Part shown: positions 1-64,000 of the stretch, one piece after another | Layout: the number at the start of each line of letters is the position of its first letter | How positions within the stretch are numbered: the first letter of the stretch is position 1 | Assembly (NCBI GenBank): GCA_003165595.1 | Contig: PLWQ01000028.1 | Span: 62,001 to 126,000 of the forward strand | Direction of reading: 5' to 3' | Source of the DNA: Fibrobacterota bacterium | GTDB lineage: Bacteria; Fibrobacterota; Chitinivibrionia; Chitinivibrionales; FEN-1185 | Length of the DNA: 64,000 nt | Position numbers and translations under genes: made by a program | The notes under the pieces: generated by a model | Told to the model about the DNA's origin: nothing | The model's database searches: none | What the model saw: only the letters and a program-made list of their open reading frames with translations

Positions 1-42
1 CCAAAAGGGCGGGATTGAAATAAAAGACATGACGCGCGCTCC

Positions 43-816
43 TCACCCGACTATCTTCTTGCTCTCGTCCCAGTATGCGTCCATCTCGGTCAGCGTCGCA
101 GTGTTGATGTCCTTGCCGCTTTCCTTGTACTTGTCTTCGATGAAGCGGAACCGCCTGGCGAATTTGTCGACCGTCACGCGCAGAGCGTCTTCGGCCGAGA
201 TCCGGTTGTGACGGCCGACATTGACAAGGGCAAACAGAATATCGCCCAGCTCTTCTTCCGCGTTTTTCTGATCGCCCGCAAGCAGCGCTTCGCGGAACTC
301 GCCGAACTCCTCTTCCACCTTGTCGAGCACGGGCGCAATATCTTTCCAATCGAAACCGACCTTGGCCACGCGGCGCTGGATTTTTTCCGCCTTAAAGAGT
401 GCAGGCAGCGCATCCGGAATGTCGTCCACCAGGTATTTTCGGTGTTCCTTTTCGATCTTCTTGATGTGTTCCCAGTTGTGAATCACCTCGGTGGACGAGC
501 CCACGGTCACGTCGCCGAACACGTGCGGGTGGCGGCGGATGAGCTTGTCGGCAATGCCGCGCGCCACATCTTCGATGTTGAAGCGGCCTTCGTCCCGGGC
601 GATTTGCGCGTGCAGCACGACCTGCAGGAGCAGGTCGCCCAGCTCTTCGGTCATTTTTTCGTTGTCGTTCTGGTCAACGGCTTCGAAAAACTCGTAGGCC
701 TCGTCGAGTAGGCACGAGAGGATGCTCTTGTTGGTCTGCTCGCGGTCCCACGGGCAGCCGCCCGGGGCCCGGAGTTTTGCCACAATCTCAACGCAGCGGT
801 CGAGTTCTTCTCCCAT
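43..816 (-). CDS. mazG: Nucleoside triphosphate pyrophosphohydrolase MazG
   Basis: MazG hydrolyses NTPs and dNTPs to NMP and pyrophosphate in the cytoplasm as a house-cleaning enzyme. The 257-residue protein shows the two-repeat MazG layout. GGCPWD lies at residues 19-24. The first EExxE...ExxD metal site includes DEAYEFFEA (39-47) and EELGD (57-61). A second EEELGDILFAL block lies near residue 188. The open frame extends 18 codons further, but the ATG at 816 starts the conserved part and has AAAGG about 9 nt upstream. It is the last gene of a probable selW-tsaC-mazG group, separated from the TsaC-like gene by a 28-bp palindrome. Confidence 0.95.
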   Translation of the reverse strand: MGEELDRCVEIVAKLRAPGGCPWDREQTNKSILSCLLDEAYEFFEAVDQNDNEKMTEELGDLLLQVVLHAQIARDEGRFNIEDVARGIADKLIRRHPHVFGDVTVGSSTEVIHNWEHIKKIEKEHRKYLVDDIPDALPALFKAEKIQRRVAKVGFDWKDIAPVLDKVEEEFGEFREALLAGDQKNAEEELGDILFALVNVGRHNRISAEDALRVTVDKFARRFRFIEDKYKESGKDINTATLTEMDAYWDESKKIVG

Positions 817-860
817 AAGAAAATTTCCTTTTCTGATTGGATTGCGATGTGTCAAATAGC

Positions 861-888
861 GTAGGGGCACAAAATTTTGTGCCCCTAC
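861..888. repeat. 28-bp perfect palindrome, repeat family C copy 1
   Basis: The arms GTAGGGGCAC and GTGCCCCTAC flank an AT-rich centre, and the whole 28 bases are self-complementary. A second copy of identical length and arms but a different centre lies at 9559-9586. It sits in the gap between the TsaC-like gene and mazG. It could act as a processing or attenuation hairpin, or be a mobile palindromic element. It lacks a T run, so it is not a classical terminator. Confidence 0.85.
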
Positions 889-962
889 AGAGGGGAACGC
901 CCATACCTACTGTCAGGTTTTGAGACAGGCTGAGCTTCCCCCACCAATTAGGACCCGTTATC

Positions 963-1571
963 TTATTCCCGCCACTCCCCTTTTCCCATTCTTACCACCA
1001 CCGGTTCCTCATTCGTTAAGTCAACGATCGTGGACCCGACGGGATTCTCAAGCGTCCCCATGTCGAGCATGACATCCACCTCGTGCATGATCGCCGGCGC
1101 GATCCGGTCCGGGTCTCCGCGAAGCTGGCTTTCCAGGTTTATGGATGCATTGGCGAGCGGCTCTCCCAGCATGCGTACCAGCGCGAGGCATACGGCGTTG
1201 TCGGGCATGCGCACGCCCACGGTGCGGCGTTTCGGGCTCACCTTCTTGGGCACGTAGCTTGTTGCCGGAAGAATGAAGGTGTAGGGGCCGGGGAGGTAAT
1301 GTTTCAGAAGTTTGAAGTGCGCATTATCAATCCGAACATACCTGCTCATCTGGGAAAAATCCGAGCATATGAACGAGAACAGCTGCGCCTTGTCTTTCTC
1401 CACGATGGTGCATATCTTGTCGAGCGCCTTGGGGTTCGTTGCGCACGCGCCCATGCCGTAGACCGTATCGGTCGGATACACGCAAATGCCGTTGTCGTGC
1501 CGAAGCGAATGCGCGGCCTTCTCCAGGATGCGCACCTGCGGATCAACGGGGTGAATCTTGTAGCGAATCAT
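963..1571 (-). CDS. TsaC/YciO/Sua5-family protein (threonylcarbamoyl-AMP synthase-like)
   Basis: The 202-residue protein has the YrdC/Sua5 fold signatures: YPTDTVYGMG near residue 32, PGPYTFILPA near 95 and KRRTVGVRMPD near 113. Family members make L-threonylcarbamoyl-AMP from threonine, bicarbonate and ATP, the first step of tRNA t6A37 synthesis. The YciO branch is less well defined in function, and this sequence resembles it at least as much as TsaC. It ends after about 200 residues, so it has no Sua5 C-terminal domain. It starts 27 bases after the SelW-like stop on the same strand. No clear Shine-Dalgarno is visible. Confidence 0.88.
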   Translation of the reverse strand: MIRYKIHPVDPQVRILEKAAHSLRHDNGICVYPTDTVYGMGACATNPKALDKICTIVEKDKAQLFSFICSDFSQMSRYVRIDNAHFKLLKHYLPGPYTFILPATSYVPKKVSPKRRTVGVRMPDNAVCLALVRMLGEPLANASINLESQLRGDPDRIAPAIMHEVDVMLDMGTLENPVGSTIVDLTNEEPVVVRMGKGEWRE

Positions 1572-1598
1572 GGGCAGTGCCGTGGGAAATACTTTTTT

Positions 1599-1832
1599 TC
1601 AAGTTCTCGCGGCTCGTCCGCGTACAATGCCTTCAATCTCGCCGTCGTCGGGAAACCTGCCGAGTTCCTTTTTTGAGAATATAAGTTTTCCGTCAAGCAC
1701 GACCTCAAAAACGCCGCCGCGGGATTCGATGACGTCAGTTTCGGCGCCGAATTTCCTTTTGAGCTCGTCCGCCAGACCGGCGGCTCGCGGCCAGTAGTCT
1801 CACATGCCGCAGTACGTGATGGTGAAATTCAT
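1599..1832 (-). CDS. SelW/Rdx-family selenoprotein with in-frame TGA (Sec11)
   Basis: Reading minus-strand from the ATG at 1832 (AAGGGG about 6 nt upstream) gives M-N-F-T-I-T-Y-C-G-M, then TGA at 1802-1800, then D-Y-W-P-R-A-A-G-L in the same frame to a TGA at 1601-1599. With the first TGA read as selenocysteine, the 77-residue product has the Rdx/SelW thioredoxin-like signatures: a CxxU redox motif (C8, U11), the PRAxxLxxELK helix, GGVFEVVLDGKLIFSK and GRFPDDGEI. That is the full family length and order. SelW-like proteins are small thiol oxidoreductases. TGA is an ordinary stop elsewhere in the window, so general reassignment is unlikely. A gene finder would miss or truncate this gene. Confidence 0.87.
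1769..1783 (-). promoter_or_regulatory. Candidate bacterial SECIS hairpin
   Basis: In the mRNA, 16 bases after the in-frame UGA, CCGCC (1783-1779) and GGCGG (1773-1769) form a perfect 5-bp stem closing the loop GGUCU (1778-1774). The loop begins 21 nt after the UGA. From memory this is the same loop sequence as the E. coli fdhF SECIS and is within the spacing expected for SelB recruitment. Function is inferred from position, stem and loop together with the SelW-like protein it would serve. Confidence 0.75.
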
Positions 1833-2182
1833 GGTTTGCCCCTTTTTCAAACAGCGAATCAACTCTGGTCGGTTTAACGCGTTGGTATTCCGCCGGGACC
1901 GGCTGGGATGTATGAAAATAAATGGTACTAACCGGCATCATCAAAACTTTCACGTGATGTATTTTCTTTGCATGGCCGACAAAATTTCTCAGCCGGCTCA
2001 TCGTATATGTCATAGTTGGTCGTCAGTTCTGCTGAGCAAGTGAGCACGCTGTGGTTAAGTTCGGTTAAGTGCAGAGCCCCCGATTTTGTCACTGGAAATT
2101 AAAGGCGCCGGGGGTATGTGACGAGTAATATACTAGGGAATGTCCGGCAGCCAGACAGCAAGAGCGATAAAGTGGAGTTTTT
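1833..2182. other. Intergenic region upstream of the SelW-like gene
   Basis: This 350-base stretch is less GC-rich than its surroundings and separates the leftward SelW-like gene from the rightward small ORF at 2183. It should hold divergent promoters. I could not place a convincing -35/-10 pair for either direction. The minus-frame ORF over 1735-2013 is a different frame from the selenoprotein and has no support. Confidence 0.4.
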
Positions 2183-2365
2183 ATGGAAAACCGCAAGACA
2201 TCCAGCAGAAAAAGAGAATACGCTCAATCGCTCGTCGGTGCAAGAATCCCTTTTCTCCAGGGCAGACCCAAAAGGGACAGGCCCATCGATCGCGATGACT
2301 TGCTCAATCTCGAGATTCTCTTGAATATTTGCAAAACAGTGGATGAGTTTCTGAAGGCCCTGTGA
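2183..2365 (+). CDS. Small hypothetical protein (60 aa)
   Basis: A 60-codon frame starts at ATG 2183 with GGAG 5 nt upstream and ends at TGA 2363-2365, convergent with aroB. The product is basic at the N-terminus and ends in a leucine-rich, helix-like segment. No family is recognised. Support is limited to the good ribosome binding site and its position in an otherwise empty gap. Confidence 0.35.
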   Translation: MENRKTSSRKREYAQSLVGARIPFLQGRPKRDRPIDRDDLLNLEILLNICKTVDEFLKAL

Positions 2366-2431
2366 TTTTTTACCGGGATGGCGTGCTTTGTATCCGCTCC
2401 CTTTTCGCCGGGTTAGCGGAGTTCCCGTCCG

Positions 2432-3517
2432 CTATTTTAGGTTCATCACCGCCCGCAACGTTTCCAAAACCTGCTTTTCGGCCACGTCGTTTACTACAAC
2501 CGACTCTCCCGGCTTCGCCGGCAGTACAAAATGCAGTTTTCCGCCGGATATCTTCTTGTCTGTAAACATGGCTCCGTACAGGACGTGCGCGTCGGGAAGG
2601 GCGCCAATCGGCGCCCGGGGTACTTTTTCGAGCAGGGCGGCATACACCTTCCGTGACGCGTCGGGAACCGTGCCCGCGCGCATGCCCAGGTCGCAGGCGC
2701 ACCGCATGCCAAAAAGCACAGCCTCGCCGTGCAGCACTCCCTTGAACCCCAGCGCCCGCTCGATCGCATGAGCAAAGGTGTGGCCGAAGTTGAGGAGCGC
2801 GCGCTTTCCGCTCACTTCTTTTTCGTCGCTGGCAACCACCGCCGCCTTGATCGCAACCGATCGCCTGATCCCTTCGAGCAGCGCAGTATGGTCGCCGGCC
2901 ATCATCCGGTCGTGGTGCGTGTTCACGAAATCGAACATGCTCCTGCCGCCGACAAACGCATACTTGAAAAGCTCGGCATAGCCGGCGACAAATTCCCGCC
3001 TGGGCAGGGTTTTGAGAAAGGCGGAGTCCATCCACACAAGAGAAGGCTGATGAAACGCACCAATCAGGTTCTTGCCCAGCGGATGATTCACGCCTGTCTT
3101 TCCGCCGACGCTCGAATCCACCATTGCGAGCAGCGTCGTGGGGATCTGCACGCATGCAATGCCGCGTAAAAAGGCTGATGCGGCAAAGCCAACGATATCT
3201 CCCACGACCCCGCCACCAAAAGCGACAACAACCGATTTTCTGTCTAAGCCTTTTCTCAGAAGAAAATCAACTACTAAATTCCATGTATCAACAGTCTTGT
3301 ATTTCTCGCCATCCGGAATTGCGAGGAAATCAAACCGAAGCTCCTTCTTCCATAATGCAAGAAGCGGACCGTAGAGCCGGGCCAGGGTTGTGTTGGCAAC
3401 AAGCGCGATTTTCGATTCCGGAAACAGTTTCCCGAGTCTTGCAGGAAAGGAGCCAAGGGCGTTGTTCTGCAGGATGATCGGGTACGATCGCGGGCCGAGG
3501 TGAACGATGATTTGCAT
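2432..3517 (-). CDS. aroB: 3-dehydroquinate synthase
   Basis: AroB converts DAHP to 3-dehydroquinate, the second shikimate step, using NAD+ and a divalent metal. The 361-residue length is typical. Visible signatures are GGGVVGDIVGF (about 100-110), the phosphate/NAD loop IPTTLLAMVDSSVGGKTGVN (about 125-144), the metal-site segments AELFKYAFV and NFGHTFAHAIE (His ligands) and HGEAVLFGM. The ATG at 3517 has AGGAA upstream at good spacing. It is transcribed leftward like aroA and aroE but is separated from them by 470 bases of repeat-rich DNA, so it probably has its own promoter. Confidence 0.97.
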   Translation of the reverse strand: MQIIVHLGPRSYPIILQNNALGSFPARLGKLFPESKIALVANTTLARLYGPLLALWKKELRFDFLAIPDGEKYKTVDTWNLVVDFLLRKGLDRKSVVVAFGGGVVGDIVGFAASAFLRGIACVQIPTTLLAMVDSSVGGKTGVNHPLGKNLIGAFHQPSLVWMDSAFLKTLPRREFVAGYAELFKYAFVGGRSMFDFVNTHHDRMMAGDHTALLEGIRRSVAIKAAVVASDEKEVSGKRALLNFGHTFAHAIERALGFKGVLHGEAVLFGMRCACDLGMRAGTVPDASRKVYAALLEKVPRAPIGALPDAHVLYGAMFTDKKISGGKLHFVLPAKPGESVVVNDVAEKQVLETLRAVMNLK

Positions 3518-3551
3518 AAAAAAGATTCCTGATTTAGGTGTGATCTAATTT

Positions 3552-3670
3552 GGGCGTTCCGCCGGCTAAAGCCGGCGGCGGCCCTCCTTTCGGGCTCGGC
3601 CAAAGGCCTTGGTGCCGGACCGCCCTGGTCGCCTTTGGCGAGGGTCGGCCGGCACTGCGCTCCAGCGCAC
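3552..3670 (+). repeat. GC-rich dispersed repeat family A, copy 1
   Basis: This non-coding stretch upstream of aroB is a series of short imperfect palindromes containing CCTCCTTTCGGGCTCGGCC, AAAGGCCTTGGTGCCG and CTGCGCTCCAGCGCAC. The same ordered blocks, with substitutions, recur at 10170-10287 in the same orientation. The boundaries are approximate. It has no reading frame that looks like a protein and may be a decayed or miniature mobile element. Confidence 0.7.
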
Positions 3671-3770
3671 CACTGCAGTCCGGCCTAACGCGAAAACCAA
3701 GAAACCGGCAAAATTTCAATTCTTGACAAAATACCAATAGAATTATTCTTTCGGCTATGCACTCTCTGCG

Positions 3771-3892
3771 GGTACCCCCGAGCGGCAGCTTGATTCTTGC
3801 CACTGCTGCCACGAGGGGTGCACCCAGGAGGGGGTAGCGGAAGACCGGCTCGTGCCGGGCTGGAGCGAGGGGGAAACTTCCCCCATCAAAGG
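3771..3892 (+). repeat. Dispersed repeat family B, copy 1
   Basis: This block contains TTGATTCTTGCCACT, CACGAGGGGTGCACCCAGG, AGGGGGTAGCGGA and AGGGGGAAACTTCCCCC. The reverse complement of 7843-7962 matches it block by block, including GGGGTGCACCCAGGAGGGGG. Short frames through both copies read as related peptides (GVHPGGG...FPHQ). This most likely reflects DNA repetition, not a conserved protein, because the flanking codons do not match. The remaining 98 bases to aroA hold nothing I recognise. Confidence 0.7.
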
Positions 3893-3990
3893 GAACCTCT
3901 AAATATTCAAAAACGCGTTTTGCCCTTGCGAGCTCCTCGCAATGACATCAAGGCAATTTCCAGAGGTTCCCTAAAAATCATATGTTACTA

Positions 3991-5268
3991 TTAGTCAACT
4001 ACCTTTATATTTGCACCCAATTCCCTAAAATCCTGCACAAACGTCGGATACGTCACGGCCGCGGCCTCGGCGGTGTCGATCACGGTCTCGCCCTCGGCGA
4101 TCATTCCTGCAAGCGCAAGCGCCATCACCACCCGGTGATCGCCGTGGCCTTTGACAGATGCGCCTTTGAGCGGGCGGTAGCGGATATCCAGGCCATCCGG
4201 ACGCTCGCGAATGTCCGCGCCCATCTTTGCCAGCTCGGTAGCCATCACGCTGATCCGGTCGGTCTCCTTGATGCGGGCCTGCGCCACGTTTACGAGCCTT
4301 GTCTCACCACGCGCGGCGCAGGCGAGCACGCTGAGCGCTGGCAGTGAATCCGGCATGGCGTTGAGGTCTATTTCCACGCCGGTGACCTCTCCCCGCCCGT
4401 CAACGTCGGCGCCGGCAACGGATTTTGCGACCGTTGCGCCCATCCGGGCGATCACATCGAACACGGCCTTGTCGCCCTGGGAGTCGCCAAAGTCAAGACC
4501 CCGCAGCGCAAGCCGTGAGCGCGTAAGCGGCGCGGCGACCGCCGCGAAGGTCGCGGAGGAAAAGTCGCCGGGGACGGTATAGTCGATGGGCCGGTATTGC
4601 TGACCGCCCGGAATGCGAAACCGCGAGAGGTCGGCGGAAGCCTCGTACCGGATACCGAGCCTGTCGAGCCAGTTGAGCGTCATCTCAACATAGGGCCGCT
4701 CGTGCAGGTTCTCAACGGTACATATGGTATCGACCGGCGCGCAGGGACAGGCGAACAGCAGGCTCGACACAAACTGTGAGGAAAAACCGCTAACCGTGGC
4801 GGTCCCGCCACGCAACGGCCCCTGCACCCAGAAGGGAAGATCGCAGCCCGCGGCCTCGAACCCGAAAGAGACGCCGAGTTTCCCGAGCGCCTCGAGCACG
4901 GGCCGAAATGGCCGTGTCCTGAGCGAAGCATCGCCGTCAAAGCGGCGGCGCCTGCTCCCCAGCGCCGCGGCCGAGGCGAACAGGTTGGTGCTGGTGCCGG
5001 AATTTTCCATGGCGAAATCGTCTGATCCGCGGTTGTAATCGCCGCAGACGCCCGCAAGCGTCAGCGTCGTACCCGAAACCGAAACATCGGCGCCCATGCT
5101 TCTTGCCGCGGAAATCGCCGAGGCGCCGTCGCCCGAGGTCAGGGCGTTGGCAATGCGCGATTCGCCTATTGCAAGCGTTGCCGCTATCAGGGCGCGTATC
5201 GTGTGCGACTTTGACGCCGGGATCGCGATGCTGCCCTTGAGCAAGGATTTCGTCACGATCCATTTCAT
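3991..5268 (-). CDS. aroA: 3-phosphoshikimate 1-carboxyvinyltransferase (EPSP synthase)
   Basis: AroA joins shikimate-3-phosphate and PEP to make EPSP. The 425-residue protein has KSHTIRALIAA near residue 20, a NSGT loop near 90, GDASLRTRPF near 117 and the C-terminal GDHRVVMALALAG and YPTF motifs. The usual GN(A/S)GTxxR signature reads ENSGTSTN here, so the Arg is replaced by Asn. I have the impression that divergent enzymes can vary at this loop, so it need not mean loss of activity. The start at 5268 overlaps the aroE stop by 4 bases (ATGA), so it is translationally coupled to aroE and the upstream GGDEF gene. Confidence 0.95.
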   Translation of the reverse strand: MKWIVTKSLLKGSIAIPASKSHTIRALIAATLAIGESRIANALTSGDGASAISAARSMGADVSVSGTTLTLAGVCGDYNRGSDDFAMENSGTSTNLFASAAALGSRRRRFDGDASLRTRPFRPVLEALGKLGVSFGFEAAGCDLPFWVQGPLRGGTATVSGFSSQFVSSLLFACPCAPVDTICTVENLHERPYVEMTLNWLDRLGIRYEASADLSRFRIPGGQQYRPIDYTVPGDFSSATFAAVAAPLTRSRLALRGLDFGDSQGDKAVFDVIARMGATVAKSVAGADVDGRGEVTGVEIDLNAMPDSLPALSVLACAARGETRLVNVAQARIKETDRISVMATELAKMGADIRERPDGLDIRYRPLKGASVKGHGDHRVVMALALAGMIAEGETVIDTAEAAAVTYPTFVQDFRELGANIKVVD

Positions 5269-6164
5269 GCCGCGGCCCCGCCGTTGTGGCCGCCGTTTTC
5301 CACCAGGCTACGAAGCTCCTGTAGGTCGACTGTTGCCGGGTCGATGTCCCTGCAGGTCCACAGCTTTATGGACGCGAGCGCCTGGTGCACCAGCATGATA
5401 AGGCCGCCTGCCCAGACGCACCCGGCGCTATCGGCCTGTTTGCAGAGCGTGGTGATCGACGGGTTGTAAACGGCATCGAATACCGTAAGGCCTTTGTGAA
5501 GCAAGCGTTCGTCAAGCGGCGACGACTGTGTATCCGGGTGCATGCCGAGGGGCGTGCAGTTGACGCACAGCGTGCCTTCGCCTATCGCCGCCGCAAGCGC
5601 GTGGGACGAAAACGTAGCCCACTCCACAGGGAAACCGGTTGCGGCGGTTACGGCGCCGGCAAGCGACCGCACCTTGCGCTCGTCGCGGCCCACCAGCGTG
5701 AGACGTGACGGAATCCTTTTTGACGCAAGCGCGAACGCAAAGGTTCGCGCGGTGCCGCCGTTGCCAAGGATCACGATCCGGCCGCCGGCGGGATCATGCT
5801 TCATGGCGCCGAGGGCCGCGAGAAACCCGTCGAAATCCGTGGTTGCGCCGTGCAGCAGGTTATCTCTGAAGTAAAGCGTGTTCACCGTGCCCGTGAGCGC
5901 GGACAGCGGCGAGAGCGTGTCGCAGAAGGGCAGGACCGCCTGCTTGTGCGGAATCGTCACGTTCGCGCCTGCAAAGCCGCAGGCTCGCAGGGCGTGGACG
6001 GCAACGTAAAGGCTTTCGGGCGGCACCTGCAGCGGCACATAGGCCAGCGGAAGGCGAAGCGTCGCGTACACGTGGTTGTGAATGGCCGGCGACAGCGAAT
6101 GCGCAACGGGATTTCCGAGCAGCCCCACCAGGCGGGTGGCGCCCGTAATGGTCTGATCCCTCAT
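5265..6164 (-). CDS. aroE: Shikimate dehydrogenase
   Basis: AroE reduces 3-dehydroshikimate to shikimate with NADPH. The 299-residue protein shows the substrate-binding SLSPAIHN near residue 22, catalytic Lys in NVTIPHK (about 67-73), the NADP-binding GNGGTAR loop (about 133-139), NCTPLGM and a C-terminal GGLIMLVHQA segment. It overlaps aroA downstream and the GGDEF gene upstream, each by 4 bases. Together with the nearby aroB the locus supplies three of the seven shikimate steps. Confidence 0.96.
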   Translation of the reverse strand: MRDQTITGATRLVGLLGNPVAHSLSPAIHNHVYATLRLPLAYVPLQVPPESLYVAVHALRACGFAGANVTIPHKQAVLPFCDTLSPLSALTGTVNTLYFRDNLLHGATTDFDGFLAALGAMKHDPAGGRIVILGNGGTARTFAFALASKRIPSRLTLVGRDERKVRSLAGAVTAATGFPVEWATFSSHALAAAIGEGTLCVNCTPLGMHPDTQSSPLDERLLHKGLTVFDAVYNPSITTLCKQADSAGCVWAGGLIMLVHQALASIKLWTCRDIDPATVDLQELRSLVENGGHNGGAAA

Positions 6165-7093
6165 AGCTGCTGTCCGGCCGAACTTGAAAGGAACGCCTTT
6201 ACCTGGTTGCGGCCCGCGTTCTTGGCCTGATACAGGGCCGCATCCGCCTCCTCGGTCATGGCAATGGTCGACTTGAGTTCGCCGTGGTACGCGGTGACGC
6301 CCAGCGACGCGGTGAGCCGTTTGTTGGGGAGCTGCTGCTCGTTTACAAATCGGTAGTCACAAATGGCCGATCGGATATTTTCGGCGGTGCGAAGCGACAG
6401 GTTGAGCGGTTGCGACGGCAGCAGGATGGCGAATTCCTCGCCGCCGTAACGAGTCACCGAATCGTCGGGGCTGCACACCGCGTGCAGGATCCTCACCGTT
6501 TCGATGAGCGCCAGGTCGCCCTGAATATGGCCGTTGATGTCGTTGTAGATTTTGAAATGGTCAAGATCGAGCATGATGAGGGAGAACACGGTGCCCGACT
6601 GCCGGGCCGTGGCGAACAGCCGTTTGAACTCTTCGTCGAAGAAGTGGCGGTTATACGCTCTTGTCAAGTCGTCGATGAGGGCGCGGCTCGCGGTATCCAC
6701 GTATTCGTGTGCGTCAACGATTTTCGGGTTAATAATCTTCCGCTTGATGTTGGTATAGTAGTCGAGCGTCGCAACGTGGATGCCCACGTTGCGACCCAGC
6801 TTTTCGCTGATGAGGAACTTGTGCTTGAGGATCTCCTTCCAGTCGCGCTGCGCCTCCTCCTCGGGAAGCCGGATCTGGATAAGCGCGAAAATGATGTCCC
6901 GGTAATACGTGCCCGGCTTCTTGCCGATCATGTCGAGCGCGCTCTCGTCGTCCTGGATATGGGATTCAACGTCGCCGCTGGCGATCTCGATCCATCGCAG
7001 GTCGGTGAGTTTCTTGAGGTTGTCGAGATCTTCTATGTTCATGAGGCTGCCCGTGCTTTGCTCGGGGGCCGCCTTTGGGTCTGTGTCACTCAT
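6161..7093 (-). CDS. GGDEF-domain protein, probable diguanylate cyclase
   Basis: The C-terminal half (about 145-305) is a GGDEF domain with DLDHFKIYNDINGH and the intact active-site motif RYGGEEF, so synthesis of cyclic di-GMP from two GTP is expected. No RxxD inhibitory site precedes GGEEF at the usual spacing. The N-terminal 140 residues have no transmembrane segment and match no sensor domain I recognise. A GGAGGG ribosome binding site precedes the ATG at 7093. It is the first gene of an overlapping GGDEF-aroE-aroA unit, an odd pairing of signalling and aromatic biosynthesis. Confidence 0.92.
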   Translation of the reverse strand: MSDTDPKAAPEQSTGSLMNIEDLDNLKKLTDLRWIEIASGDVESHIQDDESALDMIGKKPGTYYRDIIFALIQIRLPEEEAQRDWKEILKHKFLISEKLGRNVGIHVATLDYYTNIKRKIINPKIVDAHEYVDTASRALIDDLTRAYNRHFFDEEFKRLFATARQSGTVFSLIMLDLDHFKIYNDINGHIQGDLALIETVRILHAVCSPDDSVTRYGGEEFAILLPSQPLNLSLRTAENIRSAICDYRFVNEQQLPNKRLTASLGVTAYHGELKSTIAMTEEADAALYQAKNAGRNQVKAFLSSSAGQQL

Positions 7094-7194
7094 AATTCCC
7101 TCCTTGCCGGATACTGCACCGGCGCCTCTCCAAGAAATTCCACCGTCGATTAAAATACTTTTTCGTGGCTTTGCGATGGCCTCAAATAAAGTGC

Positions 7195-7223
7195 TTGCTT
7201 TTCCCGAGAATATGTTTTATAAT
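7195..7223 (+). promoter_or_regulatory. Sigma-70-type promoter for the XRE-cupin gene
   Basis: TTGCTT (7195-7200) and a perfect TATAAT (7218-7223) are separated by exactly 17 bases. Transcription would begin at about 7229-7231, which is the ATG of the XRE-cupin gene, so a leaderless mRNA is predicted. No Shine-Dalgarno precedes that ATG. Confidence 0.75.
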
Positions 7224-7224
7224 T

Positions 7225-7241
7225 ACTGTAATGAGTACAGT
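7225..7241 (+). promoter_or_regulatory. Inverted repeat at the XRE-cupin start, likely autoregulatory operator
   Basis: ACTGTA (7225-7230) and TACAGT (7236-7241) form a perfect 6-bp inverted repeat with a 5-base spacer. The ATG start codon at 7231 lies within that spacer, just downstream of the -10 box. A dimeric HTH protein bound here would block initiation. Autoregulation by the XRE-cupin protein is an inference from position and family habit. Confidence 0.55.
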
Positions 7242-7824
7242 GTCACTTCAATCAATGGTTCCGGAAATCGGCAAGATTCTCAGGCTTTTTCGCGAGAAGA
7301 TCAATAAGAACCAGGGCGACGTCGCGGACAAGGCCGGGATCTCAACGAGCATGCTCTCCCAGATTGAACGGGGAGCAGTGTCGCCCTCCATCGACACGCT
7401 GATGTCGGTATGCGCGGCGCTGGACATGGACGCGGCTGATCTCTTCCGGAGAATTTCGCCCGGCGCGCCGGTGAGGGTTCATCACTCCGGGAAGAGGCTG
7501 TTTACGCAGACCAGGGGCGTCCGGTTCGAACAGCTTGCCGTGAGCGCCCACGCGGGACATCCGGCCGAAATGCTGCTGCTTGAAATCGCGCCGGGTAGGG
7601 AAGCAGGCATGTCGGGAAACGGACACGAAGGAGTGGAGATGGGGTATGTGCTGTCGGGAAACGCGACCCTTATTGTCAATGGAGAAAACTTCGCCGTCAG
7701 CGAAGGGGACAGCGTATCGTACAATTCGCACCTGCCCCACAAACTAATTAATGATGGCCACGCACCTTTTCGGGCGCTTTGGAACGCACTGCCGCCGCAT
7801 AAGGATTATTTGGAGGAGAAATAA
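7231..7824 (+). CDS. XRE-family transcriptional regulator with cupin domain
   Basis: The 197-residue protein starts with an HTH_3 domain (about 12-68; the recognition helix lies in GISTSMLSQIERG) and ends with a small cupin-2 domain (about 115-190) containing PAEMLLLEIAPG, GVEMGYVLSG and HLPHKL. The HTH binds DNA and the cupin usually senses a small metabolite. The frame is open for 22 more codons upstream, but the promoter places the transcript start at the ATG at 7231. An alternative ATG at 7255 also lacks a ribosome binding site. It is divergent from the GGDEF-aroEA unit and upstream of leuC; which genes it controls cannot be told. Confidence 0.9.
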   Translation: MSTVSLQSMVPEIGKILRLFREKINKNQGDVADKAGISTSMLSQIERGAVSPSIDTLMSVCAALDMDAADLFRRISPGAPVRVHHSGKRLFTQTRGVRFEQLAVSAHAGHPAEMLLLEIAPGREAGMSGNGHEGVEMGYVLSGNATLIVNGENFAVSEGDSVSYNSHLPHKLINDGHAPFRALWNALPPHKDYLEEK

Positions 7825-7842
7825 TTGCAAGAAAGAATTTAG

Positions 7843-7962
7843 TTGGTGGGGGAAGTATCCCCCTGCCTGCGGCCGCCTTCGGCGTCCTCCGGCACCCCCT
7901 CCTGGGTGCACCCCTTGTGGGGGTAGTTGCAAGAATCAATCGGCAGTTGGGGGGCACCCACG
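7843..7962 (-). repeat. Dispersed repeat family B, copy 2
   Basis: In reverse complement this stretch repeats the blocks of copy 1 at 3771 in the same order: TTGATTCTTGCAACT, CACAAGGGGTGCACCCAGG, AGGGGGTGCCGGA and a final GGGGATACTTCCCCC. It lies in the gap after the XRE-cupin gene. The rest of the gap to leuC (7963-8268) holds a possible third copy and no gene I can support. Confidence 0.7.
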
Positions 7963-8147
7963 AAGATTGGTTGGCAGCAAGAAAAAGATCGCGAGCCGCT
8001 TCCATTCATTGCCGCGAAGCGGCATACCATAGCGAAGGCGTTGCGGAAACGTGACGCGCGCACGGTTCCGCTGGACAGCGACTAGGACAGCATACTGCCT
8101 CTCAAGGAGCTGGGGCGACCACTACTGCATTGGCGGGTTTGGAGCCA

Positions 8148-8230
8148 ACGGGTGTGCCCCCAGATCACCGGCGCGCAGCGCGGTGAGGAGGCTCGGAGCC
8201 AGGGGGAAACGCAAAGCGGTTCCCCCACCA
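8148..8230 (+). repeat. Possible degenerate copy of repeat family B
   Basis: The end of this stretch, GGAGCCAGGGGGAAAC followed by a GTTCCCCCACC arm, resembles the end of copy 1 (CTGGAGCGAGGGGGAAAC then TTCCCCC). GTGCCCCCAG near its start resembles GTGCACCCAG. The middle is unrelated. It lies just upstream of leuC and would be in its leader. Confidence 0.35.
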
Positions 8231-8268
8231 GAAAACAAACACGAAACGAAGAAAGGAAAATCCGTGGT

Positions 8269-9555
8269 ATGGGAAAGACAATCACACAGAAAATTTTCGA
8301 CACACACGTCAAGGACGAGCCGTTTCCGGGCACCAAGGTGCTGTCGATCGACGTTGTCCTGTGTCACGAGATCACCACGCCCATCGCCATTGCCGACCTT
8401 ATGGCCCGGGGCAAAGACCGCGTCTTTGATGCCTCGAAAATCAAGGCGGTCATCGACCATGTGACGCCGCCCAAAGACAGCAAGAGCGCCACACAGGCGA
8501 AAATGCTGCGCGACTGGGCGACACGGAACAACATAGTTGACTTCTTCGACATCGGGTACAACGGCGTGTGCCATGCGCTGTTCCCGGAAAAGGGATTTAT
8601 CCGGCCCGGCTATACGGTGATCATGGGCGACAGCCACACCTGCACGCATGGCGCGTTCGGCGCCTTTGCCGCAGGCGTTGGAACCACCGATCTGGAGGTG
8701 GGCATTCTCAAGGGCGTGTGCGCGTTCAGGCCTCCGCAGACCATACGGATCGACGTGGCCGGGAAGCTGGCCGCAGGCGTGTTTGCCAAGGACGTTATCC
8801 TGGAAGTGATCCGCACGCTCACCGTAAACGGCGCCACCGACCGTGTCATCGAATTTCACGGTCAGGTGATTGACGCCATGACAATGGACGAACGCATGAC
8901 CCTGTGCAACATGGCCGTCGAGGCGGGCGCAACCAGCGGCCTGTGCATGCCGGACGCTGAGACCGTCGATTACCTGTGGCCGTTTGTCTGCGGCCAGTAC
9001 AAAAACGATAGGGCCGAGGCGCTGGCCGATTTCAGGAAATGGCATTCCGATCCAGATGCGGTTTACGACAAGCGAATCGCCATCGACGTGACCGCCCTGG
9101 AGCCCGTTGCCACCGTGGGATACAAACCCGACCAGGTCAAGAAGCTTCGGGAGCTGTTCGATGTCAGGATCGACCAGGTGTACATCGGCTCGTGCACAAA
9201 CGGCAGGCTCTCGGACCTGCGCATCGCCGCATCAATTGTCAAGGGAACAAGGCTTGCAAAGGGAGTGCGCGGCATCGTGAGCCCGGCCACGCCGAAGATC
9301 TTCGAGGAAGCCATGCTGGAGGGAATCATCAAGACCTTTATGGACGCGGGGTACTGCGTCACCAATCCCACCTGCGGAGCGTGCCTGGGCATGAGCAACG
9401 GCGTGCTGGCCGAAGGCGAAGTGTGCGCGTCAACGACAAACAGGAATTTCTTCGGCCGCATGGGCAAGGGCGGCATGGTGCACCTGATGAGCCCGGCCTC
9501 CGCGGCGGCGAGTGGGATTGCGGGAAAGCTGGCGGATCCGAGGGAATATTTATAA
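8269..9555 (+). CDS. leuC: 3-isopropylmalate dehydratase large subunit
   Basis: LeuC with LeuD isomerises 2-isopropylmalate to 3-isopropylmalate in leucine synthesis. The aconitase-fold protein has MGDSHTCTHGAFGAFAAG near residue 118 and the three Fe-S cysteines in DSHTC, IGSCTNGR and TCGACLG. The frame is open upstream to a GTG at 8152, but the preceding codons are repeat-like and family similarity begins at the ATG at 8269 (428 residues, usual for the short LeuC/homoaconitase type). AAGGA lies about 11 nt upstream. The related homoaconitate hydratase cannot be excluded from sequence alone. Confidence 0.94.
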   Translation: MGKTITQKIFDTHVKDEPFPGTKVLSIDVVLCHEITTPIAIADLMARGKDRVFDASKIKAVIDHVTPPKDSKSATQAKMLRDWATRNNIVDFFDIGYNGVCHALFPEKGFIRPGYTVIMGDSHTCTHGAFGAFAAGVGTTDLEVGILKGVCAFRPPQTIRIDVAGKLAAGVFAKDVILEVIRTLTVNGATDRVIEFHGQVIDAMTMDERMTLCNMAVEAGATSGLCMPDAETVDYLWPFVCGQYKNDRAEALADFRKWHSDPDAVYDKRIAIDVTALEPVATVGYKPDQVKKLRELFDVRIDQVYIGSCTNGRLSDLRIAASIVKGTRLAKGVRGIVSPATPKIFEEAMLEGIIKTFMDAGYCVTNPTCGACLGMSNGVLAEGEVCASTTNRNFFGRMGKGGMVHLMSPASAAASGIAGKLADPREYL

Positions 9556-9558
9556 CCT

Positions 9559-9586
9559 GTAGGGGCACGGCATGCCGTGCCTCTAC
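9559..9586. repeat. 28-bp imperfect palindrome, repeat family C copy 2
   Basis: GTAGGGGCAC at 9559-9568 pairs with the opposite arm GTGCCTCTAC at 9577-9586, with one mismatch; the centre reads GGCATGCC. Length and arms match the palindrome at 861-888. It lies in the 57-base gap between leuC and leuD and would form a hairpin in their common mRNA, where it could set the ratio of the two subunits. Confidence 0.8.
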
Positions 9587-9612
9587 GATGACAATAATCT
9601 AACGGAGGATAT

Positions 9613-10143
9613 ATGAAAACATTTGGAGGCCCCGTTCTTTTTCTGGACAGATCGGATATAAACACGGACGAAATCATCCCGGCAAAGTACCTGAACGAAG
9701 TTACCAAGGAAGCGCTTGGCCCTCACCTGCTGGAGGACCTGAAACTTCCCGGGTTCGAACCCAAGGCGCCCTCTTTGGGGAACTGCCGCGTGGTGGCGAC
9801 GCGCGCGAATTTCGGGTGCGGGTCCTCGCGCGAACATGCACCGTGGGCGCTTGAAGTAAACGGCATCACGGTGGTTATCGCGGAAAGCTTTGCCCGCATA
9901 TTCCGGCAGAACATGTTCAATTGCGGCATGATGGCCATAGAGCTGCCCGCGGACGATATAAACGGCCTCTTTTCCGCATGCGACCCGGCGTCAACGATGT
10001 GCGATGTCGATTTTCACGAAGAGACGCTTATTTTCTCGTGGGGCAAGGGGAAAAGTAAGTCGGTTCGTTTTGCGCTCAATCCGTTCGACGCGGCCCTGGT
10101 CGAGGCAGGAGGGTGGGTTGAGTTTGCGGATGCGAGATACTAA
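9613..10143 (+). CDS. leuD: 3-isopropylmalate dehydratase small subunit
   Basis: The 176-residue swivel-domain subunit partners LeuC. DINTDEIIPAKYL (about 15-27), NFGCGSSREHAPWAL (about 66-80) and ESFARIFRQNMFNCG (about 91-105) are typical of the short LeuD/HacB type. A strong GGAGG lies about 6 nt before the ATG. The 57-base gap after leuC contains the family C palindrome, and the next gene is 400 bases away, so leuCD forms a two-gene unit here. Other leucine genes are not in the window. Confidence 0.95.
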   Translation: MKTFGGPVLFLDRSDINTDEIIPAKYLNEVTKEALGPHLLEDLKLPGFEPKAPSLGNCRVVATRANFGCGSSREHAPWALEVNGITVVIAESFARIFRQNMFNCGMMAIELPADDINGLFSACDPASTMCDVDFHEETLIFSWGKGKSKSVRFALNPFDAALVEAGGWVEFADARY

Positions 10144-10169
10144 ATATTGGAACGGAAGACGAAAGAGTT

Positions 10170-10287
10170 GGGCGCCCCGCCGCTTCGCGGCGGCGGGCCT
10201 CCTTGCGGGCTCGGCCTAAAGGCCTGGGTGCCGCCTGCCGCAATGGCCTGTCGGCCGCGGTCAGGTGGCCCTGCGCTCCGGCGCACT
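10170..10287 (+). repeat. GC-rich dispersed repeat family A, copy 2
   Basis: It repeats the blocks of copy 1 at 3552: CCTCCTTGCGGGCTCGGCC, TAAAGGCCTGGGTGCCG and CTGCGCTCCGGCGCAC, starting about 27 bases after the leuD stop. The hairpins could serve as the leuD transcript end. The remaining 261 bases to the gene at 10549 have no frame or motif I can support; they should hold its promoter. Confidence 0.7.
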
Positions 10288-10548
10288 CTCCAATTCTCCC
10301 TGGCGCTTGGCAGGAGTCAATTCCACAATTATAAAAACCGCCACCGCAAATCTGCTTTTCGTAACATCCCATACCTGAGATCACACACACGCGGGTTCTC
10401 TTCCCGTCATAGCTCGCGGCTATTTCCCGCCTGTAACGTTTGCACCAACAGCAACGTTGTATCATGTGAAGGCAACGGCCAGTGCTACCCGGGCCCGGGC
10501 AGACCAGCCGCCTTTGGATAACCCTGTGATTCGGACGAAGGAGGCTCT

Positions 10549-11640
10549 ATGGAAGCGATACTGTGCGACGCATCGCCGCTGGCAGCGGATCTTTTCGACG
10601 ACGAAGAGAAGGACAATGGGAGAATCCTTCCGCTCGGTGAGTTCATTGAGAAGGTAAAAGCGCGCAGCGACATTTTCCTTATCGACCGGGATTCGCGATT
10701 GTCAAAAGTTGAAGTCGCCTGCATCGTGCTGGCAATCGCCACCGGAGTGCTTGTGGGATTCATCAAGATCGAACCGGCTATCGTGAGAGCTCCGGACTAT
10801 ATCGACCCGGCCTCCCATGCAGTCACAGTCGTTCTGTCTTCCGGCACTGTCCAGGTGACGGCCGATCACTACAACACGGTTGTTCCCCCGCAGGTTCAAC
10901 GTAGGTTCACCCTCAATCCGAAACAGGCCGTCCGCCATCAAGGAACCGGCGCCGGCGGCGTGGGAAGTCCCAATGCGCGCGTGGCCCGGGAAAATGCTTT
11001 CCGGATACTTTCCGCGCGGTTATCCGCGGTGGGCGTTCCGGGCGTGGACCAGGGCTCGCAAATCACCGGCATAACACATGGACTTGACGCAATGCTTGTC
11101 GGTATTCATACGCTCAAGGCAGGCGCCGACCCCGAATCCGGCCGCAGATTACCGGTGGGCACGGGAACGGCCCCAGGCTACGGGCCAAGCGGTTTCGGGC
11201 CCGGCAACGGTCCCGGAATCGGTGATCCGCTTGCCGATCTGTTGCCGCAGGATGAAGGTTTGCTCGTCCTGCGCCCGATCCGCCATTCGAGTACCCTCGG
11301 AAACATGGCTGCGCTTACGGAGTCCGCCGGCACAAAGATCTATGCGGGCGGCCGGAGCAAGTCGAGCATCATGCACACCGTTACGGACAACCTGCCTGCG
11401 CTGCGATATGCATACAACCGGTGGCTGCGCGTTCACCCGGGCGCCGCCGGAAAGATCACGGTGAAGTTCGCGATTGACGAATTCGGAAACGTCATTTTCT
11501 GCGAGGTGGTGAACGGGACGCTCCCGGACAAGGATCTGTCGGAACAGGTTGTCACCATTGTAAAGACGTGGCGGTTCGGGAAAATCGACAAGCCCGGAGA
11601 TATTACGGAGGCGGTGTATCCGCTTGTGTTTTCGATGTGA
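10549..11640 (+). CDS. TonB-like envelope protein with AgmX/PglI-type C-terminal domain
   Basis: The 363-residue protein has a cytoplasmic N-terminus, one membrane segment (about 57-75, VACIVLAIATGVLVGF), a long Gly/Pro-rich periplasmic part with GPSGFGPGNGPGIGD near 215, and a C-terminal TonB-like domain (about 275-363; KITVKFAIDEFGNV, WRFGKI). This architecture is used in Exb/Tol-like energy coupling and in myxobacterial Agm/Glt motility machines. A GAAGGAGG site precedes the ATG. It starts a run of envelope genes with an ECF sigma factor; its own ExbB/ExbD partners are not adjacent, although a full set lies at 58204-61298. Confidence 0.8.
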   Translation: MEAILCDASPLAADLFDDEEKDNGRILPLGEFIEKVKARSDIFLIDRDSRLSKVEVACIVLAIATGVLVGFIKIEPAIVRAPDYIDPASHAVTVVLSSGTVQVTADHYNTVVPPQVQRRFTLNPKQAVRHQGTGAGGVGSPNARVARENAFRILSARLSAVGVPGVDQGSQITGITHGLDAMLVGIHTLKAGADPESGRRLPVGTGTAPGYGPSGFGPGNGPGIGDPLADLLPQDEGLLVLRPIRHSSTLGNMAALTESAGTKIYAGGRSKSSIMHTVTDNLPALRYAYNRWLRVHPGAAGKITVKFAIDEFGNVIFCEVVNGTLPDKDLSEQVVTIVKTWRFGKIDKPGDITEAVYPLVFSM

Positions 11641-11729
11641 AGCAGGGGCGCGTCGCGACGCCTCCTTACTTTGACAAGACAGAATGTATTTTGATTTCCG
11701 GTTCATCGCAACAAACGAGCGTACAGGCT

Positions 11730-12215
11730 ATGGACGATCACATACTAACCTCCCTCTACGCGGAGCACGCCAAGAGCCTGTACAACTACATTCTGTGGAT
11801 GACCAGAAACACCGACGCGAGCAAAGATATCCTGCAGATCGTGTTCATCCGCCTGTGGAAGAGCTCGTCCGCCCCCACGGGTGGCGACGACATACGGCGG
11901 TGGCTGTACACGTCGGCAAAAAACGCCTGCTACGACTCGTTCCGCTCGCACGCGCGCTTGTCCCGGCTGCGGGCGCATTACACCGCCGAATTTGTGAGCA
12001 CGAACACCGATCCCCACGACGGTTTTTTCTGGGACATGCTCTCGGAGCTGTCGGAAACCGAGCGATGTATATTATACCTGCACCTCAGGGCCGGGTATTC
12101 CTATGCGGAAATAGGCCGCATCGTCGAGCTTTCGGAAAGCAATGTGCGCGTCAAAGTGTGCAGGGCGATCAAGCGGCTCCGGGACGTATGCGCGAGGAGC
12201 ACAAGCAATGGATAA
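11730..12215 (+). CDS. ECF-type RNA polymerase sigma factor
   Basis: The 161-residue protein has only sigma regions 2 and 4, as ECF factors do. Region 2 (about 8-75) includes YNYILWMTRNTDASKDILQI and region 4 (about 100-155) includes LSETERCILYLHL and the HTH in YSYAEIGRIVELSESNV. The longer open frame reaches back into the previous gene, but family similarity starts at the ATG at 11730. It overlaps the next gene by 8 bases, and that gene looks like its anti-sigma factor. The Shine-Dalgarno is weak. Confidence 0.9.
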   Translation: MDDHILTSLYAEHAKSLYNYILWMTRNTDASKDILQIVFIRLWKSSSAPTGGDDIRRWLYTSAKNACYDSFRSHARLSRLRAHYTAEFVSTNTDPHDGFFWDMLSELSETERCILYLHLRAGYSYAEIGRIVELSESNVRVKVCRAIKRLRDVCARSTSNG

Positions 12216-12549
12216 CAAACAAGTCCACGTGCACGACGAAGAGGCGCTCATCGAAAGCGTGTTTTCGGGCTCGGCCGATCCGCTTCCCCCGGGCCAGGAC
12301 GATTGCCCCGAATGCGCCGCGCTTGTCAAGGATATCCGGAAGCTCAAGAACGGGCTTGCGTCCATCGAGGACGAAGAGCCCCCGCAGCTTCACTTGGACG
12401 AAATTCTTCAAAAGAAATCAAAACCGCTGCTCACGCCCTGGATCCAGGATCTGCCGGGCGACTGGTACAGAAATCCGTTTGTCCTGAGCTTCGGGTTCCT
12501 GATGTTCGTGCTGGCAATCTACGTCCTGACCGTGTTTGTTTTCAGGTGA
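12208..12549 (+). CDS. Small membrane protein, candidate anti-sigma factor
   Basis: The 113-residue protein has a soluble N-terminal part with DCPECAALVKDI (about 31-42), a CxxC pair like those of zinc-type anti-sigma domains, and one transmembrane helix at the C-terminus (about 88-110). It overlaps the ECF sigma gene by 8 bases with GGAG about 9 nt before its ATG. Gene order and topology fit a membrane anti-sigma factor with almost no extracytoplasmic part. The CxxC lacks the usual upstream HxxxC, so the assignment rests mainly on context. Confidence 0.65.
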   Translation: MDNKQVHVHDEEALIESVFSGSADPLPPGQDDCPECAALVKDIRKLKNGLASIEDEEPPQLHLDEILQKKSKPLLTPWIQDLPGDWYRNPFVLSFGFLMFVLAIYVLTVFVFR

Positions 12550-12623
12550 TCTGCCTGTTTGCCGCTTCCTATTGCCTCGCCCCCGACTGTGCCATGGCTG
12601 ACGACATCCCGCTTCCCCATTGT

Positions 12624-12653
12624 TTCACTCGCCCGGTCATTATATACTATAAT
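12624..12653 (+). promoter_or_regulatory. Possible promoter at the GH57 gene
   Basis: A perfect TATAAT (12648-12653) lies 4 bases before the GH57 ATG at 12658. TTCACT at 12624-12629 sits 18 bases upstream as a weak -35. If used, the mRNA would start at the ATG and be leaderless, as predicted for the XRE-cupin gene. The -35 is poor, so confidence is low. Confidence 0.4.
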
Positions 12654-12657
12654 AGTT

Positions 12658-14586
12658 ATGAAGCGCCATTCCATCGCCTTTCTCATTCACCCGTACAAGA
12701 ATTCCCTGGTTCCCAAGGGCACGTTCCGGGAAGCGGTGAACGCCTTTGCCCAGACCGTGCTCGACATTGGCGCTTCGTACCAGAACATCCGTCTCAACCT
12801 GGTGATGCCCGGCTACTTCCTCGAAGCCCTTGACCCCATGCTTCTCCTGCAACTTCGCGAGATGCACAAAAAGGGGGCGATCGAGTGGTTGACAACAGGC
12901 TATACCGAACCGTTCCTCAGCTTCTCCCCCCAGTGGCTGGTCAACGAGAACCTCCGGCATGGCATCACGTCGTTCCAGGAATACGCGGGCAGCAAGCCCG
13001 CGGGGTTTGTCCCGCCGTTTTCCAACTGGGAACCGTCGTACATAGATGTGCTTACCGACGCGGGAATCCAGTACAATGTGCTGTCCCGTTCGCTGCTTGC
13101 CAGTCAGTATCGATCAAAGCTCGGCTATTGGGTCACCGAGTTTGCCGGATCGTCAACCGTGCTGTTTCCCGTGCATTCGGTGTATCCTTCCACCGTGGCC
13201 GGCACCATGGAGACGTGGATCCAGGACCAGTTCGCGGCCGACCCCGGTGGTTCCGTTCCGGTCAAGCTTCTCTGCATCGACTTTTTGTGCCCGCTGCTCA
13301 CGCAGGACATGTCGGTCACCCAGCAGGGCCTCAAGGAAGCGGCCGCCGTGTTCGACAGGCTACTGCTCACCTATCAGCCGATTCGTTTTACCGAGTTTCT
13401 GTCGTCCAACCCGCCGCTCGGGCTCATGTACCTTCCGCAGAGTCTGGTGCTCCGGCGCGACGACTCGGATACGGCACCACATTTTCTCAACTACCTGCAT
13501 TCGTTCGACCAGGTGGGTGTCATCCAGCGCAAGCTGATGGACATTGCAGACAACATCGGCTCGCGCCGGGACAGCAAGCACGTGGAGCCGCACAAGAAGA
13601 CCTTGTTTTTCGTCGCGGACATCAACCGGTATATCCCCTCAAAGTCAAGCGGTTTTACCCGGCTCCACGACCGCATGTGGTGTTATGAAAAGCTCATTGG
13701 CGTCGAACAGGAACTTCGCGAGCGCGACAATATCAGCGGTGGCCAGATCCGCATCGCCGATTTTCTCCGCAATGGCGGCAAGAGCATCATCATGACAAAC
13801 AAGAACCTTGCCGTATATGTCGATCACAGGAACGGCGGCAGCGTGTTCGAAATCGATTTCAGGCGCAGGCGGTACAACGTGTGCGCGGGATACAATCCGT
13901 CGCGGCATGCGCTGCCCATGGTGATAGAATCCGGGCTTTCCTATACCATGTTTGTTGACCACCTCGTGGATACCGCGACGCAGGCGTCGCAATTCAGGGC
14001 CAAGACCGCCGCCGAGCTCGGCGATTTTTACTGCGGCGCATACGACTACAAGATCAAAAAAACCGCCGACGGCATCAAGGCCTCGCTTCACCGTCAGGGT
14101 TCGCTTGTGCAAGGCGACAAGAACTGTCCGCTTTCGATGGAAAAAATGCTCGGCCTGGAAAAAGACCATCCGGCTATACCTTTTGTCTACCAGATAACCA
14201 ACAACTCACTTACTCCGTACCTTTTCCGTCTGGCCGTGGAACTTACCATTTCGCTGCCGGGAATTGCGACCGACTCTGCGTATCTCCTTAACAACAGGCA
14301 GAAGATCATGGAGCTTCGGACCGGACTGGTGGAGCTTCCCCAGGTGACGCAGTGGGTTGTGGCCGATCCCTCGTGCGGGGTGATGGTCGTATGCTCACTA
14401 CAGAAACCCGTGGATGTCTGGTGCTATCCCGCGGTGCCGCCGGGCGTTGATCCGCAGCAGGCGGAGGCCCTTACCATCGTCATCACGGCGCCAATCACCC
14501 TTGACGGCAGCGGTATGTGGTCGCTTCTGGGCAAACTGCAGTTCAAACGCGTGGCACTTGCCGGGAAACAGCCCGATGAGATCTGA
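12658..14586 (+). CDS. Glycoside hydrolase family 57 protein (4-alpha-glucanotransferase-like)
   Basis: The 642-residue protein follows the GH57 plan: an N-terminal barrel with IEWLTTGYTEPFLSF (about 81-95) and the nucleophile-region motif NWEPSYIDVL with the WE pair near 125, then beta-sandwich domains like those of the Thermotoga/Thermococcus 4-alpha-glucanotransferases. The family HQP motif reads HPY here, and I could not place the acid/base Asp with certainty. No signal peptide, so it likely acts on cytoplasmic glycogen or maltodextrins. The ATG at 12658 begins the family similarity. It overlaps the STAS gene by 11 bases. Confidence 0.82.
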   Translation: MKRHSIAFLIHPYKNSLVPKGTFREAVNAFAQTVLDIGASYQNIRLNLVMPGYFLEALDPMLLLQLREMHKKGAIEWLTTGYTEPFLSFSPQWLVNENLRHGITSFQEYAGSKPAGFVPPFSNWEPSYIDVLTDAGIQYNVLSRSLLASQYRSKLGYWVTEFAGSSTVLFPVHSVYPSTVAGTMETWIQDQFAADPGGSVPVKLLCIDFLCPLLTQDMSVTQQGLKEAAAVFDRLLLTYQPIRFTEFLSSNPPLGLMYLPQSLVLRRDDSDTAPHFLNYLHSFDQVGVIQRKLMDIADNIGSRRDSKHVEPHKKTLFFVADINRYIPSKSSGFTRLHDRMWCYEKLIGVEQELRERDNISGGQIRIADFLRNGGKSIIMTNKNLAVYVDHRNGGSVFEIDFRRRRYNVCAGYNPSRHALPMVIESGLSYTMFVDHLVDTATQASQFRAKTAAELGDFYCGAYDYKIKKTADGIKASLHRQGSLVQGDKNCPLSMEKMLGLEKDHPAIPFVYQITNNSLTPYLFRLAVELTISLPGIATDSAYLLNNRQKIMELRTGLVELPQVTQWVVADPSCGVMVVCSLQKPVDVWCYPAVPPGVDPQQAEALTIVITAPITLDGSGMWSLLGKLQFKRVALAGKQPDEI

Positions 14587-15205
14587 AGCGCTCGATATAA
14601 CGATTGAAAGCAGGGGTCGCTCGATTTGGCTCTTTTTGTCCGGGCCGTTTCACGCCGAGCAGGTCCCGAGCATGCGCGAGAAGATTGCCGGGCTCATCGA
14701 CGACGGCAACCGGCACCTTGTTGTGAACCTCGAGAACGTGATTGACATAGACGAATCCGCGATGCAGATGTTCCTCGCACTCCTCAACAGCATGCGCGGC
14801 AAAGGCGGCGACATCTGGTTTGTCTTTCGAAACGAGAATGTTTCCCGGGCCTTTTCGCCGTTCAGACACATCTTCTCCATTTACCCCGACGTCCAATCGC
14901 TGCCAGCAGGCGGGTTTCTGGGCAACTTGCGCCGGCGAAGCAGGGTGCTTGCCAGGAAGACCGGCATCAGGCTGTCCCGTCCCGTTGCGCTTACCCTGCT
15001 CATTACGCTGTTCGGATGGATACTCACGCTCATGTTCATCATCCACCTTCAGAACCAGCGGATCCGGAAGCAGGAAACCGAAATGCGCGCGCTCACCGAA
15101 TGGAATCGTACCGCGGCCGCGGAAATCAAGGAGCTGCACGACCGCATGAAGCCGCTCGAACAGCTCGGTGTGCTCAAAGACACCCCGCCCAGGAAATCCC
15201 CGTGA
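14576..15205 (+). CDS. STAS-domain protein with C-terminal membrane anchor
   Basis: The 209-residue protein begins with a STAS (anti-sigma-antagonist) domain (about 5-105): HLVVNLENVIDIDESAMQMF holds the strand-loop where SpoIIAA-type proteins carry the phosphorylated Ser (here D-E-S). A membrane helix follows (about 138-160) and then a short coiled coil. Membrane attachment suggests it assembles with an envelope partner and is not a free anti-anti-sigma factor. It overlaps the GH57 stop by 11 bases and the transglycosylase start by 4 (GTGA), so the three are co-translated. Confidence 0.8.
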   Translation: MRSEALDITIESRGRSIWLFLSGPFHAEQVPSMREKIAGLIDDGNRHLVVNLENVIDIDESAMQMFLALLNSMRGKGGDIWFVFRNENVSRAFSPFRHIFSIYPDVQSLPAGGFLGNLRRRSRVLARKTGIRLSRPVALTLLITLFGWILTLMFIIHLQNQRIRKQETEMRALTEWNRTAAAEIKELHDRMKPLEQLGVLKDTPPRKSP

Positions 15206-15963
15206 ACCCGTCGCACCCCTCCCCAGGCCTGCGCCTGGGCCTTCTCATTCACGGGAACAAGATCTGGATCTCCGAGTTCGTCAGCATTTTCCTGATTTCC
15301 GCACTCCTGCTCGCGTTCTCCGCCCTTACGTTTCTCATTGTCCTCGACGAGGCGATCATCCGGTCGAACGACCGCCGCATTCTGGCGCTCAACGCCGGCA
15401 AACAGTCACAAGAGAAGGACCTGGCGAACCTCGCGTCAAAGGAGAGAATAATTAACGCCATGCGAGCAGAGCTCGGCGACAGGCTCTCGCGCCAGACCTA
15501 TTGGCAGCTTTCGGACTTGGTGCGTAGCAGCAGTTCCACGTTCGGCTACGATCCGCTGCTCCTGCTCGCGGTGATCGATGTGGAAAGCAAGTTCTCGCCG
15601 CGGGCCATGGGCCAGTACAAAAACGGCGAAGCCAGCGGGGCCTTCGGACTGATGCAGCTCAAACTCGAAACCGCGCAGTCAATCGCCGCGAGCCTGGGCC
15701 TGACCGTGCGCAGCAACTCCGACCTCTTTCGGCCGGATGTCAACGTTGCGCTGGGAGTCGCCTACCTCACCCAGCTCATCGCACAGTTCAAGAGTTTCAA
15801 ACTGGGCCTGCTCGCCTACAACCAGGGGCCGGGCGTTATTTTGGAACAGCTCGCAACGCAGCACCCCCTGTCGATTGACTATTACCACAAGGTGCTCAGG
15901 AGTTTCTACCGGTTCCGCGCGATTACGGATAGTCTGGGGGTTGTCAGGGATTTGAGTAAATGA
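15202..15963 (+). CDS. Membrane-anchored lytic transglycosylase (SLT domain)
   Basis: The 253-residue protein has one N-terminal membrane helix (about 28-50), a short helical linker and an SLT/lysozyme-like domain (about 95-250) with LLLAVIDVESKFSPRA, where the E of VES is the expected catalytic acid, then GAFGLMQLK, VNVALGVAYL and LLAYNQGPG. It would cleave peptidoglycan in the periplasm. The GTG at 15202, with AGGAAA upstream and a GTGA overlap with the STAS gene, is preferred over the longer frame. It is convergent with the gene at 15969, only 5 bases away. Confidence 0.9.
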   Translation: MNPSHPSPGLRLGLLIHGNKIWISEFVSIFLISALLLAFSALTFLIVLDEAIIRSNDRRILALNAGKQSQEKDLANLASKERIINAMRAELGDRLSRQTYWQLSDLVRSSSSTFGYDPLLLLAVIDVESKFSPRAMGQYKNGEASGAFGLMQLKLETAQSIAASLGLTVRSNSDLFRPDVNVALGVAYLTQLIAQFKSFKLGLLAYNQGPGVILEQLATQHPLSIDYYHKVLRSFYRFRAITDSLGVVRDLSK

Positions 15964-15968
15964 GATGG

Positions 15969-17930
15969 TCAGTACATAGTAAAGTGGGCCGGTCCCCTCT
16001 TAGCCGCGAGTTCCGCAATAACCTTGATCACCCCCATCCCGATTGCCACCGGTAGTATCCCGAATAAAGGAATCAGCAGCGTCGAGCACAGCGCCATGCC
16101 GAGCGCCCCGCCGAAAAGGTCGGCCGCGTACAGATCTCCGAGTCCCGTACGCGCCTTTGACACGATCTGCCCCCCGCACAGCACGCCGGCGCCGGCATGA
16201 AACAGGTAGAACAGAACCGGCGGAAGGGACGGGAATAGCGCCAGCAGCGCGAGGCTGCAGGCGCAATACGCGCCGATTGCGAGATCGGAAAACGGCAGTC
16301 TGCGGATGAGTGAGCCTGCCGCGAATCCCGCGGCAAGCGCCACGAGCAGCAGCGACACATGCGAATAGAGCGCCCCGCAGGTGGATTGATACAACAGAAG
16401 AATGGCCACCGAATACGCGCCGAGCACCAGTCCGCTTGTTCCAACCGAGAAAGCCGCGCGTGTCCGGGGCACCAGCCATGCGGCGACGCAGAAGCATGCG
16501 ACAAGCAGCGCTATCACAAGACCCAGCTGATTTCCGAACAATTCGATCCAGCTCTGCAATCCGAGCAGCAGCGTGACCGGCCTGTCGCTGGTATTGACAA
16601 TGGCGGAAGCAGGCGATCTGTTTGCTTCCTGAATGCGATCGTCCGACACTGCCGGCACGATCGAGGACGAAAGATACTCGGTCGGCGCGCGGACGCTCCA
16701 CTTCGTGGAGAGCGGTTTATCGGACGCCATGAACGTGTACCCTTCGCCGGGGAAAACCAGAACGTGCGGGAACACCGACCCCAGGGTCGAGTAGAGCGCA
16801 TTATACAGTTTTCGCTCCGCCGGCGAAAGGTAGTTCTCGGAAAACGGCAGCGTAAACGTGACAAGGCCGGAATCCGCGAGAAAAGTCTTGACATGAGAAA
16901 GGAACGAGCGCGTGTAGAACCTGTTTGAGGCGGCGGTGCGGGGAATGCCGGTTCCCAGGAACACGATATCGTACCGAAGGCGCGGACGAAACGTTTCGAC
17001 TGCCGCAATGCGGCCGCCCTGCCGGGCGAACGCCGGCTCCGTTTCCACGACGTCAACGGAACAGCCCGTGTACTTTGCGATCTCGGCAGCCTGGCCGCGG
17101 TCGAACACCACAAGCGCGCGCCGGACAGCCATCCGCTCCCCCATGGGAATGTGGACGGCCTGTTCGAGAAAGGGACGCTGCATCGTTGATTTGTACAGTG
17201 TGCCGTTTTGCAGAAATGTGGTGTCGCTCCCTGTGCCGATCGGCAGGATTTCACCTTCGTGCCCGTAGATAATGCCCTGCGCGGGTACGTCGTATTTCCA
17301 CTGAACCGAGACGCGGTCGAACGCGGGAACGAACGCGAGGGCAGCCAGGCACACGAGTGCAGCCCACGGCGCGCGCCGGCACACTGCCAGCAGCGGAAGC
17401 CCGGCTATTACCGCAATGAGGCTGTTGGGCGTCTGCACGAGAACGCCTGCAAAAACACACAGCGCTCCCGTCACGGTGCCTGCATTTTCCCATCCGTAGA
17501 GCCTGCCGGGCCGCCCGCCGCGGGAAAACAGTGCGCCGAGCACCAACCCGTTTGCAAATGAAAATGGACATTCGCTTGCGGCAATCACGGCCAGCATCTG
17601 GAGCGGGCCCAGGAGTTCCCCGGGCAGGAACACCAGGCGGCTTGCACGGATGGCCGTTATTCCCAGAGCGGCGCACACAGCAAGCGCGGCGGCCGCAACC
17701 CCTGGCCCGACCTGGGCCGTAGCGCGCGAACCAAGCACGGTGCCCGCACCTGCCGCCAATACCCACGCCGATAGTATCATGCCAACGGAAAGTTCGTTGC
17801 CGGAAAAAACCGAAAGATACTCGCGGAAATAAACACTTTGTAAGGCGGCCGAAAACAGGCCCACCGCGAATAGGAACGGCACCGGGCCGCTCCTATTCGT
17901 GGAAGTGAACGGCACGGTAGCGCTTGACAT
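15969..17930 (-). CDS. Polytopic membrane protein with spermidine-synthase-like domain
   Basis: The 653-residue protein has about six membrane helices at the N-terminus (20-205), a soluble aminopropyltransferase-like domain (about 215-430; LQNGTLYKSTMQ, VVETEPAF, YDIVFLG) and more helices (about 465-640; DLYAADLFGGALG). Such fused MFS/spermidine-synthase proteins are common but poorly characterised. The GGGDG nucleotide-binding motif of true spermidine synthases is replaced (ALVVFDRGQAAE), so ordinary polyamine synthesis is doubtful. Its start overlaps the AMMECR1 gene by 38 bases, making it the fourth gene of the AmmeMemoRadiSam operon. Confidence 0.82.
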   Translation of the reverse strand: MSSATVPFTSTNRSGPVPFLFAVGLFSAALQSVYFREYLSVFSGNELSVGMILSAWVLAAGAGTVLGSRATAQVGPGVAAAALAVCAALGITAIRASRLVFLPGELLGPLQMLAVIAASECPFSFANGLVLGALFSRGGRPGRLYGWENAGTVTGALCVFAGVLVQTPNSLIAVIAGLPLLAVCRRAPWAALVCLAALAFVPAFDRVSVQWKYDVPAQGIIYGHEGEILPIGTGSDTTFLQNGTLYKSTMQRPFLEQAVHIPMGERMAVRRALVVFDRGQAAEIAKYTGCSVDVVETEPAFARQGGRIAAVETFRPRLRYDIVFLGTGIPRTAASNRFYTRSFLSHVKTFLADSGLVTFTLPFSENYLSPAERKLYNALYSTLGSVFPHVLVFPGEGYTFMASDKPLSTKWSVRAPTEYLSSSIVPAVSDDRIQEANRSPASAIVNTSDRPVTLLLGLQSWIELFGNQLGLVIALLVACFCVAAWLVPRTRAAFSVGTSGLVLGAYSVAILLLYQSTCGALYSHVSLLLVALAAGFAAGSLIRRLPFSDLAIGAYCACSLALLALFPSLPPVLFYLFHAGAGVLCGGQIVSKARTGLGDLYAADLFGGALGMALCSTLLIPLFGILPVAIGMGVIKVIAELAAKRGPAHFTMY

Positions 17931-18603
17931 CCGCTGTTTTCCATCCGTCGGCGGGCAGGCCGCCCTTGACGGCTAGGTTTTCGAGAAACTCCACCTTGTC
18001 GGGAAGCTGGTCCCACACCTGCGGCAGAAAGGTGGACTGGTGATATCCTTTGGAGAGAATGATGCCGTCTTTGCCGGGTTCCAGTTTGTTAAGAAGATCC
18101 TGCGGGCTGGCGTACGGCAGGGGCTCGGGCCTGGTGAGCACCGATACTTCTACCTCAATGTCGGCGAGTTCGGCCGGCGTTACCTGCGGGAAGCGCGGGT
18201 CCGCAAGTGCCGCGTTCTTTGCGTTGTCGATCACGGCTTCAAACAGCGGCTTTATCCCTTCGATATACCCGATACAGCCCCGCAGACGCCCGTGCTTGGT
18301 GAGCGTCACAAAGCAGCCGCAGGAATCCATGGTTATCGCCGGAGGATTGCCCGGCACAACCGGAGGCCGACCCCGCACCGACGCTTCCAAGTTCTGGCGC
18401 GCGAGTTTGAGCAGAAATACTTTGACGTCCTGCGGAAGATCGTTGCAACCTTCCCCGGCAGTTGTGTGGTCGGCGCCAGCCTGCGCGCCGTTGCTGATTT
18501 TTACGTCGGTCTTGTCCGACGAGGCGTTACAATCTGCAACATTCATCGGCAGTACTCCAAGGATAAAGACGATAAGGGCAGGTGCGGCCACACGGTATTT
18601 CAT
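17893..18603 (-). CDS. AmmeMemoRadiSam system protein A (AMMECR1 domain) with N-terminal signal
   Basis: Residues about 50-235 are an AMMECR1 domain, with the near-invariant LRGCIG motif in RLRGCIGYIEG, DPRFPQVTPAEL and an IEVEVSVL strand. Family proteins normally begin at the domain; here about 45 extra residues start with MKYR and a hydrophobic run (VAAPALIVFILGVLPM), reading as a Sec signal or membrane anchor. GGAGG lies about 11 nt before the ATG at 18603. The biochemical role of the family was not established when I learned of it, though it co-occurs with MEMO and a radical SAM protein. A spacing of 38 bases separates it from the MEMO gene. Confidence 0.9.
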   Translation of the reverse strand: MKYRVAAPALIVFILGVLPMNVADCNASSDKTDVKISNGAQAGADHTTAGEGCNDLPQDVKVFLLKLARQNLEASVRGRPPVVPGNPPAITMDSCGCFVTLTKHGRLRGCIGYIEGIKPLFEAVIDNAKNAALADPRFPQVTPAELADIEVEVSVLTRPEPLPYASPQDLLNKLEPGKDGIILSKGYHQSTFLPQVWDQLPDKVEFLENLAVKGGLPADGWKTADVKRYRAVHFHE

Positions 18604-18641
18604 GGAAAGGTTGACCTCCATCGCTGCGCGCGGGCCGGAAA

Positions 18642-19544
18642 CTATTCCTTCGGCGCGGCGGGCTTCTTCACATATGCAATTGCGGCATATCCCACGACCC
18701 GGTCTTCGGAGCCGTAATGCGGAGCGGTTTCGTAGGACGTACGGGCTTCGAGAAGAAGGGGAGACAGCGCCATCATTCTTGCAAGGCGCATCACAATACG
18801 AATAGGCATTTCGCCGCATGCGTCAATGTCGCCCTGATCATTCCCCGCAAGGATCAGCGAGATTGTTGTATCGTCGACGGCCCGCGCCTCCTTTTGCGCA
18901 CGAAAGTGAGACAAGTCGGAGGAGGCAATAACCACGGTGCGCTCATCGATGAGCGGATAAAGCATATCCGCGGCCTTCTGCGGGTCGATGCCGTGCACGA
19001 TGAGGGGAACAATTTTGAAGGACGGCAGCAGAACTTGCAAAAACGGAACCTGCACCTCAATGCTGTGTTCCGGGGCGTGGGCCGCGGGGTCTTCGTACAC
19101 GGGCCGGTTCTGAAGGAGTTTCTCGACGCGCTCCACATCCACCGCGACCCTGCCGAGCGGCGTTTCAAACCATTCCGCGCCTGCGGTCGCGATTCCTCGT
19201 ACCGGCACACGGTGCGGCGGGCCAAGCACAATGGCGGTCGTGACTGTCCGGTCGAGCGTTGCATAGCCGATACCCGCCACCGGCCCGGAAAAAATATAGC
19301 CCGCGTGCGGGCAAATGAGCATTTTGGGCCCGGAAGCGAGCTTCTTACCGCAGGACAGGTACGCTTCCACGTCCTTCCGCAGTTCGAACGGATTGTCGGA
19401 GTAGAATTGACCCGCAACTGCAGGCATTCGAACCCGGTCCTGCACTTGGCCCGGAACCGTTGCTGCCATAAGAGTTACTCCCGCGAGAAGCCGGGCAGCG
19501 GCGCAAAAACGACCCGCGCTCCTGGAGCCCGGCCGGACCTTCAT
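18642..19544 (-). CDS. AmmeMemoRadiSam system protein B (MEMO1 family)
   Basis: The MEMO domain (about residue 38 on) shows RMPAVAGQFY, HAGYIFSGPVAGIGYATL, EHSIEVQVPFLQ and SSDLSHF, the conserved His/Asp pocket of the family, which is related to class III extradiol dioxygenases. Chosen at ATG 19544, it has about 38 residues before the domain, including a basic start and the hydrophobic RLLAGVTLMAATV, like a signal peptide. An internal ATG at the domain edge, with AGGA upstream, would give a cytoplasmic form. It follows the radical SAM gene by 52 bases and precedes the AMMECR1 gene. Confidence 0.9.
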   Translation of the reverse strand: MKVRPGSRSAGRFCAAARLLAGVTLMAATVPGQVQDRVRMPAVAGQFYSDNPFELRKDVEAYLSCGKKLASGPKMLICPHAGYIFSGPVAGIGYATLDRTVTTAIVLGPPHRVPVRGIATAGAEWFETPLGRVAVDVERVEKLLQNRPVYEDPAAHAPEHSIEVQVPFLQVLLPSFKIVPLIVHGIDPQKAADMLYPLIDERTVVIASSDLSHFRAQKEARAVDDTTISLILAGNDQGDIDACGEMPIRIVMRLARMMALSPLLLEARTSYETAPHYGSEDRVVGYAAIAYVKKPAAPKE

Positions 19545-19596
19545 GCACGCACCGAAGGTAAATATACTCCCGGCTTTGGAAAAGAGGGATTGCCCG

Positions 19597-20691
19597 CTAG
19601 GTCCAGATGCCCTTGATGACGGTCCCGCAATAAGTGCATTTGCCGTCTTTGATGGCAACCTTCTTGATGGAATAGCCGTCACGCACGACAACGGGCTTCT
19701 TGCACGACGGGCAATAGGTGCTCGAATCGATTTCGGCGACATTTCCCACATACACGTACTTAAGGCCTTCCTCCTGCGCGATCTTCTGCGCGCGCCGGAG
19801 AACATCGGTGGGCGTCGGGTAGAGGTTTTCTAGTTTGTAAAGAGGGAAGAACCGGAGGAAATGCAGCGGTACCTCGGCGCCCAGGTTCTGTTTGTGCCAC
19901 GTACACATGCTGCGGATCATGGCAAAATCGTCGGTCCAGGTGGGAACCACGAGGTTGGTGACCTCAACCCATATCCCGAACTTGAGCGCGTTGGTTATCG
20001 TGTCCATCACGGGCTGGAGCTTGGCGCTGTTGAGCTTGAGGTAGGTCTCGTTCTTAAAGCCCTTGAGGTTGATATTTGCCGCATCCATGTACGGTGCCAG
20101 TTCCTTGAGTGGCGCTTCGTTGATGTAGCCCGCCGTCACCCAGATGTTCTTGAGGCCCGCCAGCCTGGCCAGCTTGCACGTTTCGAGAACGTATTCGTAC
20201 CACACAATAGGCTCCGAATAGGTATAGGAAATCGAGGTGCAGCCTTGGCGTTTCGCTTCCTCCACCACCTTTTCGGGCGGAAGGCAGGTAGTTTCGGTGT
20301 CCTTGGGAAATTGTTGACTTATGGTATAGTTCTGGCAGTTGAGACACCGCAGGTTGCACCCGGCAATGGCTAGCGAAAAGGACTTTGATCCCGGCAGCAT
20401 GTGAAAAACGGGCTTCTTCTCGATGGGGTCCACGTGCACGGCGCAGGGGTTGGCATAGGCATTGTTGACAAGCGTTCCTTTGACGTTTTCCCGCGTTCGG
20501 CAGATACCGATGGCGCCCGGCCGTAAGATGCATTGGTGGGGACACAGTTCGCATGCCACGGCGCTGTCGCCCATGGCTTGCCAGTACATCGCCGTCTTGC
20601 GCGGGGCCTCGGGTTTGGCGAAACAGGCCGGTGCGACGGCCATGCCCAACATTGCGGCCGAGGATTGAAGAAGTTCTCGTCGGGTGATCAT
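19597..20691 (-). CDS. AmmeMemoRadiSam system radical SAM enzyme with Tat-like signal
   Basis: The 364-residue protein carries the radical SAM CxxxCxxC motif as CNLRCLNC (about 113-120), a preceding Cys-rich CELCPHQC segment, and a C-terminal zinc-ribbon-like pair CPSC...CTYC. Its start MITRRELLQSSAAMLGMAV matches a twin-arginine leader (T-R-R-E-L-L), followed by a hydrophobic stretch and A-x-A. Tat exports folded proteins with cofactors, so a periplasmic Fe-S radical SAM enzyme is possible. The substrate of the AmmeMemoRadiSam system was unknown to me. The ATG at 20691 is chosen for the leader; no clear ribosome binding site is visible. Confidence 0.9.
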   Translation of the reverse strand: MITRRELLQSSAAMLGMAVAPACFAKPEAPRKTAMYWQAMGDSAVACELCPHQCILRPGAIGICRTRENVKGTLVNNAYANPCAVHVDPIEKKPVFHMLPGSKSFSLAIAGCNLRCLNCQNYTISQQFPKDTETTCLPPEKVVEEAKRQGCTSISYTYSEPIVWYEYVLETCKLARLAGLKNIWVTAGYINEAPLKELAPYMDAANINLKGFKNETYLKLNSAKLQPVMDTITNALKFGIWVEVTNLVVPTWTDDFAMIRSMCTWHKQNLGAEVPLHFLRFFPLYKLENLYPTPTDVLRRAQKIAQEEGLKYVYVGNVAEIDSSTYCPSCKKPVVVRDGYSIKKVAIKDGKCTYCGTVIKGIWT

Positions 20692-21002
20692 GCTGATGCA
20701 CCGGCTTTTGGTAGGAAGCGACGTTTTGTTTCCTGCGCGCGCTTGTAACACCTAAAATAGTAATTCTGAGCAAGCATCGGATTATATTCGTTTTGAGGCG
20801 ACGGAAATTTTGGGGAACGCTCGCCGAGCATCTCTTTCTCGCGCCTGGTCCCAACGGGTAAAGCATGCTGCCACCTGTGGGTTACCGGATATTGTCCACA
20901 TGTACCTTGTTCAACAGAGCGAATAAAGATTTATTGAATATTTTCCCGAAACTATTTTACCAGTCTCTACACGGTAAACCCTTCTAGAAAGGCCCCTTCA
21001 CC
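20692..21002. other. Divergent intergenic region between the radical SAM gene and adk
   Basis: These 311 bases must contain promoters for the leftward AmmeMemoRadiSam operon and rightward adk. The 100 bases before adk are AT-rich (for example AATAAAGATTTATTGAATATTTT near 20930), but no hexamer pair with correct spacing stands out. I see no RNA gene or repeat. Confidence 0.4.
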
Positions 21003-21575
21003 ATGGTAGGAAAAAACATCATTCTATTTGGTCCTCCCGGCGCCGGGAAAGGTACGCAGGCGAAAAGGCTGGTAGAGCTGCTGTCGCTTCCCCATGTTTC
21101 AACCGGCGACATGTTCCGCTACCACATCAAGAATAATACCGAGCTGGGAAAGACTGCAAAGAGTTTTTCCGACAAAGGCAAGCTCGTGCCCGACGAGGTG
21201 ACCATCGCAATGGTCAAGGACCGCCTGGGCCAGGCCGACATGAAGTCGGGCTTTCTCCTCGACGGATTTCCGCGCAGCGTACCCCAGGCAAAGGCGCTCG
21301 ACGAAATCCTGCGCGATCTGAGAACCAAGCTCGATCATGTCATCAATATCGCGGTTGCCGATGACGACGTGCGCACCAGGCTGCTCAAGCGAGCAACCAT
21401 CGAAGGCCGGGCCGATGACGCGGACCCGAAGGTGATACAGAACCGCATCGATACGTACAAAAACCAGAGCGAGCCCTGCATCAACTATTACCGTCCCAAA
21501 GGGATCGTACGCGATATCGACGGCGTCGGCACCATAGACGAGGTGTTCGCTCGGATACAAAAGGTTTTCGAGTGA
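21003..21575 (+). CDS. adk: Adenylate kinase
   Basis: Adk interconverts ATP plus AMP and two ADP. The P-loop GPPGAGKGTQ lies at about residues 10-19, HVSTGDMFR at 32-40, LDGFPRS near 87 and RATIEGRADD near 129. At 190 residues it is the short type, with a minimal LID and no zinc-binding cysteines. The ATG at 21003 has AAAGG upstream. The lipoprotein gene starts 50 bases later and the Nudix gene overlaps that one, so the three may be co-transcribed. Confidence 0.96.
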   Translation: MVGKNIILFGPPGAGKGTQAKRLVELLSLPHVSTGDMFRYHIKNNTELGKTAKSFSDKGKLVPDEVTIAMVKDRLGQADMKSGFLLDGFPRSVPQAKALDEILRDLRTKLDHVINIAVADDDVRTRLLKRATIEGRADDADPKVIQNRIDTYKNQSEPCINYYRPKGIVRDIDGVGTIDEVFARIQKVFE

Positions 21576-21625
21576 TCCAGGCACAGCGCACGGGCGCACC
21601 CTCGGCTCTGAGCGGACACAGGGCC

Positions 21626-22375
21626 ATGAAACCCCACATCATCCATTTTGTCTTCTGCCTGTCTTTTGCTTCGGCGGCCCTGCTGCCCGGGTGCAGATCG
21701 CCCAAGAGCCAGGCGGGCGGCGTTTCCCCGGAGCTCGCTTTTGTGAAGCAAGCCGTGGAGCAGCAACTCGCGAACCAGATGGACCTTCTTTCGCGGCAGA
21801 TAAGCGGGTTCGCCGGCGTGGTGGCCGCCGACAGGGAGTTCTCAATGAAACTCCTCGTTGACAAAGACAAATCCGCTCCCGAGGTCACCGAGATTGCCCA
21901 GCGGTACCTTGCACCCATGGCCCTATCGATCCTTTCCATAACGGATTCGCAGTACGTTATCCTTTCGTGCGGCCATTTTCCGGCAAATACCGGGACCGTT
22001 TTTTCGGCCGCGCGAAGCCTCGGCGCGACGCCTGCCTTTATTGCCGACAATGTAAAGGGCGAGACCGTGCTCACGCTGCAGGCAAAGGCGCGCTTCACCA
22101 TACTCGACACGGCCGTGTTTTACGCCTGCGGCGGGCTCACCGTTGGTAAGGACTTTTTGGCGCGGCTTGTGTGCTGGCCCGGCTATTCCATTCTCGTCAA
22201 GAAAGGGACAACGGTAATCGGCATGGAAAGGGTCGAGTCGATTTCCGAAGTCAAAGACAACACGATCCTGCTCAATAACACGGCGTATCCAGCCGTGTCC
22301 ATCTCTCTCCCGTATGCGGGTGACGGCGACCCGCCGGCATTGATTGTGGTATCCAACAAGCCTTGTGCGCGATGA
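21626..22375 (+). CDS. Putative lipoprotein of unknown function
   Basis: The 249-residue product starts with a lipoprotein signal: MKPHIIHFVFCLSF...LLPGC, with the lipobox LPGC at about residues 20-23, so it is expected to be acylated and anchored in the envelope. The mature part begins with a helical stretch (about 35-60) followed by mixed strands; no family is recognised. The ATG at 21626 is chosen because it places the signal sequence at the N-terminus; the open frame starts 18 codons earlier. Its stop overlaps the Nudix start by 4 bases (ATGA). Confidence 0.75.
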   Translation: MKPHIIHFVFCLSFASAALLPGCRSPKSQAGGVSPELAFVKQAVEQQLANQMDLLSRQISGFAGVVAADREFSMKLLVDKDKSAPEVTEIAQRYLAPMALSILSITDSQYVILSCGHFPANTGTVFSAARSLGATPAFIADNVKGETVLTLQAKARFTILDTAVFYACGGLTVGKDFLARLVCWPGYSILVKKGTTVIGMERVESISEVKDNTILLNNTAYPAVSISLPYAGDGDPPALIVVSNKPCAR

Positions 22376-22914
22376 GCGACGAACTCCTCGACATTTTCGA
22401 TTCGTCGGGCCATCCTCTTCACCTCGCAAAGCCCCGCCTCGAAGCGCACCGCAGCGGGCTCTGGCACCGGACCGTGCACGTCTGGATTGTCAACGGCACA
22501 GAAATGCTGCTTTTTCAGAAGCGGGCTTTGTCCAAGGAATCGTTTCCGGGGTTGTGGGACGTATCCGCGGCCGGACACGTATCCACGGGCGAGCCGCTGG
22601 TCGCGGCTGCACGGCGCGAGGTTTTTCAGGAGCTGGGTATACACGTTGCCGAAGCCGAGCTGGGCTTCCTGTTTACCACGCAGACATCTTCGATCCAGCG
22701 TGAAGGGACGTTCGTAGACAATGAATTCAACCACGTGTATGCGGTGAACAGGGACGTGAGCATCAGCGAGTTGGCCCTGCAGGAAAGCGAGGTGGCGGAC
22801 GCGCAGTATGTTCCGTGCGGCGAACTCCGCCGGCTTGCCGAATCCGGCGATCCGGCATTTGCGCCTCATCCCGAAGAGTATGCCCGGCTCCGGGGGTATC
22901 TGTTCCGCCTATAA
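22372..22914 (+). CDS. Nudix hydrolase (isopentenyl-diphosphate isomerase-like)
   Basis: The 180-residue protein contains a complete Nudix box, GHVSTGEPLVAAARREVFQELGI (GX5EX7REUXEEXGU) at about residues 64-86, preceded by LWHRTVHVWIVNG, a start common to the IDI-like/YfcD Nudix subgroup. It probably hydrolyses a nucleoside or isoprenoid diphosphate; the substrate cannot be told. It is translationally coupled to the lipoprotein gene and followed by a strong hairpin at 22915-22948. Confidence 0.9.
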   Translation: MSDELLDIFDSSGHPLHLAKPRLEAHRSGLWHRTVHVWIVNGTEMLLFQKRALSKESFPGLWDVSAAGHVSTGEPLVAAARREVFQELGIHVAEAELGFLFTTQTSSIQREGTFVDNEFNHVYAVNRDVSISELALQESEVADAQYVPCGELRRLAESGDPAFAPHPEEYARLRGYLFRL

Positions 22915-22948
22915 CAAGAGCCGGAAAGGATGCCCTTCCCGGCTCTTG
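22915..22948. terminator. Hairpin between convergent genes
   Basis: CAAGAGCCGG (22915-22924) and CCGGCTCTTG (22939-22948) form a perfect 10-bp stem directly after the Nudix stop codon. AAGG and CCTT extend the pairing inside the loop. No T tract follows on either strand, so it may act with Rho or as a bidirectional end between the convergent Nudix gene and the gene at 22982. Confidence 0.55.
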
Positions 22949-22981
22949 CGAAAGCAATGTCCCCAGTAGAGAGACACACGG

Positions 22982-24130
22982 CTATTTCAACTGCACAACA
23001 GCCTGTGCAGACCCGCCGTCACTTTTGTAAAGAAGAACGCCGCTCGCAAAGCTCTGCCTCGCCCCGGCCGCAGTCCGTCCGATACGCCTGCCGTCCACCG
23101 AAAAAAGAACCGCCTCTACTGCGGGATGCACCGCCCGCACGCGAACCTGGGGCAGCACCGACGCAGCGGTTGAAAACAACACGACATTAATGACCGTGCC
23201 ATTAGCGCTCGAAGGAATAGTCTGCAGGGTGTCCTTTGAAAAGTACTTTGACTTTTCGATGTGCTCCTCGATGGCGATTACGCCGACGTAATAGGGCTGC
23301 CTGGTGCTCAGTTTGTAGTAACCGCCCAGCTGGGACGTGGTGTCCTTTCCCGAGTACAGGAGCAGAGCCCCGTTGCTGATTCTCACCTGGACAATGGCTC
23401 CCTTGATTCCCGTCCCGAGAGAATCGCACACCGCGCCGCTTATTATGTAGGTAACGCTGTCGCCGGCATGTAACTTGACAATAAGCACAGTGTCGAGCTG
23501 AATATTATGACTGCCCGAGGGCAGATCGTGATCGAGCGGCCGGTATCCGATCTTTTCTATTTCAAGCGACGGATAATACTGGTTTGCCGTCGGCAGGCGC
23601 AGAAGAAAAAGCCCAGCCGAATCCGTCCAAGCCGTGTCGCTGACCGCGGTGCCTCCGATCCCTGCGATTCCCTGAGCAATTATCGCCGCGCCGGCAAGCG
23701 GGTCATGGGTGCTTGCGTCGGCCACGATGCCGGTGATTCTTACCGTGTCGCTCGGCGCCACGACGGCAGAATGCAACTCGAAATTCGCGCGTATCGTGTC
23801 CGGAATACCGATTGACTGAACAGGAATATCTATGGTGTTCTGAGCGGTCTGAAACCCCTGCGCTCTCACCGTGATGGTTGCTTTGGGGGCGGACGTGGCG
23901 GAAACAATGGCGTACCCGCCCAGCGCATCGGTGCGACCGGAGTCCACGGCGACAACCCCGGAAGGTCCGCCCAGCGTGACAGTCACGAGCGCGCTGCGGA
24001 TCACCGTTGCGCTTCCCTCACTTGTGACAACTCCCGAAATAACGAGCGTGTCGGCGAATGCCGCACTGCCCAAGCAAGCCGAGACAATCACGCTCGCAAT
24101 CAGAAAGGGAATTTTTCTACGAGTGCGCAT
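22982..24130 (-). CDS. Secreted protein with repeated carboxypeptidase-regulatory-like domains
   Basis: The 382-residue protein starts with a signal peptide (MRTRRKIPFLIASVIVSACLGSAAFA) and has three beta-sandwich modules of the carboxypeptidase-regulatory type: TLVISGVVTSEG near 28, VRITGIVADAST near 130 and YIISGAVCDSLG near 235. The last 50 residues (VLFSVDGRRIG...SGVLLYKSDGG) resemble Por/T9SS C-terminal sorting domains of Bacteroidota and Fibrobacterota. The frame is open further upstream, but that part lies across an intrinsic terminator for the preceding gene, so the ATG at 24130 is used. It is probably a cell-surface protein. Confidence 0.75.
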   Translation of the reverse strand: MRTRRKIPFLIASVIVSACLGSAAFADTLVISGVVTSEGSATVIRSALVTVTLGGPSGVVAVDSGRTDALGGYAIVSATSAPKATITVRAQGFQTAQNTIDIPVQSIGIPDTIRANFELHSAVVAPSDTVRITGIVADASTHDPLAGAAIIAQGIAGIGGTAVSDTAWTDSAGLFLLRLPTANQYYPSLEIEKIGYRPLDHDLPSGSHNIQLDTVLIVKLHAGDSVTYIISGAVCDSLGTGIKGAIVQVRISNGALLLYSGKDTTSQLGGYYKLSTRQPYYVGVIAIEEHIEKSKYFSKDTLQTIPSSANGTVINVVLFSTAASVLPQVRVRAVHPAVEAVLFSVDGRRIGRTAAGARQSFASGVLLYKSDGGSAQAVVQLK

Positions 24131-24177
24131 TTCCTTGGCGGCCCGGTCTCCCCCGCAACGGCTCAATCGAACAGGCA

Positions 24178-24206
24178 CAAAAAAAAACAGGGGCGTACCC
24201 CCTGTT
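24178..24206 (-). terminator. Intrinsic terminator of the gene at 24268
   Basis: On the minus strand, AACAGGGG and its complement CCCCTGTT (24186-24206 overall) form an 8-bp stem with a 5-base loop, followed immediately by about nine T (plus-strand A run 24179-24187). It lies about 60 bases beyond the stop of the secreted-protein gene at 24268 and upstream of the ATG at 24130. Confidence 0.85.
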
Positions 24207-24267
24207 CCCGTATCCGTCAGCCTCCGAGACTGAATCACGCCATTATCCTTTTCTTTTGTTTTCACCG

Positions 24268-24675
24268 TTACCGGTGTGCTGCCCTTCGCGCTTTGAGCTC
24301 GGTCATTCTGTCGTTGATTTGCTGGCAGGATTCTTTTCTGGCATTGTCGAGCTGAGTCTTTGCCTCATCGGTCAAAAGGAGCTGAGAAATTGTGGAACTT
24401 GCGAACTGTTCGGCTCTGTCCCGCTGTGCCGCGAGATAGATGCGCGATTCCTGGGGAGCCATCATCCGGATATTCTCCATGGTCGTGGCAGCGCTCTTTA
24501 TCCGCGTTTGAAGGTCCTGCGGAAGCGACCTGTAAAGCTCGTCGTAGTTTGCCTGAATGGTGTTCTTGGAATCGTCGAAGCCGCCGCCCTCACCGGATGA
24601 CGCCGGCTGGGCATTGACAAAAGTCAAAAAGCCGGCAACAGCCATCGTACTCAGACAAACGCTCATTTTCTTCAT
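24268..24675 (-). CDS. Small secreted helical protein, unknown function
   Basis: The 135-residue product has a signal peptide (MKKMSVCLSTMAVAGFLTFVNA) and a mature part predicted to be largely helical and charged, with repeated Asp/Glu/Lys/Arg and few hydrophobics. It resembles small periplasmic helical proteins in composition, but no family is recognised. AGGCGG precedes the ATG at 24675 at suitable spacing; the track frame could start 9 codons earlier. A strong intrinsic terminator follows, so it is its own unit or the end of one. Confidence 0.65.
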   Translation of the reverse strand: MKKMSVCLSTMAVAGFLTFVNAQPASSGEGGGFDDSKNTIQANYDELYRSLPQDLQTRIKSAATTMENIRMMAPQESRIYLAAQRDRAEQFASSTISQLLLTDEAKTQLDNARKESCQQINDRMTELKARRAAHR

Positions 24676-25162
24676 TGAAACCGCCTTCGCTAAATATAAC
24701 ACATTTCCAACTGCCGGTACTAGTATTCAAACCTCACGCCAACCAAACTTATTCCATTTGTTATCAGGGTATTACGCAACATTAATCTGCTGTCAGGATT
24801 TCAACTTTGGGGTCGCAAAGCCTCAAAAGGTGTGGGAATGAACCTCCGGCGCCTTTGGTATCCCGCGGATTCTCAAGCGCTTGGGTGGAGTATGGTTGTT
24901 TCTGAGGTGTTTCACCCCCAAATACATGTTGACCCAGCCTATTGACCCTCGCCACTAGTCGCGAGCGGGCCCAAGGGCCAACGACACGAAAGCCACAGGT
25001 TCGCGCTTTCTGTAAATTTGTCCAAACTGCCTGCCTATTCCAACAACATTTATCTCTTCCGGCGCAGTGCAATTTCGTATTTTCACATGTTGCATCAACT
25101 TTCACTCCACCGGTGCCCTCGCAGCGACACGGCACCCACCATACGAAACAAGGAGAACGGCC
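24676..25162. other. Divergent intergenic region upstream of recA
   Basis: These 487 bases separate the leftward secreted-protein gene from recA. I find no SOS box of the CTG-N10-CAG or GAAC-N4-GTTC type and no clear promoter. A minus-strand frame over 24782-25249 runs into recA and is dismissed. TGCAA and TTGCA flank 17 bases near 25070, a possible but weak inverted repeat. Confidence 0.4.
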
Positions 25163-26233
25163 ATGGCAAAGAAACCCGAAGTGGATCTGGAGTTCAAAAA
25201 CAAGACCGCCGCAGTGGAACACGCGGTCAGTCAAATCGAGAAACAGCACGGCAAAGGCGCCATAATGCGCCTGGGCACCGCATCGCTCGCGATTGACGTT
25301 CCGGTGATTCCCACCGGATCCATTTCGCTGGACATGGCGCTGGGCGTGGGCGGGTTACCAAAAGGCAGAATAGTGGAGATTTACGGACCGGAATCGTCGG
25401 GAAAAACCACGCTCGCGCTGCATGCCATTGCAAACGCCCAGAAAGCCGGCGGCATCGCGGTGCTCATCGACGCCGAATATGCGTTTGACGCGCTCTACGC
25501 GAAAACCCTGGGCGTAGACATCGACAACCTGCTCGTTTCGCAACCCGATACCGGGGAACAAGCGCTCGAAATAGCGGATACGCTTGTCCGAAGCGGCGCG
25601 GTTGACATCATCGTAATCGACAGCGTTGCCGCGCTCGTTCCCGCGGCGGAGATCGAGGGAGAAATGGGCGATTCTCACATGGGGCTTCAGGCGCGGCTCA
25701 TGTCGCAGGCGCTGCGCAAGCTCACGGGAATCCTCTCAAAATCGAAAACCTGCCTTATTTTCATCAATCAGCTGCGCATGAAGATCGGCATCATGTTCGG
25801 CAACCCGGAAACTACCACGGGCGGCAATGCGCTCAAGTTCTATGCCTCGGTGCGCATCGACATACGGCGCATCGCGGCGATCAAGGACGGCGACAACGTG
25901 ATCGGCAACAGGACAAAGGCGAAAGTCGTGAAGAACAAGGTGGCGCCGCCGTTCCGGGACGCGGAATTCGACATTCTTTACGGAAAAGGAATTTCCTACG
26001 CGGGCGACGTCATCGACCTCGCGGTGGCCAACAACATTATCGAGAAAAGCGGAGCGTGGCTGTCCTTCGAGGGTGAACGCCTGGGCCAGGGCCGCGAAAA
26101 ATCGCGGGATTTTATCGAGGAAAACAAGGACATAATGGCGAAAATCGAAAAACAGCTCCGCGACAAACTCAAGACACTCGGCAAGACTCCCCCTGAGGCG
26201 ACCGCAGAGACAAAAGAGGAAAAGGAAGAATAA
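25163..26233 (+). CDS. recA: RecA recombinase
   Basis: RecA forms filaments on single-stranded DNA, drives strand exchange and activates the SOS response. The 356-residue protein has Walker [10 protein letters not shown] near 71-79, Walker [13 protein letters not shown] near 148-159, the L1/L2 loop regions [17 protein letters not shown] and [21 protein letters not shown], and an acidic C-terminus (KEEKEE). The ATG at 25163 has AAGGAG about 8 nt upstream. alaS begins 2 bases after the stop, so the two are in one operon. Confidence 0.98.
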
Positions 26234-26235
26234 TC

Positions 26236-28932
26236 ATGCCCAAATCCGGAAACCAGATCCGCCAGGAATTCATCGACTTTTTCAAATCAAAGGGCCACCT
26301 TTTTGTCCCGAGTTCGCCGGTTGTCCCGAAAGACGACCCGACGTTGTTGTTTACAAATGCAGGCATGAACCAGTTCAAGGCCATTTTCCTCGGCGAAAAC
26401 AAGGAAGGCTACCGCCGCGCGGCAAATTCCCAGAAGTGCATGCGCGTTTCGGGCAAACACAACGACCTCGAGGAAGTCGGCCGCGACCATTATCACCACA
26501 CGTTCTTTGAAATGCTCGGCAACTGGTCGTTCGGTGATTACTACAAGAAGGAGGCGATCTCCTGGGCATGGGAGCTTTTAACCTTGGTTTGGAAGTTACC
26601 CAAGGACAGGCTTTTCGTAACCGTATTCGAATCGGACGAGGAAGCCGAGAACCTGTGGAAGACCCAGACGGATATCGAACACTGGCGGATCATGCGGTTC
26701 GGTGCGAAATCGAATTTCTGGGAAATGGGCGACACCGGTCCGTGCGGACCCTGCTCGGAAATTCACTACGATATCGGCGACATTGCCGATCAGAAATCGG
26801 TGTACAACGACCCTGTAAAGGGTGTGAATGGCACTAACGACAGGTTCCGCGAAATCTGGAACCTAGTCTTTATGCAGTACAACCGCGAAAAAGACGGAAA
26901 GCTGGTCGAGCTTCCCAACAAGCACGTCGACACCGGCATGGGGCTGGAACGCGTTGTTTCCATTCTTCAGAACACAAAATCCAATTATGGAACCGACCTG
27001 TTCTCTCCCATTATCGCCGCGTTGGGAAAGAAGAGCGGCAAACCGTATTCGCCTGATGTTGCCGGAACTCCGTTCCGCGTGATTGCCGACCACCTGCGCG
27101 CGCTGGTGTTCGCCATCACCGACGGCGCGACGCCTTCCAACGAAGGCCGCGGCTATGTGCTTCGCCGGCTCCTGCGCCGCGCGGCGAAATTCGGCCGCGA
27201 GCTCGGGTTCCACGAACCTTTCTTGTACGACGTCGCACCGGTCGTTGCGAACATGATGGGTGACGCTTTTCCGGAAATCAAGCAGCGAATCGGGTATGTG
27301 TGCGACGTGATCCGCTCAGAGGAGGAACGGTTCGGCACCACGCTCGAACAGGGCATTGAGAAATTCGGGCAGATCGTTGCCGCCCTGGAAGGCACGGGGA
27401 AGAAAGCCATCCGGGGCGCGGACATGTTCATGCTGTACGACACCTATGGTTTTCCCATGGACCTTACCAGGCTTTTGGCCGAGGAAAAGGGGCTCGCGGT
27501 TGATGAGGCCGGTTTTGAGAGTGAAATGGGCAAGCAGCGCGAACGTGCCCGCGACGCCGCCAGGAAAGGCGATGAAGGCGGCTTTTCTCCCGAAGGCTGG
27601 GTCACCCTGAAACAGACGCAGGGAACCGTGTTTGTGGGGTACGACCGTGATACCGCGGAATGCACCGTATGCCGGTACAAAATTACGCAGGGCGACGCTG
27701 CCGGGATTCGTCAATGCCTCCTGGTGCTCGACACAACGCCGCTGTACGCCGAATCGGGCGGACAGGTCGGCGACTCCGGCGCCCTCACCACGGCAACCGG
27801 CAAGGTGCTCTCTGTTGTCAACACGGTGAAATGGAACGACATGACCGTCCATGTGGTGAAAACGGATTCGCCGCTGAGCGCTCACGAGCTGGCCGCGCCC
27901 CTGCACGCCGAACTGCTTTCGGACAGCCGCGTTCCCACGCGGCGCAATCACAGCGCGACCCACCTCTTGCAGGCGGCGCTGAGAAAAATTCTCGGAACCC
28001 ACGTACAGCAGTCGGGCTCGCGCGTCGGGCAGGATTCTCTCCGCTTCGATTTCACGCACCACAAGGCGCTTTCCGAAGAGGAACTGCGGCGCATTGAGGA
28101 GCAGGTAAACGAATGGGTTCTCGCCGATCTTCCGGTTACTACCGTCGTCAAGCCGACCAGCGAGGCGAAACGGGAAGGCGCCATGGCGCTTTTCGGCGAG
28201 AAATACGGTGAAAACGTCCGCGTGGTGAGCATGGGAACGGTGAGCAAGGAACTGTGCGGCGGCACGCACGTAACCTCAACCGGAACCATCGGGATGTTCC
28301 ACATCACCGCGGAAACGAGCATTGCCGCAGGCGTCCGCAGAATCGAGGCGGTTACCGGCATGAGCTCTCTGCGCCTTTTTCTCCAGAAGGAGGCCCTTAT
28401 CCAGGAATTACGGCGCGCGCTCAAGGTGAACGAAGAAGACCTTGTGGGCCGCACGCAGGCGATGCTCACGCATGTCAAGGACCTCGAACAGAAGATCGCG
28501 GCGCTGTCGCAGGCGGGCGCCGGCTCTCAGGTCGACGCCATACTGGCCGAGTCGCAGGCCGTGCAGGGACCATGCGCGTGGGCCGTTCGCAACCTGGGCG
28601 AAACCGACAAGGAAACGTTCGGAGCCCTGTGTGATGCCGTATCGGACGCCATCAAGAGCAAAAACCTCGCAACCACCGCCGTCGTCCTGGGAGCCGCGAT
28701 TGACGGCCGCGTACTGTTCTTCGCCACTGCCGGCGCAAAAGCGGTCAAGGAGTGCGGCGTGCATTGCGGTGAACTGGTGAAGGCGGCCGCGCAGAAGGCC
28801 GAGGGTTCCGGCGGCGGAAGCCCGACCCGCGCTCAGGCCGGAGGCAAGAACCCGGCAAAGCTGGAAGAGGCGCTGACCATGGTGAGAAGCGCTCTCTCCG
28901 AAAAATGCGTCAACAGGCACATTGCAGGTTGA
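26236..28932 (+). CDS. alaS: Alanyl-tRNA synthetase
   Basis: AlaRS charges tRNA-Ala. The 898-residue protein is full length: the class II catalytic domain begins IRQEFIDFFKSKGH, with GRDHYHHTFFEMLGNWSFGDYYK and DTGMGLERV; the editing domain has the zinc-site motifs RRNHSATHLLQAAL (HxxxH) and CGGTHVTSTG; a C-terminal C-Ala domain follows. It is preceded by recA at 2 bases and followed by the GGGP synthase-like gene, whose likely start lies 13 bases after the stop. Confidence 0.98.
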   Translation: MPKSGNQIRQEFIDFFKSKGHLFVPSSPVVPKDDPTLLFTNAGMNQFKAIFLGENKEGYRRAANSQKCMRVSGKHNDLEEVGRDHYHHTFFEMLGNWSFGDYYKKEAISWAWELLTLVWKLPKDRLFVTVFESDEEAENLWKTQTDIEHWRIMRFGAKSNFWEMGDTGPCGPCSEIHYDIGDIADQKSVYNDPVKGVNGTNDRFREIWNLVFMQYNREKDGKLVELPNKHVDTGMGLERVVSILQNTKSNYGTDLFSPIIAALGKKSGKPYSPDVAGTPFRVIADHLRALVFAITDGATPSNEGRGYVLRRLLRRAAKFGRELGFHEPFLYDVAPVVANMMGDAFPEIKQRIGYVCDVIRSEEERFGTTLEQGIEKFGQIVAALEGTGKKAIRGADMFMLYDTYGFPMDLTRLLAEEKGLAVDEAGFESEMGKQRERARDAARKGDEGGFSPEGWVTLKQTQGTVFVGYDRDTAECTVCRYKITQGDAAGIRQCLLVLDTTPLYAESGGQVGDSGALTTATGKVLSVVNTVKWNDMTVHVVKTDSPLSAHELAAPLHAELLSDSRVPTRRNHSATHLLQAALRKILGTHVQQSGSRVGQDSLRFDFTHHKALSEEELRRIEEQVNEWVLADLPVTTVVKPTSEAKREGAMALFGEKYGENVRVVSMGTVSKELCGGTHVTSTGTIGMFHITAETSIAAGVRRIEAVTGMSSLRLFLQKEALIQELRRALKVNEEDLVGRTQAMLTHVKDLEQKIAALSQAGAGSQVDAILAESQAVQGPCAWAVRNLGETDKETFGALCDAVSDAIKSKNLATTAVVLGAAIDGRVLFFATAGAKAVKECGVHCGELVKAAAQKAEGSGGGSPTRAQAGGKNPAKLEEALTMVRSALSEKCVNRHIAG

Positions 28933-28945
28933 GCGGAGGCGAATT

Positions 28946-29713
28946 TTGATAAAGAAGAACGGCGTCTTGCGCGGCATTCTCGACAAGGCAAAAATCCGCA
29001 GGCCCTCCTACTGGGTGCTGCTGGACCCCGACGACTTTTCCCCAGCCAAGGGCTCGGCCGTCGCCCGCAAGGCGCAGGCCTGCGGGGTCGACGCCCTGCT
29101 CGTGGGGGGAAGCCTGCTCCACACCGACCAGTTTCCGCGATTTGTTGCATCGGTCAAGAAAGCGGCCACAATCCCGGTGATCCTCTTTCCGGGAGACGCC
29201 ACGCAGCTCTCGGGACGTGCGGACGCGGTGCTGTTCCTCTCGCTCATTTCCGGCAGGAATCCGGTGAACCTCATCGGAGAGCACGTGAAAGCCGCCCCAC
29301 TCATAAAGCAACTTGGCGTAGAGCCGATTTCCACGGCCTACATGCTCGTGGAATCCGGCGCCGTCACGTCGGTCGAATTCATGAGCAACACCCGGCCCCT
29401 GCCCCGCGGCAAGCCGAAAATAGCCGCGGCCCACGCGCTTGCCGCGCAGTACATGGGCATGAAAGTCATTTATCTCGAAGCCGGCAGCGGCGCACAGCAC
29501 CCGGTCCCAAATGAAATGATCTCGATGGTACGTTCGGTTGTCGACATACCTGTTATTGTGGGGGGCGGTATCCGGGACGCGAAAACCGCGGTGGAAAAAA
29601 TCCGCGCCGGCGCGGACATCATCGTCACCGGCAATCTGTTGCAGGCAAAGGACGGCATCGACACGATGAGGTCAATCGCGGCCGCGATAGAACAATGTGG
29701 CAGGCGGAAGTAA
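28946..29713 (+). CDS. Geranylgeranylglyceryl-phosphate synthase family protein
   Basis: The TIM-barrel protein (255 residues) has SYWVLLDPDDFSP, GVDALLVGGSLLH, IPVILFPGDATQLS, VIYLEAGSGA and IPVIVGGGIRDAKTA, matching the group II (archaeal/Bacteroidota) GGGP synthases that link geranylgeranyl diphosphate to glycerol-1-phosphate. Such genes occur in several bacterial phyla with ester lipids, where their products are unclear; heptaprenyl-type PcrB is an alternative. The TTG at 28946 has GGAGG at ideal spacing and is preferred over the TTG at 28922, which would lie inside alaS. Confidence 0.88.
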   Translation: MIKKNGVLRGILDKAKIRRPSYWVLLDPDDFSPAKGSAVARKAQACGVDALLVGGSLLHTDQFPRFVASVKKAATIPVILFPGDATQLSGRADAVLFLSLISGRNPVNLIGEHVKAAPLIKQLGVEPISTAYMLVESGAVTSVEFMSNTRPLPRGKPKIAAAHALAAQYMGMKVIYLEAGSGAQHPVPNEMISMVRSVVDIPVIVGGGIRDAKTAVEKIRAGADIIVTGNLLQAKDGIDTMRSIAAAIEQCGRRK

Positions 29714-29716
29714 GTG

Positions 29717-30163
29717 TCAGGGATTAACCGTTACGACTCGGGTGCGCTCACTGCTTTGCGGAATGCTGTCGTTTGAAGAAGCCAGAAGCGCTCTCAATAT
29801 ATGCCTTCCCGGTTTGGCACCCCTGGTGTTCCACAAGATAACGCTGGAGTCCTGGCTTTCGGGGGGAAGAATAGGATACCACCGCTCGATGGTGTCGCCA
29901 CTCGTGCTGTCTACGAGACTCACCGTAACTTCTTCAACTGTCCGACTCCTGTTCTCCGCATGAAGGGTTACCGCAAGCGTGCTGTCGATCTTTACGGAAT
30001 CCAATGCGGAAACAGAGGTAATGTCGGTAGTATGGCCGAGCACCTGCACAGGTCTTTCCTGAGCATTCGAAAACAGGGTAACGCCGCCGACAATAGCCGA
30101 TACCAACGCGACGTTTGCGGAAGCCGTAATCCGTCCGATTCTTAATGGATTCAACAATTTCAT
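29717..30163 (-). CDS. Membrane-anchored extracytoplasmic protein, unknown function
   Basis: The 148-residue product has a signal-anchor segment (about 10-32, ITASANVALVSAIVGGVTLF) and a beta-rich outer part with VEEVTVSLVDSTSGDTI and RHILRALLASSNDS, reminiscent of CARDB/Ig-like modules. No family assignment is secure. GGGAG lies about 11 nt before the ATG at 30163. It is convergent with the GGGP synthase gene (3 bases apart). The 292 bases upstream to ppx hold no other gene. Confidence 0.6.
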   Translation of the reverse strand: MKLLNPLRIGRITASANVALVSAIVGGVTLFSNAQERPVQVLGHTTDITSVSALDSVKIDSTLAVTLHAENRSRTVEEVTVSLVDSTSGDTIERWYPILPPESQDSSVILWNTRGAKPGRHILRALLASSNDSIPQSSERTRVVTVNP

Positions 30164-30455
30164 TCTAATAAAATACTCCCTGTACAAAATTCGTGCCAGA
30201 GTTGCGTGTTCATCGACATGTAGATCCAAAATAGTCCCCGATTCTCAATCCCGCTGTGATGCTCATCACAAAATATACGCCGGGCATACCACGGTCCGGA
30301 ATTCCTCGCTTGCAAAGTGGTTTCCTGCAGAAAACGGTGCGGACCGCCCCGAGGCCGGCGGCCCGATCATTTCCCGGGGAGCGCGCAATCGGACTCGCGG
30401 CTAGTGCAACCGTAAACGCACATCTTGACGGTCTCCTTTACTATATTTACTACCT

Positions 30456-32036
30456 ATGAACAAGAAATCTCCCGTCCCCCCATCGACGCCTTCGAATCCG
30501 TTCGCGGTGATCGACATCGGCACCACCTCGATTCGCATGATCATCGCCTATGTAGACGCAAGCGGCCTGTCGCACCCGCTCGAATTCCTTCAGCAGGCGG
30601 TGACTCTCGGCAAGGACACCTTTACCAAAGGGAGCATCGAAAAGGGGACTATCGAGGAATGCGTTCGGGCCCTCAAGAACTTCAGGAGAGTGCTCGAAGA
30701 ATATGGCATCACCCAGGACGACAGGATTCGCGCCGTAGCCACCACCGCCGTGCGGGAAGCCGCGAACCGGGATGCGTTTATCGACCGCGTGTACATTGCC
30801 ACCGGCATCCGCGTGGAGGTGCTCGACGATATGGACGTCACGCGGCTCACCTACCTCTCCGCTCGCTCGCTTTTGTCCAGGGACGCTTCCCTTGCCCGCG
30901 GCCAGGTGGTGGTGTGCGAGATGGGCGGCGGCAGCACCGAAATGCTGTTGCTTGCCAAAGGCAACATCGTGGCAACGCATTCGTTTAAGCTGGGCGCTCT
31001 GCGGCTCCGCGAAATGCTTGAGAGATTCAACGCGCCCGTCACCCGCCAGCGCACGCTGATGGAAAGCGAAATCAGCCGCACCATAGACCAGATTCTGCTT
31101 TCCGTTCCGCCCGCCTCGATCACGAACATGACCGCACTGGGCAGCGACGTGCGTTTTGCCGCCCACCGCCTCATTCCGGACTGCAACCCCCTGCTTCCCA
31201 CGCGCCTGCCGCTTGCTGCCCTCGATAAATTTACAGAGGAGATATTGACGCTTTCGGTAAACGACTGCGTCCGCATATACAAGATGTCGTTTCCCGAGGC
31301 CGAGACCCTGGCGCCCACGCTGCTGTTCTACGGCATGCTTGCCCGGGCCTTCTCGCTCAAGAGCATCATCGCGTCCGACATCTCGATGCGTCACGGCATT
31401 CTCATCGAGATGACCAGAAACGGGCCGCCGGGCGACGATTTTGCGAGGCAGATCACGCGCTCGGCATGGGAGATCGCGCGGAAATACAAATGCGACGAAG
31501 GGCACGCGCGTCACGTGACCGGGCTCGCCGCGACGCTGTTTTCGAGCCTGTCGGCCGATCATCAGCTTGCACCGTGGCACGGGCTGCTGCTGTCGGTTGC
31601 GGGCATCCTCCACGACATCGGAATTTTCGTCAATCCGCGGAGCCATCACAAGCATTCCATGTACCTCATCCAGAACAGCGAATTGTTCGGCCTTTCCCGG
31701 CGCGACACACGGCTCGTGGCGCTTGTCGCGCGGTATCACCGGCGGGCGACACCCAAGGCGGTGCATCCGGAATACGCGTCGCTTGACAGAGAAGACCGGC
31801 TCGCGGTGGCAAAGCTGGCCGCCATCCTGCGTGTGGCCGACGCTCTCGACCGGTCACACAGTCACCGGATTTCCGGGATCGAATGCTTCCGGGAAAAAGA
31901 CCGGTTCGTCATCGCCGTCCCGAACGTGGACGACCTGACGCTCGAACAGGTGGCTATGCAAAACAAAGCCGACATGTTCGAGGAGGTGTACGGCATGACC
32001 GTCGTCCTGGAAAGAAAAGGAGCGTCGAAACCATAG
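30456..32036 (+). CDS. ppx: Ppx/GppA phosphatase with HD domain (exopolyphosphatase)
   Basis: The 526-residue protein has the actin-like Ppx/GppA core, with AVIDIGTTSIRMII (about 12-25), EMGGGSTEML near 155 and LGALRLREM, and a C-terminal HD domain (about 335-515; GILHDIGIFVNPRSHHKHSMYLI). It would remove terminal phosphates from polyphosphate, or act on pppGpp. Gene symbol is assigned mainly because ppk follows after 1 base. TTGACG is found at 30425 but without a good -10. It starts a ppx-ppk-HD/CHAD/SixA operon. Confidence 0.9.
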   Translation: MNKKSPVPPSTPSNPFAVIDIGTTSIRMIIAYVDASGLSHPLEFLQQAVTLGKDTFTKGSIEKGTIEECVRALKNFRRVLEEYGITQDDRIRAVATTAVREAANRDAFIDRVYIATGIRVEVLDDMDVTRLTYLSARSLLSRDASLARGQVVVCEMGGGSTEMLLLAKGNIVATHSFKLGALRLREMLERFNAPVTRQRTLMESEISRTIDQILLSVPPASITNMTALGSDVRFAAHRLIPDCNPLLPTRLPLAALDKFTEEILTLSVNDCVRIYKMSFPEAETLAPTLLFYGMLARAFSLKSIIASDISMRHGILIEMTRNGPPGDDFARQITRSAWEIARKYKCDEGHARHVTGLAATLFSSLSADHQLAPWHGLLLSVAGILHDIGIFVNPRSHHKHSMYLIQNSELFGLSRRDTRLVALVARYHRRATPKAVHPEYASLDREDRLAVAKLAAILRVADALDRSHSHRISGIECFREKDRFVIAVPNVDDLTLEQVAMQNKADMFEEVYGMTVVLERKGASKP

Positions 32037-32037
32037 T

Positions 32038-34200
32038 ATGCCTACCCAACAAAAATCCGATTTTATCAACAGGGAGCTATCCTGGCTCGAATTCAACGAC
32101 CGGGTCCTGCAGTGCGCTTTTAACGAATCGCTGCCGGTTCTGGAACGGCTGAAGTTTCTCGCAATCACGGGCTCCAACCTCGACGAGTTCTTCATGGTTC
32201 GCGTCGGCGGCCTCCAGATGCTCACCAAGAAAGGCAACCGGAAGAAAGATCCGGCCGGCTTGCGTCCTTCCGAGCAGCTCACCGCCGTTCTTCGAAGGAC
32301 CGCCGCGATGGTGAGCCGGCAATACATTTGCTATTCGGAGATCGGCAAGAGCCTGGGTGAGTCCGGCATCCGGCGTCTGCTTCCCCAGGAACTCCTCGGC
32401 GAGCAGAGCCGGCACGCCGAATACGTGTTCGACAACGAGATAGCGCCGGTGGTTTCTCCCATGGCAATTTCCAGCCTCCAGGAGACACCACTGCTCTTCA
32501 ATCGAATGCTCTATGTCGCCATACGGCTCAACGCGTCTCCTTCCCAGCGGGGGCCGCAAAAGTCCGTTGCTGCGGACAAGCCCAAGGGCCCGCCGGTAAG
32601 AAGGCTCGCTATTATTCCCATCGGCAAGACTCTCGGCCGGTTCATCACGCTGCCCTCGGACGGCGGCAACCATTTTGTGCTCGTCGAAGACCTGATCACG
32701 CTTTTTGCCAGCCGGTTCTTCCCGGGCGAAACCGTCGCCGAAACCTCGTGCTTTCGCGTCACGAGAAACGCCGATGTTTCGCTGCGCGAAGACGACGCTT
32801 CGGACCTGGTTGTCGAAATGGAAGCGGTGATTGACGCACGCAAACGCAGCGACTGCGTTCGCCTCGAAGTGGACGGCGCGATGTCGGCGGGAATGGCCGC
32901 CGACCTTGCCGCCTTTGTCGACGCCCCGGAAAACGCGGTATACCGCGCCGACGGTCCGCTCGACCTTTCGGCATTCATGCGGCTCACGGAGCTTTCCGGA
33001 TACGACAAGCTCAGGTACAAACCCTGGCCCGCGAGAACGCCGCCCTTCCTCAAGACAGCGCCCTCGCTGTTCGAAGTGCTTGCCAAACGGGACGTGCTGT
33101 TGTACCATCCCTACGAAAGCTTCGATCCGGTTCTCCGCCTTATCCAGGAGGCGGCGCGCGACCCGCAGGTGGTGGCCATCAAGCAGACGCTGTACCGAAC
33201 AAGCAAGAAGAGCCCGATCGTTGCGGCGCTCGCCGAGGCGGCCGCGGCCGGCAAGTACGTTACCGCCATCGTCGAACTCAAGGCGCGATTCGATGAGGAG
33301 CGCAATATCGAATGGGCGTCGGAACTCGAGGACGCAGGCGTGCAGGTAATCTACGGCGTCAAGGGTCTCAAGACGCACGCCAAGGTGTTTATCGCGGTTC
33401 GCCGCGAGCCGAACGGTCTGCGGCGTTACCTGCATTTCGGCACCGGCAACTACAACGAAATAACAGCCGCCATTTACAGCGACGCCTCATACATGTCGTG
33501 TAACGAGGATCTGGGCGCGGACGCGTCCGCATTTTTCAATTCCATCACCGGTAATTCGCAACCCCAGAATTACCGGAAGATAGAAGCCGCGCCCCTGGGC
33601 CTCAAAGAGAGGGTCCTGTCTCTCATCGAGGCAGAGACTGAGCGGAGCCGTGAGGGACAGAAGGCCTTTATCCTGGCGAAAATGAATTCGCTCACACACC
33701 CCGAAATCATAGAGGCGCTGTACGCGGCTTCGAAGGCGGGCGTCAAGATCCAGCTTAACATACGCGGAATATGCTGCCTTAAACCCGGCGTGGCGGGCCT
33801 CAGCGAAAACATTCAGGTCAAAAGCATCGTAGGCCGGTTCCTCGAACATGCGCGCATCTGGTGCTTCGGGAGCGGCGGCAAGGAGAAGGTGTTTATCTGC
33901 ACCGCCGACTGGATGCAGAGAAATCTTGACAAACGCGTCGAGCTGCTCACGCCCGTGGACGATAAGGACTCCCGCCAGCGGCTCATGCACATTCTCGACC
34001 TGTGCTTCAAGGACACCGCAAATTCGTGGCGCCTGCTCCCCGACTGCCGGTGGGAAAAACTGTCGGTCGCTCCCGGCACGAAAAAGGATTTCAACTGTCA
34101 TGCGGCGCTCTACGATGAAGTGTGTGAAAAGACCGACAAGGCGAAACGCATGAAGAGAACCATGTTCGAGGCGCACAAGCCCGCAAAGCCCAGAAAGTAA
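32038..34200 (+). CDS. ppk: Polyphosphate kinase 1
   Basis: PPK1 makes polyphosphate from ATP reversibly. The 720-residue protein has the N-terminal FINRELSWLEFNDRVL, FLAITGSNLDEFFMVRVGGL, the HPYESFDPV segment, and the two phospholipase-D-like halves with KTHAKVFIAVRRE and LHFGTGNYNE, the latter around the phospho-histidine region, and a second set near ICTADWMQRNLDKRVE. Length and order fit the family. It lies between ppx and the HD-CHAD-SixA gene, with 1 and 5 bases separating them. Confidence 0.97.
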   Translation: MPTQQKSDFINRELSWLEFNDRVLQCAFNESLPVLERLKFLAITGSNLDEFFMVRVGGLQMLTKKGNRKKDPAGLRPSEQLTAVLRRTAAMVSRQYICYSEIGKSLGESGIRRLLPQELLGEQSRHAEYVFDNEIAPVVSPMAISSLQETPLLFNRMLYVAIRLNASPSQRGPQKSVAADKPKGPPVRRLAIIPIGKTLGRFITLPSDGGNHFVLVEDLITLFASRFFPGETVAETSCFRVTRNADVSLREDDASDLVVEMEAVIDARKRSDCVRLEVDGAMSAGMAADLAAFVDAPENAVYRADGPLDLSAFMRLTELSGYDKLRYKPWPARTPPFLKTAPSLFEVLAKRDVLLYHPYESFDPVLRLIQEAARDPQVVAIKQTLYRTSKKSPIVAALAEAAAAGKYVTAIVELKARFDEERNIEWASELEDAGVQVIYGVKGLKTHAKVFIAVRREPNGLRRYLHFGTGNYNEITAAIYSDASYMSCNEDLGADASAFFNSITGNSQPQNYRKIEAAPLGLKERVLSLIEAETERSREGQKAFILAKMNSLTHPEIIEALYAASKAGVKIQLNIRGICCLKPGVAGLSENIQVKSIVGRFLEHARIWCFGSGGKEKVFICTADWMQRNLDKRVELLTPVDDKDSRQRLMHILDLCFKDTANSWRLLPDCRWEKLSVAPGTKKDFNCHAALYDEVCEKTDKAKRMKRTMFEAHKPAKPRK

Positions 34201-34205
34201 TCGGC

Positions 34206-36191
34206 ATGTCAGCGAAGCCCGCTCTTGAATCGCTGTGCGTGAAATACCGCAACGAAGACGTCCATTCCCAGTTTGTGGCGCGCCTGGCCCTGCAGATTTT
34301 TGACGCGGTATCTCCGCATCTTCGACTTCCGCTTTCCCTGCGCCCGCTTGTGCGGGCGGCAGCGCTCCTTCACGACGTCGGATACTGCGAAAATCCGGCG
34401 GATCATCAGGCCGCGGGCAGCACGCTCGTTGCCAAACAGGAAGTTGCCGGATTTGCGCGCGATCAAATGCGGATCGTGGCCGCGGCCATTCTTCTCCATC
34501 GCAAGGATTATGGAAAAGCCTACGGTACCGTCTTGTTCGACACTGTCGATGACAAGGAAACCACCCTGTGGATCGGCGCCATCCTTCGGGTGGCCGACGG
34601 ACTCGATCACGGCCACCTGCAGAACGCGGAAATATTGTCTGTAAAGCAACAGGCGGGCGGTTTTCTGCTGTCCGTGGCAAGTCCGGGTTATAGAAACAAT
34701 ATCGGATGGGCGCAGGCAAAAGCCGACTTGTGGAAAAGGGTCTTCCATAAGGAACTGAGAATTGCGGACGCAGGTTCGCCGTACCCGGCGACCAGGTTCG
34801 CAGGCATCGTGAAACGCGGAGACGGTGCGGTGGACGCAGCGCGAAGACTTTTGTTTCTGAACTACCGCATCCTTTCGGAAAACTACCAGGGCGTCCTCGC
34901 GGCGGAAAGCGAAGAGCCGCTCCATGACTTTCGCGTTGCCATGAGGCGTTTTCGCGCCGCCCTCCGCCTGTTTGGACCATTTTTGCCGAAGTCGGCTGTG
35001 CGCAGCATTGATGGCAGACTCGCATCCCTGGCGCTGGCCCTGAGCCCCATCCGCGACAACGACGTGTGGCTGCAGTTTCTGGCATCAAAACGGGTATTGG
35101 ACGCCTTCCGCGGGAATATAGACTTTGTCCATTTCCACGCCCTCCAATCGCGCCGCCAAAAAGCCGACAGGCGAGTCCTTCGCAAACTGCTTGGCAATCC
35201 GGAATACGGATCGCTTATGCGCGACATCAACCGCTTTCTGCGCGTTGACTTGCCGCAAAAAATAAAGAAGCCGCAGTATCCCGTTGAACCGCTCGGGGCG
35301 CGAAGGCTTTTTGCCATCTACTTCGAAATCCTGTCGAGGCCCGGCGTCAAGAAGGGCTACGATGTCCAGGAGATGCACCGGCTGCGCAAACTGTGCAGAA
35401 GGGCCAGATACTGGGCCGAATTTTCGGAACCGCTCCTTGGCCAGCCGGCCAGCCTGCTTGCACGGCGTTTCAAAGCGCTTGCCGACATCCTGGGCGACCT
35501 GCATGATTCCGATATGGCCGTGGAGCGGCTTGCAGCCACGCCTTCGCCGACTGCCGGCCTGCTGCTGCGGCAAGCTCTTGGGAACAAGCGCAGATTGCTT
35601 GCCAGATTCAACCGGGCGTGGCGGTCCATTAGGTCGCCGTCGATACTGTATGCCGTTACGGCGATATCGCATGAAGCGCAGAACAACGCCGCCTACTGCT
35701 TTCTGGTGCGTCACGCAAACGCGCAAAAGACCGGAGGCGACAGGCGAACACTTGACAAACAAGGTATCTGCGAGGCCCAGACGGCCGGCCGCGCTCTGGC
35801 TCTTCTCCAATGCAAACCGGACGTTATCGCGGCAAGTCCTCTCCCCCGCGCATGCGACACGGCGGCGCTGCTTGCCCAGTCCTTTGCGTTCAATGCGCCC
35901 CTTACCAGAAAGAACTGCCTTGCGCCGGACGCGGAAGTGGAAGGTACTGTTGCCTGGCTTTCGGGTGTTAGCGCTCATTCTTGCCTGTGCGTTGGACACA
36001 TGCCTCACCTCGAACGGCTTGCCGGGGCGTTACTGCGGCCCGGCGAAAGCGGGCCGATAGAGTTTACAAAGGCATCGGCCTGCTGCGTGTCGTTCGAGAC
36101 GGGAATAGAGGGCGGCAAAGGAACACTGGAATGGTATTTTTCCGAAAAGAAACTCAAACGGATCGTCAACAGAATTACGGGGAAAAGATAA
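34206..36191 (+). CDS. HD-CHAD-SixA fusion protein, polyphosphate-linked
   Basis: Three domains are visible in 661 residues. Residues about 10-180 form an HD domain (LLHDVGYCENPADHQ, LLHRKDYG), like the C-terminus of Ppx. Residues about 205-490 are a CHAD domain with HDFRVAMRRFRAALRLF and MHRLRKLCRRARYWAEF, a basic helical module known to bind polyphosphate. Residues about 500-655 are a SixA-type histidine phosphatase (FLVRHANAQ, AASPLPRACDTA, VGHMPHLERLA). Gene order after ppx and ppk supports a role in polyphosphate turnover. The combination could dephosphorylate a target while held on polyphosphate; this is inference. Confidence 0.87.
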   Translation: MSAKPALESLCVKYRNEDVHSQFVARLALQIFDAVSPHLRLPLSLRPLVRAAALLHDVGYCENPADHQAAGSTLVAKQEVAGFARDQMRIVAAAILLHRKDYGKAYGTVLFDTVDDKETTLWIGAILRVADGLDHGHLQNAEILSVKQQAGGFLLSVASPGYRNNIGWAQAKADLWKRVFHKELRIADAGSPYPATRFAGIVKRGDGAVDAARRLLFLNYRILSENYQGVLAAESEEPLHDFRVAMRRFRAALRLFGPFLPKSAVRSIDGRLASLALALSPIRDNDVWLQFLASKRVLDAFRGNIDFVHFHALQSRRQKADRRVLRKLLGNPEYGSLMRDINRFLRVDLPQKIKKPQYPVEPLGARRLFAIYFEILSRPGVKKGYDVQEMHRLRKLCRRARYWAEFSEPLLGQPASLLARRFKALADILGDLHDSDMAVERLAATPSPTAGLLLRQALGNKRRLLARFNRAWRSIRSPSILYAVTAISHEAQNNAAYCFLVRHANAQKTGGDRRTLDKQGICEAQTAGRALALLQCKPDVIAASPLPRACDTAALLAQSFAFNAPLTRKNCLAPDAEVEGTVAWLSGVSAHSCLCVGHMPHLERLAGALLRPGESGPIEFTKASACCVSFETGIEGGKGTLEWYFSEKKLKRIVNRITGKR

Positions 36192-36247
36192 CCCGCGCCT
36201 GCGGCGGCATTCTTTGGCCGCCCGTGCGTCAGCAGAAGGAGTTCGGC

Positions 36248-37471
36248 ATGGACTGGAAAAAGGCGGCAAGAGTTTTTGTGTGGATGGTTGCGTGCTCATT
36301 ATGCGCCTTTTCGGGCGTCACGCTCGACGATATCGCAGTGGGCGCAACATACCACATGACGCTCACCACAGGCGACGAGCTTGAAGGCGTGGTGGATTCG
36401 AAAACCGACACGTCGCTCATTCTTGATTGCAAAGGAAACGCCTACACGTTCACGCCGGCGCTCATTGCCGATTACACGCTGCTCGCCTTGCCGCCGCAGA
36501 AAGGCGGCAGCCAGGCTGCGGATCTCGAGCCTGTCACCTACGACCAGCTCAAAACCAGGCAGCCCGGCGTTGGCGTCCAGGTGAAAATCAAGAGCGGCGC
36601 GACATTTGTTGGAAAACTCGTGTCGATGGACAACGATAATATCCGCCTCGATGTCGGAGGCTCGGTTATTCCCATCGGTCAACAGGTGGTGGATCAGATC
36701 GCGCTCGTTCCGGAAAAGAAGACTCCGGCCGCCGCGCCGGCCGCGCCCGTACCGGAGGTTGCCTACGACACTCTCATCGTGAGGAACCCGGAAAACGACG
36801 ATTACGGCAGGCCCCTGGAAAACCTGACAATAGCAGGAAGAATCGTCAAGGAAGACAACCTGCGCGTCACCGTGCAGAAGCCCGACAACTCCCAGGCGTC
36901 ATATACGTTCGACCAGGTGGTACGCATCATCCGCCATACCGTGGAAAATCCCGAGGAAGATCATATCCAGCGCTATGCGAAACCGCTGTTTTGTCCGCAG
37001 GACATGGTGCTCGTCGATCTGCCGCCGGGAAAGGCCAACAGGCCCTTTTTCAAGGTGTGCATTGACAGATTCGAATATCCGAACAACCAGGGGAGCATCC
37101 CTTCCGTCAACGTCTCCTATGATGATGCGCAGAAGCTGTGCGAGAAGGCGGGAAAGCGGCTGTGCACGGCCCAGGAATGGCAATGGGCATGCAGCGGCCG
37201 CGAAGCGTATACCTACCCCTACGGCATCAACATGGAGAAGGAAAACTGCAATACCGACAGCCGGACCCCGGAACCGTCGGGCTCCCGGAACAAGTGCATC
37301 AGTAAATTCGGCGCAATCGATATGACGGGCAACGTATGGGAATGGGTGAAGGCGGGCAACGGCTCCATGGCAGCCATGGGCGGTCCGGCTTCGAAATGCC
37401 AGACGGTTTCACCGGGCGCCGGCGGCGAGGCAAAGCCGACCATCGGTTTGCGGTGCTGCAAGAGCAACTAG
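36248..37471 (+). CDS. Secreted protein with formylglycine-generating-enzyme (SUMF1-type) domain
   Basis: The 407-residue protein has a signal peptide (MDWKKAARVFVWMVACSLCAFSG), two or three small SH3/LSm-like beta modules in tandem (about 30-80, 95-140, 175-225, e.g. VKIKSGATFVGKLVSMDNDNI), and a C-terminal FGE-sulfatase domain (about 245-407) with GKRLCTAQEWQWAC, FGAIDMTGNVWEWV and TIGLRCC. FGE domains in bacteria are often non-catalytic binding modules; the Cys pairs suggest disulfides. AAGGAG precedes the ATG at 36248. Whether it belongs to the polyphosphate operon is uncertain. Confidence 0.82.
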   Translation: MDWKKAARVFVWMVACSLCAFSGVTLDDIAVGATYHMTLTTGDELEGVVDSKTDTSLILDCKGNAYTFTPALIADYTLLALPPQKGGSQAADLEPVTYDQLKTRQPGVGVQVKIKSGATFVGKLVSMDNDNIRLDVGGSVIPIGQQVVDQIALVPEKKTPAAAPAAPVPEVAYDTLIVRNPENDDYGRPLENLTIAGRIVKEDNLRVTVQKPDNSQASYTFDQVVRIIRHTVENPEEDHIQRYAKPLFCPQDMVLVDLPPGKANRPFFKVCIDRFEYPNNQGSIPSVNVSYDDAQKLCEKAGKRLCTAQEWQWACSGREAYTYPYGINMEKENCNTDSRTPEPSGSRNKCISKFGAIDMTGNVWEWVKAGNGSMAAMGGPASKCQTVSPGAGGEAKPTIGLRCCKSN

Positions 37472-37512
37472 ACTGAGCACTCAGCGCATATTCTTTTCCC
37501 GGGAATCGCTGT

Positions 37513-38562
37513 ATGAATCTGTCCGACTTTCCGCATAGGAGATACAATCCGCTCACCGGTGAATGGATACTGGTATCGCCGCACCGGACCAAGCGGCCGT
37601 GGCAGGGAAAGATCGAACAGGTTGTCTTGCCCCCTGCGGTTTCCTACGATCCAAAGTGCTTTCTGTGTCCGGGCAATCAGCGCGCGGGCAACTCCAAGAA
37701 CCCGCAGTACGAAACCACATTCGCATTCGACAATGACTTCGCCGCACTCATTCCGGATATTCCGCGGGAAACCCTTAACGAACAAGACCTGCTGGTGGCC
37801 CGCGGCGAGCAGGGCAGATGCAGGGTGGTGTGCCATTCTCCCCGTCACGACCTGTCGTTCCCGCTTCTTACTTCTTTGGAGATCTGCGGGGTCATCGATA
37901 TCTGGGCAAGCGAATTCATGGAAGCGGGCTCCTATGATAACGTCAACTATGTCCTGATCTTCGAAAACCGCGGTGAGTTGATGGGCGCCACCAGCGCACA
38001 TCCGCATTCCCAGATCTGGGCTACCGAAAGCATTCCTACGATTCCCGCCTCGGAAACGGTGAAGCAGGCGGAATATTCGACCGAGAGACATTCGTGTCTG
38101 CTGTGCGACTATGTCAAGCTTGAGCTGGCAATGCAGTCACGGATGATAATCACCAACGACAGCTTTGCGGCCGTCGTGCCGTTCTGGGCCGTATGGCCCT
38201 ACGAGGTTCTGGTTGTCCCGCTCGAACACTACTCCGATATCGGCGGCATGTCCAAAAAAGCGCGCGCCGATTTCGCGGACATCCTGCTCAGGCTCACCAC
38301 CAGGTTCGACAACCTCTTTTCCACGCCGTTTCCCTACTCAATGGGCATTCACCAGAGGCCCACCGACGGAAAAGACCACGAGGAGTGGCACCTTCACGCA
38401 CATTTCCTGTCGCCGCTGGCGCGTTCCCTGTCGATGCGGAAACTCATGGCCGGGTTTGAAATTCTCGGCATGGCGCAGCGCGACTTTACCGCCGAGGACG
38501 CTGCGAGGAAGCTGAGGAGCTGCGCCGAGGTGCATTACACAAATCAAAAGCCGATGCAATAA
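37513..38562 (+). CDS. galT: Galactose-1-phosphate uridylyltransferase
   Basis: GalT exchanges UMP between UDP-glucose and galactose-1-phosphate. The 349-residue protein has RYNPLTGEWILVSPHRTKRPW at the start, the zinc pairs CFLCPGN and SCLLCDY, the catalytic HPHSQIWATE (HxHxQ; the usual Gly between H and Q is Ser here), and EEWHLHAHF. It may supply UDP-sugars for the exopolysaccharide cluster that follows, though it is separated from it by several genes and on the opposite strand. Confidence 0.95.
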   Translation: MNLSDFPHRRYNPLTGEWILVSPHRTKRPWQGKIEQVVLPPAVSYDPKCFLCPGNQRAGNSKNPQYETTFAFDNDFAALIPDIPRETLNEQDLLVARGEQGRCRVVCHSPRHDLSFPLLTSLEICGVIDIWASEFMEAGSYDNVNYVLIFENRGELMGATSAHPHSQIWATESIPTIPASETVKQAEYSTERHSCLLCDYVKLELAMQSRMIITNDSFAAVVPFWAVWPYEVLVVPLEHYSDIGGMSKKARADFADILLRLTTRFDNLFSTPFPYSMGIHQRPTDGKDHEEWHLHAHFLSPLARSLSMRKLMAGFEILGMAQRDFTAEDAARKLRSCAEVHYTNQKPMQ

Positions 38563-38702
38563 TGCATACCCGCCTGCGATGGTTGGCGAGACAGGATGGC
38601 AACCCTCGGTGATGCAACAATTCCTATTTCGTAAATATGAAGGTCCGGGTCAGGACGGAGTTGCCGGGGAGTTCGGCCATTTCTCCCGCTTGCGTGAATG
38701 CT

Positions 38703-39227
38703 CTATTCTCCCAAGCCTCCGCTCTCCGCGACTTCGCCAACAAGCGCATCGAAAAGCGTGATGATGTCGGCGTTTGCCTTTCGCAGGCGGGCGCTTACAC
38801 TGCGCGCCAGCTCGCGCGTGACGGCAAGCCCGATTGACGGGTGCGCGTCGCCGAGTTCGAGAAACTTACTCCTGGCAAGCACATAGAATTCGCAGTCGGT
38901 TGTGCAGACAACGCCGGCCGAGCGGCTTTCGTCGTCGATGAGCGCCAGCTCGCCGAAAAACATATCCTTGTCGGATGAGAGCTGCGCCACCGTGTAGGGA
39001 TCACCCTGCATCGTCTTCTTGACAATCTCAACGGTCCCCGTTTTGATGATGTACATGGTGTCGCCCGGTTCCCCCTCGCGCATTACGAAACTCCCCGCCG
39101 TGAATTTGCTGGTGGTAAACAATGCTGCAACCGCTCCTAGAGCCGTATCATCGTTTTTGAAAGCCTCAAACAGGCTTATGTGTTTGAACTTTTCTACTGG
39201 CGTCCGACCGTCTGCTGTCGTGTCCAT
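38703..39227 (-). CDS. Cyclic nucleotide-binding domain protein
   Basis: The 174-residue protein is a single CNB domain with short flanks: FTAGSFVMREGEPGDTMYIIKTGTVEIVKK (about 40-70) and FFGELALIDDESRSAGVVC, the FGE-L...R-x-A phosphate-binding cassette, here with Ser-Ala after Arg. No HTH follows, so it is not a CRP-type regulator. It starts 10 bases after the K+ channel gene; AGGAGA precedes the ATG at 39227. It may regulate the channel as a separate subunit. Confidence 0.87.
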   Translation of the reverse strand: MDTTADGRTPVEKFKHISLFEAFKNDDTALGAVAALFTTSKFTAGSFVMREGEPGDTMYIIKTGTVEIVKKTMQGDPYTVAQLSSDKDMFFGELALIDDESRSAGVVCTTDCEFYVLARSKFLELGDAHPSIGLAVTRELARSVSARLRKANADIITLFDALVGEVAESGGLGE

Positions 39228-39237
39228 AGGGCGTCTC

Positions 39238-40434
39238 CTAAGCCGCAACCGTGGTGGAGCCCGCGATAACGATTCCCAAGCTGTTCTTTTTGATCTGGTA
39301 CTGTGCGGGCGGATTGATTACCGGGTCGTTCGCCGTGAGCGTCTTGACCATTTTGAGGTCCGGGACTGCTTCCGCGATATTCGGATTCTTCTGCACCTCG
39401 CGCAGCGCTTCCTTCTTGCGGGTAAGGATATTACCGGTGTTTTCGAGCAGGCCGATGCATACCCCTTTCTTCTCTCTTGTAACGTATTCACACAGATCGC
39501 CGTAGGTCCTGCCCGCCAGGGATTCAGGAAGCGCGACGGTGCCGATCCGTGCGCCACTCTCCTGCGACAGCAGCGCGCGCACTATGTGCGACATGCCCAC
39601 GCCCACCGAAGCAAAGGCGAGCATGGAACGGGAAAACTGGCGCGACAGCAGGATTTCGTCGCAGTGTGATATCTGAAGGTACTTTTCGAACTTGGTGTCG
39701 AGAATCTCGGCGCACACGTAGGCCCGCTTGTTGAGGTTCTTGATGGTCATCACCGCCATCACGGTCTTGGAGTCTATCTGCTGAAGATTTCCCTCTGTCA
39801 AGTAGTCCGACAGCACCAGCACGCGGCCGGCGGTCCTGATGCCGGCGCGCACAAGGTCGCGTTCTTCAATAAAGTCGCCGTGCACGTAGTGAAACCCCTT
39901 TACCACCGGATCGTTACGAAGTGCGTCGATGTCCTCGTGCGAGGCTTTGTTGACAAGCACGATCATGCTCGAATCGAGGGCGGGATGGTTGGCGAGGATC
40001 TCCCGCACCACGTGATTCATCTCCCGTTTCCATCCGCAGATCACGAAATGGTCATGCAATCGCTCGAAGTTGAGGAGTCCGTTTTCTTCCTTCATTTGCC
40101 TCTCCATGAGAAAAGATGCGATCCCGCCGGTGACGGTTCCGAGAATTGCGACGCCGAAGACCATCATCAGCATCGCCACGAGCCGGCCCGGCGTAGTGAT
40201 GGGCACTTTGTCGCCGTACCCGACGGTCGCCACCGTGACCATCATGTAGTAAAGGCTGTCGAAATACGTGGTAAACTGCGGGTTGGTGGGACGTTCTATT
40301 ATGTAAATTACAAAGGAACTGGTGAAAAATACCGCAAGGAAGAACAGGAATATCTTGAGCATGGCCGATGTCCGCAGGACAATGGCGGCCTGGCGCAGGA
40401 AACCCTGCTTCCTCTGTTTGACAATGCGGTTCAT
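39238..40434 (-). CDS. Two-helix potassium channel with RCK (TrkA-N/TrkA-C) domains
   Basis: The 398-residue protein has TM1 (about 25-46), the selectivity filter TVATVGYGDKVP (about 68-79), TM2 (about 85-110), then an RCK domain (DHFVICGWKREMNHVVREIL near 127) and a divergent TrkA-C part with a long extension. It is of the MthK/Kch-type, where the RCK ring gates the pore in response to ligand. The C-terminal 60 residues (from VPDLKMVKTLTANDPVINPP) look like an additional small beta module. It is co-transcribed with the cyclic nucleotide-binding gene. Confidence 0.92.
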   Translation of the reverse strand: MNRIVKQRKQGFLRQAAIVLRTSAMLKIFLFFLAVFFTSSFVIYIIERPTNPQFTTYFDSLYYMMVTVATVGYGDKVPITTPGRLVAMLMMVFGVAILGTVTGGIASFLMERQMKEENGLLNFERLHDHFVICGWKREMNHVVREILANHPALDSSMIVLVNKASHEDIDALRNDPVVKGFHYVHGDFIEERDLVRAGIRTAGRVLVLSDYLTEGNLQQIDSKTVMAVMTIKNLNKRAYVCAEILDTKFEKYLQISHCDEILLSRQFSRSMLAFASVGVGMSHIVRALLSQESGARIGTVALPESLAGRTYGDLCEYVTREKKGVCIGLLENTGNILTRKKEALREVQKNPNIAEAVPDLKMVKTLTANDPVINPPAQYQIKKNSLGIVIAGSTTVAA

Positions 40435-40607
40435 GGGGCAGACGCTCGTGGTTCCGGGGTTTAGGGCTACTCGGCCAGAAATACATTATACCGAACGGGC
40501 GCGGCAGCGGGCAAGCGGTAAATGGCATCCGGCCCCGCCTGCAGGCCGCCGGACCGCCCTTGGCTTGTGGGTGGGCGGGCAATCGATTATTTTAGCTGTG
40601 TTGGAGT

Positions 40608-40640
40608 GAAGAGCCCCGCAGCAAGCTGCGGGGCTTCTTC
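40608..40640 (+). terminator. Strong hairpin, probable terminator
   Basis: GCCCCGCAGC and GCTGCGGGGC pair perfectly over 10 bp around an AA loop, with GAAGA and TTCTTC extending the stem through a one-base bulge. CTTCTTCC follows on the plus strand and TTCACTCC on the minus strand. It sits in the divergent gap between the channel gene and the gene at 40780; as nothing obvious ends here, it may insulate the two units or act on antisense transcription. Confidence 0.6.
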
Positions 40641-40669
40641 CATCCCTAAGGAAGAAGAAGTTTATGGTC

Positions 40670-40755
40670 GTTTGCTAACTCCGAAGCACCACGACTACGA
40701 CTGCATACAACACTACAGGAGTAGACGCGACAGCGAACCTTCAGGGTTAGCAAAC
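40670..40755 (+). promoter_or_regulatory. Structured leader candidate upstream of the gene at 40780
   Basis: GTTTGCTAAC with GAAG (40670-40686) pairs with CTTCAGGGTTAGCAAAC (40739-40755); 14 of 17 bases match, leaving a 3-base internal mismatch. The 52 bases between contain a small CTAC-AGGA-GTAG hairpin. The outer stem ends 25 bases before the ATG at 40780, close to its AAGGAG. It may be a folded 5' leader or the ends of a small mobile element. No known riboswitch consensus is recognised. Confidence 0.5.
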
Positions 40756-40779
40756 TGTGGGATTCAAGGAGCACCACCC

Positions 40780-41112
40780 ATGAAACGATATGTCGATCAC
40801 GATCAGATCGTGGAAAAAAACCGGGCGACCGCGCGATCCTACGAAACCGATGCGCGGGACAAGTCTCTGGAGGCAAAGGGATACGATGTGCAGCAGCGCC
40901 AGCAGGAGGCGTCCTGTTTCAACTGCAAAATGAAACAGAAATGCCCGCAGTTCAAGGCAAAACGCACCGGCGGCACAGCTGGCGTGGTTTCGTTCGGGGG
41001 CGACCAGAAATTCATCTGCGATCGCTACATGCCGAACCCTTCCCCTTCGCTGGCGATGTCCAACCGACAGGTAAAATCATTGTTGAAAAACGCCATGAGA
41101 GGTTTACGATGA
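40780..41112 (+). CDS. Small cysteine-containing protein, unknown
   Basis: The 110-residue product starts MKRYVDHDQIVEKN, is charged and helical at first, and has SCFNCKMKQKCPQF (about 46-59), with C-x2-C-x5-C and a further CDRYMPNP near 86, a four-Cys set that could bind zinc or an Fe-S cluster. No family is recognised. AAGGAG lies about 10 nt before the ATG at 40780, and the stop overlaps the next start by 4 bases (ATGA). Confidence 0.8.
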   Translation: MKRYVDHDQIVEKNRATARSYETDARDKSLEAKGYDVQQRQQEASCFNCKMKQKCPQFKAKRTGGTAGVVSFGGDQKFICDRYMPNPSPSLAMSNRQVKSLLKNAMRGLR

Positions 41113-41711
41113 AAGAGCAGGCAAACTCTCCGCTCGAGTTGTATGAAAAGGCGTACCGGCTGCAGTACGACGAAAACAAGATCCCGGAAGCCTGCCGGCT
41201 CTACAAGGTCATCATCGACGAATTCCCGGACAGCAACGAGTGCGGCTATGCGGTTATTCAACTCGAAAAGCTTATCGCCGGCGCGGCATCGGAAAGGGTC
41301 GTGGTATCATCGAGACTCAATACCATTCTGGCCGTTGCCGCGGTCGTGGTAAGCATCGCCTGCCTGGCCGGCGTCATCCTTTTAGGAAGATACTACGCAA
41401 AAACCGTTGATTCTCGTCTGTCCAGTCTCGCCACCGTTTCCCACAACCTGGCCCTGCAAGAGGCGGCAAAGGCAAAAGCCGAAGAGGAGTCGTTGCTGCG
41501 GAGGGCCGCCGAGGAGAAACCGGCGGCCGACACCGCCGTCGCGCCAAGGCCCCGCGCGCAAACCGAGCCTGCCCGGGAAAAAATTGAACCGCAGCCCCTC
41601 AGAGAGGCGCGGCCAAAGGTCAAGAGGGAGCCCGCTTCCGCGCCGAAGACCGCTAAACAGCACAAAGCCGGCCCACCGGCCTCCCATCAGGACAGTGTTT
41701 CGTTCTTCTAG
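41109..41711 (+). CDS. Membrane protein with TPR-like N-terminus and basic Pro/Ala-rich tail
   Basis: The 200-residue protein has a TPR-like pair of helices (about 8-50; LYEKAYRLQYDENKIPEACRLYKVIIDEFPDS), one membrane helix (about 70-95), a coiled coil (about 105-135) and a basic Ala/Pro/Lys-rich tail to the C-terminus. The N-terminus is predicted cytoplasmic. It is translationally coupled to the Cys-containing gene. The layout suggests a scaffold between cytoplasm and envelope; no function is known. Confidence 0.8.
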   Translation: MKEQANSPLELYEKAYRLQYDENKIPEACRLYKVIIDEFPDSNECGYAVIQLEKLIAGAASERVVVSSRLNTILAVAAVVVSIACLAGVILLGRYYAKTVDSRLSSLATVSHNLALQEAAKAKAEEESLLRRAAEEKPAADTAVAPRPRAQTEPAREKIEPQPLREARPKVKREPASAPKTAKQHKAGPPASHQDSVSFF

Positions 41712-41732
41712 GAATCACGGAAGGTCGCCGGC

Positions 41733-41987
41733 ATGGACACTATCGACAAAGTAAAGAAGCTGGTGCTCGAAGGCAATGTGCTCGACGATCAGGGCGCGTG
41801 GGTCACGCTGGCCGCGAGAAAGGACACCGAGAAAAAGATCATCGACCGCCTCACCGGGGGGAAAGTCCTGTGCAACGGGCGGTGGGTTCCCATTCCGCAA
41901 GCGAAAGAGTCCGGCCGAAAGGAAGGGATCGAGCCTCCGCAGGAAACACGCAGCATGGGGAAGCGACGGGCGCCGAAAATCGTTTGA
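41733..41987 (+). CDS. Small hypothetical protein (84 aa)
   Basis: ATG 41733 has GGAAGGTC upstream and lies 21 bases after the previous stop. The 84-residue product has MDTIDKVKKLVLEGNVLDDQGAWVTL and NGRWVPIPQ, short strand-like segments around two Trp, and a basic tail. It resembles small modules found at the ends of larger envelope proteins, but I cannot name a family. It is the last gene of the three-gene unit and is convergent with the exopolysaccharide cluster. Confidence 0.7.
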   Translation: MDTIDKVKKLVLEGNVLDDQGAWVTLAARKDTEKKIIDRLTGGKVLCNGRWVPIPQAKESGRKEGIEPPQETRSMGKRRAPKIV

Positions 41988-42009
41988 GCGCTTGCACCAT
42001 CGCTAAATA

Positions 42010-43182
42010 TCATAAAGGTGTCGCTGCTGATCCCGTTATACTCTCCCAAATCTTTGGCACTTGAATCTCCCTGTTGAAATATTCCCTTGCCCGTTCAAAT
42101 CCTCTGTCGCCCATGGTCCGCACCAGGTCCGGGTGCTCGACGAATTCTGCCACGGCATCGACAAACGCTTCCTGGTTGCCGTAGGGGACCAGAAATCCGG
42201 TTTCCCCGTGCTTCACAATCTCTTTCACGCCGCCGGAGTCGAACGACACTACAGGCAAACCGGCGCCCTGGGCCTCGGCAATGGATCTGCCGAACGGTTC
42301 GAGGTGAGATCCATTGACAAACACGTCGTGGCAGAAAAGCGCGCCCCGCACATCGCCGGTGGCCGGCAGGAGAGAACAGGCCTGCGCCAGACCCGACGAT
42401 TTGATCTTGTCTTCAAGGCTGCACCGGTACTCCCGCGACCAGTAGCTGCTGTCGCCCACCAGCGATAACGCGGCGGCATTGCCCGGGAACCGCGTTCGCA
42501 GCTTCGCCAGAATATCCACCAGTTCGTGGCAGCCTTTCCACGGAACTATTCTCCCCAGGTACAGCAGCCGCAGCGGATCGTTGCCGCGCGCCGGCGCGAG
42601 GGGCTTCTTCGCTATGGCCACTCCGTTGTAGACCACGGTGCTCTTTGTGCGCACGCGCGGGGGCAGGCTCTCCTGCACGGCTTGCGAGATGGCTATGGCA
42701 GCCGCGTTGCGCATAGGGAAAAGAAGGCCGTACAGAACAGAAGGCATCGAGCGTTTGCCGAAGAGTTCACGAATGTGAAAACAGGATTGCCCCCGGTAGC
42801 CCAGCAGCGAAAGGAGAAACAGCGCGACATGCGACTTGGGCACGTTTGCATGGATCAGATCGGGTCCAAGTCGCCGCACGAGCCTTCGCAGGCGAAGGAC
42901 ATAACCGAGAAACGCCGCCGCGTCGCCGATGGAGAAAAAGATCGTCGATGCTATCCGCTCGCGCAGGAAATTCCTCTGCCTCATGGCGCACCGGACGACG
43001 TGGCACGTGACGCCCGCCGCCGCCGCTGCCCGGGCAAGTTCGCCGGGTTCCGACGTCACCAGGTGACAGCGGCTGCGCCCCGCAGCATATTCGAGCAGGT
43101 CCCTCAGGGAATGCTCCGCGCCGCCCAGGTGGCGGGCCCAGTGATTGATAAAAACAATTGTGGGGAGGTTACGGCCAGACAT
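42010..43182 (-). CDS. Glycosyltransferase, GT4-like
   Basis: The 390-residue GT-B protein starts IVFINHWARHLGGAEHSL, typical of the GT4 N-terminal domain (GG near residue 18), and carries in its C-terminal domain LLYLGRIVPWKGCHELVDIL and HLEPFGRSIAEAQGAGLPVVSFDSGG, the EX7E nucleotide-sugar motif. It transfers a sugar to a lipid-linked or saccharide acceptor in the cytoplasm. The ATG at 43182 gives the family N-terminus and overlaps the upstream gene's stop by 14 bases. It is the distal gene of the exopolysaccharide cluster. Confidence 0.9.
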   Translation of the reverse strand: MSGRNLPTIVFINHWARHLGGAEHSLRDLLEYAAGRSRCHLVTSEPGELARAAAAAGVTCHVVRCAMRQRNFLRERIASTIFFSIGDAAAFLGYVLRLRRLVRRLGPDLIHANVPKSHVALFLLSLLGYRGQSCFHIRELFGKRSMPSVLYGLLFPMRNAAAIAISQAVQESLPPRVRTKSTVVYNGVAIAKKPLAPARGNDPLRLLYLGRIVPWKGCHELVDILAKLRTRFPGNAAALSLVGDSSYWSREYRCSLEDKIKSSGLAQACSLLPATGDVRGALFCHDVFVNGSHLEPFGRSIAEAQGAGLPVVSFDSGGVKEIVKHGETGFLVPYGNQEAFVDAVAEFVEHPDLVRTMGDRGFERAREYFNREIQVPKIWESITGSAATPL

Positions 43183-44248
43183 AGTACCGCTGAAGCCTTT
43201 CCCCTGCCGCACGCACAAGGTTCCGCCGAAGCGCCGGGTCGGTGGCAAGCCTTTCAATGGCTGCGGCAAGTGCATGCGCGTCGTTCTGCGGCACAAGGAT
43301 GCCGCACTTTCCCTGGTCAAGCACCTCCGGTATTCCCCCCGTGTCGGTTGCGATAATCGGCAGCTGCGCGGCCATTGCCTCGAGCAGCACGATACCGAAT
43401 CCTTCCACGCCGCCTTCCGTTGTTGACGGCAGCACGAACATTGTGGCGCTCGCATATTCCTTCTTCAGCGCCTCGTCGGAAACACCGGCCTCAAACTCCG
43501 TCCGGTCTTGCACGTTCAACTGAAAGGCCATGCGCGTCAGCACGTTTCGCCGAGGCCCGTCTCCGATCAAAACGAGCCGCCAGTCGAGCGTGGGGGATAG
43601 CATCGAAACCGCCTGGATAAGCAGGTGGTGGCCTTTGTGCGGCACCTGCCGCCCAACGCAGAGAATCCTTGCTTTATGAGCGCCATCCCCGGTTTGCGCC
43701 GGCGTCGCTTGGCCAGGGTGCTGCGTCGTATCAAACGAAATCTTCGGCGACAAGACCGTCAGGAGCGGTCTGAGGCGAAGCGACGCAACGAGTGATGCGG
43801 TGAAATTGCTATTTGCGAAAATCCCGTCCGCGTGCGCCAGAACGGACCGCAACACGCGGTTCCAAGCGCCTGCACCGCCAATGCCAGCAATTTCGGTGCC
43901 ATGCACGTACACAGAGTAAGGCAGGCGCATTAATCTCGCAAGAAACCACGGCGCCGCAGCGGCAAACACGTTGCCGCACTGAACCTGGAGCGCATTCCCC
44001 GCCGCGAGCCGCAGAAAGGCGAGCCGCACCGTCAACGGCAACAGCGACCATTTCTTGTTGAACCGGGACAGCGGTGTCGACAGGTACGAAACCGTAGCTC
44101 CGGCACCAGCTCCCATCCGGGGCTGGCGTCCGGAGCATCCGACAAGCACCCGGTCGCCTACTGCAAACGTGTGCGACACGATCTCGTGCAGGTAGCGCTG
44201 AATGCCGCCGGATTCCGGGGGGAAATCGAGGGTGACCAATACTTTCAT
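43169..44248 (-). CDS. Glycosyltransferase, GT4
   Basis: The 359-residue protein has VLVTLDFPPESGGIQRYLHE at the start, a mid-protein YVHGTEIAG and a C-terminal domain with ILCVGRQVPHKGHHLLIQAV and EGFGIVLLEAMAAQLPIIATDTGG (EX7E). GT4 retaining transferases use NDP-sugars. It overlaps the polymerase-like gene by 4 bases (ATGA) and the next transferase by 14. Confidence 0.93.
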   Translation of the reverse strand: MKVLVTLDFPPESGGIQRYLHEIVSHTFAVGDRVLVGCSGRQPRMGAGAGATVSYLSTPLSRFNKKWSLLPLTVRLAFLRLAAGNALQVQCGNVFAAAAPWFLARLMRLPYSVYVHGTEIAGIGGAGAWNRVLRSVLAHADGIFANSNFTASLVASLRLRPLLTVLSPKISFDTTQHPGQATPAQTGDGAHKARILCVGRQVPHKGHHLLIQAVSMLSPTLDWRLVLIGDGPRRNVLTRMAFQLNVQDRTEFEAGVSDEALKKEYASATMFVLPSTTEGGVEGFGIVLLEAMAAQLPIIATDTGGIPEVLDQGKCGILVPQNDAHALAAAIERLATDPALRRNLVRAAGERLQRYYVWP

Positions 44249-45705
44249 GAAACCGCGCGCTCCTCGGCAAGTTTTCTGTCCAGGTACAGGGCGTTCATGA
44301 GCACGCCGTTAAAGAACCAGAAATAGGCATCGCCCGGAAAGGAATGGATGTGAGACCCGGTGATGTTCATGACGGCAAAAACCATGTCGAACACCACAAT
44401 CCCCTTCACAAGAGCAATTGCGCGCTCGTCACGCATCGACGAAAGGGACTTTATTCCCCGGACGATAAAGCCAACGACAATAAGCAGGATGAGAAACAGG
44501 CCCGGATACCCGAATTCGGCAAGGTACGTAAAATAGAGCGAATCGGCGTTGAAAGAGCCCAGCCCTCTTCCCAGCAGCGCTAATTGCGGGTTTGACGAAT
44601 ACCCGATAAGCAATTGCCAAAGGGCAATACGCGACAGGAGCGAGTGCTCTTCAAAAGGGTTTGTTATGGCGCCAGTCCGGGTTGTCACTAGCAGATTCAC
44701 ATAGTTGGCACCCTGACTGGATCCGCCGATCTGGCCGATGCCGAGGCCGCCGGCGATCGATTCAGACAGCAACTGATAGGAGAAGAACACCGCCGCCACG
44801 AGAACAATCACGAGGATCCGGGGCGCCGTTTTCTTGAGTCGCAGAAACACAAACCAGAAGAAGAACACCGCGACCGCGCCGATCCAGTTCGAACGTACGG
44901 AGGTGATGAGGATTCCGTAGAAAAGGACCGGGATAACGGGCACCAGCAGCATCCTGCTGCGAGCCTTGCCGATACTTACAAATATAAGGACCGCAATAAT
45001 CCCAATTATCAGGTAGTCGGCAAACGTAGCCGGCGATTGATAAAAGGAAAACGGCCGGGCTATCCCTTTGATGAACAGCGTGGTGAACGAAATTGAGGAA
45101 AACCAGATCTTCTCTGCCGTCGAGTACCCGAAATACAATTGTTTAAGGCCGTACGTGCATGCCACAAGGCTGATTGCCGCGGTGATTCCCCACAAACCCA
45201 TGATTGCTTTGTGACGGTGAGCAAATACGTATCCTATGTAAAAGAGAAGGACGCTGGGAGCGTAGAACTTAAGCTTGGCCGCAGCTTCAGACGCCGGATA
45301 TTCGTTGAACACAAATGTCCGAAGTACAAGATACGCGAGATAGAACAGAACAAGTTTGAGATAGAATCCGTTGGTTTCGTCCTCCCTCAGTCGCGCTCTG
45401 AACTCAAAAAACAGACCTACGAAGACAACCACGACGAGAATGTCCGAAAGCATGATGAGCGGGTCCAGTCCCGGCCGTCCATGGATCAGATAGTACAGCC
45501 TCCTGACAAAAGGGACAAACGGCGACAGAATGAACACGGCATACACGCCCACCAGGGGATACCGGAAAATGGGGTACAGCAGGAGCACCACGAACAGTAT
45601 GACCATTTCCGATTGCCGGGGAATGTTTATCATCTTGTAGGAAAGGAAGATACCCAGTACCAGGATTCCTGCGTATATCAGCGGTTGATACAGGTTCTTC
45701 TTCAT
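44245..45705 (-). CDS. O-antigen ligase/polymerase-type membrane protein
   Basis: The 486-residue protein has about 12 hydrophobic segments and a large loop near residues 320-400, which is the Wzy/WaaL pattern. The loop region contains SSQGANYVNLLVTTRTGAITNPFEEHSLLSRIALW and GRGLGSFNADSLYFTYLAEFGYPG, typical of Wzy_C-type sequences. It would polymerise repeat units in the periplasm or ligate them. The ATG at 45705 (MKKNLYQPL) overlaps the upstream transferase by 4 bases; the longer frame is not supported. Confidence 0.85.
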   Translation of the reverse strand: MKKNLYQPLIYAGILVLGIFLSYKMINIPRQSEMVILFVVLLLYPIFRYPLVGVYAVFILSPFVPFVRRLYYLIHGRPGLDPLIMLSDILVVVVFVGLFFEFRARLREDETNGFYLKLVLFYLAYLVLRTFVFNEYPASEAAAKLKFYAPSVLLFYIGYVFAHRHKAIMGLWGITAAISLVACTYGLKQLYFGYSTAEKIWFSSISFTTLFIKGIARPFSFYQSPATFADYLIIGIIAVLIFVSIGKARSRMLLVPVIPVLFYGILITSVRSNWIGAVAVFFFWFVFLRLKKTAPRILVIVLVAAVFFSYQLLSESIAGGLGIGQIGGSSQGANYVNLLVTTRTGAITNPFEEHSLLSRIALWQLLIGYSSNPQLALLGRGLGSFNADSLYFTYLAEFGYPGLFLILLIVVGFIVRGIKSLSSMRDERAIALVKGIVVFDMVFAVMNITGSHIHSFPGDAYFWFFNGVLMNALYLDRKLAEERAVS

Positions 45706-46742
45706 GGCCGCACCTCCGGGCGCCTGCCTATGCGCAGGTAAAGGTCCCTGTATTGTTGTGCAATGGCCGCCATATCGTATTTCTTCACAAAAGACAACCC
45801 GTTTGCAATAAGCCTTTGGCGGAGGCCGTTGTCCCTCAGGACGCGCACGATGGTCTCCGCAAGCCTCTCCGGCTCGCATAAAAATCCGTTGTAATTGTGA
45901 CTGACGATTTCGCGCACGCCCGCGTTGTCGCAGGCGACAACCGCAGCCCCGCACGCCATGGCTTCGAGAAGCGGCACACCGAAGCCCTCATAGGAACTCG
46001 CGCAGCAATACACCCATGCCGCGCGGTACTCGGCCACAAGAGCGTCTTCGGAAAGGCGGCCCCGGAAGACAACATTGGTGCCGCTGCACTCCTGGGGTCC
46101 CACAACGGTGAGGATTGTGGACGGCACTCCAGCGGCTATGCCGCCGGAGAAAGCATCGAGGAGAAGCCTTCCGCGTTTTCTGGAATCGAAATCTCCCACG
46201 AAAAGGACCGATGGTCTGCCCGGCTTGGCGTCCGCCGGCGTGAAGACGCCGAGGTTGACCCCGCAGGGAATGATAGTGTTGATAAAAGGAAGCGCACGAC
46301 GTGTAATGGTGGAAATTCCCACCGTCGTTCCGCGGCGGAAACAGGAGACCCATTCCAATATGTAAAACAACGTCTGCCGGAAGAACCGAAGAAACCGCCC
46401 CGCGTGCACCGCCTCAAAGAGGGCCGACCCATAGAAGGTGCGAACCCGGCGGCGCGTACCCCTGCACAGGTAGTCGTCGCCATGGTAATGCAGGATGTCG
46501 TACACGTTTGTCTTGAGACGGCGGAAGCCGAGTGCAGTTTCGAACCTCCGGAGTGCGGGCGAGCGCGAGACATAGTACAGCTTGACATGATCGTATGCGG
46601 CATCGGCGGGCTTTTCGCTGTACGAAAAGCAGGTCACCTGTTCGCCGAGCGCAACGAGTTCGTTGGCCAGGCGATGCACCTGGCATGAGACGCCGTTCGG
46701 CGCATCGAAAGGTAGTTCTTTTGTGAAGAAGGCGATTTTGAT
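45702..46742 (-). CDS. Glycosyltransferase, GT4, with apparent non-canonical AUC start
   Basis: From the GTG at 46679 the frame encodes a GT4 protein with VLFVGDFDSRKRGRLLLDAF and EGFGVPLLEAMACGAAVVACD (EX7E) but lacks the first strand of the GT-B fold. The same frame continues upstream for 21 codons as IKIAFFTKELPFDAPNGVSC, a normal GT4 N-terminus, beginning at ATC 46742-46740 with AAAGGA 7-8 nt before it; a TGA lies 8 codons further up. No ATG, GTG or TTG occurs in between. Either AUC is used, or the ATG was lost by mutation or sequencing error. Confidence 0.85.
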   Translation of the reverse strand: MKIAFFTKELPFDAPNGVSCQVHRLANELVALGEQVTCFSYSEKPADAAYDHVKLYYVSRSPALRRFETALGFRRLKTNVYDILHYHGDDYLCRGTRRRVRTFYGSALFEAVHAGRFLRFFRQTLFYILEWVSCFRRGTTVGISTITRRALPFINTIIPCGVNLGVFTPADAKPGRPSVLFVGDFDSRKRGRLLLDAFSGGIAAGVPSTILTVVGPQECSGTNVVFRGRLSEDALVAEYRAAWVYCCASSYEGFGVPLLEAMACGAAVVACDNAGVREIVSHNYNGFLCEPERLAETIVRVLRDNGLRQRLIANGLSFVKKYDMAAIAQQYRDLYLRIGRRPEVRP

Positions 46743-46829
46743 GGGAGCGTCCTTTGTCGTCCGTCACGGCGCGGCAATTGCTTCACGTCTTCCAAAATAT
46801 ACGGCCCGCCGAATTTGCAAATCGGTTCC

Positions 46830-47774
46830 TCAGAACATCAGCCACTTCCCGAACCGTGCGCTCCCATACCCCAGAACCGTCATAAGCACAATCGGCGCGG
46901 CAAGGAACGAAAGCCAGTCTCTCAATACCCAGCCTAATCCACCTCTGCTATGCGCATTTCTCCGCACCGATAAGGCAAGCGCGGTTGTGGCGTCTGCCCC
47001 GACGACGGGAGCCCAAACCGCCGGCATCACCACCAGGGCCAGCAACACCAGCACGTGACAGAACAGAACAAGCCCTATCGCAGGTGTGAACGGTGTGCCG
47101 ATGTGCTTCCGGTACAGTGCCCGGTGCTTCTTGAACAGGAGAGGATCAAACCGCCGGTTCACGCAGTTCTTGAGCAGGTCCCACTTCTCGTTGTGACGCA
47201 CCCGGTGGCGAACACGGATATCCCGGCAATAGCCGATGTTGCGGCCACGCTCGATAACGGTGAAGGCGAGGTCCGCATCTTCCCTCTGAACCGTAAAACG
47301 CTCGTCGAATCCGCCCGCTTCAACGAACACGCTTTTCCTGTAGAAAATGTTGTTTGTCCTGTACCCGTGGCGCTGGAGCCTTGTAAATTCTCTCATCGGC
47401 GCTGCCACGGTGTTTTCCGTATCGACAAGGGTCTTTCCCTCCACGCCTGCGATGTCCGGATGATCGTCGAGATATCGAACGGCAGTGTCGATCCATCCGC
47501 CGTCAGGAATACAATCGTCGTCTATGAATCCCAGGAAATCGGCCTTTGCCATGCGGCAGCCCGCGTTACGCTTCGCGGAGATGCTTGAATCATCAAGACA
47601 AAGCCATGAGACTGCGGGGTAGTCAACCGCGAACCGGTCTACAGGATAGTCTGCGACAACAATAATTTCAGCGTTGCCGCTGCCGGAAGACAACGCCTGT
47701 GCGAGCGCCCCCACGTACCCGGGCCGGTGCGAGGCGACCACCACGGACACACGCGGAATCACCTTTTGAGACAT
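46830..47774 (-). CDS. Glycosyltransferase, GT2, with C-terminal membrane helices
   Basis: The 314-residue protein has the GT-A fold: VSVVVASHRPGYVGAL at the start, SISAKRNAGCRMAKADFLGFIDDDCIPDGGW (the metal-binding DDD near 87) and FDERFTVQREDADLAF. Two hydrophobic segments at 215-245 and 285-310 anchor it to the membrane. AAGGTCC precedes the ATG at 47774; it overlaps the upstream transferase by 16 bases. An 87-base gap separates it from the next gene. Confidence 0.9.
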   Translation of the reverse strand: MSQKVIPRVSVVVASHRPGYVGALAQALSSGSGNAEIIVVADYPVDRFAVDYPAVSWLCLDDSSISAKRNAGCRMAKADFLGFIDDDCIPDGGWIDTAVRYLDDHPDIAGVEGKTLVDTENTVAAPMREFTRLQRHGYRTNNIFYRKSVFVEAGGFDERFTVQREDADLAFTVIERGRNIGYCRDIRVRHRVRHNEKWDLLKNCVNRRFDPLLFKKHRALYRKHIGTPFTPAIGLVLFCHVLVLLALVVMPAVWAPVVGADATTALALSVRRNAHSRGGLGWVLRDWLSFLAAPIVLMTVLGYGSARFGKWLMF

Positions 47775-48859
47775 AGGACCTTTTCGAAGCGCCGCACCTG
47801 GCGCTCCCACGACTGTCGCTTTGCAAAAAGGAAGGCTTCCCCTGATGCCGACGCGCACAGCGCAGGATTGCCCAGCACCTGCACAATGCGGAGCGCATCC
47901 GCCTTCGGCGAGAGGCCCGCCACGACAAACCCGTCGACGCCGTCATGAATACATTCGAGGCTCGAAGAAATCGCGGACGCAAACGCTACGCAGCCGTTGG
48001 CCATTGCCTCAAGCAATGCAAGCGACCGGCCCCCCTCGTACGCCGAGGTCGTGATAAAGAAAGGGCATCGTGAGTACCACGCCGGCATGTTTTGCGGCGG
48101 CACTGCGCCGACGGCCGTCAATCCCGGAAGGGCTGACGCACCTGTCAATCCGACAATATCCTCCAAGGTGCTGCCCGCCACAAACAGCCGCGCCCGGGGC
48201 AGGTATTCCCGGATCTCGCGGAATACCGCGACCGTATGTCCCATGTTTTTTTTCCACGTGCAGTTCCCCACGGCAAGAAAATCCGCGGGCGTGGAGGCGA
48301 CCCAGTCCCGGTGCGGAGACGATGATGCGGCCGCTCCGTTGGGCACGCACACCACCTTTGCCCGGAAGTTCGGATATTTCGTCCTCACCCACCGCGCCTC
48401 CTCGATGGTTCCGCACATGCACACGTCGCATAATGCAAGCATGCGCCTCAGCAGGGGGAAGCGGATAAGCCGGGCCTTCATGGATGTCCTGGGAGCCACC
48501 CTTCCCTCGGGGAGCCGCCGTTCTGCTTCATACACCTTTTCTTCCCAGCCGTGGCTGTGAAGAACCGTTTTTACCCCGAGGCGAAAGACCCTGCTTGCTA
48601 TCGCCACTGCCAGGCCGTCGGTCGAACGCGCGACGATCCACTGCGGACGCTTTCCAAAGGCGAGAAGGTATCTCCCCGCCAGCCATGCCGAAAATACGAG
48701 ATAATTTGCCAGCACGGCTGACCGTCCTGCGTTGACAACTACGCACTTTACACCGCGGTCCGAAAGACGGGCCGACAGCTCGGCCATGACGCGGCTCACA
48801 CCCCCGAACGAATTCCGGGGAATCGCCGCCGCGAACCAGATTGTTGTGGCGCTGGCCAT
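47759..48859 (-). CDS. Glycosyltransferase, GT4
   Basis: The 366-residue protein begins TTIWFAAAIPRNSFGGVSRVMAEL and contains VLHSHGWEEKVY, DFLAVGNCTWKKNMGHTVAVF and SAYEGGRSLALLEAMANGCVAFAS (EX7E variant with Gly-Gly). The ATG at 48859 is 1 base after the stop of the GT2-deacetylase gene and gives the family N-terminus; the longer frame is inside the previous gene. Confidence 0.9.
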   Translation of the reverse strand: MASATTIWFAAAIPRNSFGGVSRVMAELSARLSDRGVKCVVVNAGRSAVLANYLVFSAWLAGRYLLAFGKRPQWIVARSTDGLAVAIASRVFRLGVKTVLHSHGWEEKVYEAERRLPEGRVAPRTSMKARLIRFPLLRRMLALCDVCMCGTIEEARWVRTKYPNFRAKVVCVPNGAAASSSPHRDWVASTPADFLAVGNCTWKKNMGHTVAVFREIREYLPRARLFVAGSTLEDIVGLTGASALPGLTAVGAVPPQNMPAWYSRCPFFITTSAYEGGRSLALLEAMANGCVAFASAISSSLECIHDGVDGFVVAGLSPKADALRIVQVLGNPALCASASGEAFLFAKRQSWERQVRRFEKVLCLKR

Positions 48860-48860
48860 A

Positions 48861-50651
48861 TCACACGACTCCGTATCGTAAATCCGCGAAACTGCCCTGC
48901 TTGAAGATTTCCCATGAGGTGAGGGTGTCGGCAATATGGTCGATGAGGGCCGAAAAATCCCTGAAGCGGTCTTTTGCCTCATCGGGCATATGAACGGAAA
49001 AGCAGATATTGCATCCGAGAGGTCCGTACCTGTCCAGCGCCCGCGACCGGAGAATGGCCGACGAGCCTTGGTAGAACGGATGAAACGCCGGGAAGTACCA
49101 CGAACCGTTCAAGAGGGCAACCGGGCCGATGGTCTTATCCGTAAACCGAGCTGTTTCCGGGCCTCCGCAGATAACCTTGAAATATTTGCCGAGAAACAAT
49201 ATCTGGTCCCGATTGATGGCGTTAAAGGGCGGCACGAAAACAAACGGCCGCGCGGATTCCGGGAAGACCGCCAGGACCTTTTCCACCGATGTGGAAAGAC
49301 GCGGGAACGGCAGCTGGAGAATCTCGCTGTTGTAGGGACCGAAATTTCCTTCATGCACAAACCCGTGCAAGCCGATGTCCGCGCCCGATTGCCGTACGGC
49401 TTTAAGGGTCGACGAGTATCGCTCGTCGGTGATGTGGCTCCCAATAACTGCCGCGAGATAGGGGATTCCCTTTCGCGAGGTGATCTCGCACATGCGCTCA
49501 ACAGCTTCTTTATTGTCAAGAAATACGTCGTCTATGCGCAGGAAGCAACGGGCAATGGAGGAGGCTTGGTTGCTTCTGACACGGCGGTTAAGGAAGGGGA
49601 CGATCGAATACACCGGTTTTCTGGTAACCGAAAACATCACCGCGCGAAACAGGTTCGAACTCGCGCGGTATGTGTGTGACGGCATGGCGTGCGCAAAGCC
49701 CCAAAACCGGGCGGTAAGCACGGGGTCGACGCCATCATTGAAGAAGGTAAGCGCTTTGGTGCAGTACCGCACCAGGAATACGGGTAGCAGAATCCATGCG
49801 AACGCCTGTTCCACAATGCACGAGCATTGGAGAACCGCGCTCTGCACAGGGTGTCTTGCGAATAGATTAGCAGGCCTTCTGTGGAGCGAGGTCCAGGCGT
49901 GCTTCAGGAGAATGGCGCGATATGTCCCAAAGAAAGTCGTGCAGTGCCGGAACAGGTGATACATGTCCTTCTGCTTCGAGTAGAAGTAGTACTCCGATTC
50001 GAGTTGCGAGCGAATTCGCATTGGGGATGCAAGCAGGTACCGCAGACTGTTTACACGACGCGAAGCGTGCATTACCGCCAGTGAGTGGTGGTACACCACC
50101 GGCCCCCACCGGAGGATGCGCGATGCCAATTCGTGATCTTCACATGAAGGAATCTGAGCGTTGAAATGCTCGTCGAACCCGGCGATGCGCTTGAGCACCG
50201 ACGCCCGGTACACGATGTGGCAGGTGAGATATAATCCTCCCGTCTCGTTCTGCACTTCCCGGTCCCATAGTCCGTCGCCTTCCGCAATCACGCGCCCTTC
50301 TATGCCGGCGATTTCGGCGGCGGTTGTTCCCAGAAGGTCCCGCAGATGCGAGTACCATCCCGCGGCAACGCGAACATCGTCGTCGAGAAACGCAATCCAC
50401 TCCCCGCTGCTCGCATTGATCCCGCAATTCCGCGCAAACGAAGCTCCAGTTCTCTTCTCGAGACGAATGCGACGGGCGCCCCGGCTCTCGCAGAGCACCC
50501 TGGTCTTTTCCGCGGCGCCCGATTCCGATGCGTCATCGACCACGATCACTTCCGTGTCGGTTCTATCGAGGCCTTCCGACGCAAGCGATTCGAGGCACTT
50601 CGACAGAAGCTCGGGCCGATTCCGGGTCGGAATGACAATTGACAGAAGCAT
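48861..50651 (-). CDS. Fusion of GT2 glycosyltransferase and polysaccharide-deacetylase-like domain
   Basis: In 596 residues the N-terminal part (about 1-240) is a GT2 domain with LSIVIPTRNRPELL, ASFARNCGINASSGEWIAFLDDDVR and CEDHELASRILRWG. A hydrophobic linker (about 270-310) follows. The C-terminal part (about 365-590) resembles the DUF2334/polysaccharide deacetylase group: CFLRIDDVFLDN with the metal-site DD, GADIGLHGFVHEG (HxxxH) and FVFVPPFNAINRD. The gene could add a sugar and trim an N-acetyl group. It is coupled to its neighbours by gaps of 1 and 4 bases. Confidence 0.85.
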   Translation of the reverse strand: MLLSIVIPTRNRPELLSKCLESLASEGLDRTDTEVIVVDDASESGAAEKTRVLCESRGARRIRLEKRTGASFARNCGINASSGEWIAFLDDDVRVAAGWYSHLRDLLGTTAAEIAGIEGRVIAEGDGLWDREVQNETGGLYLTCHIVYRASVLKRIAGFDEHFNAQIPSCEDHELASRILRWGPVVYHHSLAVMHASRRVNSLRYLLASPMRIRSQLESEYYFYSKQKDMYHLFRHCTTFFGTYRAILLKHAWTSLHRRPANLFARHPVQSAVLQCSCIVEQAFAWILLPVFLVRYCTKALTFFNDGVDPVLTARFWGFAHAMPSHTYRASSNLFRAVMFSVTRKPVYSIVPFLNRRVRSNQASSIARCFLRIDDVFLDNKEAVERMCEITSRKGIPYLAAVIGSHITDERYSSTLKAVRQSGADIGLHGFVHEGNFGPYNSEILQLPFPRLSTSVEKVLAVFPESARPFVFVPPFNAINRDQILFLGKYFKVICGGPETARFTDKTIGPVALLNGSWYFPAFHPFYQGSSAILRSRALDRYGPLGCNICFSVHMPDEAKDRFRDFSALIDHIADTLTSWEIFKQGSFADLRYGVV

Positions 50652-50655
50652 GTTG

Positions 50656-51741
50656 CTATCCGTTGTCCTTCCGGCCGGAGCCTTGGTGCGCGGGAGAAAG
50701 GGCTTCGTACAGTGCCTCCCATTGCCCGCCCGCGTTCACGGTCATGGCTCGGTATCGGACAAACCCCAGTTTCGACTTCTTTACATAGGATTCTTGATTG
50801 CTTGCAATATCCCGCATCCCCTCCGCAATCGACCTTGGGTTAAGCGGGTTCGCGAACCTGGCCGCGCCGTCGCATGTTTCGTGAAGCGGAGCAATGTCCG
50901 AAACCAGAATCGGGCAGCCGTGCGCCATGGCTTCGAGTGGAGGAATCCCAAGCCCTTCGTAGGTGGAACACGCGACAAGTCCTGCGCACGTGTCGAGGAG
51001 CTGATCGTAATCCCGCATTGGCCCCGCGGTCACGCCCTCGGGAAGCCCGCCGGCCCCGGTAGTGTCGCCCAAAACGGCCAGTTTGTACGATCCATGCGTT
51101 TGCCTGAAAAGCGCGAAGGCTTCGATCACGCGCACCAGGTTTTTGTGCGGGGCGCCGGCAAGGGTGACAAAAACGGTCTCCCGGCTTTTCTCGCATGCCT
51201 CGCCGTTCTTGACGGGAGGATACATCACGTCGATTCTCTTGGTTGTGCCGCCCAGGAAACGTGTTAGCTCATCTTTCGTGGTGCGCGAAATGCACGAGAC
51301 CGCGTCGACGCGCCGCAGAAGCGACTTTTGCATTCGCCAATACCAGGTCGAACGCGCATGCGCGCAATAGGGGTCGCCCGGGTTGTATTCAACGCCGAGA
51401 TCGTATACTGTTGCCATGGTTCTGCATGGCGGAAACATTCCCATACCGATCCGAAAAACGGGACCCATCGCCATCCAATAGTGAAACACGTTTATGTTGT
51501 ATCGAGCCGCCAACAGAGGGATTCGAGCAAGGTCGCTTTGCCACGATCCACCGCCGTAGCGAATCCAAATCTTCGGAATCGCCGCCACCTCGTCGGGCAC
51601 GTCGCCCTTGTTCGCCCAGGCAATGATGTCGTGAGCCATGCCGCGTTCGCCGATCGCCCGGGCCATGGCGCAGACATACGTTCCCACGCCCCGGTCGCGG
51701 TATCCATATGAGAACAGCCGTAAATCCCACAGAATTCTCAT
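50656..51741 (-). CDS. Glycosyltransferase, GT4
   Basis: The 361-residue protein starts MRILWDLRLFSYGYRDRGVGTYVCAM, contains YPPVKNGE, VFVTLAGAPHKNLVRVIEAF and STYEGLGIPPLEAMAHGCPILVSD (EX7E), as in mannosyl/rhamnosyltransferases of the GT4 family. The ATG at 51741 overlaps the stop of the upstream transferase as ATGA. Acceptor and donor are unknown. Confidence 0.93.
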   Translation of the reverse strand: MRILWDLRLFSYGYRDRGVGTYVCAMARAIGERGMAHDIIAWANKGDVPDEVAAIPKIWIRYGGGSWQSDLARIPLLAARYNINVFHYWMAMGPVFRIGMGMFPPCRTMATVYDLGVEYNPGDPYCAHARSTWYWRMQKSLLRRVDAVSCISRTTKDELTRFLGGTTKRIDVMYPPVKNGEACEKSRETVFVTLAGAPHKNLVRVIEAFALFRQTHGSYKLAVLGDTTGAGGLPEGVTAGPMRDYDQLLDTCAGLVACSTYEGLGIPPLEAMAHGCPILVSDIAPLHETCDGAARFANPLNPRSIAEGMRDIASNQESYVKKSKLGFVRYRAMTVNAGGQWEALYEALSPAHQGSGRKDNG

Positions 51742-52841
51742 GTGGAAAGCAACCTTTCGTACACTTCCACCACGCTGCGGCTGCATGCCTCAACGCTGAA
51801 CCGCTCGCAGTAGGCCGCGCAGCCGTGATCAAGAGAACGCCGGAGCGGCTCATCGGAGATAATCTGGCGAATCCGGGCCGCCATTTTGTCTGCGTCGGGG
51901 TCCGCAAGAATCGCCAGCGGTTCCTGCGACACGAGTTCCTCGGTAAGCGGAATGCGAGTCGCGACGATATACTTGTGCGCGCTGATCGCGTCCGCCAGAC
52001 TCTCCGAAGAGCTGCGGTCCTTGAAGAGCGCGCAGAAAATCTGGACGTTTGCCAGCAACTTGTCACGCTCCTCGCCGAACGCCAGACCGGTAACTGTGAA
52101 TCGTCGCGACCAGGACCTTTTGTCAATCTCTGCCTGCAGATACCGCATGAGTGACGCGTCGTCGTCCCGCCGCACGCCGCCTACCCAGACGAAACGCCAT
52201 GGCATTTCGAGCCGCTCCAGCGTCTTCAAAAGAAGATCGTAGTCGTACAGCGGATTGATGAATCCCGTTGCGCCGAGCGTGACGATTTCACCCGGCACAA
52301 TCGGCTTCGCAATCCACGGTTGTTGCGCTTTCATGGGAACGGGGATCACTGATATTCTCGATATGTCGACGCCTTTATCTTCAAGAATGCCGCAGTGAAA
52401 CCGTGCATGAACCAGTATTGCATCGGCAAAAAAACTGTCCGCCGCATGCTTGGCAAACGCCGCCCAATGCGGATGGCGCAGGTCCCACGCCATTTGGCGC
52501 ACCTTCTTTACAGGCAAGAAACCGCTTATGTCCTGCCGGGGGAAAACGCCGGGAATAGTCCGATATACCTCGTGCAGCGTCGTCACTTTCTTGCCGGGTA
52601 TGGCGCGGCACATCGAAGGATAGAAATCCCGGCCCCGCGCGAAAAAAAACGACGGTTCGTATTGAATGTGCGCACAATCGCACCCACGGATCTTCGCTGC
52701 AAAAGATGTCCGGTCGCGTACAAATTCTCCGGGGTCGCATATGACAAGTGTCACGGCGCTGGCAAGAGCGGTCTCGTATTTCGCCGCATACAGGCAAATG
52801 CCGCATTGTCTATTACGGGGAACGATCCAGGCAATTTTCAT
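51738..52841 (-). CDS. Glycosyltransferase, GT4-like (divergent)
   Basis: The 367-residue protein has MKIAWIVPRNRQCGICLYAAKY, HIQYEPSFFFARG, TLHEVYRTIPG and a C-terminal domain with LGATGFINPLYDYDLLLKTL and SSSESLADAISAHKYIVAT. The usual EX7E motif is only approximate (S-E-S-L-A-D-A). It may be a weakly active or differently specific GT. It is separated from the upstream GT2 gene by a 243-base gap with no gene, so a promoter may lie there. Confidence 0.82.
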   Translation of the reverse strand: MKIAWIVPRNRQCGICLYAAKYETALASAVTLVICDPGEFVRDRTSFAAKIRGCDCAHIQYEPSFFFARGRDFYPSMCRAIPGKKVTTLHEVYRTIPGVFPRQDISGFLPVKKVRQMAWDLRHPHWAAFAKHAADSFFADAILVHARFHCGILEDKGVDISRISVIPVPMKAQQPWIAKPIVPGEIVTLGATGFINPLYDYDLLLKTLERLEMPWRFVWVGGVRRDDDASLMRYLQAEIDKRSWSRRFTVTGLAFGEERDKLLANVQIFCALFKDRSSSESLADAISAHKYIVATRIPLTEELVSQEPLAILADPDADKMAARIRQIISDEPLRRSLDHGCAAYCERFSVEACSRSVVEVYERLLST

Positions 52842-53084
52842 GGGAAAATGCCGGGTTGATAAGGGTTTCTCGGTGCCGGACCGGACAGGGTCGCTATTAT
52901 GAAATAATACACTTATGAGCCGAAAGACAACAAGGGTTTTGGCGGGGAATGTGATGTTTGTTGAGAATCGGGTTTTTGAGTATATGCCGGTGCCGGCTTT
53001 GGCGCCCGGTCAGACCATGCGCGCATGTGTACGAGAGGCTTTCGGCCGGACCGATAACGAGGAGGCGGTAATCTTTGTACCCAT

Positions 53085-54017
53085 TCAATCTTCTTCTCTT
53101 CTCTGTGATCTCTGTGTCTCCGTGGTGAATCTCTTCTTCTTCGTCCTCCCCCACAACAGAAACCGCACTACCCCCGCAAAAGCCCCGAACGCTCCCGCCG
53201 CTACCAGCACCGGATCATGCCTCATCCACAGGACCCGTTTTCTGGTTTCGTATTCGAGACGGTATTTCCAGAATGTGAACCACGATTGACGATACTGCCT
53301 TGGCGCATGACGGGCGGCGAAATAGGCCGTGTTTGCGAATTGGTGATACAGGTATGCGGGCCGGGTGTCCGAGCGGCATCCGCCGCGGTCTTCCCGCAAG
53401 TGACGTACGTGGGCCTCACAGCAATACCAGATGATATAGCCGGCGGCCCGGATCCGGAATGCCGCGTCGACTTCTTCCAGGAGCGCATTGTGCAGAAAGT
53501 TCTCATCGAACAGGCCGATCTCTTGAAGCGCCGCTCTGCGGAACGACATGTTTGCCCCCATTACGCTTATGGTGGGCCCGCTTTCCTTTCCGCAGAAATT
53601 CTGCAGCAGCCGCCCGGTTTTTTCGTCGTAGGATGCGATGGCGGATTCACCCGACGGAAAGTATGGATCGTCAAGGCTTCCGGCCACGGCCCCGACGCCC
53701 GGATTTGCATACGCGCCCCGGTGCGCCGCAACCAATCCCGCGCTTACGTCCACATCGTCGTCGAGGAACAGAACGATGTCGCCGCGCCCGGCGCGCACCC
53801 CCGCGTTGCGCGCGGCAGGAAGTCCTGCCGGAGCCGACCTCACGACGTGCACCGACCCCGACGCTTCAATGGCGGGCTTGCGGCTTCCCTGCCACACCAC
53901 ATACAGCATGTCGCCTTTATCAAGTTGCAGAGCGACGGCCGACGCCACGCGCCCGGCGGAGAGGGGCCTATTGTAGGTGGGAATCACCACATCGACGGTT
54001 GGGTTTACGTGCGGCAT
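53085..54017 (-). CDS. Glycosyltransferase, GT2
   Basis: The 310-residue GT-A protein has VDVVIPTYNRPLSAG, GLPAARNAGVRAGRGDIVLFLDDDVDV (DDD near residue 87) and NALLEEVDAAFRIRAAGY. A hydrophobic stretch lies near the end (about 270-292). The last 17 residues (FTTETQRSQRREED) come from the repeat at 53091-53140, so the original C-terminus was probably near residue 293. It starts 6 bases after the stop of the methyltransferase gene. Confidence 0.92.
   Translation of the reverse strand: MPHVNPTVDVVIPTYNRPLSAGRVASAVALQLDKGDMLYVVWQGSRKPAIEASGSVHVVRSAPAGLPAARNAGVRAGRGDIVLFLDDDVDVSAGLVAAHRGAYANPGVGAVAGSLDDPYFPSGESAIASYDEKTGRLLQNFCGKESGPTISVMGANMSFRRAALQEIGLFDENFLHNALLEEVDAAFRIRAAGYIIWYCCEAHVRHLREDRGGCRSDTRPAYLYHQFANTAYFAARHAPRQYRQSWFTFWKYRLEYETRKRVLWMRHDPVLVAAGAFGAFAGVVRFLLWGRTKKKRFTTETQRSQRREED
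53091..53140. repeat. CACGGAGACACAGAG-type dispersed repeat at the end of a GT2 gene
   Basis: In minus-strand orientation this reads ACCACGGAGACACAGAGATC followed by ACAGAGAAGAGAAG, a short direct-repeat-rich sequence that I recall from many unrelated environmental bacterial genomes, where it is often mistranslated as HHGDTE.../TETQRSQRR peptides. Here its frame is joined to the GT2 gene and adds about 17 residues. Boundaries are approximate. The remaining gap 53141 leftwards to the GT4 gene at 52841 has no gene. Confidence 0.7.
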
Positions 54018-54023
54018 TTCCCG

Positions 54024-54893
54024 TCAGTCCGGTTTCCTCAGGTGCGCAAAGCAGGAGCCGCCGCCCGAGAATCCGAAAAAGACTTCGAGGTGGTTCGTGG
54101 TCGCGTTCACGACGCGCATCGCCGTTCCCGCAACAGGAAGCCGTTTGCATGCCGCAAGCACGCCGGCGACAAGCCGCAGGCCTTTCCATCCCGCCTTATC
54201 GAATGCGTCCCGGTATTTCTCCGGGTACCCGAGACACCAGCCCGCATAGCCGGCAGGATTGATAAAAGACATAAGACGGAACCGGCGGGAATACAGCACG
54301 AACAGCTCCCGGGACATGCGCAGGTACGCATGCCCGTCGCGTTCGGCCGGGGTATCTGCGCCCAGGCGCGCGATAAGCGCCTTATCGGGCCACCGCGCCG
54401 TATAATTGGCGCATTCGCTATGAAGAAACAGGCGGGCCGCCGGTGAGGCGGTGCGGACGAATTCGTCGAGCGTTGCATTGACATCAGAGACGTGTCCAAG
54501 CGTGTCGATCGAGAAGATCGCATCGAAGACGTTCTGCTTGAACGGCAGCGCCGCAAGATCGGCGCATACCGGGCACACGCGGCCCCCAACGCCCGATTGT
54601 CGGTGCGCGGGCGTTATCCTGCGCAGGGCCGGCAATGCGATGTCCACGCAGAGCATGAAGGCAGGCGTGCGCGCCAGATACCAGATACTGTATGCTCCGT
54701 TTCCTGCGCCCGCGTCAAGCACGAAGTGCGGCCGGGCGACCGCGTCGGCGAGGTCGGTGACACCCCTTCGTTTGGCCGAGCAATAGTCCGCCGCGGCCCG
54801 GAGCGGGCCTTTCTTATATGCCAAAATCGTGGTGTTCCAGTCGCCGCGACTGTGTTTGAGGTCGTTGAAGTCACGTGCATTTCTGGGTTCCAT
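54024..54893 (-). CDS. SAM-dependent methyltransferase (class I)
   Basis: The 289-residue protein has the Rossmann-fold motif I VLDAGAGNGAYSIWYLA (about 58-74), motif II-like LCVDIALPALR and DLAALPFKQNVFDAIFSIDTLGHVSD (the ALPF and D...FDAI pattern of Methyltransf_11). In this setting it would methylate a sugar or a lipid-linked intermediate of the exopolysaccharide. It is placed between the Wzc-like gene (6 bases away) and the GT2 gene (6 bases away). Confidence 0.88.
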   Translation of the reverse strand: MEPRNARDFNDLKHSRGDWNTTILAYKKGPLRAAADYCSAKRRGVTDLADAVARPHFVLDAGAGNGAYSIWYLARTPAFMLCVDIALPALRRITPAHRQSGVGGRVCPVCADLAALPFKQNVFDAIFSIDTLGHVSDVNATLDEFVRTASPAARLFLHSECANYTARWPDKALIARLGADTPAERDGHAYLRMSRELFVLYSRRFRLMSFINPAGYAGWCLGYPEKYRDAFDKAGWKGLRLVAGVLAACKRLPVAGTAMRVVNATTNHLEVFFGFSGGGSCFAHLRKPD

Positions 54894-54899
54894 GGCGCT

Positions 54900-57086
54900 T
54901 CAGTCTGTCTTTGACTTGTAGTAGTGATAATAGTACTTGTAGTAGCCGTAGGACGCATACCGGTGCGTAAGGTTGATGTCGTTGAGCACAACGCCCCATA
55001 CCTTTACCCCGACCTTCGTCATGGCGCTTACCGCCCGGATTGCAATTTCCTTGTCGGTATGATGCGCTTTGATGACAATAAGCACGCCGTCGACTTTCGT
55101 GCCGAGGAGCGTGGCATCGGTCACGGCGAAAACCGGCGGCGTGTCGAAAAACACGATGTCGTAGTGCTTCTTAAAGTACTCAATATGCTGGGCCATTTTT
55201 TGCGACGCCAGCAGTTCGGCCGGGTTCGGCGTAAATATTCCAGCGGTGATGAGCGACAGGTTGGGTCTCACCGATTCTCGAATTACGGAATTATAATCCG
55301 GGTTTTCTATGAACAGGTCGGTAAATCCCGGCTCTCGCTTCACTTCGAACAAATGATGAAGCACGGGCCGGCGGAGATCGGTGTCCACAAGCAGGACACG
55401 TTTTCCCATTTGTGCATAGGCCATCGAAAGGTTCGCCGTGGTAAGCGACTTGCCTTCTCCGGGGCCTGCCGAGGTGAGGATCGCCGTATGCAGCGGCCTG
55501 TCGGGGCTCACAAACGACAGGTTGGTGCGAAGAGACCGGTACGATTCGGTTATCACCGAATCGTCCCCGGAAAAGGACAGGAGCTGGCGGGGATACTGCA
55601 ACACCGACATCTGCTTCTTGGACTTGGACGACCGCCGACGTATTTCGATCCCATCCTTCTTGTTGTGGACGATGTGGGGAATCGTGCCCAAAATCGGAAG
55701 CCCCAGATATCGTTCCACGTCCTCGTTCGATTTTATGGTGGTGTCATTGAATTCGAGCATAAAGGCGAGGCCGAGGCCGAGAACCAGACCGAGCAGGATC
55801 CCGAAAAGGTAGTATCGCGTTTCGTTCTTGGGAATGGGCTGCTTGGGCAAGCGGGCCTCGTCCACTACCTTGATTCCTGCGACATTGGACGCGCTCCGCA
55901 TGCGTTCCTCTTCCGATTTCTGGAGCAGCACGTTGTACACGTTTTCGTAGATTTCGCGCGACCGCTGTAGTCGCAGGAGCTCCAGGGACTGGGCAAGAAT
56001 ATCCGGATTGCTCTGTTTGTAGCTCTCAATGGCCTTTTTGTACGACTCAAGACGCCGCTTGAACAGGTCCAGGTCTTCCTCTTTGTTAAGAACTGACTTC
56101 CTGAGATCCTGCCACTGCTTTACGGTGCGGGCATCCACCATGGCGGCGGCCGTCCCCTTCTCCTGCTTGTACTGGAGAAGCTGACGCTCAACCTCTTCGA
56201 TTTCCCGGTCGACCGTCGAGGCGCCCGCCAACTGGATGCCGAGGTTCTCAAGGCGCAGCTTCTCCTGTTCCAATTCGCGCAGCCTGGTGCGGAGCTTGAG
56301 AAACTCGGGCGACCGGCCGCTCTCGGAGGGCGTTATGGTTGCCTCGAGCTGGGCGAGTTGCTTGTGTTCCGCGTTGAGGTCCGCTTCCTTGAGCCCGAGC
56401 TGGGCCAGGTTCGTGGCATAGGCATCTTGCAGCGTTTTGAGGGCCGGTGTGGTGCCTTCGGAAATGTTGCCGCGTTTTTCCTTGTAGGTCTGGTAGTCGT
56501 GCTCGGCCTCCTCAAGCTTGGTCCTTACAATTTTGAGCTGGTTGTCGATTTCGACCGCCGCCCGCCGAGACTCCTCGGTCTCCACTTCGGAGCACCGGCG
56601 ACGGAAGATTTCGGTGCCCGCGCTCACGATGGTGTAGGCCAGTTCCGCGGTCTTGGCCCGGACGTTAAGCTGCATGAACGAGGCATATTCGGTGTTGCGC
56701 AGCGAGAGGCTCTTCTCGATATAAGTCACGGCGCCATCCCGGTCCATTCTGGGGAACTGCACCTTGAATGTATCTATTCCGATGCTGTCAAGAACCATTT
56801 CCAGGAAGGTCCGGCTTTTCAGGATGCCCTGATAGAAGTCGATGGAGCGGCCGCTCCCGCCCATGTTCATGGCCTGATTGATCACCACGTTCTGCTGCTC
56901 GATGACCACGATGGAGAACGATTCGTAGATGTCGGGGATGCGCATCACGAAAAATACGGTAGAAGCGACCACCGACAAGAGGGAGAGAATGATTATCCAG
57001 CGCCTGCGTATCAGGATCGCAATGTAATCCTTTGCCTGCGTTCCGGTCCTCAGCTTCTGGATTCCCGACACAATGGAATTTTCCAC
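54900..57086 (-). CDS. Wzc-type polysaccharide co-polymerase and tyrosine kinase
   Basis: The protein (728 residues from GTG 57086) has a Wzz domain with TM1 at about 29-48, long coiled coils (about 180-400), TM2 near 430, and a BY-kinase domain with Walker A AGPGEGKS near 550 and LLVDTDLRRP (Walker A'). The C-terminus is Tyr-rich (RYASYGYYKYYYHYYKSK), the usual autophosphorylation cluster. It controls chain length and export with the Wza-like protein. A GGGAGA lies about 10 nt before the GTG; the track ATG at 57134 would add 16 residues and has no ribosome binding site. Confidence 0.93.
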   Translation of the reverse strand: MENSIVSGIQKLRTGTQAKDYIAILIRRRWIIILSLLSVVASTVFFVMRIPDIYESFSIVVIEQQNVVINQAMNMGGSGRSIDFYQGILKSRTFLEMVLDSIGIDTFKVQFPRMDRDGAVTYIEKSLSLRNTEYASFMQLNVRAKTAELAYTIVSAGTEIFRRRCSEVETEESRRAAVEIDNQLKIVRTKLEEAEHDYQTYKEKRGNISEGTTPALKTLQDAYATNLAQLGLKEADLNAEHKQLAQLEATITPSESGRSPEFLKLRTRLRELEQEKLRLENLGIQLAGASTVDREIEEVERQLLQYKQEKGTAAAMVDARTVKQWQDLRKSVLNKEEDLDLFKRRLESYKKAIESYKQSNPDILAQSLELLRLQRSREIYENVYNVLLQKSEEERMRSASNVAGIKVVDEARLPKQPIPKNETRYYLFGILLGLVLGLGLAFMLEFNDTTIKSNEDVERYLGLPILGTIPHIVHNKKDGIEIRRRSSKSKKQMSVLQYPRQLLSFSGDDSVITESYRSLRTNLSFVSPDRPLHTAILTSAGPGEGKSLTTANLSMAYAQMGKRVLLVDTDLRRPVLHHLFEVKREPGFTDLFIENPDYNSVIRESVRPNLSLITAGIFTPNPAELLASQKMAQHIEYFKKHYDIVFFDTPPVFAVTDATLLGTKVDGVLIVIKAHHTDKEIAIRAVSAMTKVGVKVWGVVLNDINLTHRYASYGYYKYYYHYYKSKTD

Positions 57087-57234
57087 TATAACAGATCTCC
57101 CAGTTAAAACACCCGCCACGCCCGGATTTCGCATCGTGCATATCTGCGCCGGATGCGTGCAAACCTTCCTGAATCCGGCGAATCCCCTTCCAGCCGGATC
57201 ATGGTAATCCTGGCTGTTTTACGGAGAATCCCGG

Positions 57235-58134
57235 TCAAAACTTCACCGCTCCGGTGAGCGCCTGGATGGCAACCACGAACAGCAGGACGTTGTTGAGAAT
57301 GCTCAGCATGGTCCGCCAGTCGTACCACCGCTCGTACACCATCACCACGTCGCCCGGCGACACTATGGGCATGTTGTCCATTTCGCCTTTGTCTAGGAAA
57401 GCCTGGACGTTGATAACCTCTTCCATGCTCTTGCCGTTCTGCTGTGTAAAGCGGCGGACTCGCGAAAGGTCCCCGCGTTCCGACGGCCCGCCGGCTAGGT
57501 AGATGAGCTCGAAAATGTTCGTCTTTTCGGTGAGATCGAAGAACCCCGGCTTGTTCACCGCACCGATCACCTTGACCTTATTCGATTTCTGCAATCCAAG
57601 CAGGATCACTGTGTCGTCGGGTTTGAGCTTCGGCATGTCGGCCATGTTGCCGGTGGAAAGAAACGCCTTCATGTCGAAGTATTCGGCGCTTTCGTCGGGC
57701 AAGTTCTTGTGCACAATCTTGATTTTCTCGATGTTCGCGGTTTCGAGAGGCCCGCCCGCCATCTGGAGCACCTCCTGCAACGTCGCGCCCTGATAGGTCT
57801 TTACCGGCCCCGGCACTTTCACTTGGCCCAGCACGTACACCACGATTTCCGGTTTTGCAATTATTGAAATAATCACGAGCGGGTTGTCGATGTGCTTGAC
57901 AAGTTTGAGCGTAAGGTCGTTCATGAGTTCCGACGTGGTGATATTCACCACCTGCTCGTCGGCAAGCAGCGGATAATCGATGGTGCCCGTCTCGGAGACC
58001 GTGAACCTGCCGGAAAATTCCGGGTGTCCCTGAACCACGATGTCCAGGACGTCGCCCGACTTGATAATCGATGCTCCCGCCAGAGAAACGCACAGGGCAA
58101 TCATCATCAGGCCGATTCGTGTTATTCGATTCAT
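57235..58134 (-). CDS. Polysaccharide export protein (Wza-like, SLBB)
   Basis: The 299-residue protein has a signal peptide (MNRITRIGLMMIALCVSLAGAS), a poly-export domain (IIKSGDVLDIVVQGHPEFSG...YPLLADEQV), and two SLBB modules (VVYVLGQVKVPGPV near 105; VKVIGAVNKPGFFDL near 190). There is no lipobox Cys, so it differs from the Wza lipoprotein. A hydrophobic C-terminal helix (about 272-295) may sit in a membrane. AAAGGA precedes the ATG at 58134. It pairs with the Wzc-like gene 148 bases downstream. Confidence 0.93.
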   Translation of the reverse strand: MNRITRIGLMMIALCVSLAGASIIKSGDVLDIVVQGHPEFSGRFTVSETGTIDYPLLADEQVVNITTSELMNDLTLKLVKHIDNPLVIISIIAKPEIVVYVLGQVKVPGPVKTYQGATLQEVLQMAGGPLETANIEKIKIVHKNLPDESAEYFDMKAFLSTGNMADMPKLKPDDTVILLGLQKSNKVKVIGAVNKPGFFDLTEKTNIFELIYLAGGPSERGDLSRVRRFTQQNGKSMEEVINVQAFLDKGEMDNMPIVSPGDVVMVYERWYDWRTMLSILNNVLLFVVAIQALTGAVKF

Positions 58135-58203
58135 GTGGTTATCCTTTGTCAAATCAAGAACTCTTTCTTTTTCATCCTTCATCCTTCCGCCTTCATCCTT
58201 TTC

Positions 58204-59274
58204 TTAGCTTGCCGGCTGGAAAATAAACGGATAGGTCACCGTAACCTCGCCTTCACCGATTGCCTCGAATTTCCACATCGCCACTTTCCTGTTTATCTCG
58301 TCTTCGAGGTCCTTGTTGCCCGTTGTGTTCTCCACGATCTCCACGCGGCTCACGTTGCCCGCCGCATCGATGGTAAACCGGATGGTGATCTTTCCCGCAA
58401 GGTCCGGCGACCGCTTGAGGAACCGCTCGTAGCTCATGCGGATGCTTACCTTGTGCGTGTTCACCACGTCGTTGATGGCGGTGATGTCGCGTTTGGCGTT
58501 CGATGACGCCGCACCCTCGATGCTCTGCGGCCGCGAAACAATGATGTTGCCCTTCTTGGACAGATCTTGCGTCTTGGCGGTGGTGATGCTGGTGAGCAGC
58601 TCGTCGACATTTTCCCGGTGGCTCACCTCCACATCCTTGCTTTTTACGAGTTTCTTCTGCGCGACATCCACCGAAGCGGTCTGCTGCAGCCCCGACATGT
58701 CCGACAGGGCCTTTTCGAGATCCTGCGTCTTTTCTTTGCCTTTGTTTACCGAGCCGAGCACGTCGACAACGGCAGGCCCCCGCGCCGTGGTGCCGACTCC
58801 CGTGAGCATGCCGAGCACGCCCACGGTTCGTATCTTCTGCTCAACGCGCGCGACCTGCGCGGCTACTCTCTTCTGCGCCACGGCCCTTTCGTGCGCGTCA
58901 ATCTGTTTTCCGCCGGTCGTCGCCTGCTCGGCGGTTTCGTTCGGTTTCGCCGCGGCGCCGGTCTGGACCTCCTGGCCGGCGGTGGTGGCCTGTTTGGAAA
59001 CCTCGGGCTTCTTCTCTTTGGGTATCGGCTTGTTTACGATGAGCTTGGCGAACCGCTCCGGCATCTCCTCCAGCGTCTGGACTTTCTTGTGCTGGAGCTT
59101 TACCAACCGGAGGCCGCCCAGAATACCCGCATGCAGGCCCACCGACACAATGGCGATGAGCACGAAGCGGAAGTCCGTCTTGTTGAAGAAAGACCCGCGC
59201 ACCGTCCGCAGCAGCGATGGATCCACCGCGGCCGACCGGCCCCCTACAACAATGATGTCGCCTTCTCGTTCCAT
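58204..59274 (-). CDS. TonB-like energy transducer with AgmX/PglI-type domain
   Basis: The 356-residue protein has one membrane helix (about 35-60, DFRFVLIAIVSVGLHAGILGGL), a charged Lys/Glu/Ala-rich periplasmic stretch with PKEKKPEVSK near 92, and a C-terminal TonB-like domain (about 265-356; ISYE-like IRMSYERFLKR, ITIRFTIDAAGNVSRVEIVE, MWKFEAIGEGEVTVTYPF). It is the likely transducer for the ExbB/ExbD proteins encoded just upstream. The start lies 2 bases after the ExbD stop. Confidence 0.88.
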   Translation of the reverse strand: MEREGDIIVVGGRSAAVDPSLLRTVRGSFFNKTDFRFVLIAIVSVGLHAGILGGLRLVKLQHKKVQTLEEMPERFAKLIVNKPIPKEKKPEVSKQATTAGQEVQTGAAAKPNETAEQATTGGKQIDAHERAVAQKRVAAQVARVEQKIRTVGVLGMLTGVGTTARGPAVVDVLGSVNKGKEKTQDLEKALSDMSGLQQTASVDVAQKKLVKSKDVEVSHRENVDELLTSITTAKTQDLSKKGNIIVSRPQSIEGAASSNAKRDITAINDVVNTHKVSIRMSYERFLKRSPDLAGKITIRFTIDAAGNVSRVEIVENTTGNKDLEDEINRKVAMWKFEAIGEGEVTVTYPFIFQPAS

Positions 59275-59276
59275 GG

Positions 59277-59795
59277 CTACTGGCTCGTCGATTCAACGGC
59301 AAGCGCAAAGTTGTTGAACCCCTGCTGGCCGCATGTATACATAATCTTCTTGAGCAGCCTGAAATGTATCCGCTTGTCGCCCTGAATAGTAACGTTTCCC
59401 TTGAATGTGGTTTTCGTCGAATACTGCGCGATCTTTTCCGTCAACTCGCGGCGATCTTTGAGCCATTGGTTCAGTTGCGGTACGACGAGGTCGTCGTTGC
59501 CGAGCACCTCGTCGATGCTCACCAGCTTGTCCGTCTCTGCCATGATATATTTGTTCGTTACGATGATGTTCACATTGAGCTCGGGGGTCTTTTTCGCGCT
59601 CGATTTTGGCAGTGTGAGGTCACTTGATACAGTGATAATCTGGCCTTCGGTGGAAAAACTCTGCAAGAGGAAGATGATGATCACCGTCATGAGGTCGATA
59701 AGCGAGGTCATCTGCGGTTTGAACGCCCGGAGGTTCTTGTTGCTCCTGGGCTTCCTCAGCTGCTTCTGGTTTGATTTCGAAGCGGGAAAACTCAC
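59277..59795 (-). CDS. ExbD/TolR-like protein (first copy after STAS)
   Basis: The 172-residue protein has a basic N-terminus, one membrane helix with SLIDLMTVIIIFLLQSF (about 31-47; D34 at the usual channel-lining position of ExbD D25-like residues), and a periplasmic alpha/beta domain (LNVNIIVTNKYIMAETDKLVS). GTG 59795 overlaps the STAS stop as GTGA. Two ExbD genes per operon are common in Fibrobacterota and Myxococcota. Confidence 0.88.
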   Translation of the reverse strand: MSFPASKSNQKQLRKPRSNKNLRAFKPQMTSLIDLMTVIIIFLLQSFSTEGQIITVSSDLTLPKSSAKKTPELNVNIIVTNKYIMAETDKLVSIDEVLGNDDLVVPQLNQWLKDRRELTEKIAQYSTKTTFKGNVTIQGDKRIHFRLLKKIMYTCGQQGFNNFALAVESTSQ

Positions 59796-60118
59796 AACCC
59801 CTCCAGCGAATCGATGATGGTGAACACCTTGTGAAGATTGGAGCCTTCGAACAAGTCCTTCACGAACCCGTTGGGGTTAAGGAACAGAAGGCGCTTCCCT
59901 TTGGATTCGAGCAGCTTCCAAGAAAACACGAACACGCCGAGTCCGTTGCTGTCCACCGAGTCGAGATTCGATATGTCCACAACCACCGCTGACCAGTCGC
60001 CTTCGGCAAGACCCGAGATCTTTTCCGAGATCTTTCGCACGTCCTCGCCCACCGCGCTGCCCGAAAGCTGGAGCACGGGAGTGGCGTTGTGTTTCTTCAT
60101 CCGTATTCTAAGGCCCAT
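59792..60118 (-). CDS. STAS-domain protein (anti-anti-sigma type) inside the Exb operon
   Basis: The 108-residue protein is one STAS domain: VVVDISNLDSVDSNGLGVFVFSWKLLESKGKRLLFLNPNG, with the conserved D-S-N-G-L-G loop whose Ser is the phosphorylation site in SpoIIAA. GGGGGAG precedes the ATG at 60118. It overlaps the upstream ExbD stop by 1 base (TAATG) and the next ExbD start by 4. No anti-sigma kinase or phosphatase is visible nearby, so its partner is unknown. Confidence 0.87.
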   Translation of the reverse strand: MGLRIRMKKHNATPVLQLSGSAVGEDVRKISEKISGLAEGDWSAVVVDISNLDSVDSNGLGVFVFSWKLLESKGKRLLFLNPNGFVKDLFEGSNLHKVFTIIDSLEGL

Positions 60119-60642
60119 TATTGAATCTCCCCCGAAAGACCGATGTCCGGGAACTGCGACTCGCGGCATGCATCCATGAATTGGATAACGTCATCGTAGA
60201 GAATATCGGGGCCGACAACGAGCACCAGGCTTTTTGAGGAGGGATACTCGAACTTGATAGCCTTCAGGAGGGCGCGAAGCTGTTCGAGCTGGTATCTGCC
60301 TCTCAGCTTGGGAACAAGGTCGAGCTTCTTTCCCGTGCCCACGATCCGGTATCCTTCTTCCGTTATCACAATCGAAATGTCGAGCTCTTTGCTCTGCTGC
60401 GCTGCCGCGCCTTCGGTCTGCGCAGGAGGCAGGGAGAATTCCAGGATTGCAATGCGTGTGAACACCGCCATCACCGCGAGGAACGGAATGAGTACCATAA
60501 AGATGTTCATGAAGGGTGTGAGGTCGAGATCAACCACCTCAACGTCCTTGGAAAGCGACTTGTTCACCCGCTTGGTGGCGGGGAACGCCTTCTTCCTGGA
60601 CACATCCTCTTCGAAGTCACCGTTGTCAATCTGACGCGGCAT
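60118..60642 (-). CDS. ExbD/TolR-like protein (second copy)
   Basis: The 174-residue protein has an N-terminal tail, one membrane helix DLTPFMNIFMVLIPFLAVMA (about 39-58; D39 as the channel-facing Asp candidate), and a periplasmic part (ELDISIVITEEGYRIV, LVLVVGPDILYDDVIQFMDACRE) typical of ExbD. AAAGGA precedes the ATG at 60642. It follows ExbB by 11 bases. Confidence 0.9.
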   Translation of the reverse strand: MPRQIDNGDFEEDVSRKKAFPATKRVNKSLSKDVEVVDLDLTPFMNIFMVLIPFLAVMAVFTRIAILEFSLPPAQTEGAAAQQSKELDISIVITEEGYRIVGTGKKLDLVPKLRGRYQLEQLRALLKAIKFEYPSSKSLVLVVGPDILYDDVIQFMDACRESQFPDIGLSGEIQ

Positions 60643-60653
60643 GGGCGATTCCT

Positions 60654-61298
60654 TTACTGCCGTCTCTGTGCAAACAGGAAGTTGAGCAGCCGCACGGAAC
60701 TTTCGTCTATCTCTTCAATAATCGTATTCGCCTTTGAACCCAGAACCGAGTACATGATCATGCAGAACACCGCGATGGTGATGCCGAACGCGGTGCAGTT
60801 CAGCGCGATGGCGATACCCTGCGCCAACATGGTTGCCTTCTGCGAAGGGTCAGCGGTGGCAAGGGACGCAAATTCCGCCTGCAGGCCGAAGATGGTTCCC
60901 AGAAGGCCCAGCAGGGTAGAGAGGTTGGCAAAAAGCGACAAGTAATGCGTGCGCCGCTGGATTTTGGGCAATTCGCGCAGCGCAATCTCATCGACCGCGT
61001 TCTGTATTTCCTGGTCCGTTTCCTGCTGTATGTAGTGCCAGAGTGCGCTTTCAACGATCATGGCAAGCGGGTTCTTCATTTTTGAGCACAAGAGCCGGGC
61101 CTTCTCGGCTTCGCCGTTGCGGACAAGACGCGTGACCTGCGTGAGCATAGCCTTTGCGTTGACGCGTGACCGGACGTAATAGTAATATGCCCGTTCCGTG
61201 CTCACGGCGAGGGCAAAAGCCGACGCAGCGACAATCGGATACATCCAGAAGCCGCCCTCGCGAAAAAAGTGGGCAATTGTTTGCAAGAAAGCGTCCAT
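60654..61298 (-). CDS. MotA/TolQ/ExbB proton channel protein
   Basis: The 214-residue protein has three membrane helices: about 15-33, 118-140 and 160-185, with SLFANLSTLLGLLGTIFGLQAEF and AQGIAIALNCTAFGITIAVF, the ExbB/TolQ helix-2 and helix-3 signatures. With the two ExbD copies it should form the proton-driven stator, transmitting to the TonB-like protein at 58204. GGAGG lies about 9 nt before the ATG. The 139-base gap upstream to the small gene at 61438 may hold a promoter. Confidence 0.93.
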   Translation of the reverse strand: MDAFLQTIAHFFREGGFWMYPIVAASAFALAVSTERAYYYYVRSRVNAKAMLTQVTRLVRNGEAEKARLLCSKMKNPLAMIVESALWHYIQQETDQEIQNAVDEIALRELPKIQRRTHYLSLFANLSTLLGLLGTIFGLQAEFASLATADPSQKATMLAQGIAIALNCTAFGITIAVFCMIMYSVLGSKANTIIEEIDESSVRLLNFLFAQRRQ

Positions 61299-61437
61299 GA
61301 TTCATTCCTCCTTCAAGGCTGTATGTCTCGTTCTCGGTACTGCAGGCGGTAATCCATTGAGTCTACATTTAATACTTGCCCCAGTCAATAACGCCTGCAG
61401 CTTCGGGTTGTGAACCGGCCGTGGCGTCACCGTGCTG

Positions 61438-61749
61438 CTATTTTGCCACCGGGTCGAACGGCAATGGTTTCATGATGTCGTCCTGGAACGACATGGAAAA
61501 CGTCGCCTTGTTGTACACCGGCCTTTCCTTGGGCAAAAAGATCATTACCTGCGGCTTTTCCACTTTCCCTTTTATTTTGATTCCCACGGTAAAGGTGATG
61601 GTCCCCGGCTTGTCGATCCGGTATCCCTTGCCGTCTTGCGAGGCCTTCGCATTGTCCTGGTCCTGCGCTTGCGCCCCAACCGGAATGAAGACAACCTGCA
61701 TGGCGCAGAGGACAAGTCCCATAGACAGAGCGTGCATGAATTGATTCAT
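61438..61749 (-). CDS. Small secreted protein, unknown
   Basis: The 103-residue product has a signal peptide (MNQFMHALSMGLVLCAMQVVFIPVGAQAQ) and a beta-rich mature part: YRIDKPGTITFTVGIKIKGKVEKPQVMIFL and FSMSFQDDIMKPLPF. It begins 9 bases after the stop of the TPR gene, so it likely belongs to that envelope unit. No family is recognised. Confidence 0.75.
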   Translation of the reverse strand: MNQFMHALSMGLVLCAMQVVFIPVGAQAQDQDNAKASQDGKGYRIDKPGTITFTVGIKIKGKVEKPQVMIFLPKERPVYNKATFSMSFQDDIMKPLPFDPVAK

Positions 61750-61758
61750 GGCGTCTCC

Positions 61759-64000
61759 TTACAAATTCGCCTTCTTGGGCGTTTTGGCCGGAACGGGGAA
61801 ATTGGCTATTGCCGGGAATGCATACGCGCCTTCCGCAACCAGCTTCGGATCGAGCGGCTCCGTGCTTCCGGGCGGCTGCGGCAGGAAGTCGTTGGTCGAA
61901 ACGGTGTAGGTGCAGTACGGCATGAATCCGAACCCCATCCGAATGTTGTTCTTCACGTAGACGGCAAGCACGTTCTTGCCGTCCCGCAGTTTGCCCATCA
62001 GGTCCCATTTCTTCGCCTTTGTCCACTCAAGCGTGTCGCCCGGCGCCACGGTCAGCGGCTTCTCGTTGAGAAATACCGTGCACTCATCGATGCCGACCAG
62101 CCACAGTTGCGCGTTCTTGAGCAGGTCGTAGTTGTAAAACACCCGCCTGAAGCACACGGCACCGGCGGGCTTGTAGGCGGCCGATTTGGGATCGCCTTCG
62201 CCGAGCCACATCGCCGCAGGCACGCTTGCGGGGAAACCGGCTATGCCGAGGGTCGCCGGCAAATTTACCTTTTGCACGCCGCTCCATTTTTCGTCGCTGA
62301 ATTCCAGGCCGGCCCACCCCGCAGTCGTGTCGACGCTGCATTTCCATTCCGGGCCCGAACTCACCACCCGGGTTTCCGCTTTGTCATGTTTCACCCCGAA
62401 TTCCTTGGGTGATTTCTGGAACATCCGCACATAAGCGTGCTTCACGAAGTCGCCCGTGGCGTAATTCTGCTGCGCATAGGAAAGGATCGACTTATACGCG
62501 TCAAAAGCGTTTTCCTGAAACTTAAGGCCAATCTCCTCGAACCGCGCCCGGTATTCTTCCTTTTCCGCTTCGGTTGAGTTCTTCGGGAACGGCGGGTCGG
62601 AAAACGCGGTCATGCACAACACGTCGTAGCAGCGGCCCCGCACAAACAGGAGCTGGGGGAGCTTGTTCCTTGTCTGCTTTACAAAATCGTCTTCTATTTT
62701 GTATGCGTCGGCGATCTTCAGGGTGCGCAGGTAATTATCCAGCGACTTTTCTTCGTACGTCTCAATCTGTTTAAGGAGCTTTGTCTTATACACAAACGCT
62801 TCGTACGGGTCGAAGGTGCCCGGTATGGGCGCTTCGCGCGCCGTGGCCGCGATGTCGGCATAGGTCTGGCCCACGGTAAACGACGTCTTCGTGATCAGGC
62901 TGCTTGCTTTTGCGTAAAAGTCATCCAGCGACTGGTACCGGCTGCCGTTCTCCAGGCACTTGAGAAACAGCGCGATGGCGCGCTCCTGAAACGGTCCGAT
63001 CTTCTGCAGGGTCTCCAGCTTCTTCGCAATCAGAGCGAAGCCTTCGAGTTTCTGCGAACTCTGCGTGCTTTGCGCTATGTCCACCAGCGTGAGATAATTC
63101 TGTCCCGCGAGGAAGGGCAGCGATGTCAGCTTCTGGCGGGAGTCGAGGACATATTTGTCCTCGATTTTCTCCTTCATGCCGAGCTTCACGTTTTCCTCGT
63201 GATAGTGAGCGGCTTTGTTGACAAAGTACTCCTCCACCGCCTGGGCGATACCCAGTTCCAGTGCGAGCCGTTCCTCCACGCCGGCATTCTGAGGGCGCTC
63301 TTGCTTGAAAATGGAGACTGCGAAATCCTCGTATGCCTGGCCGATGGAATAGATGCTGCGGGTAGTCCATTCGGAGATCTGGTACTTAATGACCGCCGAG
63401 TAGCCCGCAATGGCGTTGTCGAGCAGGTCCGATTTGTTCTTGAGCTGCCGTTTGTACGCGTCCTTGGGAAGCGTGAGCGCGATCTTGTTCATTGCCTCGC
63501 ACTGTATGTCGCCAATTGTAAACTGGGCCTTGGCTGCATAATACTTGTTGGTTGCGCTTGGATTCTTGAGTTTTGCGCACGCGGCAACAGCCTTGTTGAG
63601 CTGCTCGAGCGCCTCGGCCTGCCGGTTCTGCATGTATTGCGCAACGCCCACCATGCATAGCGCCTGGATCGCCCTGTTCGCGTCGTTGCCGAAACGCCTG
63701 GTAAATTCCTGGTTTACGCGCGTGACACCAGCCCAATCCTTTATCTTGCCGTAGATCTCGCCCGCGCGAAACAGCACGTCCGCCGCGTCGTCGGATTTCG
63801 GATAGAGTTGCGCCATCTTTTCGAAGGTCGCCGCAGCCACGGGAAGTTTGTTCGCGTTTTCGAAGCAGAACCCCGCGTTGTACAGGGAGGGCGGGGCGAG
63901 TTCCGAACCCGGGAAATTGGCCACCACGCGCAGATAGGTTTCGCCCGCATTGTTCCACTGCATCAGCTTTTCGTAGCACTTTGCCGTCCTGAAATGTGCC
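61759..64000 (-). CDS. Large TPR-repeat protein with C-terminal beta domain (5' end outside the window)
   Basis: At least 746 codons are open on the minus strand from the window edge; the frame begins upstream as AHFRTAKCYEKL. The first ~250 residues are TPR-like (YLRVVANFPGSELAPPSLYNAGFCFENANK, FEKMAQLYPKSDDAADVLFRAGEIY). The last ~180 residues form a beta-sandwich with GWAGLEFSDEKWSGVQKVNLP, a galactose-binding-like pattern also found in Glt/Tol-linked proteins. The signal peptide, if any, is outside the window. It heads the Exb operon and could be a periplasmic partner of the motor. Confidence 0.85.
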   Translation of the reverse strand, partial: AHFRTAKCYEKLMQWNNAGETYLRVVANFPGSELAPPSLYNAGFCFENANKLPVAAATFEKMAQLYPKSDDAADVLFRAGEIYGKIKDWAGVTRVNQEFTRRFGNDANRAIQALCMVGVAQYMQNRQAEALEQLNKAVAACAKLKNPSATNKYYAAKAQFTIGDIQCEAMNKIALTLPKDAYKRQLKNKSDLLDNAIAGYSAVIKYQISEWTTRSIYSIGQAYEDFAVSIFKQERPQNAGVEERLALELGIAQAVEEYFVNKAAHYHEENVKLGMKEKIEDKYVLDSRQKLTSLPFLAGQNYLTLVDIAQSTQSSQKLEGFALIAKKLETLQKIGPFQERAIALFLKCLENGSRYQSLDDFYAKASSLITKTSFTVGQTYADIAATAREAPIPGTFDPYEAFVYKTKLLKQIETYEEKSLDNYLRTLKIADAYKIEDDFVKQTRNKLPQLLFVRGRCYDVLCMTAFSDPPFPKNSTEAEKEEYRARFEEIGLKFQENAFDAYKSILSYAQQNYATGDFVKHAYVRMFQKSPKEFGVKHDKAETRVVSSGPEWKCSVDTTAGWAGLEFSDEKWSGVQKVNLPATLGIAGFPASVPAAMWLGEGDPKSAAYKPAGAVCFRRVFYNYDLLKNAQLWLVGIDECTVFLNEKPLTVAPGDTLEWTKAKKWDLMGKLRDGKNVLAVYVKNNIRMGFGFMPYCTYTVSTNDFLPQPPGSTEPLDPKLVAEGAYAFPAIANFPVPAKTPKKANL

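Follow-up and report, generated by a model that had tools for sequence, protein, structure and literature searches.

The DNA analysed here, referred to as the window, is a stretch of 64,000 nucleotides from a draft genome of a Fibrobacterota bacterium (assembly GCA_003165595.1, contig PLWQ01000028.1, positions 62,001 to 126,000 of the forward strand). Near its beginning, the minus strand carries a selW-like gene with a TGA codon inside its reading frame, a hairpin shortly after that codon and two further genes:

1599..1832, minus strand: selW-like gene, 77 residues including one predicted selenocysteine (U11), with a terminal TGA (translation; PF10262, NF041051 and TIGR02174; TGA-containing homologues)
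1800..1802, minus strand: in-frame UGA, putatively read as selenocysteine, motif C-G-M-U (sequence; same codon TGA in 30/30 homologues; CxxC at this place in PDB relatives, for example Atu0228)
1769..1783, loop 1778-1774, minus strand: candidate bacterial SECIS hairpin CCGCC-GGUCU-GGCGG (local fold energy; pairing and covariation over 20 sequences)
963..1571, minus strand: Sua5/YciO/YrdC-family gene, downstream of selW (PF01300, E 3.2e-45; neighbour also in L023, L024 and L025)
43..816, minus strand: MazG nucleotide pyrophosphohydrolase gene, farther downstream, given for context only (PF03819, E 7.6e-40)

The selW start codon is the ATG at 1832-1830, directly preceded by the purine-rich stretch AAAAAGGGG. 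Translation gives MNFTITYCGM-U-DYWPRAAGLADELKRKFGAETDVIESRGGVFEVVLDGKLIFSKKELGRFPDDGEIEGIVRGRAART, in which the in-frame TGA is codon 11 (1802-1800) and a second TGA (1601-1599) is the terminal stop, for a length of 77 residues with U counted. The redox motif, YCGMU, lies near the N terminus and is of the CxxU type (C8-G-M-U11). An earlier note on this DNA had proposed a SelW-like frame running from the ATG at 1832 past a TGA in a CxxU motif for 77 residues; its coordinates are correct and the match to the Rdx family extends over the whole frame. An ordinary rule-based ORF listing of the window contains no ORF for selW. The expectation that gene finders would miss the gene therefore holds for rule-based ORF calling, but not for every route of annotation, because the NCBIfam '(seleno)protein' models match and family-based annotation could find it. 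The gene thus corrects an omission of ordinary ORF calling and leaves ideas on selenocysteine use unchanged.

Upstream of selW, on the same strand, lies aroB. The Sua5/YrdC-family gene starts 27 nt after selW and is probably its operon partner. Three relatives (L023, L024 and L025) share this adjacency, and the neighbour was not found in the short stretches covered for the other six; the link is therefore local.

Family assignment and known relatives

The predicted protein matches the Pfam Rdx family (PF10262) with 67.6 bits against a curated cut-off of 22.6 (E 1.1e-18, profile positions 3-73 of 74). It also matches NCBIfam NF041051 (92.4 bits, cut-off 88) and TIGR02174 above cut-off. Because of the Rdx E value and the NF041051 match, the reading frame is not due to chance. 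Its CxxU motif aligns with the CxxC of relatives in the PDB. Among these, Atu0228 (2fa8) and SAV_2001 (3dex) are Cys-containing Rdx proteins with solved structures that belong to the same family by sequence; they differ in having Cys instead of Sec at the CxxU position, with no recoding. Mammalian selenoprotein W (2npb) is of the same family by sequence (E 0.00064) and has a CxxU motif. The eukaryotic SECIS of the mammalian gene lies in the 3' untranslated region, whereas the element described here is inside the coding sequence.

SelW-like bacterial selenoproteins had been described by 2005 (PMC1088965) and 2006 (PMC1794560) at the latest, and the present gene is a further member. Sargasso Sea data contained 48 such sequences (PMC1088965), sequenced bacteria 10 Sec-containing entries (PMC1794560), and a 2016 survey listed 35 (PMC5029168). 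With these proteins (PF10262; NF041051, TIGR02174) the gene shares the N-terminal CxxU, the Rdx domain and a SECIS that lies within the coding sequence, immediately after the UGA. We see no essential difference and regard the gene as a new member at species level, 71% identical to the nearest copy found.

Selenocysteine machinery in the host and its relatives

The draft genome of the host has 42 contigs, a size of 5.39 Mb and a completeness of 98%. It encodes a tRNA-Sec (selC) with a UCA anticodon, whose 68.3 bits exceed the gathering score of 47. On contig 23 this gene forms a cluster with selA and selB, which follow it and have profile matches of 507.8 and 292.4 bits, respectively. The host SelB has 652 amino acids, with EF-Tu-like domains and a winged helix (SelB-wing_3 domain). 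Away from this cluster, on contig 27, lies selD (368.6 bits), an open frame with Cys rather than Sec in its N-terminal motif. The earlier note had predicted that the organism makes selenocysteine, and the search is in line with this: far from lacking all sel genes, the genome has selC, selA, selB and selD. The organism very probably uses selenocysteine.

The UCA anticodon also bears on the idea that TGA is generally reassigned in this organism to one of the standard amino acids (Trp or Gly, for instance), a reading that could likewise account for a TGA being read through in selW. Against it stand the tRNA-Sec gene itself, the long genes of the window, which read normally under table 11, and above all the end of selW, which is a TGA, as in most homologues' copies. 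As TGA is a normal terminator in selW itself, general reassignment is ruled out, and we assign it a vanishingly small probability.

Among 61 genomes, tRNA-Sec was above cut-off in 17 and selA in 15. SelW occurred in 10 of the 17 selC-positive genomes and in none of the 44 without selC (Fisher P 2e-7, a value that ignores shared ancestry). All ten SelW genomes thus have selC, and nine of them, all but the 77% complete G015, have selA. SelW was not found in seven genomes despite their tRNA-Sec (G002, G003, G005, G007, G009, G027 and G031, all but G005 also with selA).

In two of the relatives, sel genes gave more than one match: G003 has two selA and two tRNA-Sec genes above cut-off, and G027 has two tRNA-Sec matches above cut-off, one of them at a contig end. 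Either mixed bins or an additional sel cluster could account for this.

Conservation of the UGA codon and selection on the downstream frame

SelW homologues were identified in 9 of 60 related genomes, each with a TGA inside the frame; a scan of named genomes brought 21 others, whose hosts include Deltaproteobacteria, Acidobacteria, Zixiibacteriota, Firmicutes and Neomarinimicrobiota. In all 30 homologues, a set that covers close relatives only, TGA stands at the codon corresponding to the window's TGA; Cys forms may exist beyond, and the more distant PDB relatives have CxxC. Alignment with Rdx-family proteins, proposed in the earlier note, accordingly places TGA at the same position throughout the 30 homologues and CxxC in the PDB relatives. 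In no homologue was the frame found broken elsewhere: it is open on both sides of a TGA that falls exactly at the U position, and after the TGA it continues in 30/30 with conserved segments of the GGVFEV/LIFSKK type.

Downstream (3') of the TGA, comparison with the nearest copy, from the same genus, gave a dS of 1.04 and a dN of 0.19; against other copies, dN was 0.23-0.45, with dS saturated or nearly so. Judged from these substitution rates, the selW codons downstream of the UGA are under purifying selection.

A pseudogene or a sequencing error would offer another account, in which TGA has replaced a Cys codon (TGC or TGT) in a gene that is dead or was misread. The change would take a single base, and the window comes from a draft assembly (42 contigs). 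Yet the same TGA recurs with an intact frame in 30 of 30 homologues from independent genomes, the downstream frame bears the marks of purifying selection, and the host has sel genes. As dN is far below dS after the TGA, and as independent homologues share the codon, we regard a sequencing error or dead gene as ruled out, with an extremely low residual probability.

A covarying hairpin downstream of the UGA

The hairpin has a 5-bp stem and a 5-nt loop, GGUCU. It starts 16 nt after the UGA, with 21 nt from UGA to loop, and its local fold energy is -8.2 to -9.5 kcal/mol. In the SECIS of E. coli fdhF the apical loop also has GGUCU, and SelB binds the short upper stem-loop, although fdhF is a different gene. 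A published model of bacterial SECIS elements requires a loop of 3-9 nt with G in the first two positions, a stem of 4-16 bp, a UGA-loop distance of 16-37 nt and an energy of at most -7.5 kcal/mol (PMC13188914), and the selW hairpin agrees with it in loop, G, stem, spacing and energy.

In one sequence alone, the hairpin is weak evidence, not better than chance. When the same peptide was recoded synonymously, a qualifying hairpin (at least 5 bp, loop of 3-6 nt) arose in 45% of trials, and one with GGUCU in 1.8%. The minimum free energy (MFE) fold of the single 61-nt sequence from the UGA was not more stable than shuffles (z 0.33); longer single-sequence folds, this one included, favour pairs other than those of the hairpin. 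An Rfam search of the selW region matched no model. Folding the mRNA downstream of the UGA, as the earlier note had suggested, gives a divided answer, in which the local hairpin is within the energy limit of the published model and the 61-nt MFE structure prefers other pairs.

Comparison of homologues is what makes the hairpin convincing, through conservation and covariation. Across 20 homologues, 95% of cells are paired, and at four of the five pairs both partners have changed, as in C-G replaced by U-A in the third position of Ala codons. The covariation score was reached by none of 500 shuffles, and pairing was lost when the hairpin columns were slid by 1-3. The position and structure given in the earlier note are correct, but they amount to strong evidence only on such comparison.

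These data weigh on a further alternative, non-programmed readthrough of the UGA by a near-cognate tRNA, with low-level insertion of Trp or Cys and a hairpin without role. The weakness of the hairpin in the single sequence would suit it, as would the Cys forms (CxxC) of the family, since a Cys product would be functional. The compensatory changes in the hairpin, the confinement of SelW to selC-positive genomes and the strict conservation of UGA, and not UGC or UGU, all speak against it, and we consider it very improbable.

Other selenoproteins in the genome

The search for further selenoproteins took in six common families, SelD among them. Formate dehydrogenase alpha gave weak matches below cut-off only, with no internal TGA; peroxiredoxin, CMD/AhpD and thioredoxin likewise showed no internal TGA, and HesB had no match. 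SelW is the only selenoprotein located in this search of part of the known families. A scan of the window for frames that contain a TGA, a hairpin and a Cys close by returned 20 matches, of which one is SelW and the other 19 look non-coding by eye; a coding-potential scan for recoded genes in 20 genome stretches and the window did not recover SelW. In the part of the literature covered, there was no relevant paper on Fibrobacterota and selenocysteine.

Given the relatives that have tRNA-Sec and no SelW, there are probably other selenoproteins in the order. That this organism has no selenoprotein besides SelW, or hardly any, is unlikely; in that case it would maintain its entire selenocysteine apparatus for the sake of a single small redox protein.

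Proposed decoding and function

At the level of sequence, the UGA codon, its hairpin, the Sec machinery and selection acting on the read-through product are all evident. The gene almost certainly encodes a selenocysteine-containing protein of the SelW/Rdx family, in which UGA codon 11 would specify Sec. We infer both the incorporation of Sec and the function of the protein. By analogy with the established bacterial pathway, SelD would make selenophosphate and SelA would convert seryl-tRNA-Sec into selenocysteyl-tRNA-Sec. SelB-GTP with Sec-tRNA would then use its C-terminal winged helices to bind the loop of the hairpin and would deliver Sec at the UGA, after which translation would continue to the second TGA. 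As the family suggests, Cys8 and Sec11 would form a thiol/selenol redox pair on a 77-residue thioredoxin-like Rdx fold. The covarying hairpin, spread across several phyla, also gives clean natural data on the SECIS elements of SelW-like genes.

One homologue has an unusual motif. In Candidatus Neomarinimicrobiota bin.81 (L052, about 15-224, near a contig end), the SelW homologue reads YSVTU, not YCVTU; the Cys of CxxU seems to have been replaced by Ser, with the UGA kept.

Follow-up and report, generated by a model that had tools for sequence, protein, structure and literature searches.

MEMO and AMMECR1 are proteins of unsettled molecular function whose conservation extends to humans. In the AmmeMemoRadiSam system they are encoded with a radical SAM protein (rSAM), and the three families (TIGR04335, TIGR04336 and TIGR04337) are already known; we found no reaction described for AmmeMemoRadiSam in the literature searched, where the name occurs once in each of only five papers. 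To our knowledge, radical-SAM enzymes are thought to act inside cells only, and one acting outside the cytoplasm would be the first of its kind. The literature searched, which excluded the JBC 2019 PCAD-Memo review, contained no description of an extracytoplasmic radical SAM enzyme or of an exported AmmeMemoRadiSam system. Human MEMO1 binds Fe2+ or Cu+ and is described as intracellular (PMC11918410), and extracytosolic electron-transfer systems use DsbD, NapH/NosR-like and FMN_bind proteins (PMC8238504).

The window, by which we mean the whole 64,000-nucleotide stretch of DNA analysed here, carries an AmmeMemoRadiSam operon of four open reading frames (ORFs), all on the minus strand and at the coordinates given by an earlier, sequence-only reading. 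Three of the products match their families above the curated cut-offs (E-values of 7e-103 for TIGR04337, 2e-68 for TIGR04336 and 1e-56 for TIGR04335), and the fourth gene, which encodes a membrane protein, starts at 17930 and so overlaps the AMMECR1 gene (stop at 17893) by 38 bases, as had been read. It differs from AmmeMemoRadiSam as known in the export leaders on all three proteins and in the conserved membrane partner. We think it probable that this is an exported version of the system, in which rSAM chemistry would take place outside the membrane with MEMO and AMMECR1, while the membrane protein would move a small molecule. The features are as follows, with the basis for each in brackets.

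19597-20691, minus strand: rSAM ORF, whole (ORF and TIGR04337 match)
20617..20691, end approximate, minus strand: Tat-type (twin-arginine) leader of rSAM, MITRRELLQSSAAMLGMAVAPACFA (RR and hydrophobic stretch)
19597..20616, minus strand: radical SAM enzyme, TIGR04337 AmmeMemoRadiSam (profile match, alignment A1)
18642-19544, minus strand: MEMO ORF, whole (ORF and TIGR04336 match)
19431..19544, minus strand: Sec-like leader of MEMO, weak in the window, clear in relatives (comparison with relatives)
18642..19430, minus strand: MEMO domain, TIGR04336 and PF01875 (profile matches)
17893-18603, minus strand: AMMECR1 ORF, whole (ORF and TIGR04335 match)
18523..18603, minus strand: Sec-type leader of AMMECR1 (comparison with relatives)
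17893..18522, minus strand: AMMECR1, TIGR04335 and PF01871, with LRGCIG motif; last 38 bases overlap the next gene (profile matches)
15969..17930, minus strand: 14-TM MFS-fold protein with inserted spermidine-synthase-like domain (AF2 model, fold matches, alignment A2)
16527..17321, minus strand: spermidine-synthase-like domain inserted after TM7 and before TM8, with a predicted extracytoplasmic position and eroded ligand motifs (K+R counts, motifs, fold)

Signal peptides were called by eye together with simple hydropathy. The rSAM begins MITRRELLQSSAAMLGMAVAPACFAK, with RR followed by a hydrophobic stretch; this combination is kept in operon-linked relatives and missing from paralogues, and the genome encodes TatC (2.8e-67), all of which bears out the Tat-type leader first proposed from the sequence. 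Between the window and a same-genus relative, the leader codons differ by 0.28/0.19/0.47 at positions 1/2/3, and the DNA 5' of the rSAM ATG has no similarity visible by eye, which indicates that the leaders are coding. Homologues that start at the domain edge, named beforehand as evidence against export, do occur, but they are distinct paralogues encoded at other sites of the genome, and they lack any leader while the operon rSAMs of the same genomes have twin-arginine ones. The enzyme itself scores 344 bits against TIGR04337 (cut-off 220). Its CxxxCxxC motif lies at about 20335-20358, and the three cysteines (C82, C86 and C89), an N-terminal Cys quartet and a C-terminal Cys quartet are invariant among the 20 members of alignment A1. 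Among solved structures, pyruvate formate-lyase activating enzyme is the nearest in sequence (8e-15).

The N-termini of the two partner proteins had been read as Sec-type or anchor sequences. This is clear for AMMECR1, which begins MKYRVAAPALIVFILGVLPMNVADC with a GGAGGT-like site immediately 5' of its ATG, and holds for MEMO (MKVRPGSRSAGRFCAAARLLAGVTLMAATV) with less force, as its leader is weaker than the other two in the window but clear in the same-genus relative. MEMO retains its conserved His/Asp/Cys residues and matches human MEMO1 structures at 4e-15, and the operon copy of AMMECR1 is the only one in the genome. At most leader-type loci, MEMO or MEMO-AMMECR1 has its own leader. Leaders on all three soluble proteins are conserved across phyla, and the key Cys/His residues of the exported members are intact. 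Many relatives join MEMO and AMMECR1 in one chain, often lipoprotein-like; in that arrangement AMMECR1, placed behind MEMO, bears no leader, whereas the unfused AMMECR1 of the window, L072, L081 and L109 is made with one of its own. For the window's Tat-type leader we do not claim a lipobox, since a scan of Tat-type leaders matched only a minority.

The AF2 model of the membrane protein (pLDDT 91.8) has an MFS fold, with VMAT amine carriers among the top matches (VMAT2: Z 26.0, rmsd 3.5, 313 residues), and its inserted domain matches Thermus thermophilus SpeE (3anx: Z 22.6, rmsd 2.9, 239 residues). Positive-inside counts held in 42/42 sequences of the 42-member alignment A2 (mean 12.7 versus 1.95 K+R), which predicts that the synthase-like domain lies outside, with the N- and C-termini inside. 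In the window protein this domain has no Pfam or NCBIfam match (PF01564 absent at E 0.1), and the protein matches neither NF037959 nor NF002956/PRK03612, whereas relatives match PF01564 at 3e-18 to 2e-28; of eight relatives scanned with NF037959, five scored above the cut-off, one below it and two (L153 and the same-genus L072) had no match. The GGG loop and the DGR/D-x-x-D ligand motifs are lost in the window's clade, while many relatives outside the operon-type clade keep GGG and DGR. The sequence-only description of a degenerate aminopropyltransferase domain is thus right for the window, in which the GGG loop and DGR segment are missing.

These matches would also suit a membrane aminopropyltransferase or polyamine carrier that neighbours the operon by chance and has no role in the rSAM system; some relatives do exceed the cut-off of NF037959, a 'fused MFS/spermidine synthase' family, and VMAT amine carriers rank among the best fold matches. 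We see only a very slim chance of this. All 19 full-length orthologues in 41 related genomes of the order adjoin AmmeMemoRadiSam genes (rSAM in 17 cases, MEMO-AMMECR1 in 2), the association extends across phyla, the window's clade has lost the motifs expected for aminopropyl transfer, and a catalytic domain on the outside would be without decarboxylated SAM. A plain aminopropyltransferase identity was set aside because the motifs are eroded and the domain is predicted to face outward. The earlier guess of a transporter or partner therefore gains support as far as the MFS fold and this specificity go. Searches of viral contigs with the membrane protein found no relatives.

Relatives in the same order keep the gene order rSAM–MEMO(–AMMECR1, often fused)–membrane protein, and the pattern as a whole is much wider than the sequence-only reading described. 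In a sample of relatives plus 80 named loci from many phyla, nearly all of those outside the order being metagenome-assembled genomes (MAGs), a leader and a membrane protein within 5 kb occurred together at 43 loci, the leader alone at 8, the membrane protein alone at 2 and neither at 35; that is, 43/51 leader loci have the membrane protein versus 2/37 leaderless ones. These leader calls were corrected by hand (L083, L090, L101, L105, L131, L161 and L162 added, L042 and L169 removed, L066 and L121 scored as unknown), the raw automatic table having read 42/8 versus 7/35. On a tree of 132 rows, no more than 5 changes are needed to account for the leader, which marks essentially one clade, so the associations across phyla are not independent events, and an independent-pairs comparison of leader and membrane protein yielded four pairs, too few for power. 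NadD-like (CTP_transf_like) and TPR/YfiO genes recur as neighbours, which we put down to local synteny and do not count as part of the system.

The type of leader follows the export machinery. TatC is present in 13/15 genomes with RR/KR leaders versus 4/12 with Sec/anchor leaders (Fisher p 0.007), and a TatC gene lies near the Tat-type rSAM in L092 and L115. Some Bacteroidota leaders have KR in place of RR. Transmembrane electron carriers are encoded near 11/13 Sec/anchor rSAMs versus 1/52 Tat-type ones; here the DsbD_2 and FMN_bind/Fer4_5 profiles came from leader-type loci and could have missed distant versions beside leaderless rSAMs. In L139, DsbD_2 and rSAM are fused in one ORF, and in L126 and L110 the N-terminal piece of the rSAM is part of the FMN_bind/Fer4_5 protein. 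Next to the window operon we found no electron carrier.

It seems very unlikely, in the light of these patterns, that what we call leaders are anchors in the membrane or the result of wrongly placed start sites, with every catalytic domain in the cytoplasm. Export of the operon proteins is something that we infer, the MEMO leader is weak in the window, and KR for RR in some Bacteroidota fits such a reading. However, the leaders are coding and conserved, their type follows TatC, the basic N-termini before the hydrophobic stretch predict catalytic domains outside, AMMECR1 is made with a leader in the unfused operons named above and without one when fused behind MEMO, and the domain of the membrane partner is predicted to lie outside.

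A second way of keeping the chemistry inside, which we regard as unlikely, is that the rSAM acts in the cytoplasm before export, modifying or activating a partner (for example AMMECR1 at LRGCIG, on the model of glycyl-radical activases) or a cargo, and that the leaders only carry finished parts out. The nearest solved relative of the rSAM is pyruvate formate-lyase activating enzyme, and SAM and low-potential electrons are available inside. Moreover, a leader on MEMO-AMMECR1 is combined with a leaderless rSAM in Prevotellaceae and a few further Bacteroidota (L097, L100, L140, L144, L145 and L167); in Prevotellaceae the rSAM would stay inside. The components may therefore sit in different compartments in some members, which also tells against the exported reading. 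Against this, most clade members export the rSAM itself, and MEMO-AMMECR1, with its Sec leaders, would cross unfolded, which leaves no way for a complex folded with the rSAM in the cytoplasm to be exported. Nor would there be any purpose in transmembrane electron carriers encoded close to the rSAM or fused to it.

Taken together, the leaders, the MFS topology, the association of leader and membrane protein within one clade, the TatC pattern and the nearby or fused electron carriers make a conserved radical-SAM system, extracytoplasmic by inference and shared by many phyla, the most likely reading. Given its Tat leader, the rSAM should be translocated in the folded state together with its iron-sulfur cluster; MEMO and AMMECR1 would be exported by Sec-type leaders, often as one fused lipoprotein-like chain in relatives; and the 14-TM MFS carrier would hold its synthase-like domain on the outer face, where the other three proteins would be. 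Members with Sec/anchor leaders would draw on the transmembrane carriers encoded nearby or fused to them (DsbD_2, or FMN_bind with Fer4_5). In this way, anaerobes would run radical-SAM chemistry outside, on an envelope substrate, with AMMECR1 and MEMO, probably an Fe(II) protein. The MFS protein may supply or remove a small molecule for the exported rSAM. SAM or its nucleoside product is our leading guess for this cargo, because the outer domain has the fold of (dc)SAM/MTA-binding proteins; transport of a substrate or product is nearly as likely, and the eroded ligand motifs weaken the idea of SAM supply in the window's clade. For the fuller proposal, of a branch with extracytoplasmic radical-SAM chemistry, its own transmembrane electron carriers and an MFS protein moving SAM or a SAM-derived nucleoside, we put the chances at about even. 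It tells against export that we know of no SAM outside the cytoplasm, and of no machinery for the cluster insertion outside that Sec-exported members would need. The oxygen problem is eased by the strong tie of AMMECR1 to anaerobes (PMC13386939).

If this reading holds, radical-SAM chemistry would have a new place, outside the cytoplasm, raising the questions of where SAM comes from, how [4Fe-4S] clusters are kept up and reduced there, and whether the MFS protein carries SAM or a nucleoside. If this bacterial branch is confined to the envelope, the range of substrates open to its MEMO and AMMECR1 would narrow greatly, and RNA or DNA would become less plausible there. As the clade is present in many phyla, mostly of uncultured bacteria, it may mark a common envelope process.

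Compared with known systems, the window's radical SAM protein shares its core with pyruvate formate-lyase activating enzyme but differs in its two extra Cys quartets, its export leader and its MEMO/AMMECR1 partners, and no glycyl-radical enzyme was found among the flanking genes scanned. Its MEMO belongs to the same family as human MEMO1 but shares an operon with an rSAM and has a predicted location outside the cytoplasm. The membrane protein resembles NF037959 and the membrane polyamine aminopropyltransferases of NF002956/PRK03612 in combining an MFS fold with a spermidine-synthase domain; unlike them, it has that domain between TM7 and TM8, predicted to face outward and with eroded ligand motifs, and is tied to AmmeMemoRadiSam genes. 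The same kinds of carrier domain as in extracytosolic electron-transfer systems occur near the Sec/anchor rSAM subtype, but the text describing those systems mentions no radical SAM, AMMECR1 or spermidine (PMC8238504), whereas here the carriers adjoin or fuse to the rSAM. With AmmeMemoRadiSam as described, the window shares three proteins above the curated cut-offs with key residues intact; it differs in their export leaders and in a fourth, conserved membrane partner, and its type forms a clade separate from most leaderless members.

The sequence-only reading had described an operon whose three AmmeMemoRadiSam proteins carry export signals and which ends in a spermidine-synthase-like membrane partner; the positions of its four genes, all on the minus strand and with a 38-base overlap between the last two, were borne out:

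19597-20691, minus strand, radical SAM protein (rSAM), over the curated cut-off of TIGR04337
18642-19544, minus strand, MEMO, over the curated cut-off of TIGR04336
17893-18603, minus strand, AMMECR1, over the curated cut-off of TIGR04335
15969-17930, minus strand, membrane protein, matched by no Pfam or NCBIfam model

By these models the system belongs to AmmeMemoRadiSam and is, judged by its sequence, a distinct variant predicted to be exported, with cluster and metal residues intact in sequence comparison. Beside the operon lie three plus-strand ORFs (12559-15963) for a large protein, a STAS-like protein and a lytic transglycosylase, a group that recurs together in a same-genus relative (L072) and at locus L081.

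The window rSAM begins MITRRELLQSSAAMLGMAVAPACFAK. In relatives from the same taxonomic order, operon-linked rSAMs start with TRR (or close variants) and a hydrophobic stretch, whereas rSAM paralogues in those same genomes have MKEA-type starts without a leader. Since codon changes between the window and its same-genus relative fall mostly at position 3 of the leader codons, and the DNA upstream has no visible similarity, the leader is coding. As a separate gene, AMMECR1 has its own Sec-type leader (window, L072, L081 and L109), while AMMECR1 fused behind MEMO is leaderless; no leader is seen in L129, where the contig ends within the AMMECR1 ORF, or in L137, where AMMECR1 follows an edge-cut MEMO. 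The MEMO leader is clear in relatives and weak in the window.

The window's own genome encodes TatC and a single AMMECR1, the operon copy. A second TIGR04337 rSAM on another contig (L070, 6987-8150, C6) is leaderless, clusters with the relatives' leaderless copies and lacks a neighbouring MEMO or AMMECR1. The genome also has a second MEMO that bears a Sec-like leader of its own; it lies elsewhere on the window's contig (L071, 6112-7089, C41), solitary and immediately behind a Crp/Fnr-type regulator ORF, with no rSAM or AMMECR1 beside it.

Across 41 genomes (the window's own and relatives), 19 membrane-protein orthologues, full-length or edge-cut, separated from all other matches (E <=1e-80 versus 5e-44 and weaker). 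Judged from contigs and positions, 17 of the 19 lie near an rSAM, and two (G035, G003) adjoin AMMECR1 with rSAM on a different contig; at L075 in G003, that separate rSAM is leader-type. Scanning a named genome collection yielded 80 loci, spanning Bacteroidota, Thermodesulfobacteriota, Omnitrophota, Ignavibacteriota, Latescibacterota, Planctomycetota, Lentisphaerota, Chlamydiota, Armatimonadota and others. When both sets were tabulated with hand-corrected labels, counting membrane proteins within 5 kb, leader and membrane protein occurred together 43 times, leader only 8, membrane protein only 2 and neither 35. On the rSAM tree (132 rows) the leader needs 5 changes, and leader-type rSAMs fall essentially into a single exported clade (SH-aLRT 90) in which a few losses occurred, so these counts reflect old conservation rather than repeated independent gain.

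Thirteen leader-type rSAMs have a Sec- or anchor-type leader in place of the Tat-type RR/KR. A DsbD_2 protein is near or fused to 11 of these 13, three of the 11 also carrying FMN_bind and Fer4_5 domains, against such a carrier at 1 of 52 RR/KR-type loci (L138, FMN_bind/Fer4_5). TatC was found in 13/15 RR/KR versus 4/12 Sec/anchor genomes (p 0.007; sampled, many being incomplete MAGs), and its gene is close to rSAM in L092 and L115. Thus the export route seems to have changed, with export itself retained. L092 and L115, both with Tat-type rSAMs, are contigs of MAGs labelled archaeal (Aenigmatarchaeota, Altiarchaeota), labels that may be binning errors.

At L139, DsbD_2 and rSAM form a single ORF. 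L126 and L110 look like split fusions, because the FMN_bind/Fer4_5 protein terminates in rSAM's N-terminal segment (SPHEARYW, KPQTAKYW) and the rSAM ORF begins just ahead of its first Cys. In L110 some 200 bases containing short inverted repeats (7798-7995) lie between the two, apparently inserted into what was once a fusion; in L126 an ATGA overlap (2020-2030) joins them, rSAM sequence continuing across, and either the gene has split or a frameshift or an assembly error lies behind this.

Leaders, predicted topology, gene linkage and the intact cluster and metal residues suggest that rSAM would cross the membrane folded via Tat, that radical-SAM chemistry would take place outside on a substrate in the envelope, and that the MFS membrane protein would act as a carrier. 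This scheme does not account for Prevotellaceae and a few other Bacteroidota, in which rSAM is leaderless and MEMO-AMMECR1 has a leader and is predicted to be exported. In L140, L144 and L145 (Prevotellaceae MAGs) and L167 (a Coprenecus MAG), where MEMO-AMMECR1 is fused, the proteins seem from their N-termini to occupy different compartments; the rSAM match there does not reach the region of the C-terminal Cys quartet. Memo-Ammecr1 systems were the subject of a 2019 study that reportedly ties Memo to nucleotide-base and isoprenoid modification; this link is a lead and no test. That study is referred to in a 2020 paper (PMC7159879); MEMO1 binds Fe2+ or Cu+ (PMC11918410), and AMMECR1 is a top marker of anaerobes (PMC13386939).

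In a 42-member alignment the membrane protein shows seven hydrophobic segments on either side of its soluble domain, 14 in all. K+R counts are higher in presumed inside than outside loops in 42/42 sequences (12.7 versus 1.95 per sequence, termini left out), which predicts both termini inside and the soluble domain outside. In an AF2 model (pLDDT 91.8) the helices resemble MFS carriers (VMAT2, Z 26.0, rmsd 3.5, 313 residues) and the soluble domain Thermus SpeE (Z 22.6, rmsd 2.9, 239 residues). Relatives match PF01564, several passing the cut-off of NF037959 'fused MFS/spermidine synthase'; the GGG loop and DGR segment are lost in the window protein's clade. Because it fails the models of the fused MFS/spermidine synthases and is without their ligand motifs, we do not class the window protein among them, although it has the same fold.
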